This document shows, in pieces, positions 1 through 64,000 of a stretch of DNA of 64,000 nucleotides; within the stretch, counting starts at the first letter, position 1, and each line of letters begins with the position of its first letter. The position numbers were made by a program, and so were the translations under genes. Source of the stretch: Gammaproteobacteria bacterium (lineage in GTDB: Bacteria > Pseudomonadota > Gammaproteobacteria > Pseudomonadales > Azotimanducaceae); NCBI GenBank assembly GCA_026708185.1, contig JAPOVK010000051.1, positions 1 through 64,000 of the forward strand. The letters run 5' to 3'. Below the pieces are notes generated by a model. That model searched no databases, had not been told where the DNA came from, and saw only the letters and a program-made list of their open reading frames with translations.

Positions 1-100
1 TGAGGGCTCTTCCTTGCGAGGGGCGGGCCCCTCGCGCTCCCCGGCTGAGGGCTCTTCCTTGCGAGGGGCGGGCCCCTCGCGCTCCCCGGCTGAGGGCTCT
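1..100. repeat. 45-bp tandem repeat with internal hairpin, at window edge
   Basis: Two exact 45-bp units (1-45 and 46-90) are followed by the first 10 bases of a third (91-100), just past the 3' end of the DUF2066 gene. Each unit holds an 8-bp inverted repeat, GCGAGGGG/CCCCTCGC (16-23 with 28-35 in the first unit), with a short G+C loop. The array may continue left of the window. It could act as a terminator or be a small intergenic satellite; no coding potential is seen. Confidence 0.85.
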
Positions 101-107
101 GGCGTTG

Positions 108-1217
108 TCATCCGTCCCCCGCCCAAGCGAACTCGAGTGACCCGGTAGGTTGTCCGTCCGGGACCGGCACGGCAGCGAGCGGACTGCCCATCGAAAGCAG
201 CTCCTCGAGTTGCGCGACGCTGGACCGGGAATGCAGGTGCAACGTCAGCACGTCACGCGCCACGGCTTTGACCTCCATGCGCTCGATGTATTCGCGTGAT
301 CGCAGGTAGTCAAGCACGGACGCGTAGGCCGCAATGGTCGACGCTCCGCGGATGGTGACGGTGATTGCGTCCAATCGGCCACCGACCGCAAACCGCTCGG
401 CAAGCGCGTCCGCGACGGTGTCGACGCCGGCGGCGACCGCCTGCGGTGCGGCCGCCGCGCGCCCATGCGATAGGCTCGCGACACCCGCCGACCGCGCTTC
501 CCAGTCCGAGACCCAGACTCCGTCGGCGCGCTGAACCACGCGGCCAACCACGATCAGATCCGGATTGTAGCGCGCCGAAGCGCTCTCGATGGCCGCCCAG
601 AATCGTCCCCATACGGTCGTCGGCGTTGTGGCATGGTCGGCCAAGTCCATGACCGGCAACGACACCACCAACCCACGTTCCCGTGCACGACTTCGCACGG
701 AGCCGAGCAACTCGTCGCCGCTGCTCGCGGAGACGATCCGTCGCGCCCCGTCCTGCTCGACGGCCACCCAGACCAGGACGGTCGGCCGGTCCGCACCCCA
801 AACCGGCAGAGCGGCACGGCGCAACAGCGCCAACACCGTCGCCGGCTCGTAGTGCAAAGCCACGACCATCTGCTCCGGCGCATCGCTGTCGACATCCCCG
901 GAGACCTGCGAGCGCCCCGGCCGCGAGCGCATGGAGAACTCGAACCGGCCGTAGTACTTCTCCGGCTCGCGAAGGGCCGCTTGGATCTCCGGATTGGCGG
1001 GCAACTCGGCCATGCCGGTGATCCGGACGAGCAACTCACGAAGTCCCGTCCGCGCGGCGCGTTGCCGTTCGGCTTGCGACGCGACCGGCACCTCGACATC
1101 GTAGAGCCACGGTACAACGGCCGCATCCACCCTGACGACCGATGTCGCTAGCAGCAAGGCTAAGGTGCGGGCGAGGGATTTCACCGGAGTACTTCGGTCC
1201 GCAGCGACGGGGGCCAT
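108..1217 (-). CDS. DUF2066 domain-containing exported protein
   Basis: This 369-residue protein of unknown function has a hydrophobic signal-like stretch at about residues 14-32 (LARTLALLLATSVV). The DUF2066 opening follows: YDVEVPV, then a run of Ala/Arg, then LRELLVRITG near residue 65. The family is typical of gammaproteobacteria, where it sits beside purM, as here, in divergent orientation. The ATG at 1217 gives a long polar N-terminus before the signal, so a start nearer residue 12 is possible. Placement in the periplasm or inner membrane is inferred from the signal. No catalytic motif is visible. Confidence 0.8.
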   Translation of the reverse strand: MAPVAADRSTPVKSLARTLALLLATSVVRVDAAVVPWLYDVEVPVASQAERQRAARTGLRELLVRITGMAELPANPEIQAALREPEKYYGRFEFSMRSRPGRSQVSGDVDSDAPEQMVVALHYEPATVLALLRRAALPVWGADRPTVLVWVAVEQDGARRIVSASSGDELLGSVRSRARERGLVVSLPVMDLADHATTPTTVWGRFWAAIESASARYNPDLIVVGRVVQRADGVWVSDWEARSAGVASLSHGRAAAAPQAVAAGVDTVADALAERFAVGGRLDAITVTIRGASTIAAYASVLDYLRSREYIERMEVKAVARDVLTLHLHSRSSVAQLEELLSMGSPLAAVPVPDGQPTGSLEFAWAGDG

Positions 1218-1260
1218 TTTAAGCGCCCCATCGCCGGGTGCGGCACAGCCTCGCTCCCGG

Positions 1261-1307
1261 GAGAATTCGCGTAGCGAATTCCCGGGGCGACCGCGAAGCG
1301 GTCGCGT
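1261..1307. repeat. Twin-hairpin repeat, copy A
   Basis: Two adjacent perfect hairpins: GAATTCGC/GCGAATTC with loop GTA (1263-1281), and GCGACCGC/GCGGTCGC with loop GAA (1287-1305). The element lies in the divergent DUF2066-purM intergenic region. It matches, as reverse complement, the element at 33214-33258, including the GTA loop and the GGGGCGACCGC spacer. It belongs to the same family as the copies near 2431 and 20366. It resembles a REP-type or bipartite palindromic element, and being in a promoter region it may affect both genes. Confidence 0.8.
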
Positions 1308-1344
1308 CTGCTAGGGTGGTGCAACAAGCCAAACGGGAGTGGCC

Positions 1345-2376
1345 ATGGGCCGCCTGACCTATCGGGAAGCGGGCGTCGATATCGACGCCGGCAACGAACT
1401 CGTCCGACGCATCAAGCCGCACGTCGCGCGCACGCACGGACCCGAACTCCTGACCGGTCTCGGCGGGTTCGCGGCGGCAAGCGCGCTGCCAGCGGGATAC
1501 CGGGACCCGGTGCTGGTCACGGGCACCGATGGCGTCGGCACCAAGCTGCGCCTCGCCATCAACTACGATCGCCACGACGACGTCGGTCAGGATCTCGTCG
1601 CCATGTGCGCCAACGACGTGCTGGTCGTCGGCGCGCAACCGTTCCTGTTCCTCGACTACTACGCAACCGGCGCCTTGGACGTCGACGTGGGCGAACGCGT
1701 GATCGCCGGGATCGCGCGCGGCTGCGAGATTGCCGGCTGCGCGCTCGCCGGCGGCGAAACGGCGGAAATGCCCGGCTTCTACCAGGCCGGCGACTACGAC
1801 TTGGCGGGCTTCTGCGTCGGTCTCGTCGAGCGTGACAAGCTGGTCACCGGGGAGTCCGTCGCCGCCGGCGACCTGCTGATCGGGCTTCCATCGAGCGGCC
1901 CCCATGCGAATGGCTACTCGTTGATCCGGCGCATCCTTGCCGACCAAGGCACGGCCACGACGGCCTACATAGAGCAGTTGCTCGCGCCGACCCGCATCTA
2001 CGTGCGCCCGGTTACGCCCGTGCTCGAATACTGCAAGGGCATGTGCCACATCACCGGTGGCGGCTTCGTCGACAACCTGCCGCGTATGTTCGCACCGGGG
2101 CTCGCCGCCGATGTCGACCTCGACGCCTGGTCGCGACCGGCGGTTTTCGCCTTCCTGCAACAGGCCGGCAACATCGACGACATGGAGATGCTGCGCACGT
2201 TCAACAACGGCATCGGCTACGTGCTTTGCGTCGCCGAGAGCGAAGCGGACGCGGTTTGCGGCGCGCTGGAAGCAGCGGGAGAGACGGCCCTGGTGATCGG
2301 GCGAATGGTGGACGAGGCTGCGCGGCCGGTCACCGGGCACCTACGCGTCGGCCACGACGGCGCGACGCTCGGCTAG
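1345..2376 (+). CDS. purM: Phosphoribosylformylglycinamidine cyclo-ligase (AIR synthetase)
   Basis: PurM catalyses ATP-dependent ring closure of formylglycinamidine ribonucleotide to aminoimidazole ribonucleotide in de novo purine synthesis, in the cytoplasm. The 343-residue length is normal. Family signatures are present: the N-terminal YREAGVDIDAGN, GTDGVGTKLRLA near residue 57, GETAEMPGFY, GLPSSGPHANGYSLIRRIL, and HITGGGFVDNLPRM. I chose the ATG at 1345 because GGGAG lies 5 bases upstream; the in-frame GTG at 1339 is an alternative. The neighbouring divergent DUF2066 gene is the usual gammaproteobacterial arrangement. purN is not next to it. Confidence 0.97.
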   Translation: MGRLTYREAGVDIDAGNELVRRIKPHVARTHGPELLTGLGGFAAASALPAGYRDPVLVTGTDGVGTKLRLAINYDRHDDVGQDLVAMCANDVLVVGAQPFLFLDYYATGALDVDVGERVIAGIARGCEIAGCALAGGETAEMPGFYQAGDYDLAGFCVGLVERDKLVTGESVAAGDLLIGLPSSGPHANGYSLIRRILADQGTATTAYIEQLLAPTRIYVRPVTPVLEYCKGMCHITGGGFVDNLPRMFAPGLAADVDLDAWSRPAVFAFLQQAGNIDDMEMLRTFNNGIGYVLCVAESEADAVCGALEAAGETALVIGRMVDEAARPVTGHLRVGHDGATLG

Positions 2377-2418
2377 ATGCCTTGAGAGCGCCGAATGTTG
2401 ACACTTGGGTTGCATTTC

Positions 2419-2496
2419 CGACGGCGGCGGGAGAACGCGCAAGCGTTCTCGATCGCGTCGCCGTCAGGCGACGCGCCTAGGCGACCTCCGCCGTCG
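2419..2496. repeat. Twin-hairpin repeat, copy B, with outer inverted repeat
   Basis: Hairpin 1 is GAGAACGC/GCGTTCTC with a GCAA loop (2431-2450). Hairpin 2 is CGCGTCGCC/GGCGACGCG with a GTCA loop (2454-2475). An outer 9-bp inverted repeat, CGACGGCGG (2419-2427) with CCGCCGTCG (2488-2496), encloses both, so the transcript could form a three-way junction. It lies between purM and the TauD-like gene and could end purM transcription. The GTCA loop is shared with copy C near 20400. Confidence 0.75.
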
Positions 2497-2546
2497 ATTT
2501 TGCTTATGCTTGGGCAACGACGATGGGGCGACTAGACGAGGGGAGC

Positions 2547-3368
2547 ATGTCCGCAGCGCTCAAACTGATTGAAACGACGACTCTCGACGCGGAGCTTATG
2601 ACTGGCCGCACGGGCGTGCGCATCACCGGCGTGGCCATACCCGAAATGACCGACGAGCAGGTCGAGGAAGTGCGCTGGCTGGTCGGCGAATACTGCGTCG
2701 GCGTCTTCCCGGGGCAACACCTCGAACCCAAGCAGCAGCGCGACTTCATCGCCCGCTTCGGCAAGGTGACGGTGACCCCCGGGGTGAACATGCGCACCGA
2801 GTACGACATGGTTCACAAGGTCGCGGACCGCGGCGACCCGGACCGCCCCGTCTCAGGTGGCTTCCACACCGACACGTGCTTCGTAGAGAAACCCCCTTCA
2901 TTCTCGTCGTTGAACGCGATCGAGGTCCCGCGTCACGGCGGCGACACGATGTTCTGCAATCAGTACATGGCGTACGAATCGCTGTCCGATGTGATGAAGG
3001 GATGGCTCACGGGCCTGCGCCTGAAGCACGTGGTGAGCGGCACGGACCGGCCGGAGGAGTGCCCGGATCCCGTCTGGCACCCCGCCGTTCGGACACATCC
3101 GGTGACAGGCCGGAAGGCGCTGTACGTCACGTTTGCGGACCGCTGCATCGAGGCCGAGGGGATGACCCCGGCGGAAGGCAAGAACCTGATCGACTTCCTC
3201 TACAGGCACTCGCTCAAGGACCACGCGATGTACCGTCACCGCTGGCAGGTCGGCGACTTCGCCATGTGGGACAACCGCTGCGCGCTGCACGCGGCCGTCT
3301 ACGACCATGGCGAGCAGCCCCGCGTGCTCTACCGCGTGATGTGCGAGGGCGAGAAGCCGTTTGAGTGA
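2547..3368 (+). CDS. TauD/TfdA-family Fe(II)/2-oxoglutarate dioxygenase
   Basis: A predicted cytoplasmic alpha-ketoglutarate-dependent hydroxylase of 273 residues, a typical family length. The iron-binding HxD is in FHTDTCF (about residue 108) and the distal histidine in NRCALHAAVYD near residue 246. The closing RVLYRVMCEG matches the 2-oxoglutarate-binding arginine region. Start 2547 is preferred because AGGGGAG lies close upstream; the ATG at 2523 has no such site. TauD relatives act on taurine, 2,4-D and other small acids, so the substrate cannot be read from sequence. It stands alone, without a sulfonate transporter, so a taurine role is not supported. Confidence 0.88.
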   Translation: MSAALKLIETTTLDAELMTGRTGVRITGVAIPEMTDEQVEEVRWLVGEYCVGVFPGQHLEPKQQRDFIARFGKVTVTPGVNMRTEYDMVHKVADRGDPDRPVSGGFHTDTCFVEKPPSFSSLNAIEVPRHGGDTMFCNQYMAYESLSDVMKGWLTGLRLKHVVSGTDRPEECPDPVWHPAVRTHPVTGRKALYVTFADRCIEAEGMTPAEGKNLIDFLYRHSLKDHAMYRHRWQVGDFAMWDNRCALHAAVYDHGEQPRVLYRVMCEGEKPFE

Positions 3369-3375
3369 GCGCAGT

Positions 3376-3939
3376 CTAGGTGCGCGGTAGTTGCACCCCG
3401 CGCTGTCCCTGGTACTTGCCGCCGCGGTCGCGATAGGAGGTCTCGCAGACCTCGTCGCTTTGCAGGAACAGTAGCTGCGCAACGCCCTCGTTGGCGTAGA
3501 TCTTGGCCGGCAGGTTGGTCGTGTTGGAGAACTCCAAGGTGACGTGGCCCTCCCACTCCGGCTCGAGCGGGGTCACGTTGACGATGATGCCGCAGCGCGC
3601 GTAGGTCGACTTGCCGACGCAGAGCGTGAGCACGTCGCGGGGGATGCGGAAGTATTCGACGGTGCGCGCCAAGGCGAACGCATTGGGAGGGATGATGCAG
3701 CTCTCCCCCGCCACGTCCACGAAACTGCGCGCGTCGAAAGCCTTGGGATCGACCGTCGCCGAGAAGATGTTCGTGAAGACCTTGAACTCCGGGGCACAGC
3801 GGACGTCGTAGCCGTAGCTCGACGTGCCGTAGGAAATCACCTGCCGGTCGCCGACCCGACGCACCTGGTCGGCCTCGAACGGCTCGATCATGCCGGACGC
3901 CGCCATGTCCCGGATCCAGCGGTCGGACTTGATGGTCAT
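3376..3939 (-). CDS. dcd: dCTP deaminase
   Basis: Deaminates dCTP to dUTP, feeding thymidylate synthesis. The 187-residue protein begins [13 protein letters not shown] and carries the family's [12 protein letters not shown] near residue 40, the nucleotide-binding [10 protein letters not shown], and the [17 protein letters not shown] segment with the catalytic glutamate. The ATG overlaps the upstream apbC stop as ATGA, which indicates translational coupling. The apbC-dcd order is conserved in many gammaproteobacteria. The ending GVQLPRT is typical of this trimeric enzyme. Confidence 0.97.
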
Positions 3940-4973
3940 TGATCGTCCATCACGATGGTGGGCGGTGGCGTGACATTGGCCGCGTTGCGCCACAGTTCGG
4001 CCGCCGCCCGGCGGGCGCAGTCCACGTAGAGCGCGGCAACGCGCCCCGCCGGGTCGGCCACCACCGTCGGCGTGCCGCCGTCGGTCGACTCCCGGATTCG
4101 CGGGTCCAGCGGAAACTCGCCCAGCACCGGTACGCCGTACTCGCCGGCCACCCGGGCACCACCGCCGTGGCCGAAAAGTTCGTGCCGCTGGCCGCAGCCG
4201 CCGCACTCGAACCAGCTCATGTTCTCGACGATGCCGAGAATGGGGATGTCGACCTTGCGGAACATCTCGATGCCCTTGCGCGCGTCCAAGAGAGCGATGT
4301 CCTGCGGTGTCGTGACGATGACCGCACCGCTCACCTTGGCTTGCTGGGAAAGCGTGAGCTGGATGTCGCCCGTGCCGGGTGGCATGTCCACGACCAGGTA
4401 GTCCAACCCGCCCCACGCGGTCTGCCCGATCAGCTGCTGCAACGCCCCGGAAGCCATCGGGCCGCGCCAGACCATGGGCGTGCGCTCGTTGGTCAGCATG
4501 CTCATGGAGATCGCCTCGATGCCATGCACGCGCAATGGCACGAATTGACGTTCGTCCCGGACGTCTGGACGCTTGCCGTCGGGTACGCCGAGCATCATGC
4601 CCTGGCTCGGGCCGTAGATGTCCGCGTCCAGGATTCCGGTCTTCGCGCCCGCCTGGTCCATGGCCAAGGCCAGGTTGACGGCGGTGGTGGACTTGCCGAC
4701 ACCGCCCTTACCGGAGGCCACGGCGATGATGTGGCTGACCCCCGGCGCACCCTGACCCTGCGGGGGCATGAAGGTCAGGTCGAGGACGACGGCATCGTGC
4801 AACTGCTCCTCGAGGGCGCGGGTGTACGGTTCGACGAGCCCTTCGACCGGATAGCCCACGATCGCATCCACGTGCCAGCGACCGTCCAGCCGCGCCGCCC
4901 TGCGGACGGCGCCGAGTTCCCGCCAGGGCACGTTGAGCACCGGGTCGAGGAAGGCGTCCAGGGGGTTCGGCAT
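3936..4973 (-). CDS. apbC: Mrp/ApbC-type iron-sulfur cluster carrier ATPase
   Basis: P-loop ATPase that binds and transfers [4Fe-4S] clusters to apoproteins. The 345-residue protein has an N-terminal MIP18-like domain (about 1-75), then the deviant Walker [12 protein letters not shown] near residue 89, [24 protein letters not shown], and the paired cysteines of [14 protein letters not shown] that bind the cluster. The ATG at 4973 gives [10 protein letters not shown] and a normal length. It is first in a two-gene unit with dcd (4-base overlap). The reading frame stays open far upstream, but that stretch belongs to the antisense of the acyltransferase gene and is not coding. Confidence 0.96.
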
Positions 4974-5026
4974 CGCTCGTTCGCCTTGGGCGGGGAGACG
5001 ACGACGGATTATAGACTTAGCACCCT

Positions 5027-5863
5027 CTACTGACCGCGCCAGCGGTCGTGCGACCAAAGCCAGTCGGCCGGTGCACGGTCTATGTCGGCCTGCACGCACG
5101 CCGCGTAGCGCTCGGTTACCGAACCATCCGCGCCAAACGGCGCCTCGGCGATCTTCTCGATGCGACAGTGGTAGCGGGCCGGCGCGAGACGCTCGCACGA
5201 CAGGTAGAAGACCGGCCAGTTGAACGTTCGCGCGATGCGCTCCGGGCCACCGAAAAAAGCCGTCTCGCGCCCACACAACCGCACGATGCGCCGATCGCGA
5301 CCGGGGCGCTGATCGGCCACCAGCGTCCAGATCCGACGTTGCTGGCGCTGGGCGACTAATCGACGCCGAAGCTCCTTGACCGGGACGGGGGTGACGCCGA
5401 ATCGCTCGGCGATCCCAGTGAGGAGATCGCGCATGACCGGCAGGTGCGGCGTCTTGTAGACCACCGAAACCGGCAGCGACACCTCCCCGGCCAAGGCGAT
5501 GAGCGACCAGACGAGATTGCCGTGGTGCGCCATCAGCAGAAGGGCCGGTCCACCGTCGAGCGCCGCACCCCCCTCGAACGTCACCCGCTCGTGCAACTCT
5601 CGCGCGGTCATCGACTTGCCGTGGAGGACCTCCATGCAGACTTCCGAGAATGCCGTGTAGAAGCCATCCACCAGCGGCCCCGGATCGATGTCCGGAAACG
5701 CATAGGCCAGGTTCTTGGCCACGATCCGCCGGCGGTACGCCATGCGCAGCAACGGGCGGAGGTCGTGACCGAGCTGGTGCAGGCGATCCACAGGCATGCG
5801 GCTCGCGGTCTCGATCAGGTAGGGCAGCGTGCTCAACATGGCACGACGAGTAGGCCAAGCCAC
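5027..5863 (-). CDS. LpxL/HtrB-like lysophospholipid/lipid A acyltransferase
   Basis: Probable inner-membrane acyltransferase of the lipid A late acyltransferase family, 278 residues. Family marks include AYRRRIVAKNLAYAFPD near residue 42 (the R-NL-F-P pattern), LLLMAHHGNLVWS at 108-120, and LVADQRPGRDR, FFGGPERIAR further on. The family catalytic dyad HX4(D/E), usually HxGNWE, reads HHGNLV at 113-118. The histidine is kept but the acidic residue is valine, so activity or specificity may differ. It is divergent from the Gfo/Idh gene 47 bp away. An in-frame ATG eight codons in is an alternative start. Confidence 0.82.
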   Translation of the reverse strand: MAWPTRRAMLSTLPYLIETASRMPVDRLHQLGHDLRPLLRMAYRRRIVAKNLAYAFPDIDPGPLVDGFYTAFSEVCMEVLHGKSMTARELHERVTFEGGAALDGGPALLLMAHHGNLVWSLIALAGEVSLPVSVVYKTPHLPVMRDLLTGIAERFGVTPVPVKELRRRLVAQRQQRRIWTLVADQRPGRDRRIVRLCGRETAFFGGPERIARTFNWPVFYLSCERLAPARYHCRIEKIAEAPFGADGSVTERYAACVQADIDRAPADWLWSHDRWRGQ

Positions 5864-5910
5864 CCGCTTGAAGCCGCTACCATACGCGGACCGAACCGTG
5901 AGGACCGAGC

Positions 5911-6906
5911 ATGGCAGACATCCGATTTGGAACCCTGGGAGCCGCGAATATCACGCCAAACGCGCTGACGCAACCGGCCAGCCGGAACGCCGACGTAGCG
6001 GTGGTCGCGATCGCCGCCCGCGACCGCGCCCGTGCCGTGGCGATGGCGGAGAAGGAGGGCGTCGAACACGTCGTCGACGACTACCAGGCGGTGATCGACC
6101 ACCCGGACGTCAATGTCGTCTACAACCCGCTACCGATCAGCCATCACCACGAGTGGACACTGAAGGCGCTGGCCGCCGGCAAGCCCGTCCTCTGCGAGAA
6201 GTCGTTCGCGATGAACGAACGCGAGGCTATCGAGATGGCGGAGGCCGCCGACAAGGCCGGACTACTGCTCATCGAGGCGTTCCACTACCGCTACCACCCG
6301 GTCTTCCTGCGCACGCTTGAGATCTACCACGCCGGCTCCATCGGCGACCTGGTTCGCCTCACCGGTCGGTTCCACGTCGGGCTTGGGGACCGCGACATGC
6401 CGAGCGACAGCATCCGCATGATCTACGAGACCGGCGGCGGCGCCACCATGGACATGGGCTGCTACCCGCTGTCGTGGTTGCGCCACTTCACCGGCGAAGA
6501 ACCCGAGGTCGTCTCCGCCGAGGCGATCGAAGGCCCGCCCAACGTCGACCTGCGGCTGGTCACGGAACTGCGTTTTTCAAGCGGTGCCACCGGCTCCGCC
6601 TCCGGGTCGATGATGCGCGGCGACCGGTTCGTGACCGACCTCGTCGCCGAGGGCACCAAGGGCACGCTCACGGTGAACGGCCCGCTCGTGCCGCACATGG
6701 GCCACGAGATCCGGCTCGAGGTGGACGGCGAGACCAGCACCGAGACGCTGACCAAGCGGACGACCTACGACTACCAGCTAGACGCTTTCGTCCGGGCGCT
6801 CAACACCGGCGAGAAGCTCGCGACGGACGCCGAGGACGCGGTCAAGCAGATGCGCCTGATCGACAACGCGTATCGGGCCGCCGGGATGAAGGTTCGGGGG
6901 ACGTGA
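5911..6906 (+). CDS. Gfo/Idh/MocA-family NAD(P)-dependent oxidoreductase
   Basis: A 331-residue oxidoreductase with an N-terminal Rossmann fold (FGTLGAANITPNAL, with GAA in place of the classical GxGxxG) and the family hinge motif GKPVLCEKSFAMN near residue 92, whose EKP-type lysine is retained. EAFHYRYHPVF near 120 and GGGATMDMGCYPLSWLRHF near 177 supply the catalytic region. Relatives oxidise sugars, inositols or trans-dihydrodiols; this one looks closest to dihydrodiol/xylose dehydrogenase-like members, but the substrate is unknown. Its TGA overlaps the GTG of the next gene, so the two are probably co-translated. Confidence 0.88.
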   Translation: MADIRFGTLGAANITPNALTQPASRNADVAVVAIAARDRARAVAMAEKEGVEHVVDDYQAVIDHPDVNVVYNPLPISHHHEWTLKALAAGKPVLCEKSFAMNEREAIEMAEAADKAGLLLIEAFHYRYHPVFLRTLEIYHAGSIGDLVRLTGRFHVGLGDRDMPSDSIRMIYETGGGATMDMGCYPLSWLRHFTGEEPEVVSAEAIEGPPNVDLRLVTELRFSSGATGSASGSMMRGDRFVTDLVAEGTKGTLTVNGPLVPHMGHEIRLEVDGETSTETLTKRTTYDYQLDAFVRALNTGEKLATDAEDAVKQMRLIDNAYRAAGMKVRGT

Positions 6907-7463
6907 ACAAGAGCCCCGCGAGAGCGTCGGACCCTTCCCTATCATCGGCCCAGGGCTCCTTTCCGATCACTCCGATCGGAACACCCGCCAAGGGGGTCCT
7001 AGCTGCCTTCGCTTGCGCGACGCTGGCCCTGGCCATCGCAGCGCTGTTTCTGCCCACGCCGCCGTGGCTCCGGCTCGCGCTCGCGGTGGGCCTCCTTGCG
7101 CTGACCGGCTTGCTTGCGTACTTCCTCATCGGCGGTTCTCGCGCCGCGGTGGTTGTCGGCAAGGATCACATCCGGCTCAACATACCCATCTACGGCCGGT
7201 CCATCCCGAGGGCGTCGATCGACCGGGCAGCTTCGCGCACAATCACCTTCGGGAGCAGCCCACAACTGAAGCCGCGCCTGCGCACGAACGGGATGAGCGT
7301 GCCCGGTTACCACGTCGGCTGGTTCCGCCTCGCAAACGGTTCGCGCGCACTCGCAGCGTTGACGGCCATGGATCGAGAAGTCGCCTACGTGCCGCTGGTC
7401 GACGGGACGGCGGTACTGCTCAGCGTTCGCGACCCGGAGGGTCTCGTAGCCCAGCTGCGTTAG
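6903..7463 (+). CDS. Small two-helix membrane protein with PH-like C-terminal domain
   Basis: A 186-residue protein I do not recognise firmly. A GTG start at 6903 overlaps the preceding stop as GTGA. Two hydrophobic helices (about 35-55 and 58-78) come first. A soluble beta-rich tail of about 100 residues follows (RAAVVVGKDHIRLNIPIYGRSIPRASI onward), containing GYHVGWFRLANGSRALAALT and VPLVDGTAVLLSVRDPEG. This layout matches bacterial PH-domain membrane proteins of the bPH type (inference from arrangement). No catalytic motif is seen. Coupling to the oxidoreductase may be incidental. Confidence 0.7.
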   Translation: MNKSPARASDPSLSSAQGSFPITPIGTPAKGVLAAFACATLALAIAALFLPTPPWLRLALAVGLLALTGLLAYFLIGGSRAAVVVGKDHIRLNIPIYGRSIPRASIDRAASRTITFGSSPQLKPRLRTNGMSVPGYHVGWFRLANGSRALAALTAMDREVAYVPLVDGTAVLLSVRDPEGLVAQLR

Positions 7464-7870
7464 AAGCGAGGCAGACCCTCCCAAATCCGCCCCGACCAAC
7501 CGGGCGTCTGCCGTAGCTCGTCGAACTCCTCGTCCTTGGACACCAGCGGGCACCCGACCTCGATCGCAGTCGCCGCAATCAGCCGGTCGAACGGATCAGG
7601 ATGCGCCCAGCGGAGCAATCCGGCGCGGGCGGCAATCTGGCGGCTGAACGGCGCGGAGACAGCCTGGTCGTCGGCGACCAAGGCCTCAATGTGCGGCGTG
7701 ATCTCAGGCCATCTGCCCAGTCGCACCTTTTGCGTGATTTCGTAGAGGCTAATAGGGCTCACGTATACGAGGTCGCTTTGCTCGACTGTGGCTCGGGCCG
7801 ATTCGCCCAACCGGCGGGAGTCCATATGGCCCCAAACCCAAGCATGCGTGTCCAGCAGGACGGCACTCAA
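7460..7870 (-). CDS. PIN-domain (VapC-type) ribonuclease toxin
   Basis: A 136-residue PIN-domain protein. It has the first acidic residue in LLDTHAWVWG near the N-terminus, ISLYEITQKVRLGR with the second, and HPDPFDRLIAATAIEVGCPLVSKDEEF carrying the remaining metal-binding aspartates. DTHAxxW, DPFDR and the 'LVSKDE' ending are typical of the Phd-partnered subgroup. A TTG start at 7870 overlaps the antitoxin stop as TTGA and has GGAG about 9 bases upstream; an in-frame TTG at 7885 is an alternative. All acidic residues are present, so it is probably active. It cleaves RNA when the antitoxin is lost. Confidence 0.88.
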   Translation of the reverse strand: MSAVLLDTHAWVWGHMDSRRLGESARATVEQSDLVYVSPISLYEITQKVRLGRWPEITPHIEALVADDQAVSAPFSRQIAARAGLLRWAHPDPFDRLIAATAIEVGCPLVSKDEEFDELRQTPGWSGRIWEGLPRF

Positions 7871-8097
7871 AGCCCCCGCTCCCAAAGCGCCAGTTCCTCC
7901 TCAGACATCTTGTCGTCGAAGTCTGGGACTGTAGAGACCAAGTGCTTGAGCGTATCGAACTGAAATCCTGCGCGGCGCACGGGCACGAGCCGCACGGCCG
8001 GTTTGCCCTTGCGCGCGATCACGACCTCTTCCCCGGCTTCCGCCGCCGCGATCAGCTTGGAGAGCTGTGATTTCGCGTTGTGCACGTTGACCTGCAT
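7867..8097 (-). CDS. Phd/YefM-family antitoxin
   Basis: A 76-residue antitoxin that binds DNA through its N-terminus and the PIN toxin through its C-terminus. The opening MQVNVHNAKSQLSKLIAAAEAGEEVVIARKGKPAVRLVPV is the Phd/YefM signature. The tail DKMSEEELALWERGL is the usual toxin-neutralising acidic helix. It comes first in the pair and overlaps the toxin start by 4 bases. A symmetric TAGCTA pair directly upstream (8111-8125) is a plausible autorepression operator. Confidence 0.92.
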   Translation of the reverse strand: MQVNVHNAKSQLSKLIAAAEAGEEVVIARKGKPAVRLVPVRRAGFQFDTLKHLVSTVPDFDDKMSEEELALWERGL

Positions 8098-8110
8098 TGT
8101 CGGCTCAACT

Positions 8111-8125
8111 TAGCTAACCTAGCTA
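8111..8125. promoter_or_regulatory. Putative antitoxin operator
   Basis: TAGCTA-ACC-TAGCTA: two copies of a self-complementary hexamer, 3 bases apart, ending 14 bases upstream of the antitoxin ATG (minus strand). Phd-type antitoxins repress their own promoter by binding short palindromes in this position. The A+T-rich spacing stands out from its surroundings. Function is inferred from position. Confidence 0.45.
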
Positions 8126-8249
8126 CAACCTTAGGCGCACTGGCCATGGGGTGTCAAGTCGTGATTTACAACGCCCTACAACGCCCCCACGGGGCTATCC
8201 CCGCCCCACCACAGCCTCTAATATCCACGCCTTTCGCGACGGCTGACCC

Positions 8250-9086
8250 ATGACCGACCCAGAGACCACCATCAACGACGCGTGGGAACGCCGCGACGAA
8301 CTCTCCTTCGAGACCCGGGGGCCTGTCCGGGACGCGGTGACCCAAGCACTCGACGCCCTCGACAGCGGAACCGCGCGGGTCGCCGAGAAGGTGGGCGGCG
8401 AATGGGTCGTCAACCAGTGGCTGAAGAAGGCCGTTCTTTTGAGTTTCGTGCTCAACGACATGGAAACCGTCCCAGGGGGTCCGGGCGACAGCCATTGGTG
8501 GGACAAGGTGCCCTCGAAATTCGCTGGCTGGGACGCTGCTCGCTTTCGGGAAGCGGGGTTCCGCGCCGTGCCCTCGGCGGTGGTGCGCCACTCCGCCTAC
8601 ATCGCGCCGTCGGTCGTCCTCATGCCCAGTTTCGTCAACATCGGCGCCTACGTCGACAGCGGCACCATGGTCGACACCTGGGCGACCATCGGCTCGTGTG
8701 CGCAGATCGGCAAGAACTGCCATATCTCCGGCGGGGCCGGCATCGGCGGCGTCCTCGAACCGTTGCAGGCGGAGCCGGTGATCGTCGAGGACAACTGTTT
8801 CATCGGGGCGCGCTCCGAGGTCGTAGAGGGGGTCATCGTCGAGGAAGGCGCGGTGCTCGCCATGGGCGTCTTCATCGGTCAGTCCACGAAGATCGTCGAC
8901 CGGGCCACCGGCGCAGTCACAACCGGCCGCGTGCCCGCATATTCGGTTGTGGTTCCCGGCTCGCTACCGGGTGGGACGGCGAGCGACGGCGTGCCGCGCC
9001 CCAACCTCTACTGCGCCGTGATCATCAAGCGCGTCGACGCGAGCACGCGGTCGAAGACTTCCATCAACGAACTGCTACGGGATTGA
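8250..9086 (+). CDS. dapD: 2,3,4,5-Tetrahydropyridine-2,6-dicarboxylate N-succinyltransferase
   Basis: DapD transfers succinyl from succinyl-CoA to tetrahydrodipicolinate in the succinylase branch of lysine and diaminopimelate synthesis. The 278-residue length matches the family (about 274). An N-terminal helical domain (1-100) contains [12 protein letters not shown]. Left-handed beta-helix hexapeptide turns follow, with [51 protein letters not shown] and [18 protein letters not shown]. The gene is followed 3 bases later by an epoxide hydrolase, not by dapE. Confidence 0.97.
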
Positions 9087-9089
9087 CAC

Positions 9090-10253
9090 ATGAGCGAAAT
9101 CCGCGACTTCCGCATCGACGTCGGCGACGACGAACTGGCCGACCTGCACACGCGCCTGGCCGACACGCGGTGGCCTGACGCCGAAACCCCGGACGACTGG
9201 AGCCAGGGACTGCCCCTCGCCTACGCCCGCGAACTACGCGACTACTGGTTGAACGACTACGACTGGCGCGAACGCGAAGCGCACTTCAACAGCTTTCCGC
9301 AGTACACCACGACCATCGACGGCCTCGACGTCCACTTCATTCACCGCAAGAGCGACAACCCGGACTCCGTACCGCTTCTCATCACCCACGGCTGGCCGGG
9401 GTCGGTCGTCGAGTTCCACAAAACCATCGAGCCGCTCGCCAACCCGACGGCCTACGGTGGCGATGCGGCCGACTCCTTCGACGTCATCTGCCCCTCCCTG
9501 CCCGGCTACGGGTTCTCCGGCAAGCCCGAGGCAACCGGCTGGGGCGTCGGCAAGATCGCCGAGGTCTGGGACACCCTCATGCAGCGCATCGGCTACGACC
9601 GGTACTTCGCCCAGGGCGGGGACTGGGGGGCGGCGGTCACGACCGCGATCGCGATGCAGGACAAGGGAAGCTGCGCCGGCATCCACGTCAACATGCCGAG
9701 CGCCGGGCCGACCCAGGAAGCGCGTGACAACCCGACCGAGCGCGACAAGCAGGCCTTCGAGGGCGGGCGCTACTACAACGCGTGGGGTTCCGGCTATTCG
9801 AAGCAGCAGAGCACGCGTCCCCAGACCCTGGGCTACGGTCTGGTCGACTCGCCCATGGGACAGGCCACGTGGATCATCGAGAAGTTCCTCGAATGGACGG
9901 ACTGCGAGGACGCCGACGGCAACAAGCACCCCGAGAACGTCCTCAGCCGGGACGAGCTTCTCGACAACGTCATGTTCTACTGGCTGACCGCTGCGGGCGC
10001 CTCGTCGGCACGCCTCTACTGGGAGAGCTTCAACCGCACGTTCGGCGGCGGGAACCAGGACAAGATCACGCTGCCCACAGGCTGCAGCATCTTTCCCAAG
10101 GAGATCGTGCCCACGCCGCGAAGCTGGGCCGAGCAACGCTACGGCAACATCGTCTACTGGAACGAACTCGACAGGGGCGGCCACTTCGCCGCATTCGAGC
10201 AGCCGGAGCTCTTCGTGAACGAACTCCGCGAGTGCTTCCGGCTGATGCGTTAA
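9090..10253 (+). CDS. Epoxide hydrolase (EHN domain, alpha/beta hydrolase)
   Basis: A 387-residue microsomal-type epoxide hydrolase converting epoxides to vicinal diols. The N-terminal EHN domain is evident (FRIDVGDDELADLHTRLADTRWPD, about 4-27). The alpha/beta core has LITHGWPGSVVEF (oxyanion HGWP near 94) and the nucleophile elbow QGGDWGAAVTTA (Asp near 178). The catalytic histidine is in RGGHFAAFEQPELF near 363. Two tyrosines that assist ring opening are plausible in the lid but cannot be assigned. It lies 3 bases after dapD and ahead of a cupin and a Gfo/Idh gene. Confidence 0.93.
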   Translation: MSEIRDFRIDVGDDELADLHTRLADTRWPDAETPDDWSQGLPLAYARELRDYWLNDYDWREREAHFNSFPQYTTTIDGLDVHFIHRKSDNPDSVPLLITHGWPGSVVEFHKTIEPLANPTAYGGDAADSFDVICPSLPGYGFSGKPEATGWGVGKIAEVWDTLMQRIGYDRYFAQGGDWGAAVTTAIAMQDKGSCAGIHVNMPSAGPTQEARDNPTERDKQAFEGGRYYNAWGSGYSKQQSTRPQTLGYGLVDSPMGQATWIIEKFLEWTDCEDADGNKHPENVLSRDELLDNVMFYWLTAAGASSARLYWESFNRTFGGGNQDKITLPTGCSIFPKEIVPTPRSWAEQRYGNIVYWNELDRGGHFAAFEQPELFVNELRECFRLMR

Positions 10254-10295
10254 GCTCGAAGCCGCAACTCAAGCTACTAGGCGAGGAGGGGAACG

Positions 10296-10646
10296 ATGGG
10301 CATTTCCGTCGACCACGACTATTTCACCGAGCAGAGCGAGGCCCGCGCCGAGATGGAGGCCGCGGGGCTCCATATCCATGAAGTCGACGCGCCGCCCAGC
10401 GGGGGCACGCCGATCCATTGGCACGACGTCGGCATCCACTTCTACGTCGAAGAGGGCGTGTTCCGATTCCAGGATCCGGCGGACGGCACTCTCCACGAGT
10501 GTGGGCCGGGCAGCCGCTTCATCATTCCGGAACGCACACTGCACATCGAGGAGGAGCACCACGGCTACAAGGGTGTCGTGGGCATGACGAAGGATCCGGT
10601 GCCGCAACCGTTCGTGAGACCGCCGGAGGAACTCAAGGCGGCATGA
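10296..10646 (+). CDS. Single-domain cupin protein
   Basis: A 116-residue small beta-barrel protein. Metal-ligand candidates are in TPIHWHDVGIHFYVEEG (cupin motif 1, H-W-H...E, near residue 47) and RTLHIEEEHHG near 86 (motif 2 region). A strong ribosome-binding site (AGGAGGGG) precedes the ATG. Its TGA overlaps the start of the downstream Gfo/Idh gene as ATGA, so the two are coupled and may act on the same substrate, with the cupin perhaps isomerising or binding a sugar derivative (inference). Confidence 0.82.
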   Translation: MGISVDHDYFTEQSEARAEMEAAGLHIHEVDAPPSGGTPIHWHDVGIHFYVEEGVFRFQDPADGTLHECGPGSRFIIPERTLHIEEEHHGYKGVVGMTKDPVPQPFVRPPEELKAA

Positions 10647-11698
10647 CCGGCGGCAACAAGAAGCTCCGCTACGGCTTCATCGGCGCGGGCGGGATCGCCG
10701 GCGCGCACCTCACGGAACTCGTCAAGCGCGACGACGTGGAACTCGTGGCGATGGCCGACATCGCCGAGGCAGGCATGCTGCGCCACCGCGAACGCTTCGG
10801 CATCGAGGGCATGTACGCCGACTGGACGGAGATGCTCGCCAGGGAAGACCTCGACGCGGTCTCGGTGTGTACGCCCAACAAGCTGCACGAGCAGCCCACC
10901 ATCGACGCGTTGAACTCAGGCTGTCACGTTCTGTGCGAAAAGCCGTTGGCGCATTCCGCCGCCGCCGGTGAGCGCATGCTGCAGACGGCCAACGACACGG
11001 GCCAAAAGCTCGTGATCGGGTTCCAGTACCGCTACCACCCGCGCACGCAGTTCCTACGCCGCGCCTTCGACGGCGGTCAGTTCGGCAACATCCTGTTCGG
11101 CCGGGTCAAGGCGCTGCGCCGCCGCGGCATCCCCAACTGGGGGGTCTTCGGCCGCAAGGATCTGCAAGGCGGCGGACCGCTCATCGACATCGGCGTGCAC
11201 GTCTTGGAGATGACGCACTATGCGATGGGGACGCCTAGGCCGGTGAGCGCATCGGCGGACATGTTCACCTACATCGGCGACAAGCCATCGGACGAGATCG
11301 AGTCCATGTGGAAGGGCTGGGATCACGAGACCTACACGGTGGAGGACCTCGCGGTCGGCCGCATCCGCTTCGAGACCGGGGCCGTGATCCACATCGAGGC
11401 CTGTTTCGCCGCCCACATCGAGAAGAACGAATGGAATTTCGAACTCATGGGCGACGAAGGCGGCGGTAGCTGGGATCCGCCGGGCATCTTCCGCGACGAA
11501 CACGGCCACATGGTGAACAAGGCGCCCGGCTGGCTCGGCCAGGGCGACATCTTCCGCCGCAAGATGCACAACTTCGTCGACCACTGCCTCTACGACACGC
11601 CAAGCCTTGCGCCGGGGGAAGACGGGCTCGCCGTGCAGCGGATGCTCGATGCGCTCTACCGCTCCGCGGACAGCGGCGGCGGCGAGGTCGACGTGTAG
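10643..11698 (+). CDS. Gfo/Idh/MocA-family oxidoreductase
   Basis: A 351-residue NAD(P)-dependent dehydrogenase. The Rossmann start is YGFIGAGGIAGAHL (classical GxGGIxxxH), followed by VSVCTPNKLHEQP, then HVLCEKPLAHSAA with the EKP hinge lysine near 98. VIGFQYRYHPRTQFLRRA and GGGPLIDIGVHVLEMTHYAMG follow, with the catalytic D-x-G-x-H pattern near 187. It is a different subfamily from the 5911 gene (larger C-terminal domain with an extra loop near 210-240). It overlaps the cupin by 4 bases. The substrate is probably a sugar or cyclitol. Confidence 0.9.
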   Translation: MTGGNKKLRYGFIGAGGIAGAHLTELVKRDDVELVAMADIAEAGMLRHRERFGIEGMYADWTEMLAREDLDAVSVCTPNKLHEQPTIDALNSGCHVLCEKPLAHSAAAGERMLQTANDTGQKLVIGFQYRYHPRTQFLRRAFDGGQFGNILFGRVKALRRRGIPNWGVFGRKDLQGGGPLIDIGVHVLEMTHYAMGTPRPVSASADMFTYIGDKPSDEIESMWKGWDHETYTVEDLAVGRIRFETGAVIHIEACFAAHIEKNEWNFELMGDEGGGSWDPPGIFRDEHGHMVNKAPGWLGQGDIFRRKMHNFVDHCLYDTPSLAPGEDGLAVQRMLDALYRSADSGGGEVDV

Positions 11699-11746
11699 GA
11701 GGTACTTGCCCGGTGCGGCGGCCCTCGTGCCAGGCCGATCAACCCG

Positions 11747-12469
11747 TTACGCCAGCGAGGCCGCTTCGTAGCCGCCTCGCGGCTCGTGGACCTCAAGATC
11801 CTCCGTCATCCCCTCGGCCGCTCGCAGGCCCAGAAGCGCCTCCTGGCGGGTCTTGAGCAGTCCCGCTCTCGGCAGATCCGCCGTTCCTTGCTCGGCCCAC
11901 GCCGCCCCGTAAGAGTCCAGGAAGGTGAGCGTTCCGCGACACACCGTCGCGACCAGCCTATGGCGGAGCCCGGCGTTGTCCAGGAAGTAGGCCACATCGA
12001 CGAGGCGCACCACGCGGCGCAAGTTGTCGATCGAGCGAGGGAAGCGCCTGTCCTGCACATCGACGGGTATGTCGTGGCCTCCCTTCGCGACACGAACAGC
12101 AATCCGTCCGCGGGTCGTGGTGGGCGACGACACGCCAACGAACACCAACACCAGACGGTAGCCGGCCGCCCGGGTGCGCTCGACACTGCGGATGATCTCC
12201 CGACCGGTGAGCGTCGACTCGCGCACCAACGACCGACCCGCATCGACCAGCGATCGGGTCCGCTCAACCACCTCCCGACCAGCTCCCAGCCCGAAGGCTG
12301 ATCCGCCCGCTCCGGCTCCCCGCATGGACCTAGCGATCTCGTCGGGATTCAGATACTCGCCGGAATCGAATCCCGCTCTCACGAACCGAGTGTAGGCGGT
12401 CGACTTGCCGGACCCGTTCGGCCCCCCGAAGATAGTGAACCGGGGCCGGCTACGGGCAGCGGGCTTCAT
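11747..12469 (-). CDS. Zeta-toxin-like P-loop kinase
   Basis: A 240-residue P-loop protein of the zeta toxin/AAA_33 type. It has Walker A TIFGGPNGSGKSTAYTRF near residue 18, YLNPDEIARSM (substrate aspartate), LVRESTLTGREIIRSV, VGVSSPTTTRGRIAVRVAKGGHDIPVDVQDRRFPRSI and then RLVDVAYFLDN. The 'ESTLxG' and 'RVxxGGHxIP...RR' patterns are diagnostic of this family, whose classical members phosphorylate UDP-N-acetylglucosamine. It overlaps the upstream 83-residue gene by 20 bases, like a toxin-antitoxin unit. Many chromosomal homologues may have other kinase roles. Confidence 0.82.
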   Translation of the reverse strand: MKPAARSRPRFTIFGGPNGSGKSTAYTRFVRAGFDSGEYLNPDEIARSMRGAGAGGSAFGLGAGREVVERTRSLVDAGRSLVRESTLTGREIIRSVERTRAAGYRLVLVFVGVSSPTTTRGRIAVRVAKGGHDIPVDVQDRRFPRSIDNLRRVVRLVDVAYFLDNAGLRHRLVATVCRGTLTFLDSYGAAWAEQGTADLPRAGLLKTRQEALLGLRAAEGMTEDLEVHEPRGGYEAASLA

Positions 12470-12701
12470 CGGACGCCACCTTGTACCGCCTGAAGAGCGC
12501 TTCCATCGCGGCGCGGTCGCTTGGCAACGGCGTGTGCGTCCCGTCCGGGTGGTACAGAACCGTCTGCCCGTCGATCTCGATCACCCGGGAGATACCCAGC
12601 CGATCACACTCCTCGTTGAATTTGCGGCCACCTTCGTCCAGAACCGCCATGAACTCGACGGGATCGAGATCCTCGAGTTTTCGTTTGCGGGTCGTTTGCA
12701 T
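12450..12701 (-). CDS. Small protein, probable partner/antitoxin of the zeta-like kinase
   Basis: An 83-residue polar protein, MQTTRKRKLEDLDPVEFMAV at its start, with VIEIDGQTVLYHPDGTHTPL in the middle and a C-terminal helix. It is translated first and overlaps the kinase gene by 20 bases in another frame. Placement and size resemble antitoxins of chromosomal zeta systems. I do not recognise the fold, so the antitoxin role is inferred from context only. The genuine use of the frame is supported by the tight overlap and the charged, non-shadow composition. Confidence 0.65.
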   Translation of the reverse strand: MQTTRKRKLEDLDPVEFMAVLDEGGRKFNEECDRLGISRVIEIDGQTVLYHPDGTHTPLPSDRAAMEALFRRYKVASDEARCP

Positions 12702-12724
12702 ATCGCGCCTTCGACCGTTGGCCG

Positions 12725-13519
12725 TCAGAGAATGCAGACCGCCCGGAACTCGACGCTCCGTCGTCCCGGATGGTCCTCGCCGACCGCAGGGTCGTAGAAC
12801 GCGGTGTGCGGGCAGACCTTGGGCATGCCCGGCCGGGAGTCGTACTGCTTGAACACGATCGCTTCGCCCGGGCGCATGTTGGCGACGTAGTAGAAGCGGT
12901 GGTCCCGATTCCAGGTCGGGATGGCCGCGAATCCCCCTTCCGCGCGCGGCGTGAAGTAGTACTCCTGGAAATCATCGTCGGTGAGCGTCGAGGCATCGAT
13001 GACGGTCAACTGGTTCTGCTCCGCCGGCCGGTCAATCGGCGCCCAGATGTTGAACCAGAGGTAGTCGAGGCCTTCGAGGTCCACGTTTTCGCGACCGTGC
13101 GCCTTCAACAGATTCGAAACCCGGTCCGGGTTCGGGGTCATGGGGTAGTCGCAATGCACGTACCGGGAGTAGGCGCCGAGGAAGGTCTTCGGGTCTTCGG
13201 TCCGGGTCTGGTGGTTCTGCACGTAGACCTCGCGTGCCCCGGTCAGTTCGCGCAGCAATGGCGCGATGGCGGTCTCGTAGCTGGACTTCACCGCCTCGCC
13301 GTCGGTGTAGTCCGTGACGTGGGGCTCGTAGGCCGAGTACGTGAAGCCATTGCGCTCGATGTCGATGGCCCCGTCGGCCACGAGCGGCCGCGCGTCGGTG
13401 ATCGTCACGTCGCGCTTGGTCGTGTTCTGGTGCCGCGTCTCCTTCGAGTAGATGAAGGCCCTGTCGGGGCGCGTCTTCCACTCGTCGCTGAGGTAGCGGA
13501 CTGCCGCTCGCAGTGTCAT
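12725..13519 (-). CDS. CmcJ/NvfI-like non-heme oxygenase
   Basis: A 264-residue protein that resembles the CmcJ/AsaB/NvfI group of Fe/2-oxoglutarate-type oxidoreductases (established family; substrates vary). Visible markers are VYVQNHQTR near 100, AYSRYVHCDYPMTPNPD near 119 (H-x-D), LDYLWFNIWAPID near 151, and HTAFYDPAVGEDHPGRRSVEFRA near 240, which holds the distal His and the Arg pair. The ATG at 13519 has GGAGGG 7 bases upstream, so the longer open frame to 13714 is not used. It is the only secondary-metabolism-like gene in the area, so the substrate is unknown. Confidence 0.8.
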   Translation of the reverse strand: MTLRAAVRYLSDEWKTRPDRAFIYSKETRHQNTTKRDVTITDARPLVADGAIDIERNGFTYSAYEPHVTDYTDGEAVKSSYETAIAPLLRELTGAREVYVQNHQTRTEDPKTFLGAYSRYVHCDYPMTPNPDRVSNLLKAHGRENVDLEGLDYLWFNIWAPIDRPAEQNQLTVIDASTLTDDDFQEYYFTPRAEGGFAAIPTWNRDHRFYYVANMRPGEAIVFKQYDSRPGMPKVCPHTAFYDPAVGEDHPGRRSVEFRAVCIL

Positions 13520-13553
13520 CTGCCGCCCTCCGTAGGGAACGGAGGATACTACG

Positions 13554-13573
13554 CGCGTCGCCGGCGCGACGCG
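13554..13573. repeat. Single G+C hairpin between minus-strand genes
   Basis: An 8-bp perfect inverted repeat (CGCGTCGC/GCGACGCG) with loop CGGC lies in the 77-bp gap after the Tsx-like gene. It resembles hairpin 2 of the twin-hairpin repeats but has no neighbouring second hairpin, and no T run follows. It may be a decayed half copy or an attenuator. Confidence 0.4.
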
Positions 13574-13596
13574 ATGCAGAAACGTCGCTCCGCTGC

Positions 13597-14388
13597 CTAG
13601 AACTCCCAGACGAGCAACGCCTGAACGGCGCTCTCGTCCGTCGAACCGTCGCCGAGCTTGTTCATCCAGAGTTGGTACTCGACGCCAACCGCGATCCGTT
13701 CGTTCACGTGCCACTGCAACTGGGGCTGTGCGAGGATCCAGGCATCGACCTCGCCGCCGAGTTCGTTGATCCGTTCGCCAACGTACTCGACGTGCCCCTC
13801 GATGCTGAAACTCGCTCCGCCGATCTCGAACGGTCGCGCGAAGTTGAAGTCCACGAGAACGGTGTCGTCCTCCGAGGGCGCCCCACCCGACGCGATTCCC
13901 TCACTGCGGTCGATGAGCGCCATGACGTCCACATTCGCGAACGCAAAGCCATCAAGGCCGAGCGCCAAGCGCACGCCGGCAGCGTACTTTCGCACATTCG
14001 CGTCCGCGGACCAGCTGCCGCCCCCGATCAAGCCGACGTCCGAAACCGGGCCGAAGGCTATCGGCATGCCGCCCAACTTTTCCAGACTCAGGTTCGCATA
14101 CGCTTCACCGTAGGCGTCGAAATCCTGGAAGGCGCTTTCCCGCGAATCCAGCACGTCGACGAAGGCGAAAACGTCGCCGTACTTCCACCCGCTTGCGTGC
14201 TGCAAGGTATAGATGACGTGGGTCGCCGTACCGCCGCCGGCGAAGGCCGGAACGTCCAAGCGCCCGAACTGAAGGTGAAGCTCGGTGTTGCTCCACTCGG
14301 CCGCATCGACCGCCATGCACCAGAACAGCGCGGCAAGCGCACCCCCGCGCCGGCCCAGGTGGCGGTGGTTCGGCTTCGTGTCAATCAA
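13597..14388 (-). CDS. Tsx/OmpK-like outer-membrane beta-barrel protein
   Basis: A 263-residue exported protein. The signal sequence covers about 12-30 (GGALAALFWCMAVDAAEW). The mature part begins WSNTELHLQFGRLDVPAF and continues with WKYGDVFAFVDVLDS near 70, repeated amphipathic strands (ANLSLEKLGG, VRLALGLDGF, VLVDFNFARPFEIGG) and a terminal aromatic VWEF typical of outer-membrane barrels. The opening strand and the 'YGD-F-F-DV-DS' segment match the nucleoside channel Tsx/OmpK group. Its start overlaps the PHP gene's end by 8 bases, so both are co-transcribed, and uptake of a nucleotide or phosphoester product is a reasonable inference. Confidence 0.68.
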   Translation of the reverse strand: MIDTKPNHRHLGRRGGALAALFWCMAVDAAEWSNTELHLQFGRLDVPAFAGGGTATHVIYTLQHASGWKYGDVFAFVDVLDSRESAFQDFDAYGEAYANLSLEKLGGMPIAFGPVSDVGLIGGGSWSADANVRKYAAGVRLALGLDGFAFANVDVMALIDRSEGIASGGAPSEDDTVLVDFNFARPFEIGGASFSIEGHVEYVGERINELGGEVDAWILAQPQLQWHVNERIAVGVEYQLWMNKLGDGSTDESAVQALLVWEF

Positions 14389-16006
14389 ATCGCAGGCTTT
14401 CCACGAGTTGGGTGATGTGCGCCATCTGTCGTTGCGGATGGGCGGCCACCCAAACCACCTTGCCGTCCTTGACGGCGGAGACGATCTGCGTCTTCAGCTC
14501 CACGCTTGAAGGCGTGTAGAACCATGCCACCTCCGAACGGTAGGCCGCCGTACCGTCGGCAAGCGTGATCGGTCGGTTCTCGGTGACGTCGAAGTCCGAC
14601 CCCAAGTGCGCCACCGTTTCCATGAACAGCGCAACCACCGCATCCAGCGCGACGACCTCGTCGACGAAGACCCCGAAGGTCACGCCGTCCGGCGTCTGTG
14701 CGGCAAAGACCTCGCCGAGTTCGGCCGGCGCGTCGATATTCGTCCCGGGCGGAAACTCGATCGTGAACGACGGGTCGCCGTCGTAGGTGTACGACTTAGG
14801 CAGGGACATGCCCTCCACGGCGCGGCGCAGCGTCACCTCGGGGCGCGTATTGGGGGCAGTGAGCGCGTTCAGGACTTCGAAGGTCAGCGCAACCTCGTCG
14901 CTCGCAGTCGCCGGTTTCACGCGGAGCTCCGCGACGCCTTGGGGTGGCACGTCGACAAGGTCGGCTCGACGGTGCAGCGACTGCGCGTCGGTCGAGAGAT
15001 GACGGAGCCGGAGAGGCGCATCCATGTTGTTGCGCAACGTCACGTCGACGACGCCCACGCCCTCGCGCACTGCCCGGTCCATGGTGAGGCCAGCCTCCAG
15101 GAGCGCGTCCAAGGGGGCGTCGCGGCCAATCAGGAGGTCATCGAACCAGACGACGGTGCGTTGCGCGAAAAGCGCCTCCTTGATCGCATCCGCAGAGCGC
15201 TCGGTTGCGAGGACCAGGGTGACCGGCCGGTGACCGCCACCCGCGATGTCGTAGTCCCAATCGACGAGGTTGTGGACGTCGGAAGTCCCGATGAAGGTCA
15301 AGTCATGCTCGACGGCGATGCGATGCGCCTCCTCGTTGTAGGTCCAGCCGTTGACGATCTCGATCCCGTGCAATTGGCCTTGATCGATCAAAGCCCGATG
15401 CACGTCGGCCAACTCGGTGCGCAAACCGGGAGTCGCCGTGAACGCCCACGGGTGGTTCCAGAACACGAACGCGCCTTGCGCATTGGCCTCGGCGACCGCC
15501 TTCTCGGGCGTCCACTCCGAACGGAAGGCGGCCAGCTCGCGTCCGTCGCGGTCACCGACCGGCCACAGGGCGTTGGCGTCGGTGATGAACACGGCATTCA
15601 TGTGCCCGTGGGGCGCATCCCGCGTGATCTCGGAGCCCGACACCACGAGCAGGCCGGTGCCGGCAGCCGCCTGCACCGCCTCGCCGACGGCATCGTTGCG
15701 GTCGCGGTTCGGGATGAAGAGCCTATGCGGCTGATACTCGAGGTGCTCGGTGATCGCCAGCACGTCCAGGCCGTCGCGAAGCCCCTCGGCGACGCGGACG
15801 TTCGGCCAAACGTGACCGTCGGAGAAGACCGAGTGGGTGTGCAAGTCCGTGACCAGCGTGACGTACTCCCCGGCGTCCGGGAAGTCGATCTTGCGCGCCT
15901 CGTCATCGTCCGCGCCGACCGTACCGTGCGCATGAACCGCACCCGTGGTCGCAATCGCGACGACGCCGACGGTGGCCTTCAGAAAGCGCCTTGTACTCTT
16001 CAACAT
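14381..16006 (-). CDS. Exported PHP-domain metallohydrolase
   Basis: A 541-residue protein with a signal sequence (about 5-26, ending VHAHG). The PHP domain spans roughly 45-290: metal ligands in TDLHTHSVFSDG (H-x-H), ITEHLEY, GSEITRD, FWNHPWAF and IGTSDVHNLVDWD. A C-terminal region of about 240 residues (beta-sandwich then an alpha/beta part) has no clear family. Exported PHP proteins such as CehA/Sb-PDE-like enzymes cleave phosphoesters. The substrate is unknown. The downstream Tsx-like barrel overlaps by 8 bases, suggesting a scavenging pair in the periplasm and outer membrane. Confidence 0.83.
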   Translation of the reverse strand: MLKSTRRFLKATVGVVAIATTGAVHAHGTVGADDDEARKIDFPDAGEYVTLVTDLHTHSVFSDGHVWPNVRVAEGLRDGLDVLAITEHLEYQPHRLFIPNRDRNDAVGEAVQAAAGTGLLVVSGSEITRDAPHGHMNAVFITDANALWPVGDRDGRELAAFRSEWTPEKAVAEANAQGAFVFWNHPWAFTATPGLRTELADVHRALIDQGQLHGIEIVNGWTYNEEAHRIAVEHDLTFIGTSDVHNLVDWDYDIAGGGHRPVTLVLATERSADAIKEALFAQRTVVWFDDLLIGRDAPLDALLEAGLTMDRAVREGVGVVDVTLRNNMDAPLRLRHLSTDAQSLHRRADLVDVPPQGVAELRVKPATASDEVALTFEVLNALTAPNTRPEVTLRRAVEGMSLPKSYTYDGDPSFTIEFPPGTNIDAPAELGEVFAAQTPDGVTFGVFVDEVVALDAVVALFMETVAHLGSDFDVTENRPITLADGTAAYRSEVAWFYTPSSVELKTQIVSAVKDGKVVWVAAHPQRQMAHITQLVESLRFD

Positions 16007-16116
16007 GACAGCCCCTTGAGTAAGGAAACAGCACCTTCGCGGTGCCGCAACCGTGTCAAACTACGCGGCCCCGCGATGGCACCCAAGCCACGGGGTCCGA
16101 ATGTGGAGGAACGAAG

Positions 16117-16893
16117 TTGAGCTACCGTGAAATCCGCTATGGCGTCGAAGGACCCATGGCGCTTATCACCATCAACCGGCCGGAGAAGCATAACGCGATC
16201 TCGCTCGGCACGTTGCGGGAGCTGCAGGAGGCCGTCGCGGAAGCAGCCGCAGACGACACCGTCAAAGCGATCACGGTGACCGGCGCGGGCGGTCGCGCCT
16301 TCGCCTCCGGCTCAGACCTTTCCGAGGTGACCGAACGGGACTTCAGGAAGGCGCTCGAGCCGATCGTCCAAGGACTGGCCGAGCAGCTTGAGCGCACACC
16401 GAAGCCGACGATCGCTGCCATCGACGGCATTTGCATGGGCGGCGGCCTCGAAGTGGCCCTCGGCTGCGACCTGCGCATCGCCACCCCGACCTCGCGTTTC
16501 GCCACGCCCGAGGGAAAGCTCGGCATCATCCCCGGCGGCGGTGCAACGGCCCGGCTGCCGCGAGTCGTTGGCCGGGGCTGGGCGATGGAGATGATGCTCA
16601 TGGGCGAACCCATCGACGCCGAGCGGGCGCTCGCCATCGGTCTCGTGACGCGGATCGTACCCAAGGACGGACTAATCGCGGAGGCGCGCCGAATGGCGGA
16701 CCACCTGGCGACGTTCGCGCCCTTCGTGCCGCGCACCATGAAGGCCATGGTGCACTTCGGCATGGAGGCGAGCCTGGCCGGCGCGCTGATGCTCGAGAAG
16801 TACGCGCAAGGGGCGCTGGTGCAGACCGAGGATAAGAAGGAAGGCATCGCCGCGTTTCTCGAGAAACGCAAGCCCGAGTTCCGGGGACGGTGA
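16117..16893 (+). CDS. Enoyl-CoA hydratase/isomerase family protein
   Basis: A 258-residue crotonase-fold enzyme acting on acyl-CoA. It has ALITINRPEKHNAIS (N-terminal signature), FASGSDLSEV (oxyanion loop, with SD in place of the usual AGAD), and IDGICMGGGLEVALGCDLRIA with the second oxyanion glycine. The position that often carries a catalytic Glu is EGKLGIIPGGGATARLPRVVG, which keeps a glutamate. The start is TTG at 16117, supported by GGAGGA 6 bases upstream. The open frame extends to 16042, but that has no start signal. It stands alone beside a toxin-antitoxin pair and a MaoC operon. Confidence 0.92.
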   Translation: MSYREIRYGVEGPMALITINRPEKHNAISLGTLRELQEAVAEAAADDTVKAITVTGAGGRAFASGSDLSEVTERDFRKALEPIVQGLAEQLERTPKPTIAAIDGICMGGGLEVALGCDLRIATPTSRFATPEGKLGIIPGGGATARLPRVVGRGWAMEMMLMGEPIDAERALAIGLVTRIVPKDGLIAEARRMADHLATFAPFVPRTMKAMVHFGMEASLAGALMLEKYAQGALVQTEDKKEGIAAFLEKRKPEFRGR

Positions 16894-16970
16894 CAGCCCT
16901 CGTCCGCCAACGTCCATGGCGATGTTGACCTCGACGTCCGAAGTGCATACTTGGTAAGGGGTGAGCAGAA

Positions 16971-17216
16971 ATGGAGGTCACGGCGAAAGGGCTTCGGGGC
17001 CGGGTCGGCGAACTGCTTGCGTGCGTCGAGCGTGGCGAATCCGTTGTCATCACGTATCGAGGCAGACCGCGGGCGCGATTGGTTGCCATCGACCGTACGC
17101 CGCAGTCTTCGAGCACCAGCGAGACACCGGGGTTCGGGATGTGGCGCGACCGCGCGGACATGGACGATGTCGACGGCTACGTTCGGGACTTGCGCAGACC
17201 GCGGAATGCTGGTTGA
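16971..17216 (+). CDS. Phd/YefM-family antitoxin (second locus)
   Basis: An 81-residue antitoxin, MEVTAKGLRGRVGELLACVE at its start, continuing SVVITYRGRPRARLVAID, the Phd/YefM DNA-binding fold. The tail MWRDRADMDDVDGYVRDLR is the acidic toxin-binding part. It overlaps the start of the PIN-domain gene by 11 bases. That toxin is frameshifted, so the antitoxin may be an orphan in practice. Confidence 0.82.
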   Translation: MEVTAKGLRGRVGELLACVERGESVVITYRGRPRARLVAIDRTPQSSSTSETPGFGMWRDRADMDDVDGYVRDLRRPRNAG

Positions 17217-17584
17217 TACCCAAGTCCTGGTCTGGTCGTTCCGTGGCCGGGAGAGCGCCAGGGCTTTCGTGGCGGACGCCGGGCCGGTCGAACTATCCGC
17301 AGTCATGTACATGGAACTCGCGCAGGGCGTGCGGAACAAGCAGGAACTCGCACTTCTGCGGCGCGCCGTCAGGGCTGGGCGGGTGGCAGGTGATCCCGTT
17401 GACGGAGGCAATCAGTCTACGCGCCGTCGGCCTTGTCGAGGCCTACGCATTGCCGCACGGCATGCGGCTCGCCGACGCGTTGGTGGCCGTTACGGCCCTG
17501 GAACGCGATCAGGCGCTGGCTACGACGAACGCGCGACACTCCGGTTTCGTGCCAGGAATCCGATTGCAGCGGCACCACCAATAG
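17206..17584 (+). pseudogene. PIN-domain (VapC-type) toxin, frameshifted
   Basis: The reading frame opens at the ATG 17206 with MLVDTQVLVWSFRGRESARA, AVMYMELAQGVRN and LALLRRAVRA, a normal PIN N-terminal half. Near 17372-17390 (GGGCTGGGCGGGTGGC) the similarity moves to the next frame and continues as WQVIPLTEAISLRAVGLVEA, HGMRLADALVAVTALERDQ and LATTNARHSGFVPGIRL to the TAG at 17584. Both halves are well conserved, so one extra base, or two missing, explains the break. Either the toxin is dead in this genome or the G-rich run carries a sequencing or assembly error. Confidence 0.8.
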
Positions 17585-17740
17585 GGAAGTTGGCGGCAAC
17601 CGGTGGTCGAGGACGTGGCGGACCTACCGGTCCGCGCGTACCGTAAGGCGTACCCCCCGAGCGGTGCCACATTTGCTAAGTTACGCCGCTGCGGCGCGGC
17701 TGCCGCATCAGTCACTCAGACTCATACCGAAGGGAGGAAC

Positions 17741-18247
17741 ATGGCTGTAGAGAAATTCACGGTGGAGGCGAGCCACATCATGATGTTCGCGCGCTCCGTC
17801 GGCGACGACAACCAGGTCTACTACGACGAGGACTACGCCAAGGACACCGAACCGGGCAGCATCATCGCGCCGCCCACGTTCGCTCAGGCCAGCGCGCAGT
17901 TCGATCCCAACTACGGGCTGCGTCCGAGCATCGACGGCGACGGCTGGTTCGGCTCCGGCGGCAAGCCGAGCGGCGCGAAACCCCGAGAAGGCGGCGGCGG
18001 TGGCGGCGGCGGGGGTGGCGGAGGCCTCCATGCCGAGCAGCGTTTCATCTACCACCGGCACATGAAGCCGGGCGACGTGCTGTCGGCGACCACCAAACCG
18101 GGCAAGACCTGGGAGAAGCAGGGACGGCGTTCGGGCAAGCTGGTCTTCAGCGAGTCCGTCACCGAGTACCGCGACCAGAACGGCGAGCTTGTCGTCACCG
18201 CCATCGGCGTGGGCGTGCGTACCGAACGTCCGGTCGACCAAGGCTAA
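17741..18247 (+). CDS. MaoC-like (FAS1-type) dehydratase, first subunit
   Basis: A 168-residue hot-dog-fold protein. The N-terminal part, VEASHIMMFARSVGDDNQVYYDEDYAKDT then IIAPPTFAQA, is the FAS1-dehydratase-like region. HAEQRFIYHRHMKPGDVLSATTK and VFSESVTEYRDQNGELVVTAIGVGVRTE complete the hot dog. GGAGGA precedes the ATG at 17741. An uninterrupted run of 12 glycines (about residues 84-95) sits in the loop before HAEQRF. The partner gene starts 12 bases later, and together they should form a two-subunit (R)-3-hydroxyacyl-CoA or acyl-ACP dehydratase like HadA/HadB. Confidence 0.86.
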   Translation: MAVEKFTVEASHIMMFARSVGDDNQVYYDEDYAKDTEPGSIIAPPTFAQASAQFDPNYGLRPSIDGDGWFGSGGKPSGAKPREGGGGGGGGGGGGLHAEQRFIYHRHMKPGDVLSATTKPGKTWEKQGRRSGKLVFSESVTEYRDQNGELVVTAIGVGVRTERPVDQG

Positions 18248-18259
18248 GGGGGATCAGCG

Positions 18260-18670
18260 ATGGCACTGCAAGCAAGCGACTTGAACGTCGGCGACACCTA
18301 CACGGAACGGCTCGTCGAAGACTTGAAGCGCACCCAGATCGTCATGTACGCGGGCGCATCGGGAGACTACAACCCGGTGCACACCGACGAGGTCTTCACC
18401 AAGGAGGTAGCCGGCTATCCGAGCGTGTTCGCGCACGGCATGCTGACCATGGGCATGACGGGCAAGATGGTGACCAACTACGTCGGCGACGGTCGACTGA
18501 CCGAATACGGCGTGCGCTTCACCAGCCAAGTGTTCCCGGGAGACACGCTCGATGCGACAGCCACCGTGGTGGGCGTCAGCAACGGGATCGTGGATCTCGA
18601 CATCTCGACCGTGAACCAGAACGGCGATGAGGTTTTGAAGGGATCGGCAAAGGCCCGCGTCGACGACTGA
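18260..18670 (+). CDS. MaoC-family dehydratase, second subunit
   Basis: A 136-residue MaoC hot-dog protein carrying the hydratase-2 motif: IVMYAGASGDYNPVHTDEVF near 30 gives the catalytic Asp and His, followed by FAHGMLTMGMTGKMVTNYVG. RFTSQVFPGDTLDATATVVG is the usual second half. Because the catalytic D/H are here while the upstream partner lacks them, the pair likely works as a heterodimer in which this chain does the chemistry. The pathway context is fatty acyl or unusual acyl-CoA metabolism (inference). Confidence 0.92.
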   Translation: MALQASDLNVGDTYTERLVEDLKRTQIVMYAGASGDYNPVHTDEVFTKEVAGYPSVFAHGMLTMGMTGKMVTNYVGDGRLTEYGVRFTSQVFPGDTLDATATVVGVSNGIVDLDISTVNQNGDEVLKGSAKARVDD

Positions 18671-18686
18671 CCGTGGTCTGAGGGCG

Positions 18687-19409
18687 CTACCAGCGTTCCC
18701 GGGACGTCCTGACATCGACCTCGAAGGACCACGCGTTCGGGGGCTGCAGGCTAAGGAACTCGAAGGCATCGACGATGCCTTCGAGGCTGATCATGCCGCC
18801 TTCCCCGAGTCGCCTGGCGTAGTCGGGCGCGCCGCTTTTGATCTTCTCGCCGCCGATCGGCCCATCCACCACCACGTGGCCGACGTGGATGCCGGCCTCG
18901 TTCGCCTCCTTGGCCAGCGCCTGCGCGAAATTGCGCAGCGCCCCCTTGGCGGCGTTGAACGCGCCGAAGTTGGCGCGACCGCGCAGTGAGGCGCTGGCGC
19001 CGGTGAACAGGACACTGCCGCCCGTCATCCGCTGGACCGCCTCGCGCCCGAACAGGAAGCCACCGAAGCAGCAAACGCGCCAGGCCGCCTCGAAGTAGTC
19101 CGCGCCCATGGCGTCCACGCGACCAGGAAAGCTATTGCCGGCGTTGTAGACGGCCAGTCGCACGTCGCCAGCAGCGCAGGCGGCGTCGAACAGCGCCTTG
19201 GTGTCGAACTCGCTGGTGGCGTCCGCCGCGTGGGCCGTGGCTTCGCCTCCGGCAGCGGTAATGACGTCGACAAGCGCGTCGAGTTTCGCGGGCGTCCGCC
19301 CAGCTACGAAGACGTGCATCCCGCGGGCTGCGAAACGCTTGCACAAGCTCCCGCCCAAGCCGTCCTCCGGCCCCACGCCGAGGACGATGGCAACGCCCGT
19401 GCGGTTCAC
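18687..19409 (-). CDS. SDR-family oxidoreductase
   Basis: A 240-residue short-chain dehydrogenase-like protein. Its cofactor motif is atypical: VLGVGPEDGLGGSLCKRFAARG for TGxxxGxG. The AYNAGNSFPG segment resembles NNAG. The catalytic region reads VLFTGASASLRGRANFGAFNAAKGALRNFAQ, so the usual Tyr of YxxxK is Phe (FxxAK), and the Lys is kept. Members like this are often annotated as glucose 1-dehydrogenase-like and may be non-classical. The GTG at 19409 overlaps the upstream esterase stop as GTGA; the longer frame to 19511 lies inside the esterase gene. Confidence 0.82.
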   Translation of the reverse strand: MNRTGVAIVLGVGPEDGLGGSLCKRFAARGMHVFVAGRTPAKLDALVDVITAAGGEATAHAADATSEFDTKALFDAACAAGDVRLAVYNAGNSFPGRVDAMGADYFEAAWRVCCFGGFLFGREAVQRMTGGSVLFTGASASLRGRANFGAFNAAKGALRNFAQALAKEANEAGIHVGHVVVDGPIGGEKIKSGAPDYARRLGEGGMISLEGIVDAFEFLSLQPPNAWSFEVDVRTSRERW

Positions 19410-20323
19410 GACAACGCCGCCTTGAGCAGCTTGCACGCCCGGCCCATCGGCTCGACGGCCGCCTGGACCGTTCTCGATTGACCGAAGAAGCCATGGATCA
19501 GGCCGTCGCACCGGATCAGTTCCACTTCGACACCGGCTTTCGCCAGCGCCTCGGCGTAGGCCTCGCCCTCGTCCCGCAAGGGGTCGTACTCGGCGGTCAT
19601 CACGAGTGCCGCCGGGAGGCCCGTGAGGTCCTCCGCCAGGAGCGGCGATGCATAGGGGTTGCGGCGATCCTCTGCGTTCGGCGCGTAGTGGTTCCAGAAC
19701 CAGTGCATGGAATCCGCGGTGAGCATGTAGTCCTGGCCGTTCTCGTGGTACGAGGGCGTGTCGAAGTTGACGCCGTCGGTGACCGGGTAGACGAGCAGCT
19801 GGTACGCCACCGCCGGCCCTCCCTTGTCGCGGATCATCTGGGAGACGACCGCGGCCAGGTTGCCGCCGGCGCTATCCCCGGCCAGTGCCAAGCGACCTGG
19901 GTCACCACGAAAGCGGTGGGCGTTCTGACCAGCCCACAGGGTCGCGGCGTAACAGTCGTCGGCCGCCGCGGGAAACCGATGCTCCGGCGCGAGCCGGTAG
20001 TCGACGGAAATCACCAGCGCCTCAACCTGCCGGCAGACCTCGCGGCTCTGCGCATCCGCGGTGGTGAGGTCGCCGATCACCCAGCCGCCGCCGTGGTACA
20101 TCATCACGACGGGGAACGGCCCATCCCCTACCGGTTGGTAGACACGAACCGGCACGCCGTCGGCATCGGTGTCGAGCACCGCGCCCACCTCGATCTCCGG
20201 CGCCTCCGGCTGCATGGTGCGGTACATCTGGCGACCGACATCGACCGGGAGGTCGACCAACGGCGGACCTTCGAGTTGCGCCATCTGCTCGAGCAAGGCC
20301 TGGTATTCGGGGTTCAGGGGCAC
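19406..20323 (-). CDS. Alpha/beta hydrolase, HSL-family esterase/lipase
   Basis: A 305-residue esterase. It has the hormone-sensitive-lipase oxyanion motif VVMMYHGGGWVIGD (HGGG), SVDYRLAPEHRFPAA, the nucleophile GDSAGGNLAAVV near 155, the acid in TAEYDPLRDEGEAYA, and DGLIHGFFGQ with the catalytic His. The GTG at 20323 with AAGGAG upstream is preferred to the start at 20392. It is the first of two overlapping genes with the SDR. Its own start region is duplicated about 109 bases upstream on either side of a twin hairpin. Confidence 0.9.
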   Translation of the reverse strand: MPLNPEYQALLEQMAQLEGPPLVDLPVDVGRQMYRTMQPEAPEIEVGAVLDTDADGVPVRVYQPVGDGPFPVVMMYHGGGWVIGDLTTADAQSREVCRQVEALVISVDYRLAPEHRFPAAADDCYAATLWAGQNAHRFRGDPGRLALAGDSAGGNLAAVVSQMIRDKGGPAVAYQLLVYPVTDGVNFDTPSYHENGQDYMLTADSMHWFWNHYAPNAEDRRNPYASPLLAEDLTGLPAALVMTAEYDPLRDEGEAYAEALAKAGVEVELIRCDGLIHGFFGQSRTVQAAVEPMGRACKLLKAALS

Positions 20324-20334
20324 ATCAAACTCCT
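20303..20334. repeat. Direct repeat, left copy (overlaps esterase start)
   Basis: 32 bp from GTATTCGGGGTTCAGG to ACTCCT. It recurs at 20412-20443 with a single mismatch. The left copy covers the esterase GTG start and its ribosome-binding site. The two copies flank the twin-hairpin element C. Confidence 0.85.
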
Positions 20335-20365
20335 TGCGTCTCGGTTGCGGGGGTGTTCGCAGCGC

Positions 20366-20410
20366 GGAGTTTCGCGCCAGCGAAACTCCCAACGCGACCG
20401 TCAGGTCGCG
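20366..20410. repeat. Twin-hairpin repeat, copy C
   Basis: Hairpin 1 is GGAGTTTCGC/GCGAAACTCC with a GCCA loop (20366-20389). Hairpin 2 is CGCGACC/GGTCGCG with a GTCA loop (20393-20410). It shares spacing and the GTCA loop with copy B. It sits upstream of the esterase, between two 32-bp direct repeats, as though it arrived together with a local duplication. Confidence 0.8.
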
Positions 20411-20411
20411 C

Positions 20412-20443
20412 GTATTCGGGGTTCAGGGGCACATCACACTCCT
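20412..20443. repeat. Direct repeat, right copy
   Basis: Second copy of the 32-bp repeat at 20303-20334 (one difference, CACACTCC for CAAACTCC). It immediately abuts the right end of twin-hairpin element C and is separated by 13 bases from the end of the nitrile-hydratase alpha gene. Confidence 0.85.
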
Positions 20444-20456
20444 GTGTCTTGATTGG

Positions 20457-21074
20457 CTAGGGTTTCGGAGGCCGGGCCTGCGCGACGCCGATCATACTGT
20501 CTCTCGTCACCAGGTCCGCAAGAGCATCCTCGCCCATACCCTGCGTCCCGGACGGGCGCCGGGGTAGCACGAGATAGCGTACGTCCGCGGTGCTGTCGAC
20601 GACGGTTACGCGGACACCGTCCGCCACCTCGAGCCCGAACTCACGGAGCACCGCGCGCGGCTCGACGACGGCGCGCTGGCGGTAGGCGAAGCTCTTGTAC
20701 CAGTCGGGCGGCGGCCCGAGGAGCGACGTCGGATAGCACGAACACAGGGTGCAGACCACCACGTGGTGGACGTCGGCCGTGTTCTCAACAACCGCGAGTT
20801 CCGCGTCGTGCGACAGCCGGTAGCCCAACTCGCCCACGGCGCCGCGGGCGTCGGACAACAGCCGTGCCCTGTAAGCGTCGTCCACCCACGCCCGCGCAAC
20901 GACCTTGGCGCCGTCGGCCGGCGTCCGCTCCCGCGCGCGCTCGATGATGTCATCGACCTCGTCGGCCGTGATCACGCCCTTGTCGATCAACAAGCGCTGG
21001 ATGGCCAGGATGCGGGTGGCGCGCTTGCCGCGTTCGGCGTGGTGCAGTGGCGGGTGTTCGTGCGCCACGCTCAA
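20457..21074 (-). CDS. Cobalt-type nitrile hydratase alpha / thiocyanate hydrolase gamma subunit
   Basis: A 205-residue catalytic chain. The metal-binding motif VCTLCSCYP lies at 107-115; the Thr between the first and second Cys is the mark of cobalt rather than iron enzymes (known for the family). WVDDAYRARLLSDARGAVGE and GPPPDWYKSFAYRQRAVVEPR, VLPRRPSGTQGMGEDAL complete the signature. The two cysteines of CSC would be oxidised to sulfinic/sulfenic acid. It is last in a three-gene set with two small beta-like chains, an arrangement seen in thiocyanate hydrolase and toyocamycin nitrile hydratase. No amidase lies nearby. Confidence 0.9.
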   Translation of the reverse strand: MSVAHEHPPLHHAERGKRATRILAIQRLLIDKGVITADEVDDIIERARERTPADGAKVVARAWVDDAYRARLLSDARGAVGELGYRLSHDAELAVVENTADVHHVVVCTLCSCYPTSLLGPPPDWYKSFAYRQRAVVEPRAVLREFGLEVADGVRVTVVDSTADVRYLVLPRRPSGTQGMGEDALADLVTRDSMIGVAQARPPKP

Positions 21075-21358
21075 CTGTGCTCGAGCCAGTGTTCGAAGAT
21101 ATCCGCAAGGAGCAAGTCCGCGTCGGCGCCCCGGTAGCCGGTACCCCAGACATCAGCCTGGCGGAACTCCACCTGGCAGAGCCTAAGTTTCGGCAAGCCG
21201 TCGCCGCCATGGGCGCGCGACTCTGGATTCGGGAACGCGCCGTGCACCCGGCGAACCGTCCCCGCCTTGCCCTTGATGAACCACGGCGTGCGGTGGTGGT
21301 GGTCGACTTCCGCCGCGCGCACGGTGACCGCGTCGCCAGCCTGCAACGCTACCCCCAT
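21071..21358 (-). CDS. Nitrile hydratase beta C-terminal-half protein (thiocyanate hydrolase alpha-like)
   Basis: A 95-residue protein equivalent to the C-terminal SH3-like domain of nitrile hydratase beta: LQAGDAVTVRAAEVDHHHRTPWFIKGKAGTVRRVHGAFPNPE, then VEFRQADVWG and ADADLLLADIFEHWLE. It overlaps the N-half gene by 10 bases and the alpha gene by 4. Splitting of beta into two chains is the hallmark of the thiocyanate hydrolase layout. A frameshift at the G run ATGGGGGTAG could also explain the split (see findings). Confidence 0.87.
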   Translation of the reverse strand: MGVALQAGDAVTVRAAEVDHHHRTPWFIKGKAGTVRRVHGAFPNPESRAHGGDGLPKLRLCQVEFRQADVWGTGYRGADADLLLADIFEHWLEHS

Positions 21359-21651
21359 CGCGCAGCCAGCGTCGCCGCGACGGCATCGATTTCAGCTTGG
21401 CTCAGGATGCCCTTCTCGACGAGAAGGGTCTCGATGGACGCCGACCAGCGTTCGTAGTAGCTCACCGACTCGTACTCAGCCGGCGCCATCGCCTCGATGC
21501 CGCGCCGGAGTTCGTCAACGTTGATGAGCCCATGGCGACGCAACACGCCCACGAGCGCATTGGTCACGTGCTCCCAGTCCGCCCATTCGTGTTCCGCGCG
21601 GTCGATCGGCTCGTCGCAGGGCAATCCGCCACGGTCGTGAACGGCTGGCAT
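21349..21651 (-). CDS. Nitrile hydratase beta N-terminal-half protein (thiocyanate hydrolase beta-like)
   Basis: A 100-residue protein corresponding to the N-terminal helical domain of nitrile hydratase beta: MPAVHDRGGLPCDEPI, then WADWEHVTNALVG, GLINVDELRRGIEAMAPAEY, SYYERWSASIETLLVEKGIL. The ATG at 21651 is preferred; a GTG two codons upstream is possible. It is the first of three overlapping genes (beta-N, beta-C, alpha). The domain probably wraps the alpha chain as in known structures. It is shorter than the same region in classical thiocyanate hydrolase. Confidence 0.85.
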   Translation of the reverse strand: MPAVHDRGGLPCDEPIDRAEHEWADWEHVTNALVGVLRRHGLINVDELRRGIEAMAPAEYESVSYYERWSASIETLLVEKGILSQAEIDAVAATLAARWG

Positions 21652-21738
21652 CGTCACTCGTGAGATGGGCTCTTTGGATTCCTGTCAGCTTATCAATTCC
21701 GCTAAGATGGCGCGCTTTGCTTGATCGCGAGACTCCCC

Positions 21739-22350
21739 ATGCGCGACGCCACCGGTTCCGACGCCCCGGATGCCGAGAAGGAAGCGGCCGACGCGGCGAA
21801 ACAAGCCGTTCTCGTCGATAGCACGCTGTTCAAGAACCGCACGCTCACGATCTTCGGCGAGATCGACAAGGACGTGGCGCGACGCACCGCGGAGAAACTC
21901 CTCGCGCTGGCCTTCCAAAGCGACGATCCCGTCACCCTCTACATCGGCTCGCCCGGCGGCCACGTCGAATCCGGCGACACCATCTTCGACATGATCCGCT
22001 TCATCAAGCCGACGGTGCGCATCGTGGGCACCGGCTGGGTGGGCAGCATCGCGACCCACATCTACCTCGCCACCGAGCGCGAGAACCGCTACGCACTACC
22101 GAATACGCGCTTCCTGATCCACCAGCCGGCAGGCGGCTTCGGCGGCGACGCGTCGGACATCGAGATCGCCGCCCGCGAGATCCTGAAGACCCGCGAGCGC
22201 ATCAACCAGATCATCGCCGAGCAGACGGGGCAACCGCTCGACCGCGTCGCCAAGGACACCGACCGCGACTACTGGATGAGCGTCGAGGAATCCGTCGAGT
22301 ACGGACTGGTCGGTACCGTGATCGATTCCTCAGCCGACCTGCCCGACTGA
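21739..22350 (+). CDS. ClpP-family serine protease paralogue
   Basis: A 203-residue ClpP-fold peptidase. It has PVTLYIGSPGGHVESGDTIFDMIRF, then the nucleophile region GTGWVGSIATHIYLATE (Ser near 103), LPNTRFLIHQPAGGFGG with the catalytic His near 128, and VAKDTDRDYWMSVEESVEYGL with the Asp. The elbow differs from the usual GQAASMGA, but all three residues are kept, so it is likely active. No clpX or clpA is beside it, which marks it as a paralogue rather than the main housekeeping ClpP. It may use an uncertain chaperone. It overlaps the next hydrolase by one base (TGATG). Confidence 0.85.
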   Translation: MRDATGSDAPDAEKEAADAAKQAVLVDSTLFKNRTLTIFGEIDKDVARRTAEKLLALAFQSDDPVTLYIGSPGGHVESGDTIFDMIRFIKPTVRIVGTGWVGSIATHIYLATERENRYALPNTRFLIHQPAGGFGGDASDIEIAAREILKTRERINQIIAEQTGQPLDRVAKDTDRDYWMSVEESVEYGLVGTVIDSSADLPD

Positions 22351-23000
22351 TGGACCAACTGCACATCGAAATCGGCGAGAAACGGGTCAGCGCACTGCTC
22401 CGGCCCGCGGAAGGCGCGCACCGCGCGACGCTCACCCTTGGCCACGGGGCTGGCGCCGGCATGCTCCACAGCAGCATGGCGGGGATCGCCGAAGCCTTCG
22501 CCGAGGTTGGCATCGCAACGTTGCGCTACAACTTCCCGTTCATGGAGGAACGCCGGTCCCGCGTCGATGCGCAAGCGGTGTCGACCGCGACGGTGGCGGC
22601 CGCGCTCGCGTGCGCCAAGGCGAACGCCGATGGCCCCTATCTGCTCGGCGGGCACAGCTTCGGCGGACGCATGGCGTCGCATGCCGTGGTCGACCACGGC
22701 CTGGATCCCGCCGGGCTTGTCTTCTGCTCGTTCCCGTTGCACATGCCGAAAAAGCTCGCGACCAAACGGGCGGACCATCTCGACGAAGTCGGCGCGCCCA
22801 TGCTGTTCCTGTCCGGCACCCGCGACGGCATGGCGAACGCGGACCTTTTGAACGAAGTGGCCGCACGCGTGGGCGCGACGGTGAACTGGCTTGAAACCGC
22901 GGACCATGGCTACAAGGTCCTGAAACGCACGCGCCAACGGACCGATACGGTGTTCGAGGAAATGGCCGGCTACGCCGAGGCGTGGCTCGCGACGATCTAG
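22350..23000 (+). CDS. Alpha/beta hydrolase of the KANL3/TEX30 type
   Basis: A 216-residue serine hydrolase-like protein. It has TLTLGHGAGAGMLHSSM (oxyanion HGAG), LRYNFPFMEERRSR, LLGGHSFGGRMASHAVVD (GHSFGG nucleophile elbow, Ser near 103), PMLFLSGTRDGMA with the acid and TADHGYKV with His near 187. The family is widely called 'alpha/beta family hydrolase' and has no firm substrate. The start codon overlaps the ClpP stop, so it is co-translated. Confidence 0.88.
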   Translation: MDQLHIEIGEKRVSALLRPAEGAHRATLTLGHGAGAGMLHSSMAGIAEAFAEVGIATLRYNFPFMEERRSRVDAQAVSTATVAAALACAKANADGPYLLGGHSFGGRMASHAVVDHGLDPAGLVFCSFPLHMPKKLATKRADHLDEVGAPMLFLSGTRDGMANADLLNEVAARVGATVNWLETADHGYKVLKRTRQRTDTVFEEMAGYAEAWLATI

Positions 23001-23009
23001 AGGGGACCC

Positions 23010-23894
23010 ATGAAGCTCTGCACGTTCACCCATGGACAACGCACGCGTATCGGCGTCGTCGTCGGCGAATTGGTCATCGACCTGCCCGCGGTGGTCCCCG
23101 AACTGCCGTCCGACATGATCTCGTTCCTTCAGGCCGGCGACGAGGCCATGGCCCTCGCCGAGGAAGCGCAGACCAAGCCCGACGTCTCATTCCCGGTCGC
23201 AGACGTCGTCCTCGAAGCGCCCGTGCCGAGACCCGGGAAGATCCTCGCGATCGGCCTCAACTACGCCGACCACGTTGCGGAAACGGGTGGGACCGCACCG
23301 AGCGTGCAGATGTGGTTCAACAAGCAGACCACGGCGACCAACCGGCCCTACGGATCGATCAACAAGCCGGCGGTGTCGGACACGCTCGACTACGAGGGCG
23401 AACTGGCCTTCGTGATCGGCAAACGCGCAAAGCACGTACCCAAGGAACGTGCCCACGAGGTGATCGCCGGCTACTGCTGCGGCAACGACGTGAGCGTCCG
23501 CGACTGGCAGGCGGCATCCCGGACCATGCAGATCGGCAAGTCCTTCGACACCCACGCCCCGTTCGGACCCTGGATCGTGACGGCCGACGAGGTCGGGGAT
23601 CCGCACAACCTCGGGATTCGTACCGTCGTCAACGACGAGGTGCGCCAGAACTCGAACACCGAGCACCTGATCTTCAACTGTTTCGAGCAGGTGGAGCACC
23701 TGACCAAGTCGTTCACGCTGGAGCCGGGCGACGTGATCTTCACCGGCACTTCGTCCGGTGTCGCCGCCGCCATGAGGCCGCCCCCGTGGCTCAAGGTCGG
23801 CGACGAGGTGCGGATCGAGATCGAGAAGGTCGGCTACATCGAGCACACGGTCGTCGAGGAAGATGCGCAGACCGTGATCGGCGGCTCAAGCTAG
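23010..23894 (+). CDS. Fumarylacetoacetate hydrolase-family protein
   Basis: A 294-residue FAH-fold hydrolase or decarboxylase. It has the N-terminal extension MKLCTFTHGQRTRIGVVVGE, then ILAIGLNYADHVAETG near 84, MWFNKQTTATN, and YEGELAFVIGKRAKHV with the metal-binding glutamates near 127. CGNDVSVRDWQ follows (the ND/DW pattern), with DVIFTGTSSGVAAAM at the end. Members cleave acylpyruvates, fumarylpyruvate or 2-oxo acids, so the exact substrate is open. GGGACCC before the ATG is a weak ribosome site. It closes the 21739-23894 same-strand run. Confidence 0.92.
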   Translation: MKLCTFTHGQRTRIGVVVGELVIDLPAVVPELPSDMISFLQAGDEAMALAEEAQTKPDVSFPVADVVLEAPVPRPGKILAIGLNYADHVAETGGTAPSVQMWFNKQTTATNRPYGSINKPAVSDTLDYEGELAFVIGKRAKHVPKERAHEVIAGYCCGNDVSVRDWQAASRTMQIGKSFDTHAPFGPWIVTADEVGDPHNLGIRTVVNDEVRQNSNTEHLIFNCFEQVEHLTKSFTLEPGDVIFTGTSSGVAAAMRPPPWLKVGDEVRIEIEKVGYIEHTVVEEDAQTVIGGSS

Positions 23895-23921
23895 CCCGCC
23901 GCCCCGCCTTACCCTACGAGC

Positions 23922-24944
23922 TTACGCCGCCGTGCGCCGGGCGCGGGCTCCGTCGATGACCGCAAGCGCCATGCGTTCGGCGATCTCATGGGTGGGCTCC
24001 CCCGTTGCCGCGGATTCGCGGAAGATCGTATCGAGGCGCCCGCCGATGGCATCGATCTGGACCTCAGCGCCGCTCCAGCCGAGATATTCGTAGCCAGCGC
24101 TGATGATGCCGCCGGCGTTGATCACGTAGTCAGGGGCGTAGCGGATGCCGCGTTCGTGCAGGATGCGTCCCGCCTCGTCGCTCGCGAGCTGGTTGTTTGC
24201 CGAACCAGCCACGACCCGGCATTTGAGGCCGCGAGCCACCTCCGGTGTCAGGATCTGTCCAAGAGCACAGGGCGCGACCACGTCAACATCGCCTAGCAAC
24301 ACGTCGTCCAAGGCACAACGTTCCGCACCGAGGCGTTCGGCCGCCTCGATCCGGTCGGCATCGAGATCCGAGACGACCAACCGCGCGCCGGCGGCGGACA
24401 GCAGTTCCACCAAGGCTATGCCGACCGCGCCGAGCCCTTGAACCGCCACTCGGGCACCACGCACCGAACCACCGAGGGCCACCTCGATGCCCCGGAAGAC
24501 GCCGCGCGCGGTCTTCGGCCCCGGGTGACCACCTAAGCCCCGGTCGCCGATGCCGGTGACGAAGCGCGTTTCCTTGCGCACCTCGATCATGTGTTCGACG
24601 CGCATGCCGACGTCCTCGGCCGAGATGTACTCGCCGCCGAGCTCGTCGATCCAGCGGCCGAAAACCCGGAGCTGCGCCTTGGTCACCGGAGCGCCGTCAC
24701 TCATGATCACGGCCTTGCCGCCGCCGAACGGCAGTCCCGCCAAGGCGTTCTTGCGGGTCATGCCGCGCGCCAAGCGCATGGCGTCCACGACCGCATCGTC
24801 CTCGCTCGCGTAGCGCCAGCGGCGCACACCGCCGGTTGCCGGGCCGAGCGTCAGGTCGTGCAGGGCAAAGACCGCACGCAGTCCCGTGCGCCGATCGGCG
24901 CGCGACTCGATGCGATGGAATTCGCTGAAATCCGATTCCGTCAT
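23922..24944 (-). CDS. Leucine/phenylalanine/valine dehydrogenase-type amino-acid dehydrogenase
   Basis: A 340-residue NAD-dependent oxidative deaminase of the Glu/Leu/Phe/Val dehydrogenase family. It has GPATGGVRRWRY, then MTRKNALAGLPFGGGKAVI, with the catalytic lysine in GGGKA near 77. SAEDVGMRVEHM follows, and the Rossmann half opens VAVQGLGAVGIALVELL. VVAGSANNQLA and PDYVINAGGIISAGYEY near 260-280 match the family. It is divergent from an Lrp/AsnC regulator, the usual arrangement for branched-chain or aromatic amino-acid catabolism. Specificity is not readable, but the leucine group is most likely. Confidence 0.9.
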   Translation of the reverse strand: MTESDFSEFHRIESRADRRTGLRAVFALHDLTLGPATGGVRRWRYASEDDAVVDAMRLARGMTRKNALAGLPFGGGKAVIMSDGAPVTKAQLRVFGRWIDELGGEYISAEDVGMRVEHMIEVRKETRFVTGIGDRGLGGHPGPKTARGVFRGIEVALGGSVRGARVAVQGLGAVGIALVELLSAAGARLVVSDLDADRIEAAERLGAERCALDDVLLGDVDVVAPCALGQILTPEVARGLKCRVVAGSANNQLASDEAGRILHERGIRYAPDYVINAGGIISAGYEYLGWSGAEVQIDAIGGRLDTIFRESAATGEPTHEIAERMALAVIDGARARRTAA

Positions 24945-24998
24945 CGTTCAATACCTCGCCATAGACTTGCAGACATCGATGAGGGCATCGTATTCCGC

Positions 24999-25009
24999 AT
25001 TCAATGAAT
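24999..25009. promoter_or_regulatory. Palindrome in the dehydrogenase/Lrp divergent promoter region
   Basis: ATTCAATGAAT is an 11-bp perfect odd-centred palindrome in the 141-bp A+T-richer gap between the amino-acid dehydrogenase and the Lrp-like regulator. Lrp-type proteins bind degenerate palindromes in such positions. Its assignment is inferred from place and symmetry only. Confidence 0.35.
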
Positions 25010-25085
25010 CTGGATTGCTTTTTCTCGAACTCGCATCAGGATAACGAATGTCTTATGCTCCAAATGCTTCGAATGGAGGCTAATC

Positions 25086-25565
25086 ATGTCCATTGACGCC
25101 ATGGACGTCAGGATCCTCGACCTGCTACAGAGCGATGCTTCCCTGACCGCAGCCGAGATCGGCGAGCGGATCGGCCTTTCCCAGTCCCCGTGCTGGCGAC
25201 GCATCAACCGGCTGCAGGAGGACGGCTACATCAAACGCCGCGTCGCGCTCCTCGACCGGCACAAGCTAGGGCTCGACGTGCTCGTATTCGCCATGGTCAA
25301 GCTCGACGCCAATGGTCGGCGGTCCGTGCCCCGCTTCGCCGACGCCATCCGCGAGTATCCCGAGGTGCAGGCCTGCCATACGCTGATGGGGGAAATGGAC
25401 TTCCTCGTGCAGATCGTGGCCGAGGATGTGCCGGCCTACGAACGGTTCTTCTTCGACCACCTGTCGCAGATTCCCGGCGTGCAGGAGGTGCACTCGAACA
25501 TCGCGATGTCGGAAATCAAGGCCACGACGGCGTACGGCATTCCGCCAACGGCTCGGAGTCGCTAG
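25086..25565 (+). CDS. Lrp/AsnC-family transcriptional regulator
   Basis: A 159-residue regulator. The N-terminal winged HTH (about 5-50) contains ILDLLQSDASLTAAEIGERIGLSQSPCWRRINRLQEDGYI, and the C-terminal RAM effector-binding domain spans about 70-145 (VQACHTLMGEMDFLVQIVAED). ATGGAGGC sits just before the ATG. It is divergent from the amino-acid dehydrogenase and probably controls it in response to the amino-acid substrate, as BkdR/Lrp relatives do (inference). Confidence 0.94.
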   Translation: MSIDAMDVRILDLLQSDASLTAAEIGERIGLSQSPCWRRINRLQEDGYIKRRVALLDRHKLGLDVLVFAMVKLDANGRRSVPRFADAIREYPEVQACHTLMGEMDFLVQIVAEDVPAYERFFFDHLSQIPGVQEVHSNIAMSEIKATTAYGIPPTARSR

Positions 25566-26065
25566 TCAGTCCGCGCCAGCTCGACGAGTGATCGAACGTG
25601 CGGCTCGCTGACGCCGAGCGTCGCCAGTGCCGCATCGAGTTCCAGGAGGTAGTCGATGTTGTCGCCGCTGGGGCCTTGTGAGCGGATGATCTGGGCCGCG
25701 ATGTCCGCAAGCGGCGCAGGGCCCAGGTAAGCGAAGTTGCCTTCGGCACCGATGTAACACACGCCAAGGACGTTCCTGTCAGCCAGCGCGATGTTGACGT
25801 CCACGCGCTCGTAGCCGTTCTTCTCGCGGTGGTCGAGATGCTCGAAAACATCCTCGTCGACCAGGTAGGCCATGCCGATGCATCGTGCGCCACCTTCGGG
25901 AATCAGCGTCAGTACCCGGCCGGGTGCATCCGGCGTGCCGCGATGATCGTGGGAGCCCTGCCAAAAGCGGCGCGACCAGCCCTCGATGGTGGCCTTCTCG
26001 CGCTCGTGGTAGGGGAAGTCGACGCGCCAGATGAGCGAGCCGTAGCCGAAGATCCAGTGCTGCAA
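25562..26065 (-). CDS. Gamma-glutamylcyclotransferase, ChaC type
   Basis: A 167-residue ChaC-family enzyme that degrades glutathione to 5-oxoproline and Cys-Gly. The start MQHWIFGYGSLIWRVDFPYHE holds the YGSL substrate loop (residues 8-11), followed by RFWQGSHDHRGTPDAPGRV. The catalytic Glu lies in FEHLDHREKNGYERVDV near 80, and GPAPLADIAAQIIRSQGPSGDN is characteristic of ChaC. It converges with the Lrp-like gene (4-base overlap at the ends). Confidence 0.92.
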   Translation of the reverse strand: MQHWIFGYGSLIWRVDFPYHEREKATIEGWSRRFWQGSHDHRGTPDAPGRVLTLIPEGGARCIGMAYLVDEDVFEHLDHREKNGYERVDVNIALADRNVLGVCYIGAEGNFAYLGPAPLADIAAQIIRSQGPSGDNIDYLLELDAALATLGVSEPHVRSLVELARTD

Positions 26066-26154
26066 GGTCCGTCAACCGTCCGGTTTCCTGGGAACTATCG
26101 CACATAGGCGCTCTTGCGGTTCCGTGCGGCTGCCACCGGTAAACTCCCCCAATC

Positions 26155-26817
26155 GTGGATCTCCGTCACGTCGCCCTCATCATCTGGCCCTTGAGTTGGG
26201 CCGGCGTCATCGGCGCCTACGTTGCCTCGGCGGCCGGCGGATACCTGCCGGACTGCGTGCCGCACCTGACCGGCTGCACCAGCGTCAGCGCGAGCGGGCG
26301 CTACGGGGCCGGCTTCTTCATCTTCAAGGCGACGATCATCCCCGTCGCCGTGTTGCTCATGCTGTACTGGTTCCTGTGCGAACGGTGGCTCGTCGCCCTG
26401 GGCGACGGGCCCCGGAAATGGCGCAACGGGATGCTCGCGATCGGCACCATCGGTGCGGTGGCCCTAATCCTCTACGCGACGTTCCTCGGCTCCGAAGGTG
26501 ATTTCGAACGCGCGATGCGCCGGTACGGAACCGTCGTGTACTTCGGCTTCACGTATCTCGCCCAACTCCTGCTCCTGTATCGCGCCCGCGCGGTTCTCGG
26601 CATGACCCCGCTCGTCCGGATCAAGCTGATCCTCTGCGTCGCCATGCTGGTCGAGGGGTTGGCCCTCGAAGCGTTCACTTACTTCATCCCGGACGATGCG
26701 TGGCTCGAGAACCTCACCGAGTGGCACGTCGCCTCCGCCCTCACCTTCTATCCCACGTTGACCTGGCTGCTTTGGCGCCAATCCAGGTTCACGATCGACT
26801 TTCGCGCGCACAAGTAG
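26155..26817 (+). CDS. Six-helix integral membrane protein, unknown
   Basis: A 220-residue protein with about six hydrophobic helices (near 5-28, 52-78, 90-110, 122-145, 155-178, 190-212). FLGSEGDFERAMRRYGTVVYFGFTYLAQLLL and EWHVASALTFYPTLTWLLW are its most distinctive stretches. The topology and the Glu-Trp before the last helix recall the Frag1/DRAM/Sfk1 group, but I cannot confirm that. The start is GTG at 26155 without a good ribosome site. The DapA-like gene follows 10 bases later. Confidence 0.68.
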   Translation: MDLRHVALIIWPLSWAGVIGAYVASAAGGYLPDCVPHLTGCTSVSASGRYGAGFFIFKATIIPVAVLLMLYWFLCERWLVALGDGPRKWRNGMLAIGTIGAVALILYATFLGSEGDFERAMRRYGTVVYFGFTYLAQLLLLYRARAVLGMTPLVRIKLILCVAMLVEGLALEAFTYFIPDDAWLENLTEWHVASALTFYPTLTWLLWRQSRFTIDFRAHK

Positions 26818-26827
26818 GACCGAGTTC

Positions 26828-27727
26828 ATGACCGATTTTCGCGGCGTCTTTCCGATCCTGCCGACGCCATTCCTGCCCGACGAATCCGTCGACATCGGCA
26901 GTTTCAGGACCATGATCGAACGAATGGTCGGCTTATGTGTGGACGGCGTGACGATCCTCGGCGTCCTCGGCGAGGCCAACCGGTTGACGGATCGGGAACG
27001 CACAGATCTGGTCGACGCCGCCGTTCAGACCGCCGACGGTCGCATTCCCGTTGTCGTGGGCACGAGTCACAGCGGAACACGGGCCGCAACCGAACTAGCG
27101 GCGAGCGCCAAGCGGCAAGGCGCGGACGCGGTGATGGTCACGCCGCACAAGGAACCCGTGCCGTCGGAGCGGCGCATCTTCGACCACTTCCGAGCCGTCG
27201 CCGCGGCGACCGACCTGCCTATCGTGCTCCAGGACCATCCCGGCTCCACGGAGGTGCACATGTCCGTGGAGCTCGTGCTGGACATGGTGAAGGAGATTCC
27301 GACGATCGCGTGCATCAAGCAGGAGGCGCTCCCTTCGCCACCGAGGATTGCCGCCCTCAAGGCAGGGCTGTCCCGCGACGTACCGATCCTGACGGGATTG
27401 GGCGCGCTCTATGGCGGCTTCGAGCTCGCCGCCGGTGCCGACGGATTCATGACCGGTTTCGCCTTTCCGGAGATCCTCAAGGCCATGGTGGCGGCGAGCG
27501 TCGACGACGCATGGCGAATCTACGCCAAACACCTACCGCTCATCGTGTTCGAGAACCAGCCCGGAGTGGCCATCCGAAAGGAGATCTTCCGCCGTCGCGG
27601 CCTGATCGCGCACAGCGTCGTGCGAGCGCCCGGCACCGGTATCTCGCCGACCGCGGCGCTGCAACTCGACGACTTGCTCGAACGGACGTTCGGGGCACGA
27701 AACCTGTGCGAGCGATTGACGCCGTAG
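26828..27727 (+). CDS. DapA-superfamily lyase/aldolase
   Basis: A 299-residue (beta/alpha)8 class I lyase resembling dihydrodipicolinate synthase. It has GVFPILPTPFLPDESVD, GVTILGVLGEANRLTDRER (GxxGE loop), and TIACIKQEALPS with the Schiff-base lysine near 160. The usual YN-P tyrosine segment reads VLQDHPGS here (His for Tyr), and the arginine that binds the C-carboxylate in DapA is not obvious. It is therefore probably not a lysine-pathway enzyme but a pyruvate or keto-acid aldolase or dehydratase. dapD is elsewhere (8250). Confidence 0.88.
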   Translation: MTDFRGVFPILPTPFLPDESVDIGSFRTMIERMVGLCVDGVTILGVLGEANRLTDRERTDLVDAAVQTADGRIPVVVGTSHSGTRAATELAASAKRQGADAVMVTPHKEPVPSERRIFDHFRAVAAATDLPIVLQDHPGSTEVHMSVELVLDMVKEIPTIACIKQEALPSPPRIAALKAGLSRDVPILTGLGALYGGFELAAGADGFMTGFAFPEILKAMVAASVDDAWRIYAKHLPLIVFENQPGVAIRKEIFRRRGLIAHSVVRAPGTGISPTAALQLDDLLERTFGARNLCERLTP

Positions 27728-27820
27728 AGCATTGGGTCCGCGTCCCAACCGCCGCGATTAGACGACTGCTGATCCCCGGCTCGTAGCCGCGCCGTAGGGC
27801 TAGACTTGACCGCAAAGCGC

Positions 27821-28501
27821 ATGGGTGGGAAAGTGAGGTGGGCCTTTTGGATCCTGGCGGCAACCGTAGCGTTCGCGGTGATGACGTGGCTATATCCAGG
27901 GACATCCCAGCGCCCTTCAGCCCCTCCTGATTCCCCAACGTTCGACGCGACAGGTCTCAAGACGGATCTGTCCGGTCGGGCACAGGTGATCGACGGCGAC
28001 TCGGTCTACGTTGGCGGCGTCGAGGTACGCCTCTACGGCGTTGATGCGCCGGAGGCGAGGCAGACCTGTGCCACCGACGGCGTGCGGTGGCCCTGTGGTC
28101 GGCAAGCGACACGAGCGCTTCGTCAACTGATCGAGGGGCGCGTCTTGGCGTGTGCCGAACGTGATCGAGACAACTACGGTCGAGTCGTCGCCGTTTGCCG
28201 GCTTGAGGGCGCAGACGTCAACGCCTGGCTGGTTGAGAACGGCTGGGCGATCGCGTATCGCCGGCATGCGCGAGCCTATGTAGGCGCAGAGTCGGTGGCG
28301 CAAGCCGCGAAGCGCGGGATCTGGCGCGGAGATTTCGTGGCGCCGTGGGATTGGCGACAGGCGGAAGCCCGGAGCGTCGCAGCCAACAATCGTCCGCAAA
28401 GGCGGGCATCTGGTGTTCCGCAAACGTCGACACCCGCGGAGCAGCGGGGGCGCTGCAACATCAAGGGCAACATAAGCTACAACAGCGGCAGGCGGCTCTA
28501 A
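27821..28501 (+). CDS. Thermonuclease-family (SNase-like) nuclease, truncated by in-frame stop
   Basis: A 226-residue membrane-anchored or secreted nuclease: a hydrophobic N-terminal helix (about 7-26), then the SNase core from about 45. DGDSVYVGGVEVRLYGVDAPEARQTC carries the Arg and Glu catalytic pair. RDNYGRVVAVCRLEGADVNAWLVENGWA gives the second Arg. The tail reads CNIKGNISYNSGRRL and stops at TAA (28499-28501) exactly where relatives continue R-x-Y-H-x-P-G. The same frame then resumes for 38 codons (next entry), so the C-terminal domain has been cut off by one Tyr-to-stop change. The catalytic core is complete. Confidence 0.85.
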   Translation: MGGKVRWAFWILAATVAFAVMTWLYPGTSQRPSAPPDSPTFDATGLKTDLSGRAQVIDGDSVYVGGVEVRLYGVDAPEARQTCATDGVRWPCGRQATRALRQLIEGRVLACAERDRDNYGRVVAVCRLEGADVNAWLVENGWAIAYRRHARAYVGAESVAQAAKRGIWRGDFVAPWDWRQAEARSVAANNRPQRRASGVPQTSTPAEQRGRCNIKGNISYNSGRRL

Positions 28502-28618
28502 CACAAGCCCGGAGACCCCGACTATGCGGACACGCGAATCAGTGTCGCCCGCGGCGAACGATGGTTCTGTTCGGAATCAGAGGCCAAGGCCGCAGGTTGG
28601 CAGCCCGCAGCCAGATAG
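28502..28618 (+). other. In-frame coding remnant after the nuclease stop
   Basis: Directly after the TAA the same frame reads HKPGDPDYADTRISVARGER followed by WFCSESEAKAAGWQP and a TAG at 28616. This matches the common nuclease C-terminal domain pattern YHxPGxxxYxxTxI....GERWFCSEAEAxAAGW. Only the first Tyr is replaced by the stop. The rest is conserved, so the mutation is recent, or read-through occurs. Confidence 0.75.
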
Positions 28619-28777
28619 CCGTCGATGGCGTCATCGGATCGAGGTGCCCATGCCAGCCAACACCGTCGGAAGCGCAAAGAGTGAGTGACACCACACGCTA
28701 CAACTACTCACTGAGACTACCTGTGTATCGCGTTCGAATGCGTTCTGAGGTCGTCCACGCACATGTTCGCGCGATCG

Positions 28778-29749
28778 TCACGATACCGGTGCGCTATCCC
28801 GTCGCGTCACTCTCCGCAGCGGGTGCAGCTTGCCCCCCTCGCCGATGACGTAGTCCGGAAACTCCACGTCGCGGTTGCCGAACCCTCCGGGTTCGACTCT
28901 GGTCCGCGTACCGTATACGCCGCCTAGCGTGCCGTAGGTCCGCATGCCGAGCCGGGCGCGCAGTTTCGGACTCGCTTCGTCGAGCACCTCCTGCAGGCAC
29001 GACACCCCCCAGTTCTCCTGCTGCCGCATCCACGGCAGGCAGAAGTAGGTGGTGATGCTGCGCCGGGGCTCACCGTTGGTGTTGACGCCGAGTCCGTGCC
29101 AGATGCGCCCTTCCCACGCGAAGACGCTGCCCGCGGGCACTTCGACCTGCACCGACATCTCGCGAGGCGGCGGCTTGATCTGGTATTCCGGTCGCCAGCG
29201 ATGACTGCCGGGGACGACGTGCGTGCTGCCGCTGGCTGGCGTGAAGTCGTCGATCAGCCAGAAAAGGTTGCACGCGGCCGGGAACGTGGCCATCGCCGGG
29301 ACGTAGCCCTGGTCGCGATGCAACGGCTGCGGTTCCGTGGTCGGCGCGTGGAACATCCCGCCGGTCATGCTGGAGACCAGGAACGAGCGTCCGAGCATGA
29401 AGCCCGCGAGTTCGTCGGTCTCGGGTCGCTCGATGAGATCGAGGAAGACGCGGCCCTTGTTGACCATGTTCGCGACGTGCTGCTTGTTGCCGAGGGCTCC
29501 GGGCGGCGCCAAATCCCCGAGCTTGCGCTCCGCTGCAGCCTGCTCGTCAAGCGCGGTGCGCAGGCGCTCGATCTCCCCGGCGCTCAGCACGTCGGGTACG
29601 AAACACATTCCGTACTCCGACAGGTGCTGCTTGGCGACGTCGAAGTCGCCCGTCAGCGGCGGCAGGGGAAGCGCGTCCGGCGGATCCAGGATCGGCGACG
29701 GCACGTAGCCGGTCTGTCGATGCTCGACGGGTTCAGGGCGCAAAGGCAT
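28778..29749 (-). CDS. Phytanoyl-CoA dioxygenase (PhyH)-family oxygenase
   Basis: A 323-residue Fe(II)/2-oxoglutarate oxygenase. It has HLSEYGMCFVPDVLSAGEIERLRTALD at the front and the iron ligands HRD in QPLHRDQGYVP near 142. GSTHVVPGSHRWRPE has the distal His near 183 and the 2-oxoglutarate-binding Arg. NGEPRRSITTYFCLPWMRQQENWG is typical of the family. The substrate is unknown. It lies downstream of an SDR on the same strand with a 68-bp gap. Confidence 0.9.
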   Translation of the reverse strand: MPLRPEPVEHRQTGYVPSPILDPPDALPLPPLTGDFDVAKQHLSEYGMCFVPDVLSAGEIERLRTALDEQAAAERKLGDLAPPGALGNKQHVANMVNKGRVFLDLIERPETDELAGFMLGRSFLVSSMTGGMFHAPTTEPQPLHRDQGYVPAMATFPAACNLFWLIDDFTPASGSTHVVPGSHRWRPEYQIKPPPREMSVQVEVPAGSVFAWEGRIWHGLGVNTNGEPRRSITTYFCLPWMRQQENWGVSCLQEVLDEASPKLRARLGMRTYGTLGGVYGTRTRVEPGGFGNRDVEFPDYVIGEGGKLHPLRRVTRRDSAPVS

Positions 29750-29817
29750 GGGCGACGACCCCTCGTCTTAAGCTCGCTCTAGCCACCCAACATACCACGC
29801 ACCGGCATGGTCGGCCC

Positions 29818-30648
29818 TTAGTGCTCCATGATCGCGCCGCCATCTTGGTTGATGGACTGGCCGTGGATCCACGACGCCGCCTCGGTACACAGGTACGCGA
29901 CGAAATCGCCCACCTCGTCGTCGCTGCCCCAGCGGCTCACCGGGTCACCCGGGCGTTCGCGCCTCGGTCGGTTGTCGGGGCTCACGTCATCCATGCGCGA
30001 GGTCGCCACGGCGCCCGGACAGACGCAATTGACGTTCACCCCGTGCGGTCCGAATTCCCGTGCCATGGACTGCGTCATGCCGACCATCGCGAAGTTGGCC
30101 GCGTTGTACGCCAGCGTGTTGGGGCTGCCCCGCTTCCCGGCGACCGAAGCGATGTTGACGATCTTCCCGCCCTCGCCCTGCGCATAGACGTGGCGTATGA
30201 CCGCCTGCGTGCAGAGGAACGTGCCACGAACCTTGACATCCACCACGCGCTGAAAAAGGTCCGGATCGAGGTCCTGGACGGGCGTTCGGTCTTCGCCCCG
30301 CGCGATGGCGGCGTTGTTGATGAGGATGTCGATGCGTCCCAGCTCGCCGACGATCCGCTCGACGGCGGCCTCGGTCTGCTCCCGGTCGGCGACGTCGAAC
30401 CGCAGCGCGAGGCCACGACGGCCTTCGGCGCGAATCTGCTCCACGACGCTGTCGACGTCCATCCAGCCCACGGCCTTCTCGTCGTCCGGGAACGTCGCCG
30501 GATCGCGACCGGTTCCGCTCACCGCAACATCGGCGCCGAGGCGCGCCAGCGCTACGGCGGCGGCCCGGCCGATACCGCGGAGCCGGCCAGCCCCGGTGAC
30601 CAGCGCAACCCTGCCCTCAAGTTCCTTCGCTGCCGCCCCGTCTGTCAT
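29818..30648 (-). CDS. SDR-family NAD(P)-dependent oxidoreductase
   Basis: A 276-residue classical short-chain dehydrogenase: VALVTGAGRLRGIGRAAAVAL (TGxxxGxG type), LINNAAIARG, VNIASVAGKRGSPNTLAYNAANFAMVG. The YxxxK lysine position is occupied by Asn (YNAAN), so the catalytic Lys appears missing or substituted. It ends WIHGQSINQDGGAIM. The start is the ATG at 30648 (MTDGAAAKELEG) with GGAG about 10 bases upstream. It probably belongs with the PhyH gene in a small operon. Confidence 0.88.
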   Translation of the reverse strand: MTDGAAAKELEGRVALVTGAGRLRGIGRAAAVALARLGADVAVSGTGRDPATFPDDEKAVGWMDVDSVVEQIRAEGRRGLALRFDVADREQTEAAVERIVGELGRIDILINNAAIARGEDRTPVQDLDPDLFQRVVDVKVRGTFLCTQAVIRHVYAQGEGGKIVNIASVAGKRGSPNTLAYNAANFAMVGMTQSMAREFGPHGVNVNCVCPGAVATSRMDDVSPDNRPRRERPGDPVSRWGSDDEVGDFVAYLCTEAASWIHGQSINQDGGAIMEH

Positions 30649-30776
30649 TCGTCCGATCTCCCTCGAATGGTCGAAGCCGTAGATGTTATCTCGACGTGTT
30701 GACAGCAACCGCAAGCGTTCGAGCCGTCTGTCGTTGACGGAGCAAGGCCCGTAGCCTACTTTCGCCTCCCCCGCGT

Positions 30777-31022
30777 GTGGCGTCGATCTGGCTGGCCCGC
30801 GGGGACGCTCTGAACAGGGAAGACAGCCTGATGCTCAAGCCCTTACGGCCATTTGCCGAGACGAAGCCCGAGGACGTCTTCGGGTGCCTGTCTTACGACG
30901 GCCCTCCGAAGACGATAGAGGAGATGGACGAAGCCGTCTTGGCGGAGGCTGCGCGACGCCATGCGGGCGTTCCACCCTCCGCCGCTGCCAGTTCAAGCGC
31001 GCCGGGGACGGAACCCAACTAG
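30777..31022 (+). CDS. AbrB/VapB-type antitoxin C-terminal fragment
   Basis: An 81-residue open frame. ETKPEDVFGCLSYDGPPKTIEEMDEAVLAEAARRHA matches the C-terminal toxin-binding tail of AbrB-family antitoxins, preceded by PLRPFA. The expected N-terminal AbrB swapped-hairpin DNA-binding domain is absent: upstream residues MASIWLARGDALNREDSL are unrelated. No PIN toxin follows. This is a probable orphan remnant. An internal ATG at 30831 has GGGAAGA upstream, so a shorter product is possible. Confidence 0.5.
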   Translation: MASIWLARGDALNREDSLMLKPLRPFAETKPEDVFGCLSYDGPPKTIEEMDEAVLAEAARRHAGVPPSAAASSSAPGTEPN

Positions 31023-31043
31023 CCGACCGGCATTGGGCCCCCA

Positions 31044-32600
31044 TCAAACGATTCGGCTGCCCGTCTTCCCCCAGTACTCGTCCTTGAGCAACCGCTTATA
31101 GAGCTTGCCCGTCGGCAGCCGGGGCAGTTCGTCACGGAAGTCCACGGTCTTCGGACACTTGTAGTGGGCGATGTGCTCGCGCGCATAGGCCACAAGTTCC
31201 GCCTCGAGCGCCTCGTCCGGCGTCACCCCGTCGATCGGTTGCACGACGGCCTTCACCTCTTCCCCCATCTCTGGATTAGGCACGCCGATCACCGCCACGT
31301 CGGCCACCTTCGGATGCATCACCATCGCGTCCTCGATCTCCTGCGGGTAGATGTTGACGCCGCCGGAGATGATCATGAACGTGGCGCGGTCGGTGAGGTA
31401 GAGGTAGCCCTCGTCGTCCAGGTAGCCGACGTCGCCCAAGGCCGACCAGTTGGCGTGCTCCGGGTGCTGGGCGTCCCGGGTCTTCTCCGGATCCTTGAGA
31501 TACTCGAAGGCGACCATCGGGAGCTCGAAGTAGACGATGCCCGGCTCGCCGGCCGGCAACTCGTTGCCGTCCTCGTCGCATATGTGGATGACGCCGAGGA
31601 TCGACCTGCCGACGGTGCCGGGATGCGCGAGCCACTCGTCCGGTCCGCAGTGGGTGAATCCGTTCAACTCCGTGCCGGCGTAGTACTCGTAAAGGATCGG
31701 CCCCCACCAATCGAGCATCTGCCGCTTGACCCCGGGCGGGCATGGCGCGGCGGCGTGGATGGCGACTTTGTGCGAGGAGAGGTCGAAACCGGAGCGTTCC
31801 TCCTCCGCGAGCTTCAGCATGCGCGTGAACATGGTCGGCACCCACTGGCTGTGGGTCACCTTGTGCTGTTCGATCGCCTCGAGCGCTTGCACGGGGTCGA
31901 AGCGGCGCATCATCACGACCGTTCCACCGACGGCCTGCATGCCTTGGCAGAAGCCCACCGGCGCCGAGTGGTAGAGCGGTGCCGGCGAAAGGTAGACGGT
32001 GTTCTCGTCGACCCCCCACAGCCCCCGCAATAGGCCCGCGATGGCCGGATTGTCGTCGGCGATCATCTGGGCTTCGACCATCGGACGGAGGATGCCCTTG
32101 GGCCGGCCCGTCGTGCCGGAACTGTAGAGCATGAATGAACCGGCCGGTTCCTCGGCCAACGGTTCGGCAGGATGGGCATCGATCGCCTCTTCGAAGTCCT
32201 CGAAGCCGTCGACGGCACCGTCGACCATCAGGTAGGTCGCGCACTGCGGTGCGTGTGGCTTGATCGCCGAGGCGACCTCGGCCAGGGCCCGAGACGTGAT
32301 GAGAACCTGCGATTCCGAGTTGTCGACGATGTAGCCCGCCTCTTCCCCGGTGAGGTAGCGGTTGACGGTCGTCAGGTACAAGCCGGAGCGCATCGCCGCC
32401 CACACCACGTCGAAGTAGGCAAGGTTGTTTTCCATCAGGATCGAGACGTGGTCGCCACGGCGCAATCCCCGCGTCCACATCAATTGGGCGAGCCGGTTGG
32501 AGCGGTCGTTGAGTTCGCCGTAGGTGCGCACCGCCCCGGTGGCCGCGTCGATCACCGCCGGCTTGTCCGGGAATACCGTAGCCCAATGTCCTGGATACAT
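31044..32600 (-). CDS. Acyl-CoA synthetase (AMP-forming)
   Basis: A 518-residue adenylate-forming ligase that activates a carboxylic acid to its CoA thioester. It has FMLYSSGTTGRPKGILRP (ATP-binding motif near 160), YEYYAGTELNGFTHCG, and SALGDVGYLDDEGYLYLTDRATFMIISGGVNIYPQEIE (motifs near 390-410). PRLPTGKLYKRLLKDEYW near 505 carries the catalytic lysine. The ATG at 32600 (MYPGHWATVFPDKP) with GGAGCGAGG upstream is preferred over the 32672 start. The acid substrate is unknown; the family includes fatty and bile-acid-type ligases. Confidence 0.93.
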   Translation of the reverse strand: MYPGHWATVFPDKPAVIDAATGAVRTYGELNDRSNRLAQLMWTRGLRRGDHVSILMENNLAYFDVVWAAMRSGLYLTTVNRYLTGEEAGYIVDNSESQVLITSRALAEVASAIKPHAPQCATYLMVDGAVDGFEDFEEAIDAHPAEPLAEEPAGSFMLYSSGTTGRPKGILRPMVEAQMIADDNPAIAGLLRGLWGVDENTVYLSPAPLYHSAPVGFCQGMQAVGGTVVMMRRFDPVQALEAIEQHKVTHSQWVPTMFTRMLKLAEEERSGFDLSSHKVAIHAAAPCPPGVKRQMLDWWGPILYEYYAGTELNGFTHCGPDEWLAHPGTVGRSILGVIHICDEDGNELPAGEPGIVYFELPMVAFEYLKDPEKTRDAQHPEHANWSALGDVGYLDDEGYLYLTDRATFMIISGGVNIYPQEIEDAMVMHPKVADVAVIGVPNPEMGEEVKAVVQPIDGVTPDEALEAELVAYAREHIAHYKCPKTVDFRDELPRLPTGKLYKRLLKDEYWGKTGSRIV

Positions 32601-32719
32601 GCTTGAGGCCTCGCTCCCAAGGTGGTCGGTCGGGCCGCTGACGCTATCGAAAACCCCGTGCAAATGCGACAAACTTGGCCCGCAAAGCGCACGAGAATCG
32701 ATGCGAAGGGAGACCTCAG

Positions 32720-33196
32720 ATGAAAACCGTTGGCGACGTCATGCAGCACAAGGCACGCCTGCAGCGCGAACGCCTCGAGAGCGAGGGCTTGAGCGGCGGC
32801 GAGGTGTATTCGATCCCGCCCATCGCGAGCGTCTTCGAAGCCATCCAGATGATGTCCGACCACCACGTCGGCGCGCTTCCGGTCATGATCGAAGGCAAGC
32901 TCGTCGGCATCGTCTCCGAGCGCGACTACGCCCGCAAGGTGATCCTGAAGGACAAGTCGTCGAAGACCACGCGCGTCTCCGAGATCATGACCCGCGATGT
33001 CGTCAGCGTCAGCACGCAGGACCGCATGTCCGACTGCGTCGATCTGATGACCAGTCACCACATCCGCCATCTCGTCGTGGTGGACCAGGGCGAAGTCTCC
33101 GGCATGCTTTCCCTGCGCGACCTCTTCATGGAGATCATCGACGAGCAGTCGGAGACCATCGACCAGCTCGAGGGCTACATCCGCGGCGGCCACTGA
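32720..33196 (+). CDS. CBS-domain pair protein
   Basis: A 158-residue protein made of two CBS repeats (about 20-80 and 85-145), starting MKTVGDVMQHKARLQRE. It has VFEAIQMMSDHHVGALPVMIEGKLVGIVSERDYARKVILK and VSEIMTRDVVSVSTQDRMSDCVDLMTSHHIRHLVVVDQGEVSGMLSLRDL. The G-I-V-S-E-R-D and G-M-L-S-L-R-D ends are typical adenosine-nucleotide binding motifs. The ATG at 32720 has AAGGGAG upstream. It is probably a stand-alone energy sensor. It is divergent from the ligase. Confidence 0.92.
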   Translation: MKTVGDVMQHKARLQRERLESEGLSGGEVYSIPPIASVFEAIQMMSDHHVGALPVMIEGKLVGIVSERDYARKVILKDKSSKTTRVSEIMTRDVVSVSTQDRMSDCVDLMTSHHIRHLVVVDQGEVSGMLSLRDLFMEIIDEQSETIDQLEGYIRGGH

Positions 33197-33258
33197 CGCG
33201 ACCGCTGCGCGACGCGACCGCTGCGCGGTCGCCCCGAGAACTCGCTACGCGAGTTCTC
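33195..33258. repeat. Twin-hairpin repeat, copy D (inverse of copy A) with 16-bp tandem duplication
   Basis: Hairpin GCGACCGC/GCGGTCGC, loop TGC (33214-33232), followed by GAGAACTCGC/GCGAGTTCTC, loop TAC (33236-33258). Its reverse complement aligns closely with copy A at 1261-1307. The left side carries an extra 16-bp tandem copy (33195-33210 repeated at 33211-33226). It lies between the convergent CBS and SulP genes and could serve as a bidirectional terminator. Confidence 0.85.
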
Positions 33259-33278
33259 CATTGGAAACCGGAGCGACG

Positions 33279-34994
33279 TCAGGTCAGGGCGTTGAACGCC
33301 TCGTCCGTCGTTCCAAATACGTCGCCGGTCAACCAGTCCGCAGGAGCGATGTGCGCCAACTGGTCGCGCACCGGGCCTTTCGCTTCGCACAGGTGCAGGG
33401 CAACACCCGCCTTGTCCAGGCGATCATTGAGGCGATGCAGCATCTCGAGGCCCGTCGTGTCGATGAAGTTCACCGCGGTCATCACCAGCACGAGGTGCTG
33501 CGTCTCGGCCCGGCCTTCGCCGCACAACGCCCACAACCGACCCTCGACCTGGTTCGCGTTGGCGAAGTAGAGACTTTCGTCCACTCGCGCGGCTACGATG
33601 TGCGGCCATGTCCGTACCTCGTAGCGCTCTACGTTGCGGAAATGGGTGCTGTCGCCGAGGCGGCCGACCACGGCGATGTGAGGTCGGCTTGAGCCGCGCA
33701 TGAACAGGACGACGGAGACGGACACGCCGAGCACCAGCCCCGCTTCAACCCCCGCTAAGAGAACACCCCCCAACGTCGCGAAGTGGGTCACCACGTCGGG
33801 CCTGTAGAAGCGCCAATGCCTAACTGTCGCGCGAAAGTCGATCAACCCCCACACCGAAGCGATCACGATGGCTGCGAGCGCGGCATGGGGCAGGTGTTCG
33901 AATGCCGGCGTCAGCCAAAGCAGGGCCACGAGGATCACGACCGCGCATGACAGCACGCTCACCGGGGTCCGACCGCCCGCCGCGACGTTGACGCCGGAGC
34001 GCGTGAAGCTCCCGGCCACGGGATAGGCGCCCGAGAATGCCGCGCCGACGTTGGCCGCGCCGAGGGCTACGAGTTCGCGATGACTGTCGAGCCGCTCCTT
34101 CCTGCGCGACGCCAAGGTCGTGCCCACCGTATAGCTCTCGACGTAGGCGACGAGGCCGATCAGGAGTGCGTTGGGCGCGAGATCCCACCAGAGCGCGGGG
34201 TCGACCCAAGGGACGGTCAGCACCGGCAATCCCGCCGGTACGAAGCCAACGGTCTCGACATCCAACCCCATCAAGACCACCGCCGCCGTCGCTCCCGCGG
34301 CAACCAGCACGGGGCCCGCGCGCGCGATCGGGTGATCCGTGGACTTGGCTCGGACCACGGCGGGCCCATAGCGGGCCACGAGGATCAGTACCACCAGGCT
34401 CGCCAGGCCCAAAGCGAGGGTGGTACCGTCGAGCACGCCCAGAGAAGCGGTCAGCGCGGCGAGTTGCGCCGCCGCGCCAGTCTCCGTGGGGACGTCAATG
34501 CCGGTGAACGCGCCAAGCTGGCTCACGATGATGAGAACGGCCGCCGCATTCACGAAACCCGAGATCACGGGGTGGCTCAGCAGGTTGACGATACCGCCGA
34601 GTTGCATCGCACGCAGCACCATAAGCAGGATGCCGACCTGCAGGCTGAGCACCGTGACGATGGCCAGGTACTGGTCAGAGTAGGCTGCGGCGTGCTCGCC
34701 CACGGCGGCCGCCACCATCAAGGCAGCGATGGCAACCGGTCCCACGACCAATTGCCGAGACGATCCGAGCGCCGCGTAGATCACCATCGGGGCCAAGCAG
34801 GCGTACAACCCGGCCTGTGCCGGCAACCCGGCCAGGAACGCGTAGGCGATCGCTTGCGGGATCGTGACGATGCCGAGCACCAGGCCAGCCACGAGGTCGT
34901 GTGGGAGGTCCTGGCGACGGTACGAACGCAACACGCCGACGATGGCCACATGCCGGGCGACTAGGTCAAGGAGTCCGGGTTTGCGTTCCTGCAA
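33279..34994 (-). CDS. SulP-family inorganic anion transporter with STAS domain
   Basis: A 571-residue permease (sulfate, bicarbonate or related anion). The transmembrane part contains DLPHDLVAGLVLGIVTIPQAIAYAFLAGLPAQAGLYA (SulP signature near 32-70) and later VAYVESYTVGTTLASRRKERLDSHRELVALGAANVGAAFSGAYPVAGSFTRSGVN. A cytoplasmic STAS domain follows (about 455-565) with FIDTTGLEMLHRLNDRLDKAGVAL. The N-terminus is uncertain: I propose TTG at 34994, giving 27 residues before YRRQD; the frame is open further, into the divergent SGNH gene. It is divergent from that gene. Confidence 0.92.
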   Translation of the reverse strand: MQERKPGLLDLVARHVAIVGVLRSYRRQDLPHDLVAGLVLGIVTIPQAIAYAFLAGLPAQAGLYACLAPMVIYAALGSSRQLVVGPVAIAALMVAAAVGEHAAAYSDQYLAIVTVLSLQVGILLMVLRAMQLGGIVNLLSHPVISGFVNAAAVLIIVSQLGAFTGIDVPTETGAAAQLAALTASLGVLDGTTLALGLASLVVLILVARYGPAVVRAKSTDHPIARAGPVLVAAGATAAVVLMGLDVETVGFVPAGLPVLTVPWVDPALWWDLAPNALLIGLVAYVESYTVGTTLASRRKERLDSHRELVALGAANVGAAFSGAYPVAGSFTRSGVNVAAGGRTPVSVLSCAVVILVALLWLTPAFEHLPHAALAAIVIASVWGLIDFRATVRHWRFYRPDVVTHFATLGGVLLAGVEAGLVLGVSVSVVLFMRGSSRPHIAVVGRLGDSTHFRNVERYEVRTWPHIVAARVDESLYFANANQVEGRLWALCGEGRAETQHLVLVMTAVNFIDTTGLEMLHRLNDRLDKAGVALHLCEAKGPVRDQLAHIAPADWLTGDVFGTTDEAFNALT

Positions 34995-35069
34995 GCGAAG
35001 CAGTTTGCCGAGGGGCGAAACTGCATTGTAGCCTTGCCCGCGCACTTCCCAAACGCACGGGGTCGTCCA

Positions 35070-35753
35070 ATGAAAGCGCAAACCATCGCCGTGATCGCCC
35101 TGCTCGCGGCGAATGCCGCCCATGCTGCGGAGTATCCCGACCCCGAACGATTCCGCGGTGCCATCGACGCGTTCCAAGCGGCCGAAGCCGAGTCGATGCC
35201 ACCGCGCGGCGCCGTGGTCGCCACGGGCAGTTCCAGCATGCGCGGCTGGCATGGGCGAATCGCGGACGATCTCGCCCCGCTCACGATCATCCCGCGCGGT
35301 TTCGGCGGCAGCAACATGCACGATGTCCGGCACTTCCTGGATGAACTCGTGCTGCGCCACGAACCACGTGCGGTTCTGCTCTATGAAGGCGACAACGACG
35401 TTGCGGCCGGTCTCACGCCCGAGCAGATCCTTGCCGAGTTCGACGCCATCGACTCAGGCGTAGCCGAGCGTCTCCCCGACACCCGCATCTACATCCTCGC
35501 CGTGAAGCCGAGCATCGCCCGTTGGCAGCTCTGGCCCACCATGGTCGCGACGAATGACCTGCTCAAGGCCCGGGCCGACAACGACCCGCGACTCACCTTC
35601 ATCGACATCGCGACGCCGATGCTCGGCGGGGATGACAAGCCGTTGGCCGAGATCTTCGTCGCCGACATGCTGCACATGAACGGCTTGGGTTACGACATCT
35701 GGCGGGATGCCGTGCGAGGTGTGCTGGTCGAAGCGGAACGGGCTTACGAATAG
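35070..35753 (+). CDS. Exported SGNH/GDSL-family hydrolase
   Basis: A 227-residue secreted esterase or lipase-like protein with a signal sequence (about 1-19, AVIALLAANAAHAAE). SGNH blocks: block I Ser in ATGSSSMRGW, block II Gly in FGGSNMHDV, block III Asn in YEGDNDVAAG near 105, block V DMLHMN near 206 giving Asp and His. The ATG at 35070 is preferred to 35034. The C-terminal 25 codons (NGLGYDIWRDAVRGVLVEAE and on) are duplicated about 860 bases downstream (36532-36616). Confidence 0.87.
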   Translation: MKAQTIAVIALLAANAAHAAEYPDPERFRGAIDAFQAAEAESMPPRGAVVATGSSSMRGWHGRIADDLAPLTIIPRGFGGSNMHDVRHFLDELVLRHEPRAVLLYEGDNDVAAGLTPEQILAEFDAIDSGVAERLPDTRIYILAVKPSIARWQLWPTMVATNDLLKARADNDPRLTFIDIATPMLGGDDKPLAEIFVADMLHMNGLGYDIWRDAVRGVLVEAERAYE

Positions 35754-35786
35754 CACACCCGCTCCGTTGGGGTCAGGGGCCTGCGC

Positions 35787-36161
35787 CTACTCAGCGCTTG
35801 GCTGTACGAGCACGCGCCCACCGTTCCGGACTTGGATGGTCAGGTCACACCCGTCCATGAGCAGCATCCCAACGAGGGGAGTGGTGTCCGCTTCGTCGGC
35901 GAAGACCTCCTTCAGCCGACCTTCCCACAGCACCGCAACCTCGTAGGTGTCGAAGGACGCTTCGCTACCATCGGCCAGCGTTACCCGACCGCTGGTCACG
36001 AAGGGCAAAGCCAACTCTCTCACCAAAGCCGGAGGCAGGGTCAGATAGCCCGTGAAGCCGGTATCGACCACGGTTTCTATCTCCCGCGTCTTGCCAGCCG
36101 CGCCTTGCACCGACAACGGAACGACCGCCTCGTAGGCTGAGTTGACAGTTCCTTCGGTCAC
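35787..36161 (-). CDS. Retropepsin-like clan AA aspartic protease
   Basis: A 124-residue protein built like half a pepsin. It has VVDTGFTGYLTLPPALVREL with the catalytic DTG near 38, and LWEGRLKEVFADEADTTPLVGMLLMDGCDLTIQVRNGG, where the 'LVGMLLMxG-L' hydrophobic-glycine motif closes the family. Such proteins must dimerise to act. The start is GTG at 36161, overlapping the upstream small gene as GTGA. Together they form a compact two-gene cassette widespread in bacteria but of unknown role. It is inserted between two SGNH 3' ends. Confidence 0.82.
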   Translation of the reverse strand: MTEGTVNSAYEAVVPLSVQGAAGKTREIETVVDTGFTGYLTLPPALVRELALPFVTSGRVTLADGSEASFDTYEVAVLWEGRLKEVFADEADTTPLVGMLLMDGCDLTIQVRNGGRVLVQPSAE

Positions 36162-36448
36162 TCCGGTCTCCGCAATGGCCGTCCCCCGAAATGGTGCAAC
36201 GCCCGATGCCCAACCCGCACGGACCAGACGTCGATCGCATCGGGGCTCTGCTCTCGCAGACGCTTCGCTGCGGTCAGAAGGTCGTCCGAGATGGCCCATC
36301 TCCCGCTGTCCACGTCGATGGAGACGAACTCGCCGCGATGGTTGGCTTCCACCCGTGTCTTGATGTCCCGCTCGTAAATCGCGTCACCCAAGCGGGCCGT
36401 TTCCTCCTTGGGCCTACGTGGCCGCGCCGAGGTCTCCGCATGCGTCAT
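36158..36448 (-). CDS. Small protein paired with the aspartic protease
   Basis: A 96-residue protein, MTHAETSARPRRPKEETARL at its start. IYERDIKTRVEANHRGEFVSIDVDSGRWAISDDLLTAAKRL and IDVWSVRVGHRALHHFG are its conserved core. This core recurs next to clan AA aspartic proteases in many bacteria (known from genome surveys; function unassigned). It is translated first and overlaps the protease by 4 bases. It could be a substrate, regulator or antitoxin-like partner (inference). Confidence 0.78.
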   Translation of the reverse strand: MTHAETSARPRRPKEETARLGDAIYERDIKTRVEANHRGEFVSIDVDSGRWAISDDLLTAAKRLREQSPDAIDVWSVRVGHRALHHFGGRPLRRPE

Positions 36449-36531
36449 GTGCGCTCCATTCCGATGCGCTGTTCCCATCCCTCACTTTACGGCGTGCGGG
36501 CGTACGCCCACAAGGAAGGCACCCACACCAT

Positions 36532-36616
36532 GCTGCGGATGAACAGCAAGGGTTACGACATCTGGCGCGACGCCGTGCGACCGGTGCTGGTCGAAGCCGA
36601 ACGGGCTTATGAATAG
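36532..36616 (+). pseudogene. Duplicated 3' end of the SGNH hydrolase gene
   Basis: Reads MLRMNSKGYDIWRDAVRPVL then EAERAYE and the same TAG as the intact gene ending at 35753. It starts abruptly and has no upstream SGNH body in any frame. About 28 codons remain, close to but not identical with the parent (silent and missense differences), so it is a partial paralogue. The protease cassette lies between the two copies. Confidence 0.82.
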
Positions 36617-36631
36617 CGCAAACGTCCGCGT

Positions 36632-37960
36632 TCAAGGCGGCAACAGCGAATCCGCTTCGCCCACAGAAACCACCCGGACCGTGGTGAACGCCGCTGGGTC
36701 GAGAAACCGACGCACGAACGCGTTGATCCCCGTCAGGTCAAGTTCCGCCGCGCGGTTCGCGACGCGGTCGAAGAACCCGTCCGGCAGGCCATCGCGGCGC
36801 TCTTGGAGTAGCCAACCCAATTCGTCGGCCGGGGTCTGCCGCGCGAACAGTCGCCGCCCGGCCAGATAGCCGACCGCGTCGTCGAACTCGGCCTCCGTGA
36901 TGCCTTCGCGATGCATGCGGGCTATGGCGCCCCCCATCTTCCGCTCGACCTCCGCGGCGTTCGCCGTGCGTGTGAATGTCGTGACCCGGAACATGCCGGG
37001 AACGGGCAAGCCCGGGACCGTCGCCGAAGCGTCGTAGGTATCCCCTTCGTCGTGCCGCAGCGCCATAGCGAGGCGGGAATAGGGGTGACCTCCCAACACG
37101 TGGGCGGTCACCCGGTAGGCGGGGTAGTCCTCGTCGTGGTACGGAATCGAGTGGCGGACCATCGCGAGGTACACCTGGGTCAGGCGGGGCATCTCCACCG
37201 TCACCGTACCGCCGGCCGACGTCGTCAACGGCAGGTAGTCCGGAGCGAGCGGCACGTCGGACGCCGGTTCAGCGGCCGGAACGAGCCCAGCCAAGGCCCG
37301 TTCCGCCTCGGTGCGGGTTACGCGACCGGCAATAGCGATGGTCCGCCCCGGCAAGCGCAGGATTGCATCGCGCACAACAAGCAGGCCTGCAGGATCGGTC
37401 ACCACCCGCCTTGGCGGCTCGTAGCTGATCCGCCGCGGGTCATGCGGTGCGAACAAAGACCGCAGCCCCGCTTGGCGGCGCATGAAGACGGGCTCTCGAG
37501 TGGATCGATCCCACTCGAGATTGCCCAAGGTTCGCCATCTTTGGAGTTCGGCCCGGTCGAAGTCGCGATTGGCCATCACGGACCCCATCAGGTCGGCAAG
37601 GCTCGCGAAGTCCTCCGCGAGCCCCGACCCGAAAATCCGAGCGTTGCGGTTGTACATCTTGACGGTCAGGGCCACGCCAAGGGCGTCCGCCCGTCGCCGG
37701 AGCGCGCCCGACGGATCGAACAACTGGATCTCGAACGCTTCGCGCGCCGGGTTCTCACGCGCCCACGGCGACCACGTGCCAATCGGGAAGTCGACGGCAA
37801 GGTAAGCCCACGACGCGCGCCGGTCCTCTACCAGGATGACCCCGGTTCCATCGTCGAGACGCCACTCCTCGGGGCCTGTGACCGCGAGTGCCGGTGCCCA
37901 TGCCAATCCCGCGGCTGCCAGAATGCCGGCGAGAACGGCACGTCCACGGTACACGCTCAA
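36632..37960 (-). CDS. M16-family protease subunit, non-catalytic
   Basis: A 442-residue exported M16-like chain with a signal sequence (about 6-28). It keeps M16 folds (LAVDFPIGTW, REAFEIQLFD, AVGYLAGRRLFARQTPADELGWLL) but lacks HxxEH, so it is the partner rather than the peptidase. AHVLGGHPYSRLAMALRHDEGDTYDASA matches the second M16 domain. The TTG at 37960 overlaps the upstream stop as TTGA and has GGGAG upstream. It should form a heterodimer with the next gene product in the periplasm. Confidence 0.86.
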   Translation of the reverse strand: MSVYRGRAVLAGILAAAGLAWAPALAVTGPEEWRLDDGTGVILVEDRRASWAYLAVDFPIGTWSPWARENPAREAFEIQLFDPSGALRRRADALGVALTVKMYNRNARIFGSGLAEDFASLADLMGSVMANRDFDRAELQRWRTLGNLEWDRSTREPVFMRRQAGLRSLFAPHDPRRISYEPPRRVVTDPAGLLVVRDAILRLPGRTIAIAGRVTRTEAERALAGLVPAAEPASDVPLAPDYLPLTTSAGGTVTVEMPRLTQVYLAMVRHSIPYHDEDYPAYRVTAHVLGGHPYSRLAMALRHDEGDTYDASATVPGLPVPGMFRVTTFTRTANAAEVERKMGGAIARMHREGITEAEFDDAVGYLAGRRLFARQTPADELGWLLQERRDGLPDGFFDRVANRAAELDLTGINAFVRRFLDPAAFTTVRVVSVGEADSLLPP

Positions 37961-39345
37961 GGTGCGACTCCCAGTCGGCTGGCGAGCGGATAGAGCCAGC
38001 CGAACCACGCGACGTACCAGGGAACGCGCTCCGGGTAGACGTAAACGCGAACGGGCCGTGCGTCCGCGATGTAGCGTCGGAAGGCGCTCGCCACATCGGC
38101 GGTGGTCACTGCCTCCAGCCGGCGCCTCGTGTCGAGTGCCAGACGTCCATCGCCGCGCCACCAGTGCGCCTCGCCGATGGCTGCGGCCATTTCGCCGGAC
38201 CGGTACGGGCGCGCCCACTCGCCCAAGAGCCGCTTGCGCTTGGCAGCGGCCAAGTTCTCTTCGCTGAGCCAAGACAGTGAGGCGAGATCGTCGAGGGCTT
38301 CGTCGATGTAGCGGAACGCTGTTTCCTTACGTCGGTACGGCAGGGCCGCGGTGGCCAGCAGCACGCCACCGCCGCGACGCCCCGGCATCACGATGTGTTG
38401 CGCGAAGAGCGCTTGGCGGCGCGCGCGCACGAGCAGATCCTCGAAGTCGCCGAAGTCCCGGAGCATGTCGAGCATCAGCACCACGGCGTCAGTGTCCGCC
38501 GCTACTGCAGGCGGCAGAGCGCACGCCAATGCGGCCGCCTCGGCGGGCGGGATGTCCTCGGTCAGCTCGACCTCCACCGGGAAGGTCCAGTCCAACAAGG
38601 CCGGCACGTCGTCCGGTTTCTCGCCCTTCGCCGGCAAGACACCGAACAGGGCTCTCACGTCGCCCAGCAGGGGTTCGGGGGCGACCGGGCCAGCGACGAT
38701 CAGGTGCGCGTTACGCGGGCCGTAGTAGCGTGCGTAGAAACGCCGGCATTGGTCGAGGGTCGCGCGGGCGATGTCCTCCCGGGTTCCGGCCGGGGTACTC
38801 GCATAGGGGTGTCCCGCCAGGCCCGCCGCCAGGCCGGCCACCAGTGCGCGGCGCTCCGGGTTGTTCTCCAGCCGCAGGCGGAGTTCCTCCGTGACGATCT
38901 TCTTCTCGTTGTCGAGCGCATCTTGCGTGAGTTCGAGGTTGACCATGCGGTCCGCCTCCATCTCGAGGATCCGGCGGTGGTGCTGCGGCGCGATTTGCGA
39001 TACGTAGACGGTCTGGTCCCAGTTGACGTAGGCGTTCCGGTAGCCGCCGTGCCGGGTGACGTACCGGGCATAGGCGCCTCGTGGAAACGTCGGGGTACCG
39101 GCGAACATCAGGTGCTCGAACAGGTGGGCGAAACCGCGGCTGTCCGGGTCTTCGTTGGCCGCGCCAACGTGGTACCAGACCTCCGTCGAGACCACCGGCA
39201 TCCGCGGGTCCGCATAGATCGTCACCAGGAGGCCATTGTCGAGACGCTCCGTGACGTATTGCGGCGTCGACTCGGTCGTCCTTTCAGCAGCAACCGACCA
39301 GGCCGCGGCGGTCAAGGCGACCAGTGCACCGATGCGCATACTCAC
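37957..39345 (-). CDS. M16-family zinc metalloprotease (pitrilysin-like)
   Basis: A 462-residue exported peptidase. The signal sequence covers about 1-20 (AAAWSVAA). The inverted zinc motif HxxEH is present as GFAHLFEHLMF near 74-78, followed by the distal glutamate in EKKIVTEELRLRLENN. The GTG at 39345 has GGAG 6 bases upstream; an ATG two codons in and a TTG at 39360 are options. It is the first of two overlapping genes encoding catalytic and non-catalytic chains. Such pairs process peptides in the periplasm. Confidence 0.93.
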   Translation of the reverse strand: MSMRIGALVALTAAAWSVAAERTTESTPQYVTERLDNGLLVTIYADPRMPVVSTEVWYHVGAANEDPDSRGFAHLFEHLMFAGTPTFPRGAYARYVTRHGGYRNAYVNWDQTVYVSQIAPQHHRRILEMEADRMVNLELTQDALDNEKKIVTEELRLRLENNPERRALVAGLAAGLAGHPYASTPAGTREDIARATLDQCRRFYARYYGPRNAHLIVAGPVAPEPLLGDVRALFGVLPAKGEKPDDVPALLDWTFPVEVELTEDIPPAEAAALACALPPAVAADTDAVVLMLDMLRDFGDFEDLLVRARRQALFAQHIVMPGRRGGGVLLATAALPYRRKETAFRYIDEALDDLASLSWLSEENLAAAKRKRLLGEWARPYRSGEMAAAIGEAHWWRGDGRLALDTRRRLEAVTTADVASAFRRYIADARPVRVYVYPERVPWYVAWFGWLYPLASRLGVAP

Positions 39346-39540
39346 AACAAACTCCCGCAACTGCGTCTAGAACGTGGCCAGTTCGCACCACGACACCGCC
39401 GCGTGCGATGCCGCGGACGGAACGTACCACTGCCGCCCATGCCACGCGAACGGTCACGAGCCGGATCCTGCACCACGCTTGATGCACTGCGGCGAAGCCT
39501 TGTACGCTGATCCCCACGTACTTCTCGCCATTGGGGTTAA

Positions 39541-40650
<1,110 letters not shown>

Positions 40651-40787
40651 CGTTTCTGAGCAGGTAACCACATTGACTGTTGAACGAAGTTCCAAGAGCG
40701 CACGGCGGCGAGCCATGACGGTGCGCGGACGTCCACGAACGGGTACTCCCGTTCGCGTTCGCCATTCCGGCCTAGCACAAGACCCAT

Positions 40788-40812
40788 TGCGGGCCGGGAG
40801 GCCCGCGTACCC
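40788..40812. repeat. 25-bp dispersed palindromic repeat, copy 1
   Basis: GCGGGCC-GGGA-GGCCCGC inverted repeat plus flanks (T on the left, GTACCC on the right). It is identical over 25 bp to 46751-46775. It lies in the gap after frmA and before the amidohydrolase gene. The 7-bp stem may act in RNA. No T run follows. Confidence 0.85.
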
Positions 40813-40827
40813 GAGGCGCGCCTAGGC

Positions 40828-41853
40828 GTGGCCGAGACCCCAAGATTCGTGCCCATGGACCGGAACGCGTGGCTCGCCCAAGTCACCGAGGAGGTGCTCG
40901 AGCCGGATCTGCCGATCTGCGACCCGCACCACCACCTGTGGGACTACCCCGGGAGCCGCTACCTGCTCGATGAACTGCTGGCCGACATCGGCAGCGGCCA
41001 CAACGTCACCTCGACGGTGTTTATGGAGTGCGGGTCGATGTACCGGGCCGACGGTCCCGAGGCGCTGAAACCCGTCGGCGAGACCGAGTTCGTGAACGGC
41101 ATCGCCGCGATGAGCGCCAGCGGCGGCTACGGCGACGCCCGGGCGTGCGCGGCCATCGTCGGCTACGCGGACCTGAACCTCGGACCGGCGGTCGGCGATG
41201 TGCTCGATGCGCATGCCGCGGCCAGTCCCCGGTTTCGTGGCATCCGGCACGCGGCGGGCTGGGATGCGAGCGACGAAGTGCGCAATTCCCACACCGCGCC
41301 CGTCCAAGGCATGTTGGCGGATTCCACGTTTCGCGCAGGTTTCGCGGAACTCGGCAAGCGCGGCATGACCTTCGACGGCTGGTTGTACCACCCGCAGATT
41401 CCTGAGCTGACCGACTTGGCACGGGCGTTCCCCGATCAGCCGATCATCTTCGACCACTTCGGCGGACCGCTTGGCATCGGACCTTACGCGGGCAAGCGGT
41501 CGGGGATCTTCGAATACTGGAAAGGCGCCGTCAGCGACCTGGCCAAGTGCACGAACGTCGTCGCCAAGCTCGGCGGGCTAGTCATGGCGATCAACGGCTT
41601 TGGATTCCACAAGCGCGAACGACCGGCCACCTCCGACGAACTCGTCGCCGCCACGCGCGACTACCACCTGCACATGATCGACTGCTTCGGCGTCGACCGC
41701 TGCATGTTCGAGAGCAACTTTCCAGTCGACAAGGTGAGCTGCAGCTACCGCGTGCTGTACAACTCGTTCAAGAAGATCGCCGCGGGTTTCTCGGCAACCG
41801 AAAAGGCGGCGGTGTTCCACGACACGGCCGTGCGCGTCTATCAAGTCGGTTAA
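40828..41853 (+). CDS. Amidohydrolase-family metal-dependent hydrolase
   Basis: A 341-residue TIM-barrel hydrolase of the amidohydrolase-2 type. It has ICDPHHHLWDYPGSRY near residue 30 (HxH), HAAGWDASD, LYHPQIPELTDLARAFPDQPIIFDHFGG (metal-binding His near 187 and the catalytic region) and FGVDRCMFESNFPVDK, whose Asp/Glu completes the site. It resembles 2-pyrone-4,6-dicarboxylate-lactonase-like or gluconolactonase-type members, but the substrate is not clear. It starts at the GTG 40828, with an ATG at 40855 as alternative. Confidence 0.88.
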   Translation: MAETPRFVPMDRNAWLAQVTEEVLEPDLPICDPHHHLWDYPGSRYLLDELLADIGSGHNVTSTVFMECGSMYRADGPEALKPVGETEFVNGIAAMSASGGYGDARACAAIVGYADLNLGPAVGDVLDAHAAASPRFRGIRHAAGWDASDEVRNSHTAPVQGMLADSTFRAGFAELGKRGMTFDGWLYHPQIPELTDLARAFPDQPIIFDHFGGPLGIGPYAGKRSGIFEYWKGAVSDLAKCTNVVAKLGGLVMAINGFGFHKRERPATSDELVAATRDYHLHMIDCFGVDRCMFESNFPVDKVSCSYRVLYNSFKKIAAGFSATEKAAVFHDTAVRVYQVG

Positions 41854-41962
41854 CTCGCAACCTCAACCCCGACCTTCGTTCGTCGCGCTGGCACGCGCGC
41901 TCAGCGACCGGCGGCTGTGGCGAATCTTCCTGCTCGGCACGGCCAGCGGCTTCCCATGGCTC

Positions 41963-43183
41963 TTGATCGGCTCGGCCATGACCGCTTGGCTCACGGAGGT
42001 CGGCCTGTCGCGCACCGGCGTCGGCTTCTTTGGTGCGGTTTTAGTCCTCTACACCATCAACTTCCTGTGGGCGCCCATCGTCGACCACGTCCGCCTGCCG
42101 GTACTCGGCCACCTCGGTCAACGCCGTTCGTGGATCATCGCCTGCCAGGGGCTGCTGATCGTCTTCGCCGTGCTTTTGGCGCTCACCGGCCCCCAGTTCA
42201 GCCTGACCACGACCGCCCTGATCGCCATCGGCATCGCCGCCGCATCGGCGACCCAAGACCTCGCGATCGACGCCTATAGGATCACGGTCATCGGCGAAGA
42301 CGAGCCCGAGCTTCTTGGGCACGCCGCGGCGATGGCGACGTGCGGCTGGTGGACGGGCTCAAGCCTCCCGGGTGTCGTTGCGTTCTGGCTGGCCGATCCG
42401 ATCGGCTGGTCGAACGTTTACCTCGGCCTAGCAGTACTGGTCGTACCCATCACGCTCCTGGTCTGGCGGTTGTTCCCGGAGCCACCGCGCCCAACCGATG
42501 TGCCGTTCGACTGGCGCAGGCTGGACAGTTGGGTGCAGGACACGTACTTCGACGCCGTCGCCGAGTTCTTCCGCCGCAACGGCGTGCAACTGGCTCTCGG
42601 CCTGCTGGGGTTCATCTTCCTGTTCAAGATCGGGGAGGCCTTCCTCGGTCGCATGGTAATCAGGTTCTACATTGAAGTCGGATTCAGCAACGCGGACATC
42701 GGCACGTACTCGAAAGGCCTTGGCTGGCTGGTCACCATGGTCTGCGCGCTGGCTGCCGCGCTGCTGACCGGCCGTTTCGGCGTAATCCGCGGGTTGTTCC
42801 TAGCGGGCATCGCCATGGCGGCCACCAATCTCCTGTTTGCCTGGATCGCGATCACCGGGCCGGACACCCGCGCGTTGGCCTACGCCGTCGTCGCCGACGG
42901 CGTGACGTCGGCGTTCTCGACCGTTGCCTTCGTGGCGTTCATCTCCTTCTACACCAGCCGCCTGCACACGGCCGCCCAATACGGGGCGCTGGCATCCCTC
43001 GGCAATTCCGGGCGCACGGTGCTCGCCGCGAGCAGCGGCGTCGTGATCGACGCGTTGGGTGGTGCGTGGGCGGCATTCTTCGTCATCACCGCGGTGATGG
43101 TGACGCCCTCGCTCGGCATCCTGGTGTGGATTGGACGTCGGATCGGTCGGGAGGCACCGCAAGCAATGTCGAGCCGCCCATAG
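41963..43183 (+). CDS. AmpG-like MFS permease
   Basis: A 406-residue transporter (from TTG at 41963) with about 12 helices, resembling AmpG-type muropeptide permeases: LWAPIVDHVRLPVLGHLGQRRSWI early, DLAIDAYRITVIGEDEPELLGHAAAMATCGWWTGS next, and SAFSTVAFVAFISFYTSRLHTAAQYGALASLGNSGRT near the end. In-frame codons upstream (RRLWRIFLLGTASGFPW) look like the missing half of helix 1, yet no ATG, GTG or TTG opens them. CTG at 41888 is a candidate start. Substrate specificity is unverified. Confidence 0.82.
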   Translation: MIGSAMTAWLTEVGLSRTGVGFFGAVLVLYTINFLWAPIVDHVRLPVLGHLGQRRSWIIACQGLLIVFAVLLALTGPQFSLTTTALIAIGIAAASATQDLAIDAYRITVIGEDEPELLGHAAAMATCGWWTGSSLPGVVAFWLADPIGWSNVYLGLAVLVVPITLLVWRLFPEPPRPTDVPFDWRRLDSWVQDTYFDAVAEFFRRNGVQLALGLLGFIFLFKIGEAFLGRMVIRFYIEVGFSNADIGTYSKGLGWLVTMVCALAAALLTGRFGVIRGLFLAGIAMAATNLLFAWIAITGPDTRALAYAVVADGVTSAFSTVAFVAFISFYTSRLHTAAQYGALASLGNSGRTVLAASSGVVIDALGGAWAAFFVITAVMVTPSLGILVWIGRRIGREAPQAMSSRP

Positions 43184-43240
43184 ACGATCATTCCGTTGCG
43201 GCAAGGGCCCGAGATGCGCCGCCTCGTCGACGTCCACGCA

Positions 43241-43280
43241 TGTATACATAATCCACCACCACTGGTGGATTATGTATACA
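43241..43280. promoter_or_regulatory. Perfect 18-bp inverted repeat upstream of ATPase gene
   Basis: TGTATACATAATCCACCA (43241-43258) and its exact complement (43263-43280) with loop CCAC. It is strikingly A+T-rich compared with its surroundings and lies 57 bp after the MFS gene. It could be an operator, a promoter-region cruciform, or, as RNA, a long hairpin followed by TTTT. The right arm runs to within 24 bases of the proposed ATG at 43304. Confidence 0.75.
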
Positions 43281-43303
43281 TTTTGAACCACATTTGGCGT
43301 AGG

Positions 43304-44731
43304 ATGGACACTTCATTCCAATACGCCAGCGCAATGAAGCGCGGAGAAGCACAGCAGATACTGGCGGCGACCAACCGTTGGTGGCGCGACCCGACGGGCT
43401 GGAGCGTGGTCGATCCCGACCTGCGAGAGGTGGCGCAAGCACCGTTCCGCTATCGAGCCGACGTGCTGTCCGAGCTCGACCGCGGCGGACTCTACATCCT
43501 GCGCGGCCCGAGGCGAGTCGGCAAGACCGTCGTCGTCAAAAACACGATCCGCGAGCTCATTGCGAGCGGCGTGCCGCCTCGTCGCATCGTCCACATGGCC
43601 GTGGACGGGCTGCGCAGCCGCGACCTGGGGCTGCTGATAGACGCCGCCGATGGCTTGATGCCCGCCGCAGGTCACCGTCATTGGTTTTTCGACGAGATCA
43701 CCGGCATCGCCGACGGCTGGCCGGAGCGAGTCAAGTGGCTGCGCGACAACGATCCTCGTTTCCGCACCGACACGGTCGTACTCACCGGGTCATCCGCAGC
43801 GGACCTTACCGAAGCAACCAAAGCCCTTGCTGGCCGTCGCGGTGCCGCAGATGCGCCCGACCGCGTTCTTCTACCAATCGGTTTCCGCTCCTTCGTCAGT
43901 CTGGCATCCGCCGAGCCGGCACCGGAGTTGGAGACGCATCGAGTCTCCGATCTCACGCACGGCCGCCTGAGGAGCGTGTCGACGGACCTCGCACCCTGGC
44001 AGGATGTGCTGATCCGGGCCTGGGAGGCCTACTTGGTTTGCGGCGGGTTCCCGGCGGCCGTCGCGGAACACGTCGCCACCCGTGGAGAGCCCGCGGCATT
44101 ACGTCGGAGTCTGGTTGACGTGATCCACGGCGATGCCTTCCGCCGTGCAGACTGGTCGCAAGCCCAGAGTACCGACTTGCTGCGGCGACTGTCCGCGAAC
44201 CTCTGCTCGCCGCTCAATGTCGCGTCCCTCGCCAACGACACCGGCGTTCCCCAAACGAGTCTCAAACGCCGCCTCGACGAACTGCGCGAAGCGTTCGTCG
44301 TCTGGCCCTGCTACCGCCAAGACAACCTGCGCCCGAAACTCGGTGCCCAGCCGAAACTCTATTTCACGGATCCCATCTATGCTCAACTGGCGCCGGACTC
44401 AGCCCCGGACTTCCCACGGCTTTCGCAGCAGCAACTCGGCATGGCGCTGCTCCGGGCGACCGAACGCGCCGCGCCCGGCTCACTCGTGGGCTACGACCAA
44501 GTGCTGCACCACAACACGGCCACCCGCAAAGAGGTCGACTTCGTCGGTCCGAACTTCGGCGGTATCGCCTTCGAGTCCAAGTATGTCGATGGCGGGTGGC
44601 GCCGCGACGCTCTGACGCTTAAGGCCTCCCGCTGGCATGGGATCATCGCCACCCGATCCGAGTTAGACCTGTCGGAGCCCGACGTCGCTGCCGTACCTGC
44701 CGCAGTGCTCGCGTGGCTGCTCGACTCGTGA
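43304..44731 (+). CDS. DUF4143-type ATP-binding protein (AAA ATPase)
   Basis: A 475-residue ATPase (from ATG 43304; the frame opens at 43196). It has Walker A YILRGPRRVGKTVVVK near 66 and Walker B HWFFDEITGIAD near 127, with the sensor VVLTGSSAAD. The DUF4143 half follows (IYAQLAPDS, LLRATERAAPGSLVGY, LHHNTATRKEVDFVGP, IAFESKYVDGGWRRDA), which recalls a PD-(D/E)XK nuclease fold (EVDFV...AFESK). Proteins like this are often encoded by mobile or selfish loci and have unknown function. An 18-bp perfect inverted repeat lies upstream. Confidence 0.87.
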   Translation: MDTSFQYASAMKRGEAQQILAATNRWWRDPTGWSVVDPDLREVAQAPFRYRADVLSELDRGGLYILRGPRRVGKTVVVKNTIRELIASGVPPRRIVHMAVDGLRSRDLGLLIDAADGLMPAAGHRHWFFDEITGIADGWPERVKWLRDNDPRFRTDTVVLTGSSAADLTEATKALAGRRGAADAPDRVLLPIGFRSFVSLASAEPAPELETHRVSDLTHGRLRSVSTDLAPWQDVLIRAWEAYLVCGGFPAAVAEHVATRGEPAALRRSLVDVIHGDAFRRADWSQAQSTDLLRRLSANLCSPLNVASLANDTGVPQTSLKRRLDELREAFVVWPCYRQDNLRPKLGAQPKLYFTDPIYAQLAPDSAPDFPRLSQQQLGMALLRATERAAPGSLVGYDQVLHHNTATRKEVDFVGPNFGGIAFESKYVDGGWRRDALTLKASRWHGIIATRSELDLSEPDVAAVPAAVLAWLLDS

Positions 44732-44856
44732 CTCCCCGCGAAAACGACCGTGAGTAGCCGCGCACTGAGCGATTTAGGGTAGGATTCGCGCCCCGTTTCT
44801 GCTGCCGATATGCCGAGGCGTTAGCGTTCGGCGCAGCCCACAAGGACAAAGCACAC

Positions 44857-45912
44857 ATGGCCACTTTCGAGTCGCGCGTGTACGCGCTCGGCGTCGAGGC
44901 GCACCCGAATGCCGACCGGCTGGAGCTGGCGGCGATCGGCGGCTTCCGTTGTGTTGTCGCCAAGGGCGAGTTTCAGAGCGGCGATCAGGCTGCGTACATC
45001 CCGGAGGGCGCGGTTTGCCCTGATTGGCTCATCGCGGAACTCGGCCTCGAAGGCAAACTCGCCGGGTCGAAGCACAACCGAGTGAAGGCGGTGAAGCTGC
45101 GCGGCGCTCTCTCCCAAGGTCTGGTCTATCCGGTACGGGACGGCTGCATCCGCGGTCGGGAGGTCGGCATCGGCGACGACGTGACCGACCTTCTCGAGAT
45201 CGTCAAGTACGAGCCGCCCATCCCCATCGCCATGCAGGGCGAAGTGCGTCCGGTGTTCGGCGCGACGCCCCACTACGACATCGAGAACATCAAGAAGTAC
45301 CCGGACGAGTTCCAGGACGGCGAGTCGGTCGTGGTCACCGAGAAGCTCCACGGCTCCTGGTGCTGCTTGGGCTGGCATCCCGAACACGGTGAGATCGTCA
45401 CGTCGAAGGGCATGGCGGACCAAGGCAAGGCGCTGTTCCTCAACGACGCCAACGCCAACAACCTCTACGTGCGGACGTGGCATGTACACGCGGAGGCGTT
45501 CGCCGAGGCACGGGCCAGACTCGCGGCCCCGGAGCAGGCCTTCTACATCCTCGGCGAGGTCTACGGACGGGGCGTGCAAGATCTGCACTACGGCGAGCCG
45601 AACCCCGCCTTCGCGGTGTTCGACGCCTATATCGGCGAACCGGGCAAGGGCCGCTACCTGACCTTCAGCGAACTCCGCACCGGGTTGGACAGCCTGTTCC
45701 CTCTCGTACCGGTGGTCTACGAGGGGCCGTTCGGCGCCGCACAGCTCGCCGAACTGACCGACGGCCAAACAAGCCTCAAGGCAGACCACATCCGCGAAGG
45801 CGTGGTGGTGAGGCCGCAGGAGGAGCGCGCATCCGACGAATTCGGCCGCGTCGTTCTGAAGAGCGTCTCCGGCGACTATCTGACGCGGCGCGGCGGTACG
45901 GAATTCAACTAG
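44857..45912 (+). CDS. RNA ligase, Rnl5/DRB0094 type
   Basis: A 351-residue ATP-dependent RNA ligase. An N-terminal OB-fold module (1-120) is followed by the nucleotidyltransferase domain: motif I TEKLHGSW, lysine near 163; motif III FYILGEVYGRG; motif IV REGVVVRP; motif V VVLKSVSGDYL. Deinococcus Rnl5 with this layout seals RNA 3'-OH/5'-phosphate nicks in duplexes. It is a rare gene in gammaproteobacteria as far as I know. No RtcB or Hen1 partner is seen. The SDR gene follows 21 bases later. Confidence 0.92.
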   Translation: MATFESRVYALGVEAHPNADRLELAAIGGFRCVVAKGEFQSGDQAAYIPEGAVCPDWLIAELGLEGKLAGSKHNRVKAVKLRGALSQGLVYPVRDGCIRGREVGIGDDVTDLLEIVKYEPPIPIAMQGEVRPVFGATPHYDIENIKKYPDEFQDGESVVVTEKLHGSWCCLGWHPEHGEIVTSKGMADQGKALFLNDANANNLYVRTWHVHAEAFAEARARLAAPEQAFYILGEVYGRGVQDLHYGEPNPAFAVFDAYIGEPGKGRYLTFSELRTGLDSLFPLVPVVYEGPFGAAQLAELTDGQTSLKADHIREGVVVRPQEERASDEFGRVVLKSVSGDYLTRRGGTEFN

Positions 45913-45932
45913 GCACCATTGCGGAGCTCGAC

Positions 45933-46706
45933 ATGACAACAGACGAAAATCCCACGCCCCAAATCGCACTGATCGTCGGCGGCGGTCCGGGCATCAGCGC
46001 AAGCTGCGCGCGGCTCTTCTGCAGCAACGGCATGCGCGTCGCTATCGCCGCGCGGACGCCCGACAAACCCGCGCTCGTGCAACTCGCGGCCGAGTACGAC
46101 GTCACCAACTACGGCTGCGACGCCGCTGATCCGGACGCGGTGAGTGCGCTTTTCGACGCGGTCGAGGCCGACCTCGGCAATCCCACGCTCGTCGTCCACA
46201 ACATCGACGGCCGGATGCGCGACATCTTCCGCAAGGGCGTCGCCGAAGCGGAGCCCAAACTGGTTCACGAGGTGCTGATGAACTCGCCCTACAGCGCCTT
46301 CCTGGTGGCGCAGCAAGCCACGCAGCGGATGCTCGCGGGTCCCGCCGATGCCGCGGGAGACGGCCATCGCGGGACGATCATCTTCACCAACGCCAGCGCC
46401 GCGAAGAAGGGCTATGCGCGTAGCGGCGCGTTCGCCATGGCCTGCCAGGCGAAGTCGGGGCTGGCCGAGAGCATGGCGAGGGAGTTGATGCCGCAAGGCA
46501 TCCACATCGCCAGCGTGCCGATCGACGCGGCCATCGGCTGGACGCAGCCGGACGGCACGCGGGCACACCGCATGGCCGGCACGTCAGTGGACGACAATAT
46601 GGCGGATCCAGATCGAATCGCAGACCTCTACCTGCAGTTGCATAGGCAGCATCGATCGACCTGGGCGTTCGAGGTCGTGTTGAGGCCGTGGGTGGAGAAC
46701 TGGTAG
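45933..46706 (+). CDS. SDR-family oxidoreductase
   Basis: A 257-residue short-chain dehydrogenase-like protein. The cofactor region reads ALIVGGGPGISASCARLFC (GGGPGI for TGxxxGI). VVHNIDGRMRDIF replaces NNAG with HNID. FTNASAAKKGYARSGAFAMACQAKSGL has Phe in the Tyr position of YxxxK. It is thus a divergent SDR like the one at 18687. ATG 45933 has GGAG 7 bases upstream; the long open frame to 45477 overlaps the RNA-ligase gene and is rejected. It converges with the molybdopterin gene. Confidence 0.85.
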   Translation: MTTDENPTPQIALIVGGGPGISASCARLFCSNGMRVAIAARTPDKPALVQLAAEYDVTNYGCDAADPDAVSALFDAVEADLGNPTLVVHNIDGRMRDIFRKGVAEAEPKLVHEVLMNSPYSAFLVAQQATQRMLAGPADAAGDGHRGTIIFTNASAAKKGYARSGAFAMACQAKSGLAESMARELMPQGIHIASVPIDAAIGWTQPDGTRAHRMAGTSVDDNMADPDRIADLYLQLHRQHRSTWAFEVVLRPWVENW

Positions 46707-46750
46707 CGCTGGTGCGCTGAACCGCGTTGGGCCTCGAACAGCGTTCAAAA

Positions 46751-46775
46751 TGCGGGCCGGGAGGCCCGCGTACCC
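46751..46775. repeat. 25-bp dispersed palindromic repeat, copy 2
   Basis: Identical to 40788-40812 over 25 bp, including the GCGGGCC/GGCCCGC stem and the GTACCC tail. It lies between convergent genes and ends 8 bases before the stop of the molybdopterin subunit. Confidence 0.85.
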
Positions 46776-46783
46776 AGGCCGCG

Positions 46784-49063
46784 CTACTTTTCGAGCGCTG
46801 CCAGCACCTTCGGCGGCGACATCGGCAACTCCCGCAGACGTAGACCGACCGCATCGTGGATGGCGTTGGCCACCGCCGCCATCGGGGGCGCGATCGGCAC
46901 CTCGCCGACCCCTCTGACGCCGTGGGGGTGGGCGTCGTTGGGGACTTCTACCACCACGGTGTCGATCATCGGTAGATCGGAAGCGACCGGCATGCGGTAG
47001 TCCAGGAAGCCTGGATTGTCGAGCCGGCCCGACGCGTCGAAGATGTATTCCTCGTTGAGCGCCCAGCCGATGCCTTGGGCGACACCGCCCTGCATCTGGC
47101 CCTCGACGTAGCCAGGGTGGATCGCGCGACCAGCATCTTGTACAGCGGTGTAGCGGACCACCTCGACCCGGCCGGTCTCCTCGTCGACCTCGACGTCGCA
47201 CACGTGGGTTGCGAACGCGGGGGCCGCCCCTTGGGCGTTCACCGACACCTGCGCGGCGATCGGGCCACCAGTCTGCGCCGCCTTCGCCGCCAAGTCTGCT
47301 AGCGACAACGGCTCGAAGGCGCCGGCGTTCGCGCCGGCGGGATGGGCGTGGCCGTTCTTCCAGTCGACCGCTTCCGGGTCGATGTCCCATAGCATCGCGG
47401 CCCGTTCGCGTAGCTGTTTGACCACGCGCTCCGTCGCCTCGGAGACCGCTGTCCCCGCCGAGAACGTCACCCGGCTGCCACCGGTGGTGGCGCTGAAGCC
47501 GATGGTGTTCGTGTCGCCCACCTGGGCGCTGACATTGCGGTAGTGGATACCCAGCGTCTCCGCCACGATGTTCACCATGGACGCCCGAGAGCCGCCGATG
47601 TCCGGGTGGCCGGTTGTCACCGCCACCGTGCCGTCCTCGTTGACGTTGACATGGGCGCTCGATTCGCCGCCGACGTTGAACCAGAAGCCGCAGGCCACGC
47701 CGCGGCCCTGACCGTTCTTGCGCGACGCGTAGTGCGGATGGGCCTGGGCGGCCCTGAGCGTTTCCTCAAAGCCAATCCGCCGGAACGTCGGCCCGTACGC
47801 GGCACGCGTCCCCTCCCGCGCTGCGTTCTTGAGCCGAAACTCAATGGGGTCGATGTCGAGCGCCCGCGCCAGTTCGTCAATCACCGATTCCACCCCGAAC
47901 GCCGCGATCGGCGACCCGGGCGCCCGGTACGCGTTGCACTTGGGCCGGTTCGCGACCACGTCGTAGCCGACCACCTTGACGTTGTCGATGGCGTAGGGCG
48001 CGAACGAGCAATTGCACGCCGCGCGCACCGGCGAACCGGGGAAGGCTCCGGCCTGAAAACGGAACGTGGCCTCCGCGGCGACGATGCGTCCGTCGCGCCG
48101 GGCGCCGATCTTGATCGTGTTCGAGGATCCCGCCGTCGGTCCGGTGGCGCGGAAAACCTCCTCGCGGGTCATCACCATCTTCACCGGGGCGCCCGACTTG
48201 CGCGACAGCTTATAGGCCAGTGGCTCCAGGTAGACGATGGTCTTGCCGCCGAATCCGCCACCGATCTCCGCGGGAATCGCGCGGATGTCAGACAGCCTCG
48301 CGCCGGTCATCTTGGCCGTGGCGTTGCGGACCATGAACTGCCCCTGGCTCGAGCTCCAGATCGTCGCGCGACCGTCCGCCGCTACGCTGACCAGGCACGC
48401 ATGCGGCTCGATGTAGCCCTGGTGGACGGGCCTCGTCTTGAAGTGCCGCTCGATGACGACATCGGCCGCAGCGAAGCCATCGTCCACGTCGCCGAGCGTG
48501 AAGGCCATGCGGCTCGCCACGTTGGTCGGCGCGTCCGGCGCGGAGTCGTCGCCGTCGGTGCGAAGGAAATCGTGTAGCACAGGTGCGTCGGCACCCATCG
48601 CCTCGTCGACGTCGATGACCCAAGGCAGCGGCTCGTAGTCGACCTCGACTAGGCCCAGGGCCGCTTCGGCCGCTTGCGCCGTGGTCGCCGCCACCGCCGC
48701 CACGGCGTGGCCCGCGTAGAGAGCCTTGTCCCGCGCCATGACATTGCGGCTGACGAAGCGCATGTCGGCAGGGCCGACCATCACCGGCGTATCGAGCGGA
48801 AAGTCGACCAGGTCGGCACCCGACATCACGGCTTTCACACCCGGCGCGGCCGCTGCCCGGTCCAGGTTGATCGATCGGATGCGAGCGTGCGGATGCGGGC
48901 TGCGCAGCACCTTGCCCCAGAGCATACCAGCCTGCGTGAAGTCGGCGCCGAATGCCGCCCGGCCGGTGACCTTGTCCTCGCCGTCCGGTCGGATCGTGCG
49001 CTTGCCGATCCATTGGTTGCCAGATTCGTCGTCCACGATCATCCCTCCCTCGCTAGGCGACAT
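46784..49063 (-). CDS. Xanthine-dehydrogenase-family molybdopterin-binding subunit (orphan)
   Basis: A 759-residue large subunit of molybdenum hydroxylases (XdhB/CoxL-like). The N-terminal half has IGKRTIRPDGEDKVTGRAAFGADF and HPHARIRSINLDRA. The mid-region has IPAEIGGGFGGKTIVYLEPLAY (molybdopterin FGGK). The catalytic glutamate is near the end, in HGVRGVGEVPIAPPMAAVANAI. It does not carry the CoxL active-site loop AYRGAGR; YRAPGSPIAAF is present near 355. The FAD-binding and 2Fe-2S partner genes usually next to it are absent from both sides. It may use partners elsewhere or act on an unusual substrate. Confidence 0.9.
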   Translation of the reverse strand: MSPSEGGMIVDDESGNQWIGKRTIRPDGEDKVTGRAAFGADFTQAGMLWGKVLRSPHPHARIRSINLDRAAAAPGVKAVMSGADLVDFPLDTPVMVGPADMRFVSRNVMARDKALYAGHAVAAVAATTAQAAEAALGLVEVDYEPLPWVIDVDEAMGADAPVLHDFLRTDGDDSAPDAPTNVASRMAFTLGDVDDGFAAADVVIERHFKTRPVHQGYIEPHACLVSVAADGRATIWSSSQGQFMVRNATAKMTGARLSDIRAIPAEIGGGFGGKTIVYLEPLAYKLSRKSGAPVKMVMTREEVFRATGPTAGSSNTIKIGARRDGRIVAAEATFRFQAGAFPGSPVRAACNCSFAPYAIDNVKVVGYDVVANRPKCNAYRAPGSPIAAFGVESVIDELARALDIDPIEFRLKNAAREGTRAAYGPTFRRIGFEETLRAAQAHPHYASRKNGQGRGVACGFWFNVGGESSAHVNVNEDGTVAVTTGHPDIGGSRASMVNIVAETLGIHYRNVSAQVGDTNTIGFSATTGGSRVTFSAGTAVSEATERVVKQLRERAAMLWDIDPEAVDWKNGHAHPAGANAGAFEPLSLADLAAKAAQTGGPIAAQVSVNAQGAAPAFATHVCDVEVDEETGRVEVVRYTAVQDAGRAIHPGYVEGQMQGGVAQGIGWALNEEYIFDASGRLDNPGFLDYRMPVASDLPMIDTVVVEVPNDAHPHGVRGVGEVPIAPPMAAVANAIHDAVGLRLRELPMSPPKVLAALEK

Positions 49064-49263
49064 CGCGCCATCAGTTTGTCCTGATTTCGAACTTGATCAG
49101 GTTGCGGACACCTTGCTTTGCGGAACTGGTCATGGCCGAAAACTGTCGATGAATCAGGAGTCCGAAGCGAACGGGCACCCTAATGGACGCCCCGGAAACC
49201 GTCAACGATTCGAGCAGAATAGCCTCCCCAATGAACCCACTCGCAGACAGTCGCAGGGAGACG

Positions 49264-51339
49264 ATGAGCCGCGTACTCGTATGTCCACCAACCCACTTCG
49301 GCGTGGAGTACGTCATCAATCCATGGATGGCTGGCAACGTCGGCACCGTCTCGCCGGCCATCGCTGGCCGTCAATGGGACGCGCTGATCGAGATCCTTGA
49401 TGGGCACGCGGACGTGACTCTCATCGAGCCGGGCCCGGCGCTTCCGGACATGTGCTTTGCAGCCAACGGCGGCCTTGTCCTCGACGGTACGTTCGTACCG
49501 TCCACCTTCAGCGTCGCCCAACGCGAGCCGGAGCCGCCCCTGTACACGCGTTGGGCCGCTGCGGCGGGCTTCGAGATCGCCGATGTCGATCCCGACCTCG
49601 CGTTCGAAGGCGAAGGCGATGCGCTCTGGTGGCCGCAAGGTGGCTCGGAGCCACTACTCTGGGCCGGCTACGGCGTACGCACCAGCCTGGAGTCCCATAC
49701 AGCCCTTGCCGAACGTCTTCGCGTGCGCGTGGTCTCGCTGCGGTTGGTCGATCCCCGGTTCTACCACTTGGACACCTGCTTCGTGCCGTTGCCGGGTGGG
49801 CGTGTGGCCTACTATCCGCCGGCTTTCGACCACGAGTCGCAACGGCTGATCCAATCCCTCGTGCCGGCCGGGTCCCGCATCGAGGTGGATGACGAAGACG
49901 CCTTCGGGTTCGCCTGCAACGCCGTGCGCCTCGACAGCACGCTGATCACGAGCCACGCAAGCACCGAACTGCGTCGCGGCCTGGAAGCGTGGGGGTTCGC
50001 GGTCGTCACCACACCGCTGTCCGAGTTCATCAAGGCAGGGGGCGCCGCCAAGTGTCTGACCCTGCTGCTCGACCAGGACGAGCCGGCAGGCTTCGCGAAG
50101 CGCCCGGCCGTGGCCTCCCCAATCCGCTCGCAGACGGTGGAGATGGAGGGCCACTTGCTGGACGAGGGCGTGCTGACCAACGCCTTCGAGACCGTCAACC
50201 GCACCGGCGGCAGTTTTCGTTTGGAGCGGTTCCACGCGGGCGAACGCGGCGACCAGACCAGCCGCGTCCGCTTCACGGTCAGTGCCCCGACCCAGCCACG
50301 CCTCGACCGGACGCTCGACCTCCTGCGACCTTTCGGCGCCGTGCCGGCCAGCGAGCAGGCCCCGGCGACGCTCGTCGACGTTGAACGCCACGGCGTCGCA
50401 CCGGACGACTTCTGCTGCTCGACGATCTATCCGACGGAAGTGCGCGTCGGCGAGGACTGGATCCGCGTCTCCCACCAGCGGATGGATGCCGCGATCGTGG
50501 TCGACGACGGCCCCACCGCCCGGTGCACCCTGATGCGTGACTTGCTCCCCGGCGACAAGGTCGTCTGCGGCGAGACGGGCGTGCGCGTGCACATGCCCGA
50601 CCCGCGCCGCGCCCAAGGCGGCTTCGCCTTCATGTCCTCTCAAGTGACCACCGAACGGCGCGCCGAGGTCCAGATCGAGGAGCTGGCCTTCGAGATGAAG
50701 AGAGTCCGTGCCCGGGGCGGACACATCGTCGTTGTCGCCGGGCCCGTCGTCATCCACACCGGCGGCGGTCCCCACCTCGCGGCACTCATTCGCGCCGGCT
50801 ACGTGCAAGCGCTCCTGACAGGAAACGCGCTCCCCGTGCACGACCTCGAGACGAACCTCTTCGGGACCTCGCTCGGGGTCGACCTGAACCGCGGTACCGG
50901 CGTCCGGGGTGGTCACCGCCACCACCTCAAGACCATCAACCGCATCCGCGCCGCCGGTTCCGTCGCCCAGGCCGTCGCCGACGGGGTCGTCACCGGCGGC
51001 ATCATGTACGAGTGCGTGAAGGCCGGCGTGCCCTATGCCCTCGCCGGCTCGATCCGCGACGACGGCCCGCTCCCGGACACCCTCATGGACCTGGTCGCCG
51101 CCCAGGCGGCCTACGCCCGGCTGACCGACGGCGCGGACTTGATCCTCATGCTGTCCACGATGCTGCACGCCATCGGCACGGGCAACATGACGCCCGCCGG
51201 CGTCCGACTGGTGTGCGTGGACATCAACCCCGCCGTGGCCACCAAGCTCGCTGACCGCGGCAGCATCGAGTCGACAGGCATTGTCACCGACGTGGGATTG
51301 TTCTTGAATCTACTGGCGCGGAACCTAAACGCGGATTAG
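49264..51339 (+). CDS. Bifunctional arginine dihydrolase/ornithine cyclodeaminase (ArgZ/AgrE type)
   Basis: A 691-residue fusion. The N-terminal guanidino-group-modifying domain (about 1-275) has FGVEYVINPWM, AANGG, a glutamate in EGEGDALW, YHLDTC with His168 and AKCL with Cys264, matching the positions known for cyanobacterial ArgZ. The C-terminal LOR/SDH-type domain spans about 280-691 with EMEGHLLDEGVLTNAFE, GPVVIHTGGGPHLAALI and IMYECVKAGVPYALAGSIRDDG (NAD-binding half). It should convert arginine to ornithine with release of ammonia and CO2, then ornithine to proline. ATG 49264 has AGGGAG upstream. Confidence 0.9.
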   Translation: MSRVLVCPPTHFGVEYVINPWMAGNVGTVSPAIAGRQWDALIEILDGHADVTLIEPGPALPDMCFAANGGLVLDGTFVPSTFSVAQREPEPPLYTRWAAAAGFEIADVDPDLAFEGEGDALWWPQGGSEPLLWAGYGVRTSLESHTALAERLRVRVVSLRLVDPRFYHLDTCFVPLPGGRVAYYPPAFDHESQRLIQSLVPAGSRIEVDDEDAFGFACNAVRLDSTLITSHASTELRRGLEAWGFAVVTTPLSEFIKAGGAAKCLTLLLDQDEPAGFAKRPAVASPIRSQTVEMEGHLLDEGVLTNAFETVNRTGGSFRLERFHAGERGDQTSRVRFTVSAPTQPRLDRTLDLLRPFGAVPASEQAPATLVDVERHGVAPDDFCCSTIYPTEVRVGEDWIRVSHQRMDAAIVVDDGPTARCTLMRDLLPGDKVVCGETGVRVHMPDPRRAQGGFAFMSSQVTTERRAEVQIEELAFEMKRVRARGGHIVVVAGPVVIHTGGGPHLAALIRAGYVQALLTGNALPVHDLETNLFGTSLGVDLNRGTGVRGGHRHHLKTINRIRAAGSVAQAVADGVVTGGIMYECVKAGVPYALAGSIRDDGPLPDTLMDLVAAQAAYARLTDGADLILMLSTMLHAIGTGNMTPAGVRLVCVDINPAVATKLADRGSIESTGIVTDVGLFLNLLARNLNAD

Positions 51340-51341
51340 CC

Positions 51342-52421
51342 CTATTCCGCCATCTTGGCGAGTTCCTCCGCCAGCTCCGGATGCCCGTGGAATCGCGCCC
51401 AACCGGCCGGCGTACTGTTGTACAGGTCATCGGTCGCACGCGGATCGGCGCCCGCCCGCCGCAACCGTTCGATGATCTCCACGAGGCCATCGGACGCCGC
51501 GAGATGGAAGGCGGTGACGCCCTTGGCGTGACCGCCGAGCCATCCCGTGCCGTTCGGGTCGGCGCCTTGGTCCAGCAGCCAGTCGACCATTTCGATGCGA
51601 TTGCGGAACGTGGCCCGGAGCAGAGGCGTGGCTTCGTAGGCACGACCGTCGATTTGGGCACCGCGACGGACCAGTGCCTTGGCCGCTTCGAGGTGACCAT
51701 TGGTCGCGGCGAGGACCAGGGCCTCGTCAAGCACCTCCTGGTCGTCGTCGCTCGACGCCCAGGGAAACCAGCCGTAGTTCGGGCGGTAGTAGGCGCGGGA
51801 CGCCCGGGCGGCTGCGGTCAGCGCGCCTGTCGCGTCGAACGCATCGTCGATCCCATCGACGTCGTTCAACCCCGCCGCCACGCGCAGGTTGCCGGGGGCG
51901 CGATCCTGGGCCGCGATGATGCGGGCAACGTCGGGCCAGCCCCAGATGGTGGCGTGCATGAGCGCCGTCCCACCCGGCAGCATGGTCTCGATGCGCGGAT
52001 CGGCGCCCCGCTCCAGCAGCAACTCCGCCATCGCCGCCGAGCCGACGCTGTGCAGCGCCGATTTCTGGGTTGACGCCACGGCGTTGACGAGTTCCGGTTC
52101 GGCATCCAGGTGAGCGGCGACCGCGGCCAGGTCGCCCCCCTCGACCTTGTGGAAGAAGTCGATGGAGCGTTCATCCACCTGCCCCGATTGGATCGTGCGC
52201 AAGCGCAGTTCCATCTCACGCCAGTCGGCGAAGCCGTGCTCCGCAGCGCTCACTTCGAGGGCTTCGATGAGCGTGGCGCGCACCGGATCAAGCGCCTCAA
52301 AGCGGGGTATGCGGGAAAACCGCTCACGGGCTTCGGCGAATCCGTCCGCGGCCTCCCGGGCCAACATCGCCAGGTACGGCGTGTGGAAGGCGATCTCGTG
52401 GCTGTAAAGGCGAAGCGGCAT
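51342..52421 (-). CDS. Ankyrin-repeat protein
   Basis: A 359-residue protein. An N-terminal helical part is followed by several ankyrin units from about residue 105: GGDLAAVAAHLDAEPELVNA, AELLLERGADPRIE, LVLAATNGHLEAAKALVRRG, ATPLLRATFRNRIEMVDWLLDQGADPN, AFHLAASDGLVEIIERLRRAGADPR. No enzyme domain or signal peptide is visible. Such proteins bind partners; roles are unknown. ATG 52421 is chosen. The long upstream frame to 52688 is unsupported. It converges with the arginine gene (2-base spacing). Confidence 0.85.
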   Translation of the reverse strand: MPLRLYSHEIAFHTPYLAMLAREAADGFAEARERFSRIPRFEALDPVRATLIEALEVSAAEHGFADWREMELRLRTIQSGQVDERSIDFFHKVEGGDLAAVAAHLDAEPELVNAVASTQKSALHSVGSAAMAELLLERGADPRIETMLPGGTALMHATIWGWPDVARIIAAQDRAPGNLRVAAGLNDVDGIDDAFDATGALTAAARASRAYYRPNYGWFPWASSDDDQEVLDEALVLAATNGHLEAAKALVRRGAQIDGRAYEATPLLRATFRNRIEMVDWLLDQGADPNGTGWLGGHAKGVTAFHLAASDGLVEIIERLRRAGADPRATDDLYNSTPAGWARFHGHPELAEELAKMAE

Positions 52422-52614
52422 CGTCACGCAACATAGCATCCCCCGTGCCCGAAGTATCGGGCTGCCAAGCTTGCGCCACGGTCCAACAGCAGGAAGTGAC
52501 GATCTCTTACGGCACGACGGGTCGATGTCCACTTCCTCCTGGCCTACGAGGCCAGACACCATGCCCGCCAAAGCAAGAAGCTCGGTGCGAACGTGGCTGT
52601 GGTACGGTACTTTG

Positions 52615-53364
52615 ATGACTCGAGAGCTGTGGGACAACGGTGCGCCGCGAAGGCTCCTGGCCGCGGACGGCACCCCTCGACACCCCAACGTCGCCTATGA
52701 CGACGACGGCTACCCTTTCGCGGACGATCAGCCGTTGGCCCAGAACAGTCCACAGGCGGACCAGCTCTTCTACGCCTTCCCCGCGCTCAAGAGCTGGCTC
52801 CGACGACGTTTCCCGGACGCGTTCGCGGCCTCCGACATGCTCGTGTACCCACGCCAAGGCGACCTCCAGGCCTCAGTGGCGCCGGACGTTTTCGTGGCAT
52901 TCGGGGCAGGCGACCACCCCCGAAACTCCTACAAGCTCTGGGAGGGCGAGCCGGTGCCGGCGTTCGTCCTCGAAGTGCTCTCAGGAACCACGGCGGACAA
53001 CGACCTCGGCGAGAAGCGCGATAAGTACGCCGCCATGGGCATCGCCGAGTTCTGGGTGTTCGACCCCTTCGGAGACCACATCGCGAGCCACATCTCGGGC
53101 TCCTCGCTGCGCGACGGCGTATACGAGCCCGTCCCCCCGCTGCCCGGTACCGCCAGCTACCCGTCCGACGTACTCGGCCTCGAGTTTCGGTCCGAAAGCG
53201 GCGATCTCCGCATCCACGACCCAGTTGCCGGCGAGGATCTGAAGAGCCTTGACGAGGAACGAGCTGGCCGGCTGGCGGCGGAAGCACAGGCACGCGAAGA
53301 GGCGAACGCAAGAGCCGCCGCGGAGGCCGAACTCGGGCGACTCCGACGCATGACCCAGCTTTAG
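52615..53364 (+). CDS. Uma2-family PD-(D/E)XK endonuclease-like protein
   Basis: A 249-residue protein with the Uma2/DUF820 restriction-endonuclease fold. It has GDLQASVAPDVFVAFGAG (the Asp-containing strand), FVLEVLSGTTADNDLGEKRDKYAAMGIAEFWVFDP (E-V-S...K core near 125-160), and a C-terminal coiled coil (EEANARAAAEAELGRLRRM). Members resemble defence or selfish nucleases and are common in cyanobacteria. The ATG at 52615 is preferred; the frame opens at 52471. It has no obvious partner. Confidence 0.85.
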   Translation: MTRELWDNGAPRRLLAADGTPRHPNVAYDDDGYPFADDQPLAQNSPQADQLFYAFPALKSWLRRRFPDAFAASDMLVYPRQGDLQASVAPDVFVAFGAGDHPRNSYKLWEGEPVPAFVLEVLSGTTADNDLGEKRDKYAAMGIAEFWVFDPFGDHIASHISGSSLRDGVYEPVPPLPGTASYPSDVLGLEFRSESGDLRIHDPVAGEDLKSLDEERAGRLAAEAQAREEANARAAAEAELGRLRRMTQL

Positions 53365-53381
53365 CGCGGTTCGAGCCACCG

Positions 53382-54731
53382 TTGGCGCGCAACATCCTGT
53401 TCATCACGGCCGACCAATGGCGCGCCGACTGCCTCTCCGCACTCGGCCACCTCGTCCAGACCCCGAACCTCGACGCGCTCGCGGACGACGGCGTGCTGTT
53501 CGCCAACCATTTCGCCAACACGGCACCGTGCGGGCCGTCGCGAGCAAGCATCCACACCGGCATGCGCCAGCATCGCCACGGGGTGACCGCCAACGGCGTG
53601 CCGCTTGCGTCGAGACATACGAACTGGGCCCTCGAGGTCCGGAAACTCGGCTACGAGCCCGCGCTCTTCGGCTACACGGACACCACGCCCGAAGGTGCTG
53701 ACCCGGCTGATGCCGCGAGGAACATCTCGGACGGCGTCCTGCCGGGTCTCGACACCATCGTTCACCACGGCAAGTCGATCTGGCGACCGACGGCGTGGGC
53801 AGCATGGCTAAGCGAGCAAGGCTATCCAGTTCCTGACAAGACGATGGAGCTTTTCACCGCAACGAAGGGCAAGACCGACGAGCGCCCAGCCCCGCTTCGC
53901 GTCCCGGCCGAGTTGCACGACACCCGGTTTCTGATCGACCAAGCGATCGAGTACATCGAGGAGCACTCGGAGTGGTGCGTGCACCTGTCGATCTTCCGAC
54001 CCCATCCCCCGTGGGTTGCGCCGGCCCCGTACCACGCGCTCTACCCGCCCGGCGAACTGCCGCCGTTCAATCGCTCCCCCAGCGCCGAGGCGGAGGGCAG
54101 GCTACATCCATGGCTGGCCCATGCGCTCGAGCAGAAGTTCGGGCCAGCACCCAACGACGAGGCGGTTGTACGCCGCTGGCAAGCCAGCTACTTTGGCTTG
54201 ATCACCGAGGTCGACCACAACCTCGGTCGCTTGTTCGACGCCATGAAAGCCGCCGGTGCCTGGCAGGACACGCTGATCGTCTTCACCTCCGACCACGGCG
54301 AACAGATGGGCGATCACTGGCTCATCGGCAAGCTCGGCTTCTTCGACGAGTCCTACGCCGTGCCGTTGATCATCCGCAACCCCGACGAAGCCGCCGCCCG
54401 AGGCGCTCGGGTCGACGCATTCACCGAGAGCATCGATCTCATGCCGACGCTGCTCGACTGGCTCGACGCCCCCGTCCCGGGGCAATGCGATGGCGCGTCG
54501 CTACTCCCCGCAACGCTCTGCGGGTCGTTGGGAGACGGCTGGCGAGAGACAGCCTCCTGGGAGTACCACTTCGCTCACGCCGCGCAAACGCTGGGCCTTC
54601 CACCGGACCAGTGTCGACTTCACGTGACGCGAGGGACCGATTTCAAGGAGGTCACGTTTCCCGGATTCCCGAGCCTGCAGTTCGACCTCCGGGAAGAGCC
54701 TGGCGAGAGACGCGCCACCGCCGTCCCGTGA
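53382..54731 (+). CDS. Sulfatase-superfamily hydrolase (formylglycine type)
   Basis: A 449-residue alkaline-phosphatase-fold enzyme. The start NILFITADQWRADCLSALG gives the first metal aspartates. The sulfatase motif C-x-P-S-R appears as APCGPSRASIHTG (Cys50), the residue converted to formylglycine. Metal ligands SDHGEQMGDH sit near 305, and DLGRLFDAMKAAGAW-type helices surround them. The sequence resembles phosphonate monoester hydrolases or arylsulfatases, so the substrate could be a sulfate or phosphonate ester. The TTG at 53382 lacks a visible ribosome site. No maturase is in the window. Confidence 0.9.
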   Translation: MARNILFITADQWRADCLSALGHLVQTPNLDALADDGVLFANHFANTAPCGPSRASIHTGMRQHRHGVTANGVPLASRHTNWALEVRKLGYEPALFGYTDTTPEGADPADAARNISDGVLPGLDTIVHHGKSIWRPTAWAAWLSEQGYPVPDKTMELFTATKGKTDERPAPLRVPAELHDTRFLIDQAIEYIEEHSEWCVHLSIFRPHPPWVAPAPYHALYPPGELPPFNRSPSAEAEGRLHPWLAHALEQKFGPAPNDEAVVRRWQASYFGLITEVDHNLGRLFDAMKAAGAWQDTLIVFTSDHGEQMGDHWLIGKLGFFDESYAVPLIIRNPDEAAARGARVDAFTESIDLMPTLLDWLDAPVPGQCDGASLLPATLCGSLGDGWRETASWEYHFAHAAQTLGLPPDQCRLHVTRGTDFKEVTFPGFPSLQFDLREEPGERRATAVP

Positions 54732-54759
54732 ACGGGCGACGTCGGGACAATCCGGCGCA

Positions 54760-55521
54760 TCAGAAATCCAGCGGAAGGTCGCGCTCGGCGAGGATCCGGT
54801 CCCGATGCTCGACGAGGATCGGATCCACGTCCCCAAGTGCGCGCGCCGCCGCTTCGTAGACGCGCCGCATCCCGGGTGGCGTCTCGCAAACCGCTGCCGG
54901 GAACGTCCGCACGGCTTGTGAAAAGTACACCCAGTAGACGTCCAACGCGCTGAACGCCTCGCCGACGATGTAACGACGGCCCGCCTCGCGTTGCGCGACG
55001 AGTTGGGCGGTCAGCCGATCTGCAACCACCTTGGCGCGGTCTACGGCCATGCCCGCAGCCTCTTCGCTGTAGCCGTATTGGTCGTACATCGGGTTACGAA
55101 GGCGCTCCCGGGCAGCCCGCTCCGGCCCGCCGAACCCGAGCATGACGAGCCGAAGGTTCCAGATGAAGGTGTTCTCGCCGATCAGTTCGTTCGAGAAACC
55201 CACCATCAACATGCGCTCGTCGATGTCCGACGGAAAGAGGCTCGGTCCGGACCCGAGGCGTTCCGCGAGATTCAGGATCTCGAGCCAGCCCACGCGCGGC
55301 ACCTCGTCGTTGTAGACCGCCACGGGAGCGTTGCGATGTCCGGTCCACGCCACGAGGTCCTCGTTCTCGCCGGCCACGACCTGCCGCACCGGGACGTAGG
55401 CCACGCCGTGGTGATCGAAGATCGCGCGGGCCGACATGCCGTAAGGTGCCGGTACGTGGGCGCTCAGGGCGAGGCGCAGGCCGTCCATCTTCCGCGCCAC
55501 GGCTGGCTCAACGTAGTCCAC
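54760..55521 (-). CDS. Glutathione S-transferase-like protein
   Basis: A 253-residue protein with a thioredoxin-like N-terminus (about 15-85: LSAHVPAPYGMSARAIFDHH) and an all-helical C-terminal domain (about 100-245). YIVGEAFSALDVYWVYFSQAV near 185 matches the GST C-terminal N-capping box (A-LDVY). The usual catalytic Ser/Cys/Tyr cannot be assigned with certainty. It lies directly downstream of the peroxiredoxin gene on the same strand (the stops and starts abut), which fits a thiol-redox unit. Confidence 0.8.
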   Translation of the reverse strand: MDYVEPAVARKMDGLRLALSAHVPAPYGMSARAIFDHHGVAYVPVRQVVAGENEDLVAWTGHRNAPVAVYNDEVPRVGWLEILNLAERLGSGPSLFPSDIDERMLMVGFSNELIGENTFIWNLRLVMLGFGGPERAARERLRNPMYDQYGYSEEAAGMAVDRAKVVADRLTAQLVAQREAGRRYIVGEAFSALDVYWVYFSQAVRTFPAAVCETPPGMRRVYEAAARALGDVDPILVEHRDRILAERDLPLDF

Positions 55522-56046
55522 CTAAGGCGCCCGCGGCACTCCTAGTGCTTCGAGATTCGCAACCAACTGCCGCCCGGCTTCGCCGGGATCCACTTCCTTG
55601 TCGATCTTGCTGATGGTGCCTTGCGGATCGATGTAGAAGGTCCACCGTCGGGCGAATCCCCGTTCCGACAAGACGCCGTACGCCTCGCTGACGGTCTTCT
55701 CGGGATCCGCAAGGATGGGGAACGTCGCCGCGTTCTCCTCCGCGAATGCGGTGTTGTCCTCCAACGTGTCCGTGCTGGCCATGAAGTAGGCCACGTCGTA
55801 GTTCCTGATTTCCTGGTCACTGTCACGCAGCGCCTTGCACTCCATCGTTCACCCGCCGGTGAAGGCCTTGGGGAAGAAGGCGATCACCACGGACTGTTTG
55901 CCGCGGAATTGCTCCAGCGTGTAGGTCGCGCCGTCCGATGCCGGCAGCTCGAACTCGGGAGCCTGCTCGCCTTCCTGCGGTGCCGCCCCGGTGGTCCCGC
56001 AGACGACTAGGAAAGCAGCGGCAATGCTCGTTGTGCGAATCCGCAT
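55522..56046 (-). CDS. Selenocysteine-containing peroxiredoxin (AhpC/TSA-like), read through UGA
   Basis: A 174-residue peroxidase if UGA (55849-55851) is read as selenocysteine at position 66. ATG 56046 with GGAGG 5 bases upstream begins a signal-like N-terminus (MRIRTTSIAAAFLVVCG). EQAPEFELPASDG follows, then FFPKAFTGG, the UGA, and TMECKALRDSDQE in the same frame. Relatives have Cys at the UGA position (FTGG-C-T-x-EC). NYDVAYFMASTDTLEDNTAF and GFARRWTFYIDPQGTISKID complete the thioredoxin fold. A SECIS-like stem-loop lies just after the UGA. If read as a stop, only 65 residues are made. selA/B/C/D were not found in the window. Confidence 0.82.
55815..55834 (-). promoter_or_regulatory. Bacterial SECIS-like stem-loop
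   Basis: On the minus strand, 14 nt after the UGA, GGCGCUG pairs with CAGUG-a-CC (one bulged A) around the loop CGUGA. The apical loop starts 21 nt downstream of the UGA and carries a G in its first two positions followed by U. Published bacterial SECIS consensus features (distance 16-37 nt, short stem, G in the loop) are all met. This is the element SelB would bind. Confidence 0.65.
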
Positions 56047-56187
56047 CGGATCCTCCAGTGCCCTGATCGAGAGAGGATTCTTCCAGAACAGGGGCGGCGG
56101 CGTAAACACGAAATGGCTTCGATGCTTCGAGGCGCCGCGATCCCAGCTATGCTGTGCCGCACCCTTGGCCACCCAACCGCGACCACC

Positions 56188-57327
56188 ATGAGCAAAATCG
56201 ACCGGATCACCATTCGGACCTACCAGTACGCGCTCGACAACCAGCCGGGCAGCAACCGGCAACTCACGCGGTTCATTGTCACCATCGACACGGACGATGG
56301 GCTGTCGGGCAGCTATGCGCCGCACTTCGGGGGCACACCCCACGCCCAGGCACAGGTTCAGGAGATGGCACGGGGGCTCATTGGACTAGACCCGGAACAA
56401 CGCGAACTTGCCTTCGAACGCTTGAAGCTCAGTCACCGCCACTACGACAAGTCCGGGATCGCTGTGATCGACACCGCGCTATGGGATCTCGCGGGCAAGA
56501 AATACGGTGTCCCGATCGCGCAACTCTTGGGTGGATTCCGTGAACGGCTACCCGTCTATGCCAGCACGGCGTCGGGACAGCGCGGAGGGAACGGGCTGGG
56601 CAGCGTCGAGAGTTACGCCGATTTCGCCGAGTCCTGTCAGGCGGCCGGCATTCCAGCGTTCAAGATCCACAGCTTCTTCGACGGCAATCCCAAGACCGAG
56701 ATCGCCATCATGTCCGCGATCCGCGAGCGGGTCGGCCCGGACATGAAACTCATGAACGATCCCGCGTCCTCGCTCAAGTCGTTCATGGATGCCGTGGAAG
56801 TGGGCCGAGCCTGCGACGACCTCGGGTTCTTCTGGTACGAGGACCCGTACCGCGATGCTTCATCGAGTGCGGTCGCCCACAAGCGGCTTCGCGATTTCAT
56901 TCGCACACCGATGCTCATCGCGGAACACATACGCGGGTTCGAGCAGAAAGCGGATTTCGTGCTCGCCGGCGGCACGGACATCATGCACATCGATCCCGAA
57001 CTGGACGGGGGCATCACCGGCACCATGAAGCTCGCGCACTTCTGCGACGCGATCGGCATGGAGGTCCAGCTTCACACGGCGGGACCTATGCACCGCCATT
57101 GCATGGCCGCGATTCCCAATACGCACTTCTATGAACTCGGCCTAGTCCGCCCCGACATCCCCACCAACAGCCTGCAGCCACCGATCTACGCCGACGACTA
57201 CGGCGACGAGGTCGGCAACGTGGGGCCGGACGGCTGCGTGCCCGTGCCCACTGGTCCGGGGCTGGGGGTGACCTACGACACGGATCGCATCGATAGCGGA
57301 GAGGTTGGTCGGCTGGAGATTCGCTAG
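56188..57327 (+). CDS. Enolase-superfamily (mandelate racemase/muconate lactonizing type) enzyme
   Basis: A 379-residue enolase-superfamily protein. The N-terminal capping domain covers about 1-120. The catalytic barrel has KIHSF near 168, then the metal ligands in MNDPAS, YEDPY and LIAEH near 240. H-rich LHTAGPMHRHCM near 295 supplies a possible second base. AVIDTALWDLAGKKYGVPIAQLLGG is a strong family signature. Probable roles are acid-sugar dehydratase or racemase; the substrate cannot be set. ATG 56188 lacks a clear ribosome site. Confidence 0.9.
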   Translation: MSKIDRITIRTYQYALDNQPGSNRQLTRFIVTIDTDDGLSGSYAPHFGGTPHAQAQVQEMARGLIGLDPEQRELAFERLKLSHRHYDKSGIAVIDTALWDLAGKKYGVPIAQLLGGFRERLPVYASTASGQRGGNGLGSVESYADFAESCQAAGIPAFKIHSFFDGNPKTEIAIMSAIRERVGPDMKLMNDPASSLKSFMDAVEVGRACDDLGFFWYEDPYRDASSSAVAHKRLRDFIRTPMLIAEHIRGFEQKADFVLAGGTDIMHIDPELDGGITGTMKLAHFCDAIGMEVQLHTAGPMHRHCMAAIPNTHFYELGLVRPDIPTNSLQPPIYADDYGDEVGNVGPDGCVPVPTGPGLGVTYDTDRIDSGEVGRLEIR

Positions 57328-57340
57328 GGGTGAGCCTATC

Positions 57341-57668
57341 GTTCGCACGACGCCGCACACCGTCAATGAGCCGCCGAGACAGACGATAGCCAACGCCGGT
57401 CAAGTCTTCGAGCACGCGACTCACGGTAGGCAGCAGGCCTCCCGATTTCGCCGCGAGCAAAAGCTCCGGCAACCCCTATGGGTATGCCCACACGTCCGGC
57501 TACCTTCCTGCCCTTCTCGTCGTCGATCAGTAGGAACCGCGTCGGCTGTTGGAGGCTCAACGCCATCGCTTCGGCTTCGCCGTCGTCCACGATACGGAGG
57601 AGATCCGCTAGTCTAGGCGACCATCCTCCAGCACCGACGGGATGGTCTGACCAGGTTCGCCGCGTTCA
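57341..57668 (-). pseudogene. DUF3368 PIN-like toxin remnant, multiple frameshifts
   Basis: Coding similarity is spread over frames. RLADLLRIVDDGEAEAMALS then FLLIDDEKGRKVAGRVGIPI (57640 down to about 57470) carries the DUF3368 core. Near ATAGGGGTTGCC it shifts to LPELLLAAKSGGLLPTVSRV then LEDLTGVGYRLS (to about 57370). The start region also shows PSVLEDGR in a third frame. No full reading frame exists, so the toxin is dead. It is preceded by an equally short UPF0175 fragment, the usual antitoxin of this family. Confidence 0.72.
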
Positions 57669-57776
57669 CGAGGCCGCGCGGCGTTCATCATCGAGTTCCG
57701 ACGGTTCGTAGCCCGCCGCGGTCACGCCGGTCTGGCCGAGTAGGTCCATGAAATCCTCCACGTCCAGATCGGCCAC
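57666..57776 (-). pseudogene. UPF0175-family antitoxin C-terminal remnant
   Basis: A 36-residue tail: VADLDVEDFMDLLGQTGVTA then AGYEPSELDDERRAAS. This is the characteristic end of UPF0175 antitoxins (FMDLLG...Y...L), but the N-terminal helix-turn-helix part is missing: the frame runs into the ATPase 3' end about 40 bases upstream. It sits directly before the broken DUF3368 gene, as in intact modules. Confidence 0.7.
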
Positions 57777-57813
57777 TTTCAGGTTACACCGACCCTCAAC
57801 CCTGAGGTTCCGT

Positions 57814-59619
57814 CTACTTCAGGTAGCCCTCCATGTAGAGCATCAGTTCCAGCACCCGGTCGAGTAGCTCCTGGGGTGAGGCGCCGGGGAAATTCTCGAG
57901 CACAAGTTCCTTGACGAAAAGCCGCGCGATGTAACGCAGTTGCGACGCCCGCGATTGCGAGGCGTAGACGAAGTCGCGGTGACCGCTGTTGATGACGATC
58001 AACTCCCGGTCGACGTCGTAGCGCGAACGCCACAACTGGCCCGGCTCGTTCTCGTAGGTGTACCCGGGCAAGCCCTGCCGCGCTGGTGCGCCCTCGCGAT
58101 CCACGACCAGCGAGTCCGTGACGGTGACGAGCGCCTTCGCTTCGCAGACGACGTCGCGCTGGGTGGCGACGAGCTTGAGCGTGACCAGACCGGGCTCGGC
58201 GGGCGCCTCGAAGGCGACGATCTCGGCGTGCGGATCGGCGAGCGAGCCGCCCCCTTCGACCAGGGTCCACGCGAAAATCACGCCGTCGTCCACCTGCCTG
58301 CCGGAACGGTCCCGGCAAATCGCTCGGAACGAGCGGCTTGTACCCACCTTGACGACCGACGACGCTGGCGAGACGCGGGCGCTGTGCAAAGGACCGGCGA
58401 TCTCGAAGAACGCCTGGGGCGGGGCCTGCTCCTCACTTGGCTCTTCGGTTCGCTCCCGCGATGCAACGTCTGCGGACGGCGCTGGCGGCGCCAGGGCGGG
58501 TCCCGTGGCCGCTCCTGACCGCCGTCCGGGTACGTCCCGATGGACCTCGAACCAGTCGTATTCCTCGGCTGGCAACGCAAGCAGGGCCTCGCGGAACGCG
58601 CGCCGGATCGACTTCAAGGTCCGCTCGCTGGCCCGTTCCTCTTCTGCACGCCTCAAATCGCCGATCAGTGCCTCGAGCGGTTGGCGAACCGACTCGATTC
58701 CGTCGCGCAGCGCCGCGAAAGCTTCGTCGTGGATCACCCCCGTTCGCGTCCCCGGCGTCAGGTTGATGAACGGCGCGTCGACGACACCATCGATGTAGCC
58801 GCTACTCCACGGCCCTTCCTGGAAACCGTCGAAGGCGGTCAACTCGTCAACCCGGGTACCGTTCCGGTAGAGCCCCACGCCGCGCTCCGACGACGGGTCG
58901 TCCAAGTAGAGCTCGAGCTTGATCTCGCCGAAGCTTGTCACGGGATTGCTGAGCTCGTGAATCAGGCGTCCGTCGAACTCTCGCGGCGCGACGGTGTAGG
59001 ACTTGCGGGCCGTGCGGTCGCTGATCCGCACCTGAACGCCCGTATGCCGGATGCGGTCGCGTAGCTCTGATGCCAAGTACCAATTGAGCTTCTCGCCGCT
59101 GAACTGGCGCACGCCGGGCAGCAAGGGCCGGATGTCGAGCGTGGTGCCCGGTTCCGCGACCAGGGTCCGTCGCGCCTTGACCGCGTAGCCTTCGTCTCCT
59201 CGGCGCATCGACATCTCGTGCAGCGTGCCGTCCGAAGCCGTCGAGGTGAGTTTGAGGCTCTCGCCAAGGGTCCAGAAACTCAACAGGCCGATGCCGAACT
59301 CTCCCTGGATGCCCTGCGCGCCTTCCTTCTTCAGCCGCTTCTTGATCGAGTCGCAGATATGTGTCGCAACGTATCGAAAATCCGGCACGCCCGCGTCGTC
59401 GCGGCGCACGCCCTCGCCATCATCGATGACCTTGAGGAACGGCTCGTTCCGCTGGCGTCCGCGGACGATGTGGACGTTCTTGGCCCCGGCATCGATGCTG
59501 TTCTCAACGAACTCCGCCACGGCCTTCAGCGGGTTGTCCTGCGACAGCGCGATGATGCTGATCGCAGACCAGTGGTCGCCGATGCGCAGCTTGCCACCGG
59601 CGCGTTTTCTACTGCTCAT
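57814..59619 (-). CDS. MORC/Hsp90-like GHKL ATPase with C-terminal Ig-like region
   Basis: A 601-residue protein. The GHKL ATPase has the N box AVAEFVENSIDAGAKNV near 34-47, G1 VIDDGEGV near 64, and G2 GEFGIGLLSFW near 108, with the MORC-like S5 second half after 160. A linker rich in Ala, Glu and Pro (about 365-400) follows, then a beta-sandwich Ig-like module about 405-500 (VSPASSVVKVGTSRSFRAICRDRSG), then a helical end. The ATPase domain resembles MORC/MutL/Hsp90 groups; the function is unknown, though such fusions can be linked to defence (inference). ATG 59619 is chosen. Confidence 0.8.
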   Translation of the reverse strand: MSSRKRAGGKLRIGDHWSAISIIALSQDNPLKAVAEFVENSIDAGAKNVHIVRGRQRNEPFLKVIDDGEGVRRDDAGVPDFRYVATHICDSIKKRLKKEGAQGIQGEFGIGLLSFWTLGESLKLTSTASDGTLHEMSMRRGDEGYAVKARRTLVAEPGTTLDIRPLLPGVRQFSGEKLNWYLASELRDRIRHTGVQVRISDRTARKSYTVAPREFDGRLIHELSNPVTSFGEIKLELYLDDPSSERGVGLYRNGTRVDELTAFDGFQEGPWSSGYIDGVVDAPFINLTPGTRTGVIHDEAFAALRDGIESVRQPLEALIGDLRRAEEERASERTLKSIRRAFREALLALPAEEYDWFEVHRDVPGRRSGAATGPALAPPAPSADVASRERTEEPSEEQAPPQAFFEIAGPLHSARVSPASSVVKVGTSRSFRAICRDRSGRQVDDGVIFAWTLVEGGGSLADPHAEIVAFEAPAEPGLVTLKLVATQRDVVCEAKALVTVTDSLVVDREGAPARQGLPGYTYENEPGQLWRSRYDVDRELIVINSGHRDFVYASQSRASQLRYIARLFVKELVLENFPGASPQELLDRVLELMLYMEGYLK

Positions 59620-59912
59620 GGATCGTAAGTGTACGAGACAGCCAAGCCTCCTGGCTCGGCGGCCAAGTAGGCATTCGCTCAAAACCAGCGAACGCGACGC
59701 GGGTGTATTGCAGTGGAGCGCCCCGTTCTGTCCTGCCCGACCTAAGGTTCCTTCTCGTCGCTCAAAAAGTGGTTGTCCACGGATCCACGAGTTCAATCCC
59801 GATTGCGGATCGTGATGCTCGCCACTTTCCTCTCCTGCGTCTCGTCACGCCACGTTACGCTGTGATTGCGTTGCTATCAAGAAGATCGGGTGGTCAGTCT
59901 AAGCTGCGACCG

Positions 59913-61607
59913 TCAACCCTCTACGGGCACTGCCAGCTCGGAATACGACAGGACGCTCGCGTCGCTAGGCCAATCGCCCTTGTTGGCCGCTCGACGCCAG
60001 TTGAAACCGAGGATTCCCGGCGGTCGGACGGCGTGTCGCCAGTCGGGTACTTCGACGACGCGTACCGGCCCCGGCAGGTCACCCCCAATCCCGCCAAGTC
60101 GAGTCCGCGCCAGCGCCGCCATGGCAGCCACGGCGGAGCCGTGGGAAGGGTGGTAGTAGATCTCGACCGGAGTGCCATCCATGTCGCGGTGCGCGACGGC
60201 GAAGCGCCCGGAGTGGAACGTCGCTACAGGCCGGATGGGCACGTTCGTCCGATACTCGAAGAAGCGGGCACCGTTCTCTTTCCACTCTCGCTCGAGGGCG
60301 CCGGGCGCAACGGCGATCTGATCCAGCGATGTCGCCAACCGGACACCGAACGTCGTCGGCGGCGCACGCGCGAAGAACGTCTCCCGATCCATGCCACCAA
60401 GGGCGGGGAGGACGTCGAAGATCCGCAGGACGGTGCCGTTGGCGACTACTCGATCAGCGCTCGCTCCTGCTCGACTCTGGAAGTCGAATGCCACCTTCAG
60501 TGTCTCCCGCGGTTCCAGCGGGCGGTTCAAGCGAAAGCTCACGACAGAGGTTTCGACGGTAGCTGCAAGCCGTTCACCGGTCAGCGAGAGGGATTTCACG
60601 GCGAGGCCCGGCGGCACATCGAAGTGGATGTCCGGAATCGCAGCATCGTGTTTGTTGACGACAACGGCCGAGCCACGGGAGCGCAGCCAGCCTTCCGCAG
60701 GGTCCAGCTCGACCTGCAAGTCGATGCGGGAGTAGACCGGCCGCGGGACTTCGGGGAGTGACGGAGGTAAGGCCGCCGCCGCTACCGGCCTGAACGCAAC
60801 CCAACAACCGCTAGCAATCCCGACAACCAAGCCGCCCCAGCCCCATGCCACGGAGGTCGGGGTCAGCCGACGGCCCGAGGGCGCGTACACGAGATGCACG
60901 CCGACCAACAGCGCAGCGCATAGCCCGGTCCAATAGATGCCGAGCGCCAGGTGGGGTGCGAAGCGAACGCCGTAGCCGCCGATGTCGGAGAACGGATCGA
61001 TCGGCGCGGCGAAACGCACGAGCTCCGTATCGAACGCGAGGTTGGCCGTGGCGTATGCCGCGGCGGTCACCGTCGTAGCCAGCCAGCGGCGGTCAATCAC
61101 GGCGTGGACGACGACGGCAAGGACCGCCAGGTGGGCGGCATTCCAACCCAAGTTGAAGAGCAGGCCGTGCGCGTAGACGTCCCATTCGATCCCGTGACCG
61201 CGCAGCCATTGGTAGCCCGCGCCGACCAAGCCGGCAAGCAGAAACGCGATCAGCGTCGTCGCCACGACGGCCGTGGCCTTGGCCGCTAGGTGCCATCCGT
61301 GGCGACCCGGGATTTCGCCGCTCGCGGCGACCGCCAACGCCCAAGCCGCCATCGCGAAATTGGCGTAGATGCGATCCACCACAACGCTGGTCGTCGGATT
61401 ACTCTCGCCAAGCCCGAAGACGAGGCCGGCAGCGAGGTTGACGAGGCCCGCGGCCACAAGGATCTGACACAGCCGAGACGCGCAAAGGCGGCGGAACGCC
61501 ACCCAGGCGAGCGTCAGGAATCGAGCCGCGTCCTCAAGGACCGACTCGGTGACCGGGATCGCGTCAGTGGGCGCCTGGCATGGGCCCGCGGGCCGGATAG
61601 GGATCAT
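59913..61607 (-). CDS. Membrane protein with M1-peptidase-like N-terminal domain, catalytic domain absent
   Basis: A 564-residue protein. The first half has about six to seven membrane helices (30-270: LIAFLLAGLVGAGYQW, HLAVLAVVVHAVI, GLVVGIASGCWVAF). The periplasmic half (about 285-560) is built like the beta-sandwich preceding M1 aminopeptidases: RIDLQVELDPAEGWLRSRGSAVVVN, VPPGLAVKSLSLTG, FFEYRTNVPIRPVATFHSGRF. It ends at SVLSYSELAVPVEG, where M1 proteins would begin the HExxH domain; no HExxH follows. It appears truncated. It overlaps the cox subunit IV gene by 44 bases. Confidence 0.72.
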   Translation of the reverse strand: MIPIRPAGPCQAPTDAIPVTESVLEDAARFLTLAWVAFRRLCASRLCQILVAAGLVNLAAGLVFGLGESNPTTSVVVDRIYANFAMAAWALAVAASGEIPGRHGWHLAAKATAVVATTLIAFLLAGLVGAGYQWLRGHGIEWDVYAHGLLFNLGWNAAHLAVLAVVVHAVIDRRWLATTVTAAAYATANLAFDTELVRFAAPIDPFSDIGGYGVRFAPHLALGIYWTGLCAALLVGVHLVYAPSGRRLTPTSVAWGWGGLVVGIASGCWVAFRPVAAAALPPSLPEVPRPVYSRIDLQVELDPAEGWLRSRGSAVVVNKHDAAIPDIHFDVPPGLAVKSLSLTGERLAATVETSVVSFRLNRPLEPRETLKVAFDFQSRAGASADRVVANGTVLRIFDVLPALGGMDRETFFARAPPTTFGVRLATSLDQIAVAPGALEREWKENGARFFEYRTNVPIRPVATFHSGRFAVAHRDMDGTPVEIYYHPSHGSAVAAMAALARTRLGGIGGDLPGPVRVVEVPDWRHAVRPPGILGFNWRRAANKGDWPSDASVLSYSELAVPVEG

Positions 61608-61920
61608 CGCCGAAGTACACGACGCGCGTCAGCCACGTGTAGTCCGCTTCCGTCGCCATCAGGTACACCAGGATCAGGATCACCAGCGGCGGCAGCAGCA
61701 GCGCGTAGATGAGGGCCCAGCGTTCGTACTTGAGGTGCATGAAGATGGCGACGATGTAGCCCGCCTTGATCAGCATGAAGGCGAGGATCAGGAACCAGCG
61801 CAGGTACCCGGCTTCCATGTAGTCCGTGGCGTAGGACGCCGCGCTAACGACGAACAGGAGCCCCCAAATCCAGAAATACAGGGTCAGCGGATGTTGCTGG
61901 CCTACTTCGTCGGATGCCAC
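61564..61920 (-). CDS. Cytochrome c oxidase subunit IV family protein
   Basis: A 118-residue subunit with three helices: about 16-34 (YFWIWGLLFVVSAASYA), 42-64 (LRWFLILAFMLIKAGYIVAIFMHL) and 72-92 (WALIYALLLPPLVILILVYLM). KAGYIVAIFMHLKYE is the characteristic core of the prokaryotic subunit IV. The GTG at 61920 with GGGGGA upstream is chosen; upstream codons are a Ser/Thr-rich shadow. It follows subunit III by 16 bases and stabilises the terminal oxidase in the inner membrane. Confidence 0.87.
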   Translation of the reverse strand: MASDEVGQQHPLTLYFWIWGLLFVVSAASYATDYMEAGYLRWFLILAFMLIKAGYIVAIFMHLKYERWALIYALLLPPLVILILVYLMATEADYTWLTRVVYFGDDPYPARGPMPGAH

Positions 61921-61936
61921 GGCGGTCGTCCCCCAA

Positions 61937-62596
61937 TCACCACAGGTAGAAGAAAGCGAAGATGAAGACCCACACGAGGTCCACGAAGTGCCAGTAGAGG
62001 CCGACGATCTCGACGATCTCGAAGTTCGTCCTGTCGTAGACGCCCTTGTGCAAGCGCCACGCAATGATCAGCAGGTACACGACGCCTGCGGAAACGTGCA
62101 GACCGTGGAAGCCCGTGATCATGAAGAAGCAAGATCCGAACTGCGCGGCGCCCCACGGGTTGCCCCAAGGTCGGACGCCCTCCGATATGAGCTTGTACCA
62201 CTCGAACATCTGCATCCCGACGAAGACGGCACCGAAGAACGCCGTTGCGCAGATGAAGAGGATCGCCTTGCGCTTGTCGCGCCGATAGCCGTAGTTCACC
62301 GCGAGCGCCATGGTGCCGCTCGACGTGATCAGGTCGAAGGTCATGATGGCGATCAGGAGCAGCGGCACGGAGTGTCCGAACGCCATCAGCGAGAACACCT
62401 CGGAGGCGTTCGGCCACGGCTCGGCGGTGGTCGCCCGCACGGTCATGTAGCTCGTCAGGAAGATCGAGAAGATGAACGTGTCCGAGAGCAGGAAGATCCA
62501 CATCATGGCCTTCCCCCACGGCACGCCCTTGAACGTGGTGACGTCCGAGGCCCAGTCCTGGATGATCGTGGCGTGGCCCGCCGATGCTTCCGCCAT
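61937..62596 (-). CDS. Cytochrome c oxidase subunit III
   Basis: A 219-residue heme-copper oxidase subunit III with about six to seven helices (26-48, 70-92, 105-130, 142-165, 170-190, 200-219). GKAMMWIFLLSDTFIFSIFLTSYM, FMITGFHGLHVSAGVVYLLIIAWR and YWHFVDLVWVFIFAFFYLW (with the conserved His and Asp) are diagnostic. It supports proton-pump stability rather than catalysis. The gene lies 31 bases downstream of subunit I. Confidence 0.95.
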   Translation of the reverse strand: MAEASAGHATIIQDWASDVTTFKGVPWGKAMMWIFLLSDTFIFSIFLTSYMTVRATTAEPWPNASEVFSLMAFGHSVPLLLIAIMTFDLITSSGTMALAVNYGYRRDKRKAILFICATAFFGAVFVGMQMFEWYKLISEGVRPWGNPWGAAQFGSCFFMITGFHGLHVSAGVVYLLIIAWRLHKGVYDRTNFEIVEIVGLYWHFVDLVWVFIFAFFYLW

Positions 62597-62627
62597 CAGG
62601 TGGTTTCCTTAATCGCTTATGCCTAGG

Positions 62628-64000
62628 TCATGCCTGGCGCGGCACGTCCTGCGGAATGAAGTCCTCTTTTTCGCCCGGCACGCTGAAGTCGTAGGCCCAG
62701 CGGTGCACCGTCGGAAGCTGGTCCCCCCAGTTGCCGTGGATCGGCGGCGTCTGCGGCGTCCGCCACTCCAGCGACGTCGCGCCCCACGGGTTCGGTCCCG
62801 CTTCCCGGCCGCGGAAATAGCTGACGACGAGGTTGTAGATGAACAGGAACTGGAACGCGCCGACGACGAAGGCGGTAATCGAGATGCCCGCGTTCAGGAG
62901 CGCCGCGCTTTCCGGGTAGAAGGCCGACTCGCCACCGGAGGCGAGGACGTTGTCGTAATAGCGACGCGGCGTGCCCACGAAGCCCAAGTAGTGCATCGGG
63001 AAGTAGATCAGGTACGTGCCGATCGCCGTGACCCAGAAATGCCACTTGCCAATCGTGTCGTTCAGCATGCGACCGGTGATCTTCGGATACCAGTGGTAGA
63101 TGCCGCCGAAGATGACCAGGATCGGCGAGACGCCCATCACCATGTGGAAGTGCGCGACGACGAAATACGTATCCGACAGCGGGACGTCGACGATCACGTT
63201 GCCGAGGAAGAGTCCCGTCAGACCACCCACCACGAAGGTGATGACGAAGGAGATCGCGAACAGCATCGGGACCGTGAACTTGATGTTCGCCCGCCACAGG
63301 GTGATGGTCCAGTTGTAGACCTTGATCGCGGTCGGCACCGCGATGATCAGCGTCGTGGTGGCGAAGAAGAAGCCGAAGTACGGGTGCATCCCCGCCACGT
63401 ACATGTGATGCGCCCAGACGATGAACGACAGCACCCCGATGGCGACGATGGCCCAGACCATCATCCGGTAGCCGAAGATGTTCTTGCGCGCGTGCACCGA
63501 GAGAAGGTCGGAGACGACGCCGAACGCGGGCAGCGCGACGATGTACACCTCGGGGTGGCCGAAGAACCAGAACAGGTGCTGGAACAGGAGCGGGCTACCG
63601 CCGTCATACTGAGTTGCCGCGGCGTCGAAAGCCGAGGCGATGGCCGGCATGAAGAAGCTCGTGTGGATGAGCTTGTCGAGCAGCATCATGACCGCGCTGA
63701 CGAAGAGCGCCGGGAACGCCAGGAGGCCGAGGACGGTGGCGGCGAAGATGCCCCACACCGACAGCGGCATGCGCATCAGGGTCATGCCCCGGGTGCGCGC
63801 CTGCAGGATCGTGGTGACATAGTTCAGGCCGCCCATGGTGAACGCGACGATGAAGATCGCGAGCGACCCGAGCATCGTGATGATCCCCCAGTCGACGCCC
63901 GGCGTGCCGGAGAGGATCGCCTGGGGCGGGTACAGGGTCCATCCGGCGCCGGTTGGACCGCCAGGCAGGACGTACCCCAGGAGCAGCACGATCACCGACA
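62628..64000 (-). CDS. ctaD: Cytochrome c oxidase subunit I (5'-partial)
   Basis: The catalytic subunit of an aa3-type oxidase; 456 C-terminal codons are in the window and the start lies beyond base 64000. It has FWFFGHPEVYIVALPAFG, with the CuB His and the cross-linked Tyr region, and VWAHHMYVAGMHPYFGFFF with the CuB HH pair. DTYFVVAHFHMVMG carries the heme a3/heme a His pair, followed by a C-terminal tail GEKEDFIPQDVPRQA. The K- and D-channel start is outside. The operon order in the minus direction is I, III, IV. Confidence 0.96.
   Translation of the reverse strand, partial: SVIVLLLGYVLPGGPTGAGWTLYPPQAILSGTPGVDWGIITMLGSLAIFIVAFTMGGLNYVTTILQARTRGMTLMRMPLSVWGIFAATVLGLLAFPALFVSAVMMLLDKLIHTSFFMPAIASAFDAAATQYDGGSPLLFQHLFWFFGHPEVYIVALPAFGVVSDLLSVHARKNIFGYRMMVWAIVAIGVLSFIVWAHHMYVAGMHPYFGFFFATTTLIIAVPTAIKVYNWTITLWRANIKFTVPMLFAISFVITFVVGGLTGLFLGNVIVDVPLSDTYFVVAHFHMVMGVSPILVIFGGIYHWYPKITGRMLNDTIGKWHFWVTAIGTYLIYFPMHYLGFVGTPRRYYDNVLASGGESAFYPESAALLNAGISITAFVVGAFQFLFIYNLVVSYFRGREAGPNPWGATSLEWRTPQTPPIHGNWGDQLPTVHRWAYDFSVPGEKEDFIPQDVPRQA

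Follow-up and report, generated by a model that had tools for sequence, protein, structure and literature searches.

A predicted selenocysteine peroxiredoxin gene from a gammaproteobacterium, with a covarying stem-loop after its in-frame UGA

The peroxiredoxin gene and its neighbours

The window analysed in this work is a stretch of 64,000 nt from the genome of a gammaproteobacterium (G000). A peroxiredoxin gene (prx) occupies positions 55522–56046 of its minus strand, starting with ATG at 56046, carrying an in-frame TGA at 55851–55849 and ending with TAG at 55524–55522; no other stop was present in frame. Read through, it encodes 174 aa with the UGA as residue 66, and the frame runs across this codon as FFPKAFTGG-UGA-TMECKALRDS. 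A peroxiredoxin frame with UGA at the position of the peroxidatic cysteine had been described here by an earlier, sequence-only reading, and both the sequence and the coordinates were found to be correct. The read-through product matched the AhpC-TSA domain (PF00578, E 1.3e-31), and its best sequence match in the PDB was AhpE of M. tuberculosis, the active-site Cys of which aligns with codon 66. The UGA (55849–55851, minus strand) would therefore specify selenocysteine (Sec66) at the peroxidatic position, within a PxxxTxxU motif formed by P59, T63 and U66.

A cysteine at U+4 (Cys70, codon at 55837–55839, minus strand), giving the arrangement U-x3-C, is a candidate resolving residue and was invariant in a 16-sequence alignment, as were P59, T63 and R134, the last of which aligns with an Arg of AhpE. 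The structure model, built from 16 family sequences, had a mean pLDDT of 89; its closest folds were S. solfataricus Bcp1 and AhpE, and it placed U66 near the start of a helix (residues 65–75) with Cys70 about one turn further on. Residues 1 to about 22 (55981–56046, minus strand), where model confidence was low, form a probable cleavable signal peptide. This assignment was made by eye, as was the comparison of 22 N-termini (including that of the window), which were hydrophobic and mostly had an A-x-A-like end; since prx and its homologues share these signal-peptide-like N-termini, the enzyme is probably exported. None of the 14 NCBIfam models matched by the product was matched above its cut-off, the best being PrxQ/BCP (NF006960; 85.3 bits, cut-off 140), and the product also lies outside PrxU (NF040737; 48.8 bits, cut-off 270).

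All six frames of the window were scanned for in-frame TGAs flanked on each side by 25 or more open codons whose usage was coding-like, with a score and threshold of our own, and the TGA at 55849–55851 was the sole one returned. Annotation with the standard code truncates prx at this codon, and the active enzyme is lost.

The ORF at 54760–55521 has a GTG start directly past the prx stop. It resembles a glutathione S-transferase by eye alone, and searches against Pfam and NCBIfam gave no match for it. This ORF is 90.5% identical in G007, a genome of the same genus; identities to G007 were 90.5, 91.3 and 93.6% for three neighbouring genes of prx. Elsewhere in the window, the ORF at 49183–51339 (718 aa) resembles an arginine dihydrolase/DDAH-like domain fused to a LOR/SDH (ornithine cyclodeaminase-type) domain.

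Selenocysteine machinery and the stem-loop after the UGA

The source genome is a 5.13-Mb draft in 65 contigs (97% complete, 3.66% estimated contamination). All four components that the sequence-only reading had predicted for it, SelA, SelB, SelC and SelD, were detected. The genes selA (35 bits for the N-terminal family, with a 455-aa ORF at the same place), selB (385 bits, cut-off 242) and tRNA-Sec (68.8 bits, cut-off 47; called by ARAGORN as tRNA-SeC with anticodon tca) are contiguous on contig C3, and selD (250 bits, cut-off 125) lies elsewhere on the same contig; prx is on a different contig of the draft, C45. The selD gene (L011, C3:379969-380874) sits within a 775-residue open frame and so may be of the Ndh-SelD fusion type that is described in the available portion of PMC2398784.

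At least four selenoprotein candidates were found in the genome, namely prx and three further genes with in-frame UGA that belong to families with published Sec forms. One (L094, C18:73964-74338) encodes a second peroxiredoxin, in which the UGA falls at the corresponding motif (FAFTGG-U-SNQTS), and has a 7-bp hairpin with loop CGUGC. Another (L097, C1:41064-41456) is an AhpC/TSA-family gene with a DWUPFCK (UxxC) motif and, after the UGA, a 7-bp hairpin with loop GGUCG, and the third (L141, C42:105022-105228) encodes a SelW-like (Rdx) protein whose UGA lies in a CTSU (CxxU) motif.

A hairpin with loop CGUGA 14 nt past the UGA had also been proposed from the sequence. The 20-nt hairpin GGCGCUG-CGUGA-CAGUGACC is present there (55834–55815, minus strand; −6.4 kcal/mol with a bulge when folded alone), but only its inner part proved to be conserved, a 5-bp stem CGCUG/CAGUG with the 5-nt loop CGUGA (55818–55832, minus strand; +19 to +33, with the U of UGA as 0) that begins 16 nt past the UGA. 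The remainder of the longer hairpin (55815–55834), which consists of two outer G-C pairs and a bulged A, varies among relatives. When the 40, 50 or 60 nt of window sequence directly downstream of the UGA were folded, the minimum-energy structures had other pairings and lacked the hairpin, so that a single-sequence fold would not have revealed the SECIS, and an Rfam search of 54500–57500 at a lax threshold returned nothing relevant, its two matches being both irrelevant and under the gathering score. The RNAalifold consensus of 60 UGA sequences selected the same five pairs unaided.

Positions +19 to +33 were invariant in all 52 distinct UGA genes first compared, except for T/C at +32; flanking third positions varied freely in the UGA genes, and Cys homologues varied within +19 to +33. 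Between +15 and +33, third codon positions had a mean entropy of 0.27 bits in the 52 UGA genes compared with 1.57 bits in 24 Cys genes, with the flanks alike. Covariation was assessed on an alignment of 60 of the 73 UGA rows, 13 having been left out by hand as near-copies (L045, L072, L074–L077, L079, L081–L083, L086, L089 and L091, of which L082 and L091 were less close); all 73 entered the codon counts. Over the 60 sequences the helix was 99% paired. The inner pair, 24–30, was GC in 41, CG in 16 and UA in three and was never broken, pair 21–33 was formed in 57 sequences (as GU, GC or AU) but not in the other three, and both sides had changed relative to the commonest type in just one of the five pairs. 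The covariation score was 0.315 against a shuffled mean of 0.137, with none of 500 shuffles as high and slid controls at 0.001–0.094; sliding or shuffling the pair partners lowered both this score and the percentage paired. Two of five covariation measures on the 60 genes, pairs with a double change and further pair types, were not above the shuffles. The same structure imposed on 28 Cys homologues scored 0.143, a value reached by 72 of 500 shuffles, and thus resembled its shuffles.

The codons of the inner pair in the 73 UGA genes were CTG-GAC (54), CTC-GAG (16) or CTT-GAA (three), with no mixed pairs. In all 73, residue 75 was Asp where Leu73 was encoded by CTG and Glu where it was encoded by CTC or CTT, a consequence of the pairing between the third bases of codons 73 and 75 in the inner pair; the covariation of the stem-loop therefore extends into the amino acid sequence. 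The loop was CGUGA in 71 of the 73 genes and CGGGA in the other two (L131 and L132), so that the loop Arg codon was CGT in 71/73, compared with 42 of 311 Arg codons elsewhere in those genes. Three genes (L127, L128 and L133) had a stem of four pairs with one mismatch, and a second, divergent UGA clade (L110, L121–L137 and L139) had a different stem, with compensatory changes, that was mostly still paired. None of 32 Cys homologues had the five pairs together with loop CGUGA, the loop sequence CGTGA being retained in two of them (L028 and L043). By this comparison of genes, the stem-loop is under selection as RNA: it is conserved and covaries where the codon is UGA and has not been retained where it is Cys, in agreement with its earlier interpretation as a SECIS. 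A stem-loop just after the UGA with a small apical loop containing G is the definition of the bacterial SECIS used here, from the available text of PMC1088965, and the element was recognizable as one comparatively, not by single-sequence folding.

Selenocysteine and cysteine forms among homologues

A total of 105 distinct loci were compared, four of them distant Cys outgroups (L112 and L115–L117). The loci came from 117 genomes (including that of the window), named contigs, 369 genomes drawn from the class, 398 drawn from the phylum, and a set of 144 relatives of a single divergent carrier. Two duplicates (L064 = L014 and L065 = L018) were dropped; L120 and L138, which represent the same genes as L110 and L111, respectively, were removed ahead of the 105-row tree. 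According to the sequence-only reading, homologues have Cys exactly at the position of the UGA. Every locus compared had either UGA or a Cys codon in precisely the codon-66 column, Cys in 32 and UGA in the other 73, so that U and C are indeed mixed at this position and the in-frame UGA aligns with the catalytic Cys of homologues, as is expected of a bacterial selenoprotein.

Among the matches listed up to E 7.5e-35, 26 of the 117 genomes carried the UGA form and 34 a form free of stops; the codon was checked in 26/26 and 23/34 of these, respectively, and was Cys in all 23. Within the genus of the window, the UGA form was present in three of 16 genomes (G000, G007 and G015), a stop-free form with 44–51% identity in 11, and weak matches alone in two. 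Given this patchy distribution, gene and species trees need not agree. The draws added five other genomes of 369 and five others of 398 at the thresholds used, among which one and three, respectively, supplied outgroups, and these low numbers indicate that beyond the named lineages the subfamily is uncommon.

Genome G007 possessed both the UGA gene and SelB. Its UGA gene is on record JAPOYV010000087.1 (Gammaproteobacteria bacterium isolate COS4_bin_44); isolate names of this type we take to be those of reef sponge material. The same-genus relative had the same UGA at 90% protein identity, and constraint on it was not relaxed. Against the nearest relative, NG86 dN/dS was 0.13 before the UGA and 0.16 after it, so the downstream frame is under purifying selection, and the seven codons from +5 to +11 were identical between the two genes. 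In comparisons with L015 and L016 synonymous sites were saturated, and dN alone was 0.17–0.19 before and 0.18–0.22 after the UGA. A genome devoid of Sec machinery, together with relatives sharing the UGA but with a relaxed frame, had been named beforehand as what would speak against a selenoprotein; neither was found.

The SelB cut-off was passed by 23 of the 26 UGA genomes and 29 of the 34 genomes with the stop-free form. The presence of SelB was considered as a predictor of U versus Cys and was rejected, SelB being common in both. The three UGA genomes below the cut-off were G031, G043 and G062, with SelA pieces, also below cut-off, in G031 alone. SelB homology was detected within 1 kb of prx in three of the 88 loci searched, most of which had 1.5 kb of flank, the distance to the prx match being 106 nt in G029, 227 nt in G066 and 927 nt in G060. 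One UGA homologue (L019, in G035) also had a TAA downstream, reflecting either a sequence error or a decaying gene.

The 105-row tree required six U/C changes (bootstrap range 5–6), of which its starred branches force at least three, the corresponding figure being five in a smaller tree of 86 rows. In the larger tree 38 of 99 inner branches were weak, and the tool warned of long branches meeting at the outgroup. Cys forms nested inside the Sec clade, and four small Cys lineages (genomes G049, G115, G025, and G036 with G064) all passed the SelB cut-off. Rooted on the outgroup, the best history comprised one gain and five losses of Sec. Placing all 28 ingroup Cys rows in one clade was rejected (p-AU about 0.02).

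These relationships suggest that the common ancestor of the subfamily probably contained Sec and that Cys forms, which now occur in many genomes with SelB, arose from it several times; Cys and Sec forms may also have been transferred between species. We favour, with moderate confidence, a fuller reading in which this probably exported U-x3-C subfamily, found in part of the Gammaproteobacteria, was ancestrally Sec and changed to Cys about five times, each time with loss of the SECIS, the Cys forms now lying in genomes most of which retain the Sec machinery. As part of that reading the SECIS would dictate protein sequence, residue 75 being Asp or Glu according to the base that pairs with the Leu73 codon. 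The nested pattern could instead reflect repeated Cys-to-Sec gains, a reading that agrees with the Cys residues of all four outgroup rows and with the available part of PMC1794560, in which Cys-to-Sec is the general trend and five Cys-to-Sec events but no Sec-to-Cys event are tabulated for Prx. It would, however, need 16 gains in place of one gain and five losses, the two histories becoming equal in cost if one loss is counted as three gains. A single clade of all U rows was likewise rejected (p-AU 0.023), the hairpin has a common position in the UGA genes, 71/73 of which also have the loop CGUGA, and the Cys homologues L028 and L043 retain CGTGA; we therefore regard repeated gains as rather unlikely. 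If repeated Sec-to-Cys change is borne out, it runs against the view of such change in bacteria as rare and mainly confined to FdhA and SelD; its rarity is stated in the accessible part of a 2026 review.

Predicted function and comparison with known peroxiredoxins

The UGA-containing prx is very probably a functional selenoprotein gene, with Sec insertion predicted from the sequence evidence. From established biology, SelB carrying Sec-tRNA-Sec would bind the hairpin and insert Sec at the UGA, and the N-terminal signal would export the resulting peroxiredoxin. T63 and R134 would activate the selenolate of Sec66 for the reduction of peroxides; Cys70, one helical turn away, would probably resolve the resulting selenenic acid by forming a selenenylsulfide, and regeneration of the enzyme would fall to a thioredoxin-like reductant. 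The protein might alternatively contain Sec but act mainly as a thiol:disulfide oxidoreductase or repair enzyme, as its probable export and the second Cys one turn from Sec would allow, and some thioredoxin-fold selenoproteins are oxidoreductases according to the available text of PMC13188914; because the protein retains both PxxxTxxU and the AhpE-aligned Arg, and has AhpE and Bcp as its nearest solved structures, this seems improbable. That a nonsense mutation or sequencing error broke an ordinary Cys peroxiredoxin (TGC/TGT to TGA) is hardly credible, even for a draft assembly and with TGA one base from both Cys codons, because the same UGA in 73 of 105 loci across many genera refutes it for the family, the frame and purifying selection persist past the UGA and the adjoining RNA hairpin covaries. 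General reassignment or unspecific read-through of UGA (e.g. as Trp), by which any UGA-reading tRNA would yield a full-length protein, can be dismissed with similar assurance, given that one TGA alone passed the two-sided coding filter in the window, that the alternative in the column is Cys and not Trp, that tRNA-Sec, selA, selB and selD are present and that TGA is the terminal stop of several homologues.

The selenoprotein reading thus places prx in a known kind of enzyme. Titles and abstract openings of literature on sponge-symbiont, Gammaproteobacteria MAG and Pseudomonadales selenoproteins, on Sec-containing Prx with a resolving Cys and on Sec-to-Cys change in Prx, with few subscription journals covered, did not mention the subfamily. 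What makes the family more interesting is its repeated exchange of Sec and Cys, along with a covariation that extends into the protein sequence. Its many Sec and Cys enzymes are close relatives and frequently belong to organisms still capable of making Sec, and so offer a natural test of the benefit of Sec in a peroxidase and of the reasons for its loss.

TxxU peroxiredoxins are a listed selenoprotein family in the available portions of PMC13188914 and PMC1088965. Eubacterium acidaminophilum is the cited case, and members abound in both the Sargasso Sea and the GOS survey; 253 GOS sequences are given in the portion of PMC2398784 available. By the definition taken from the same part of PMC13188914, prx joins this published family, combining the PF00578 domain with PxxxTxxU, and the GOS sequences may include members of the subfamily. 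It shares with TxxU Prx the AhpC/TSA domain, Sec at the peroxidatic TxxU position and a bacterial SECIS just past the UGA. It differs in its score far below the PrxU cut-off, its probable export and its second Cys at U+4, and its UGA forms were found in Gammaproteobacteria, the sole group searched besides one genome-contig scan.

AhpE of M. tuberculosis was the best PDB sequence match and ranked second in the fold comparison (4x0x chains, with 37% identity and TM 0.85–0.86 on the target), and differs in having Cys and not Sec at the active site, Leu in place of Cys70, and no counterpart of the probable signal peptide. AhpE-type 1-Cys peroxiredoxins are without a resolving Cys near CP, whereas Cys70 is conserved in the subfamily and is the candidate for that role. 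PrxQ/BCP enzymes have their resolving Cys at CP+5; they resemble prx in the distance of about one helical turn between the active site and the second Cys, but in prx this Cys is at +4, unlike that of the PrxQ-like CTKEAC protein of the same genome (L092), where it is at +5.
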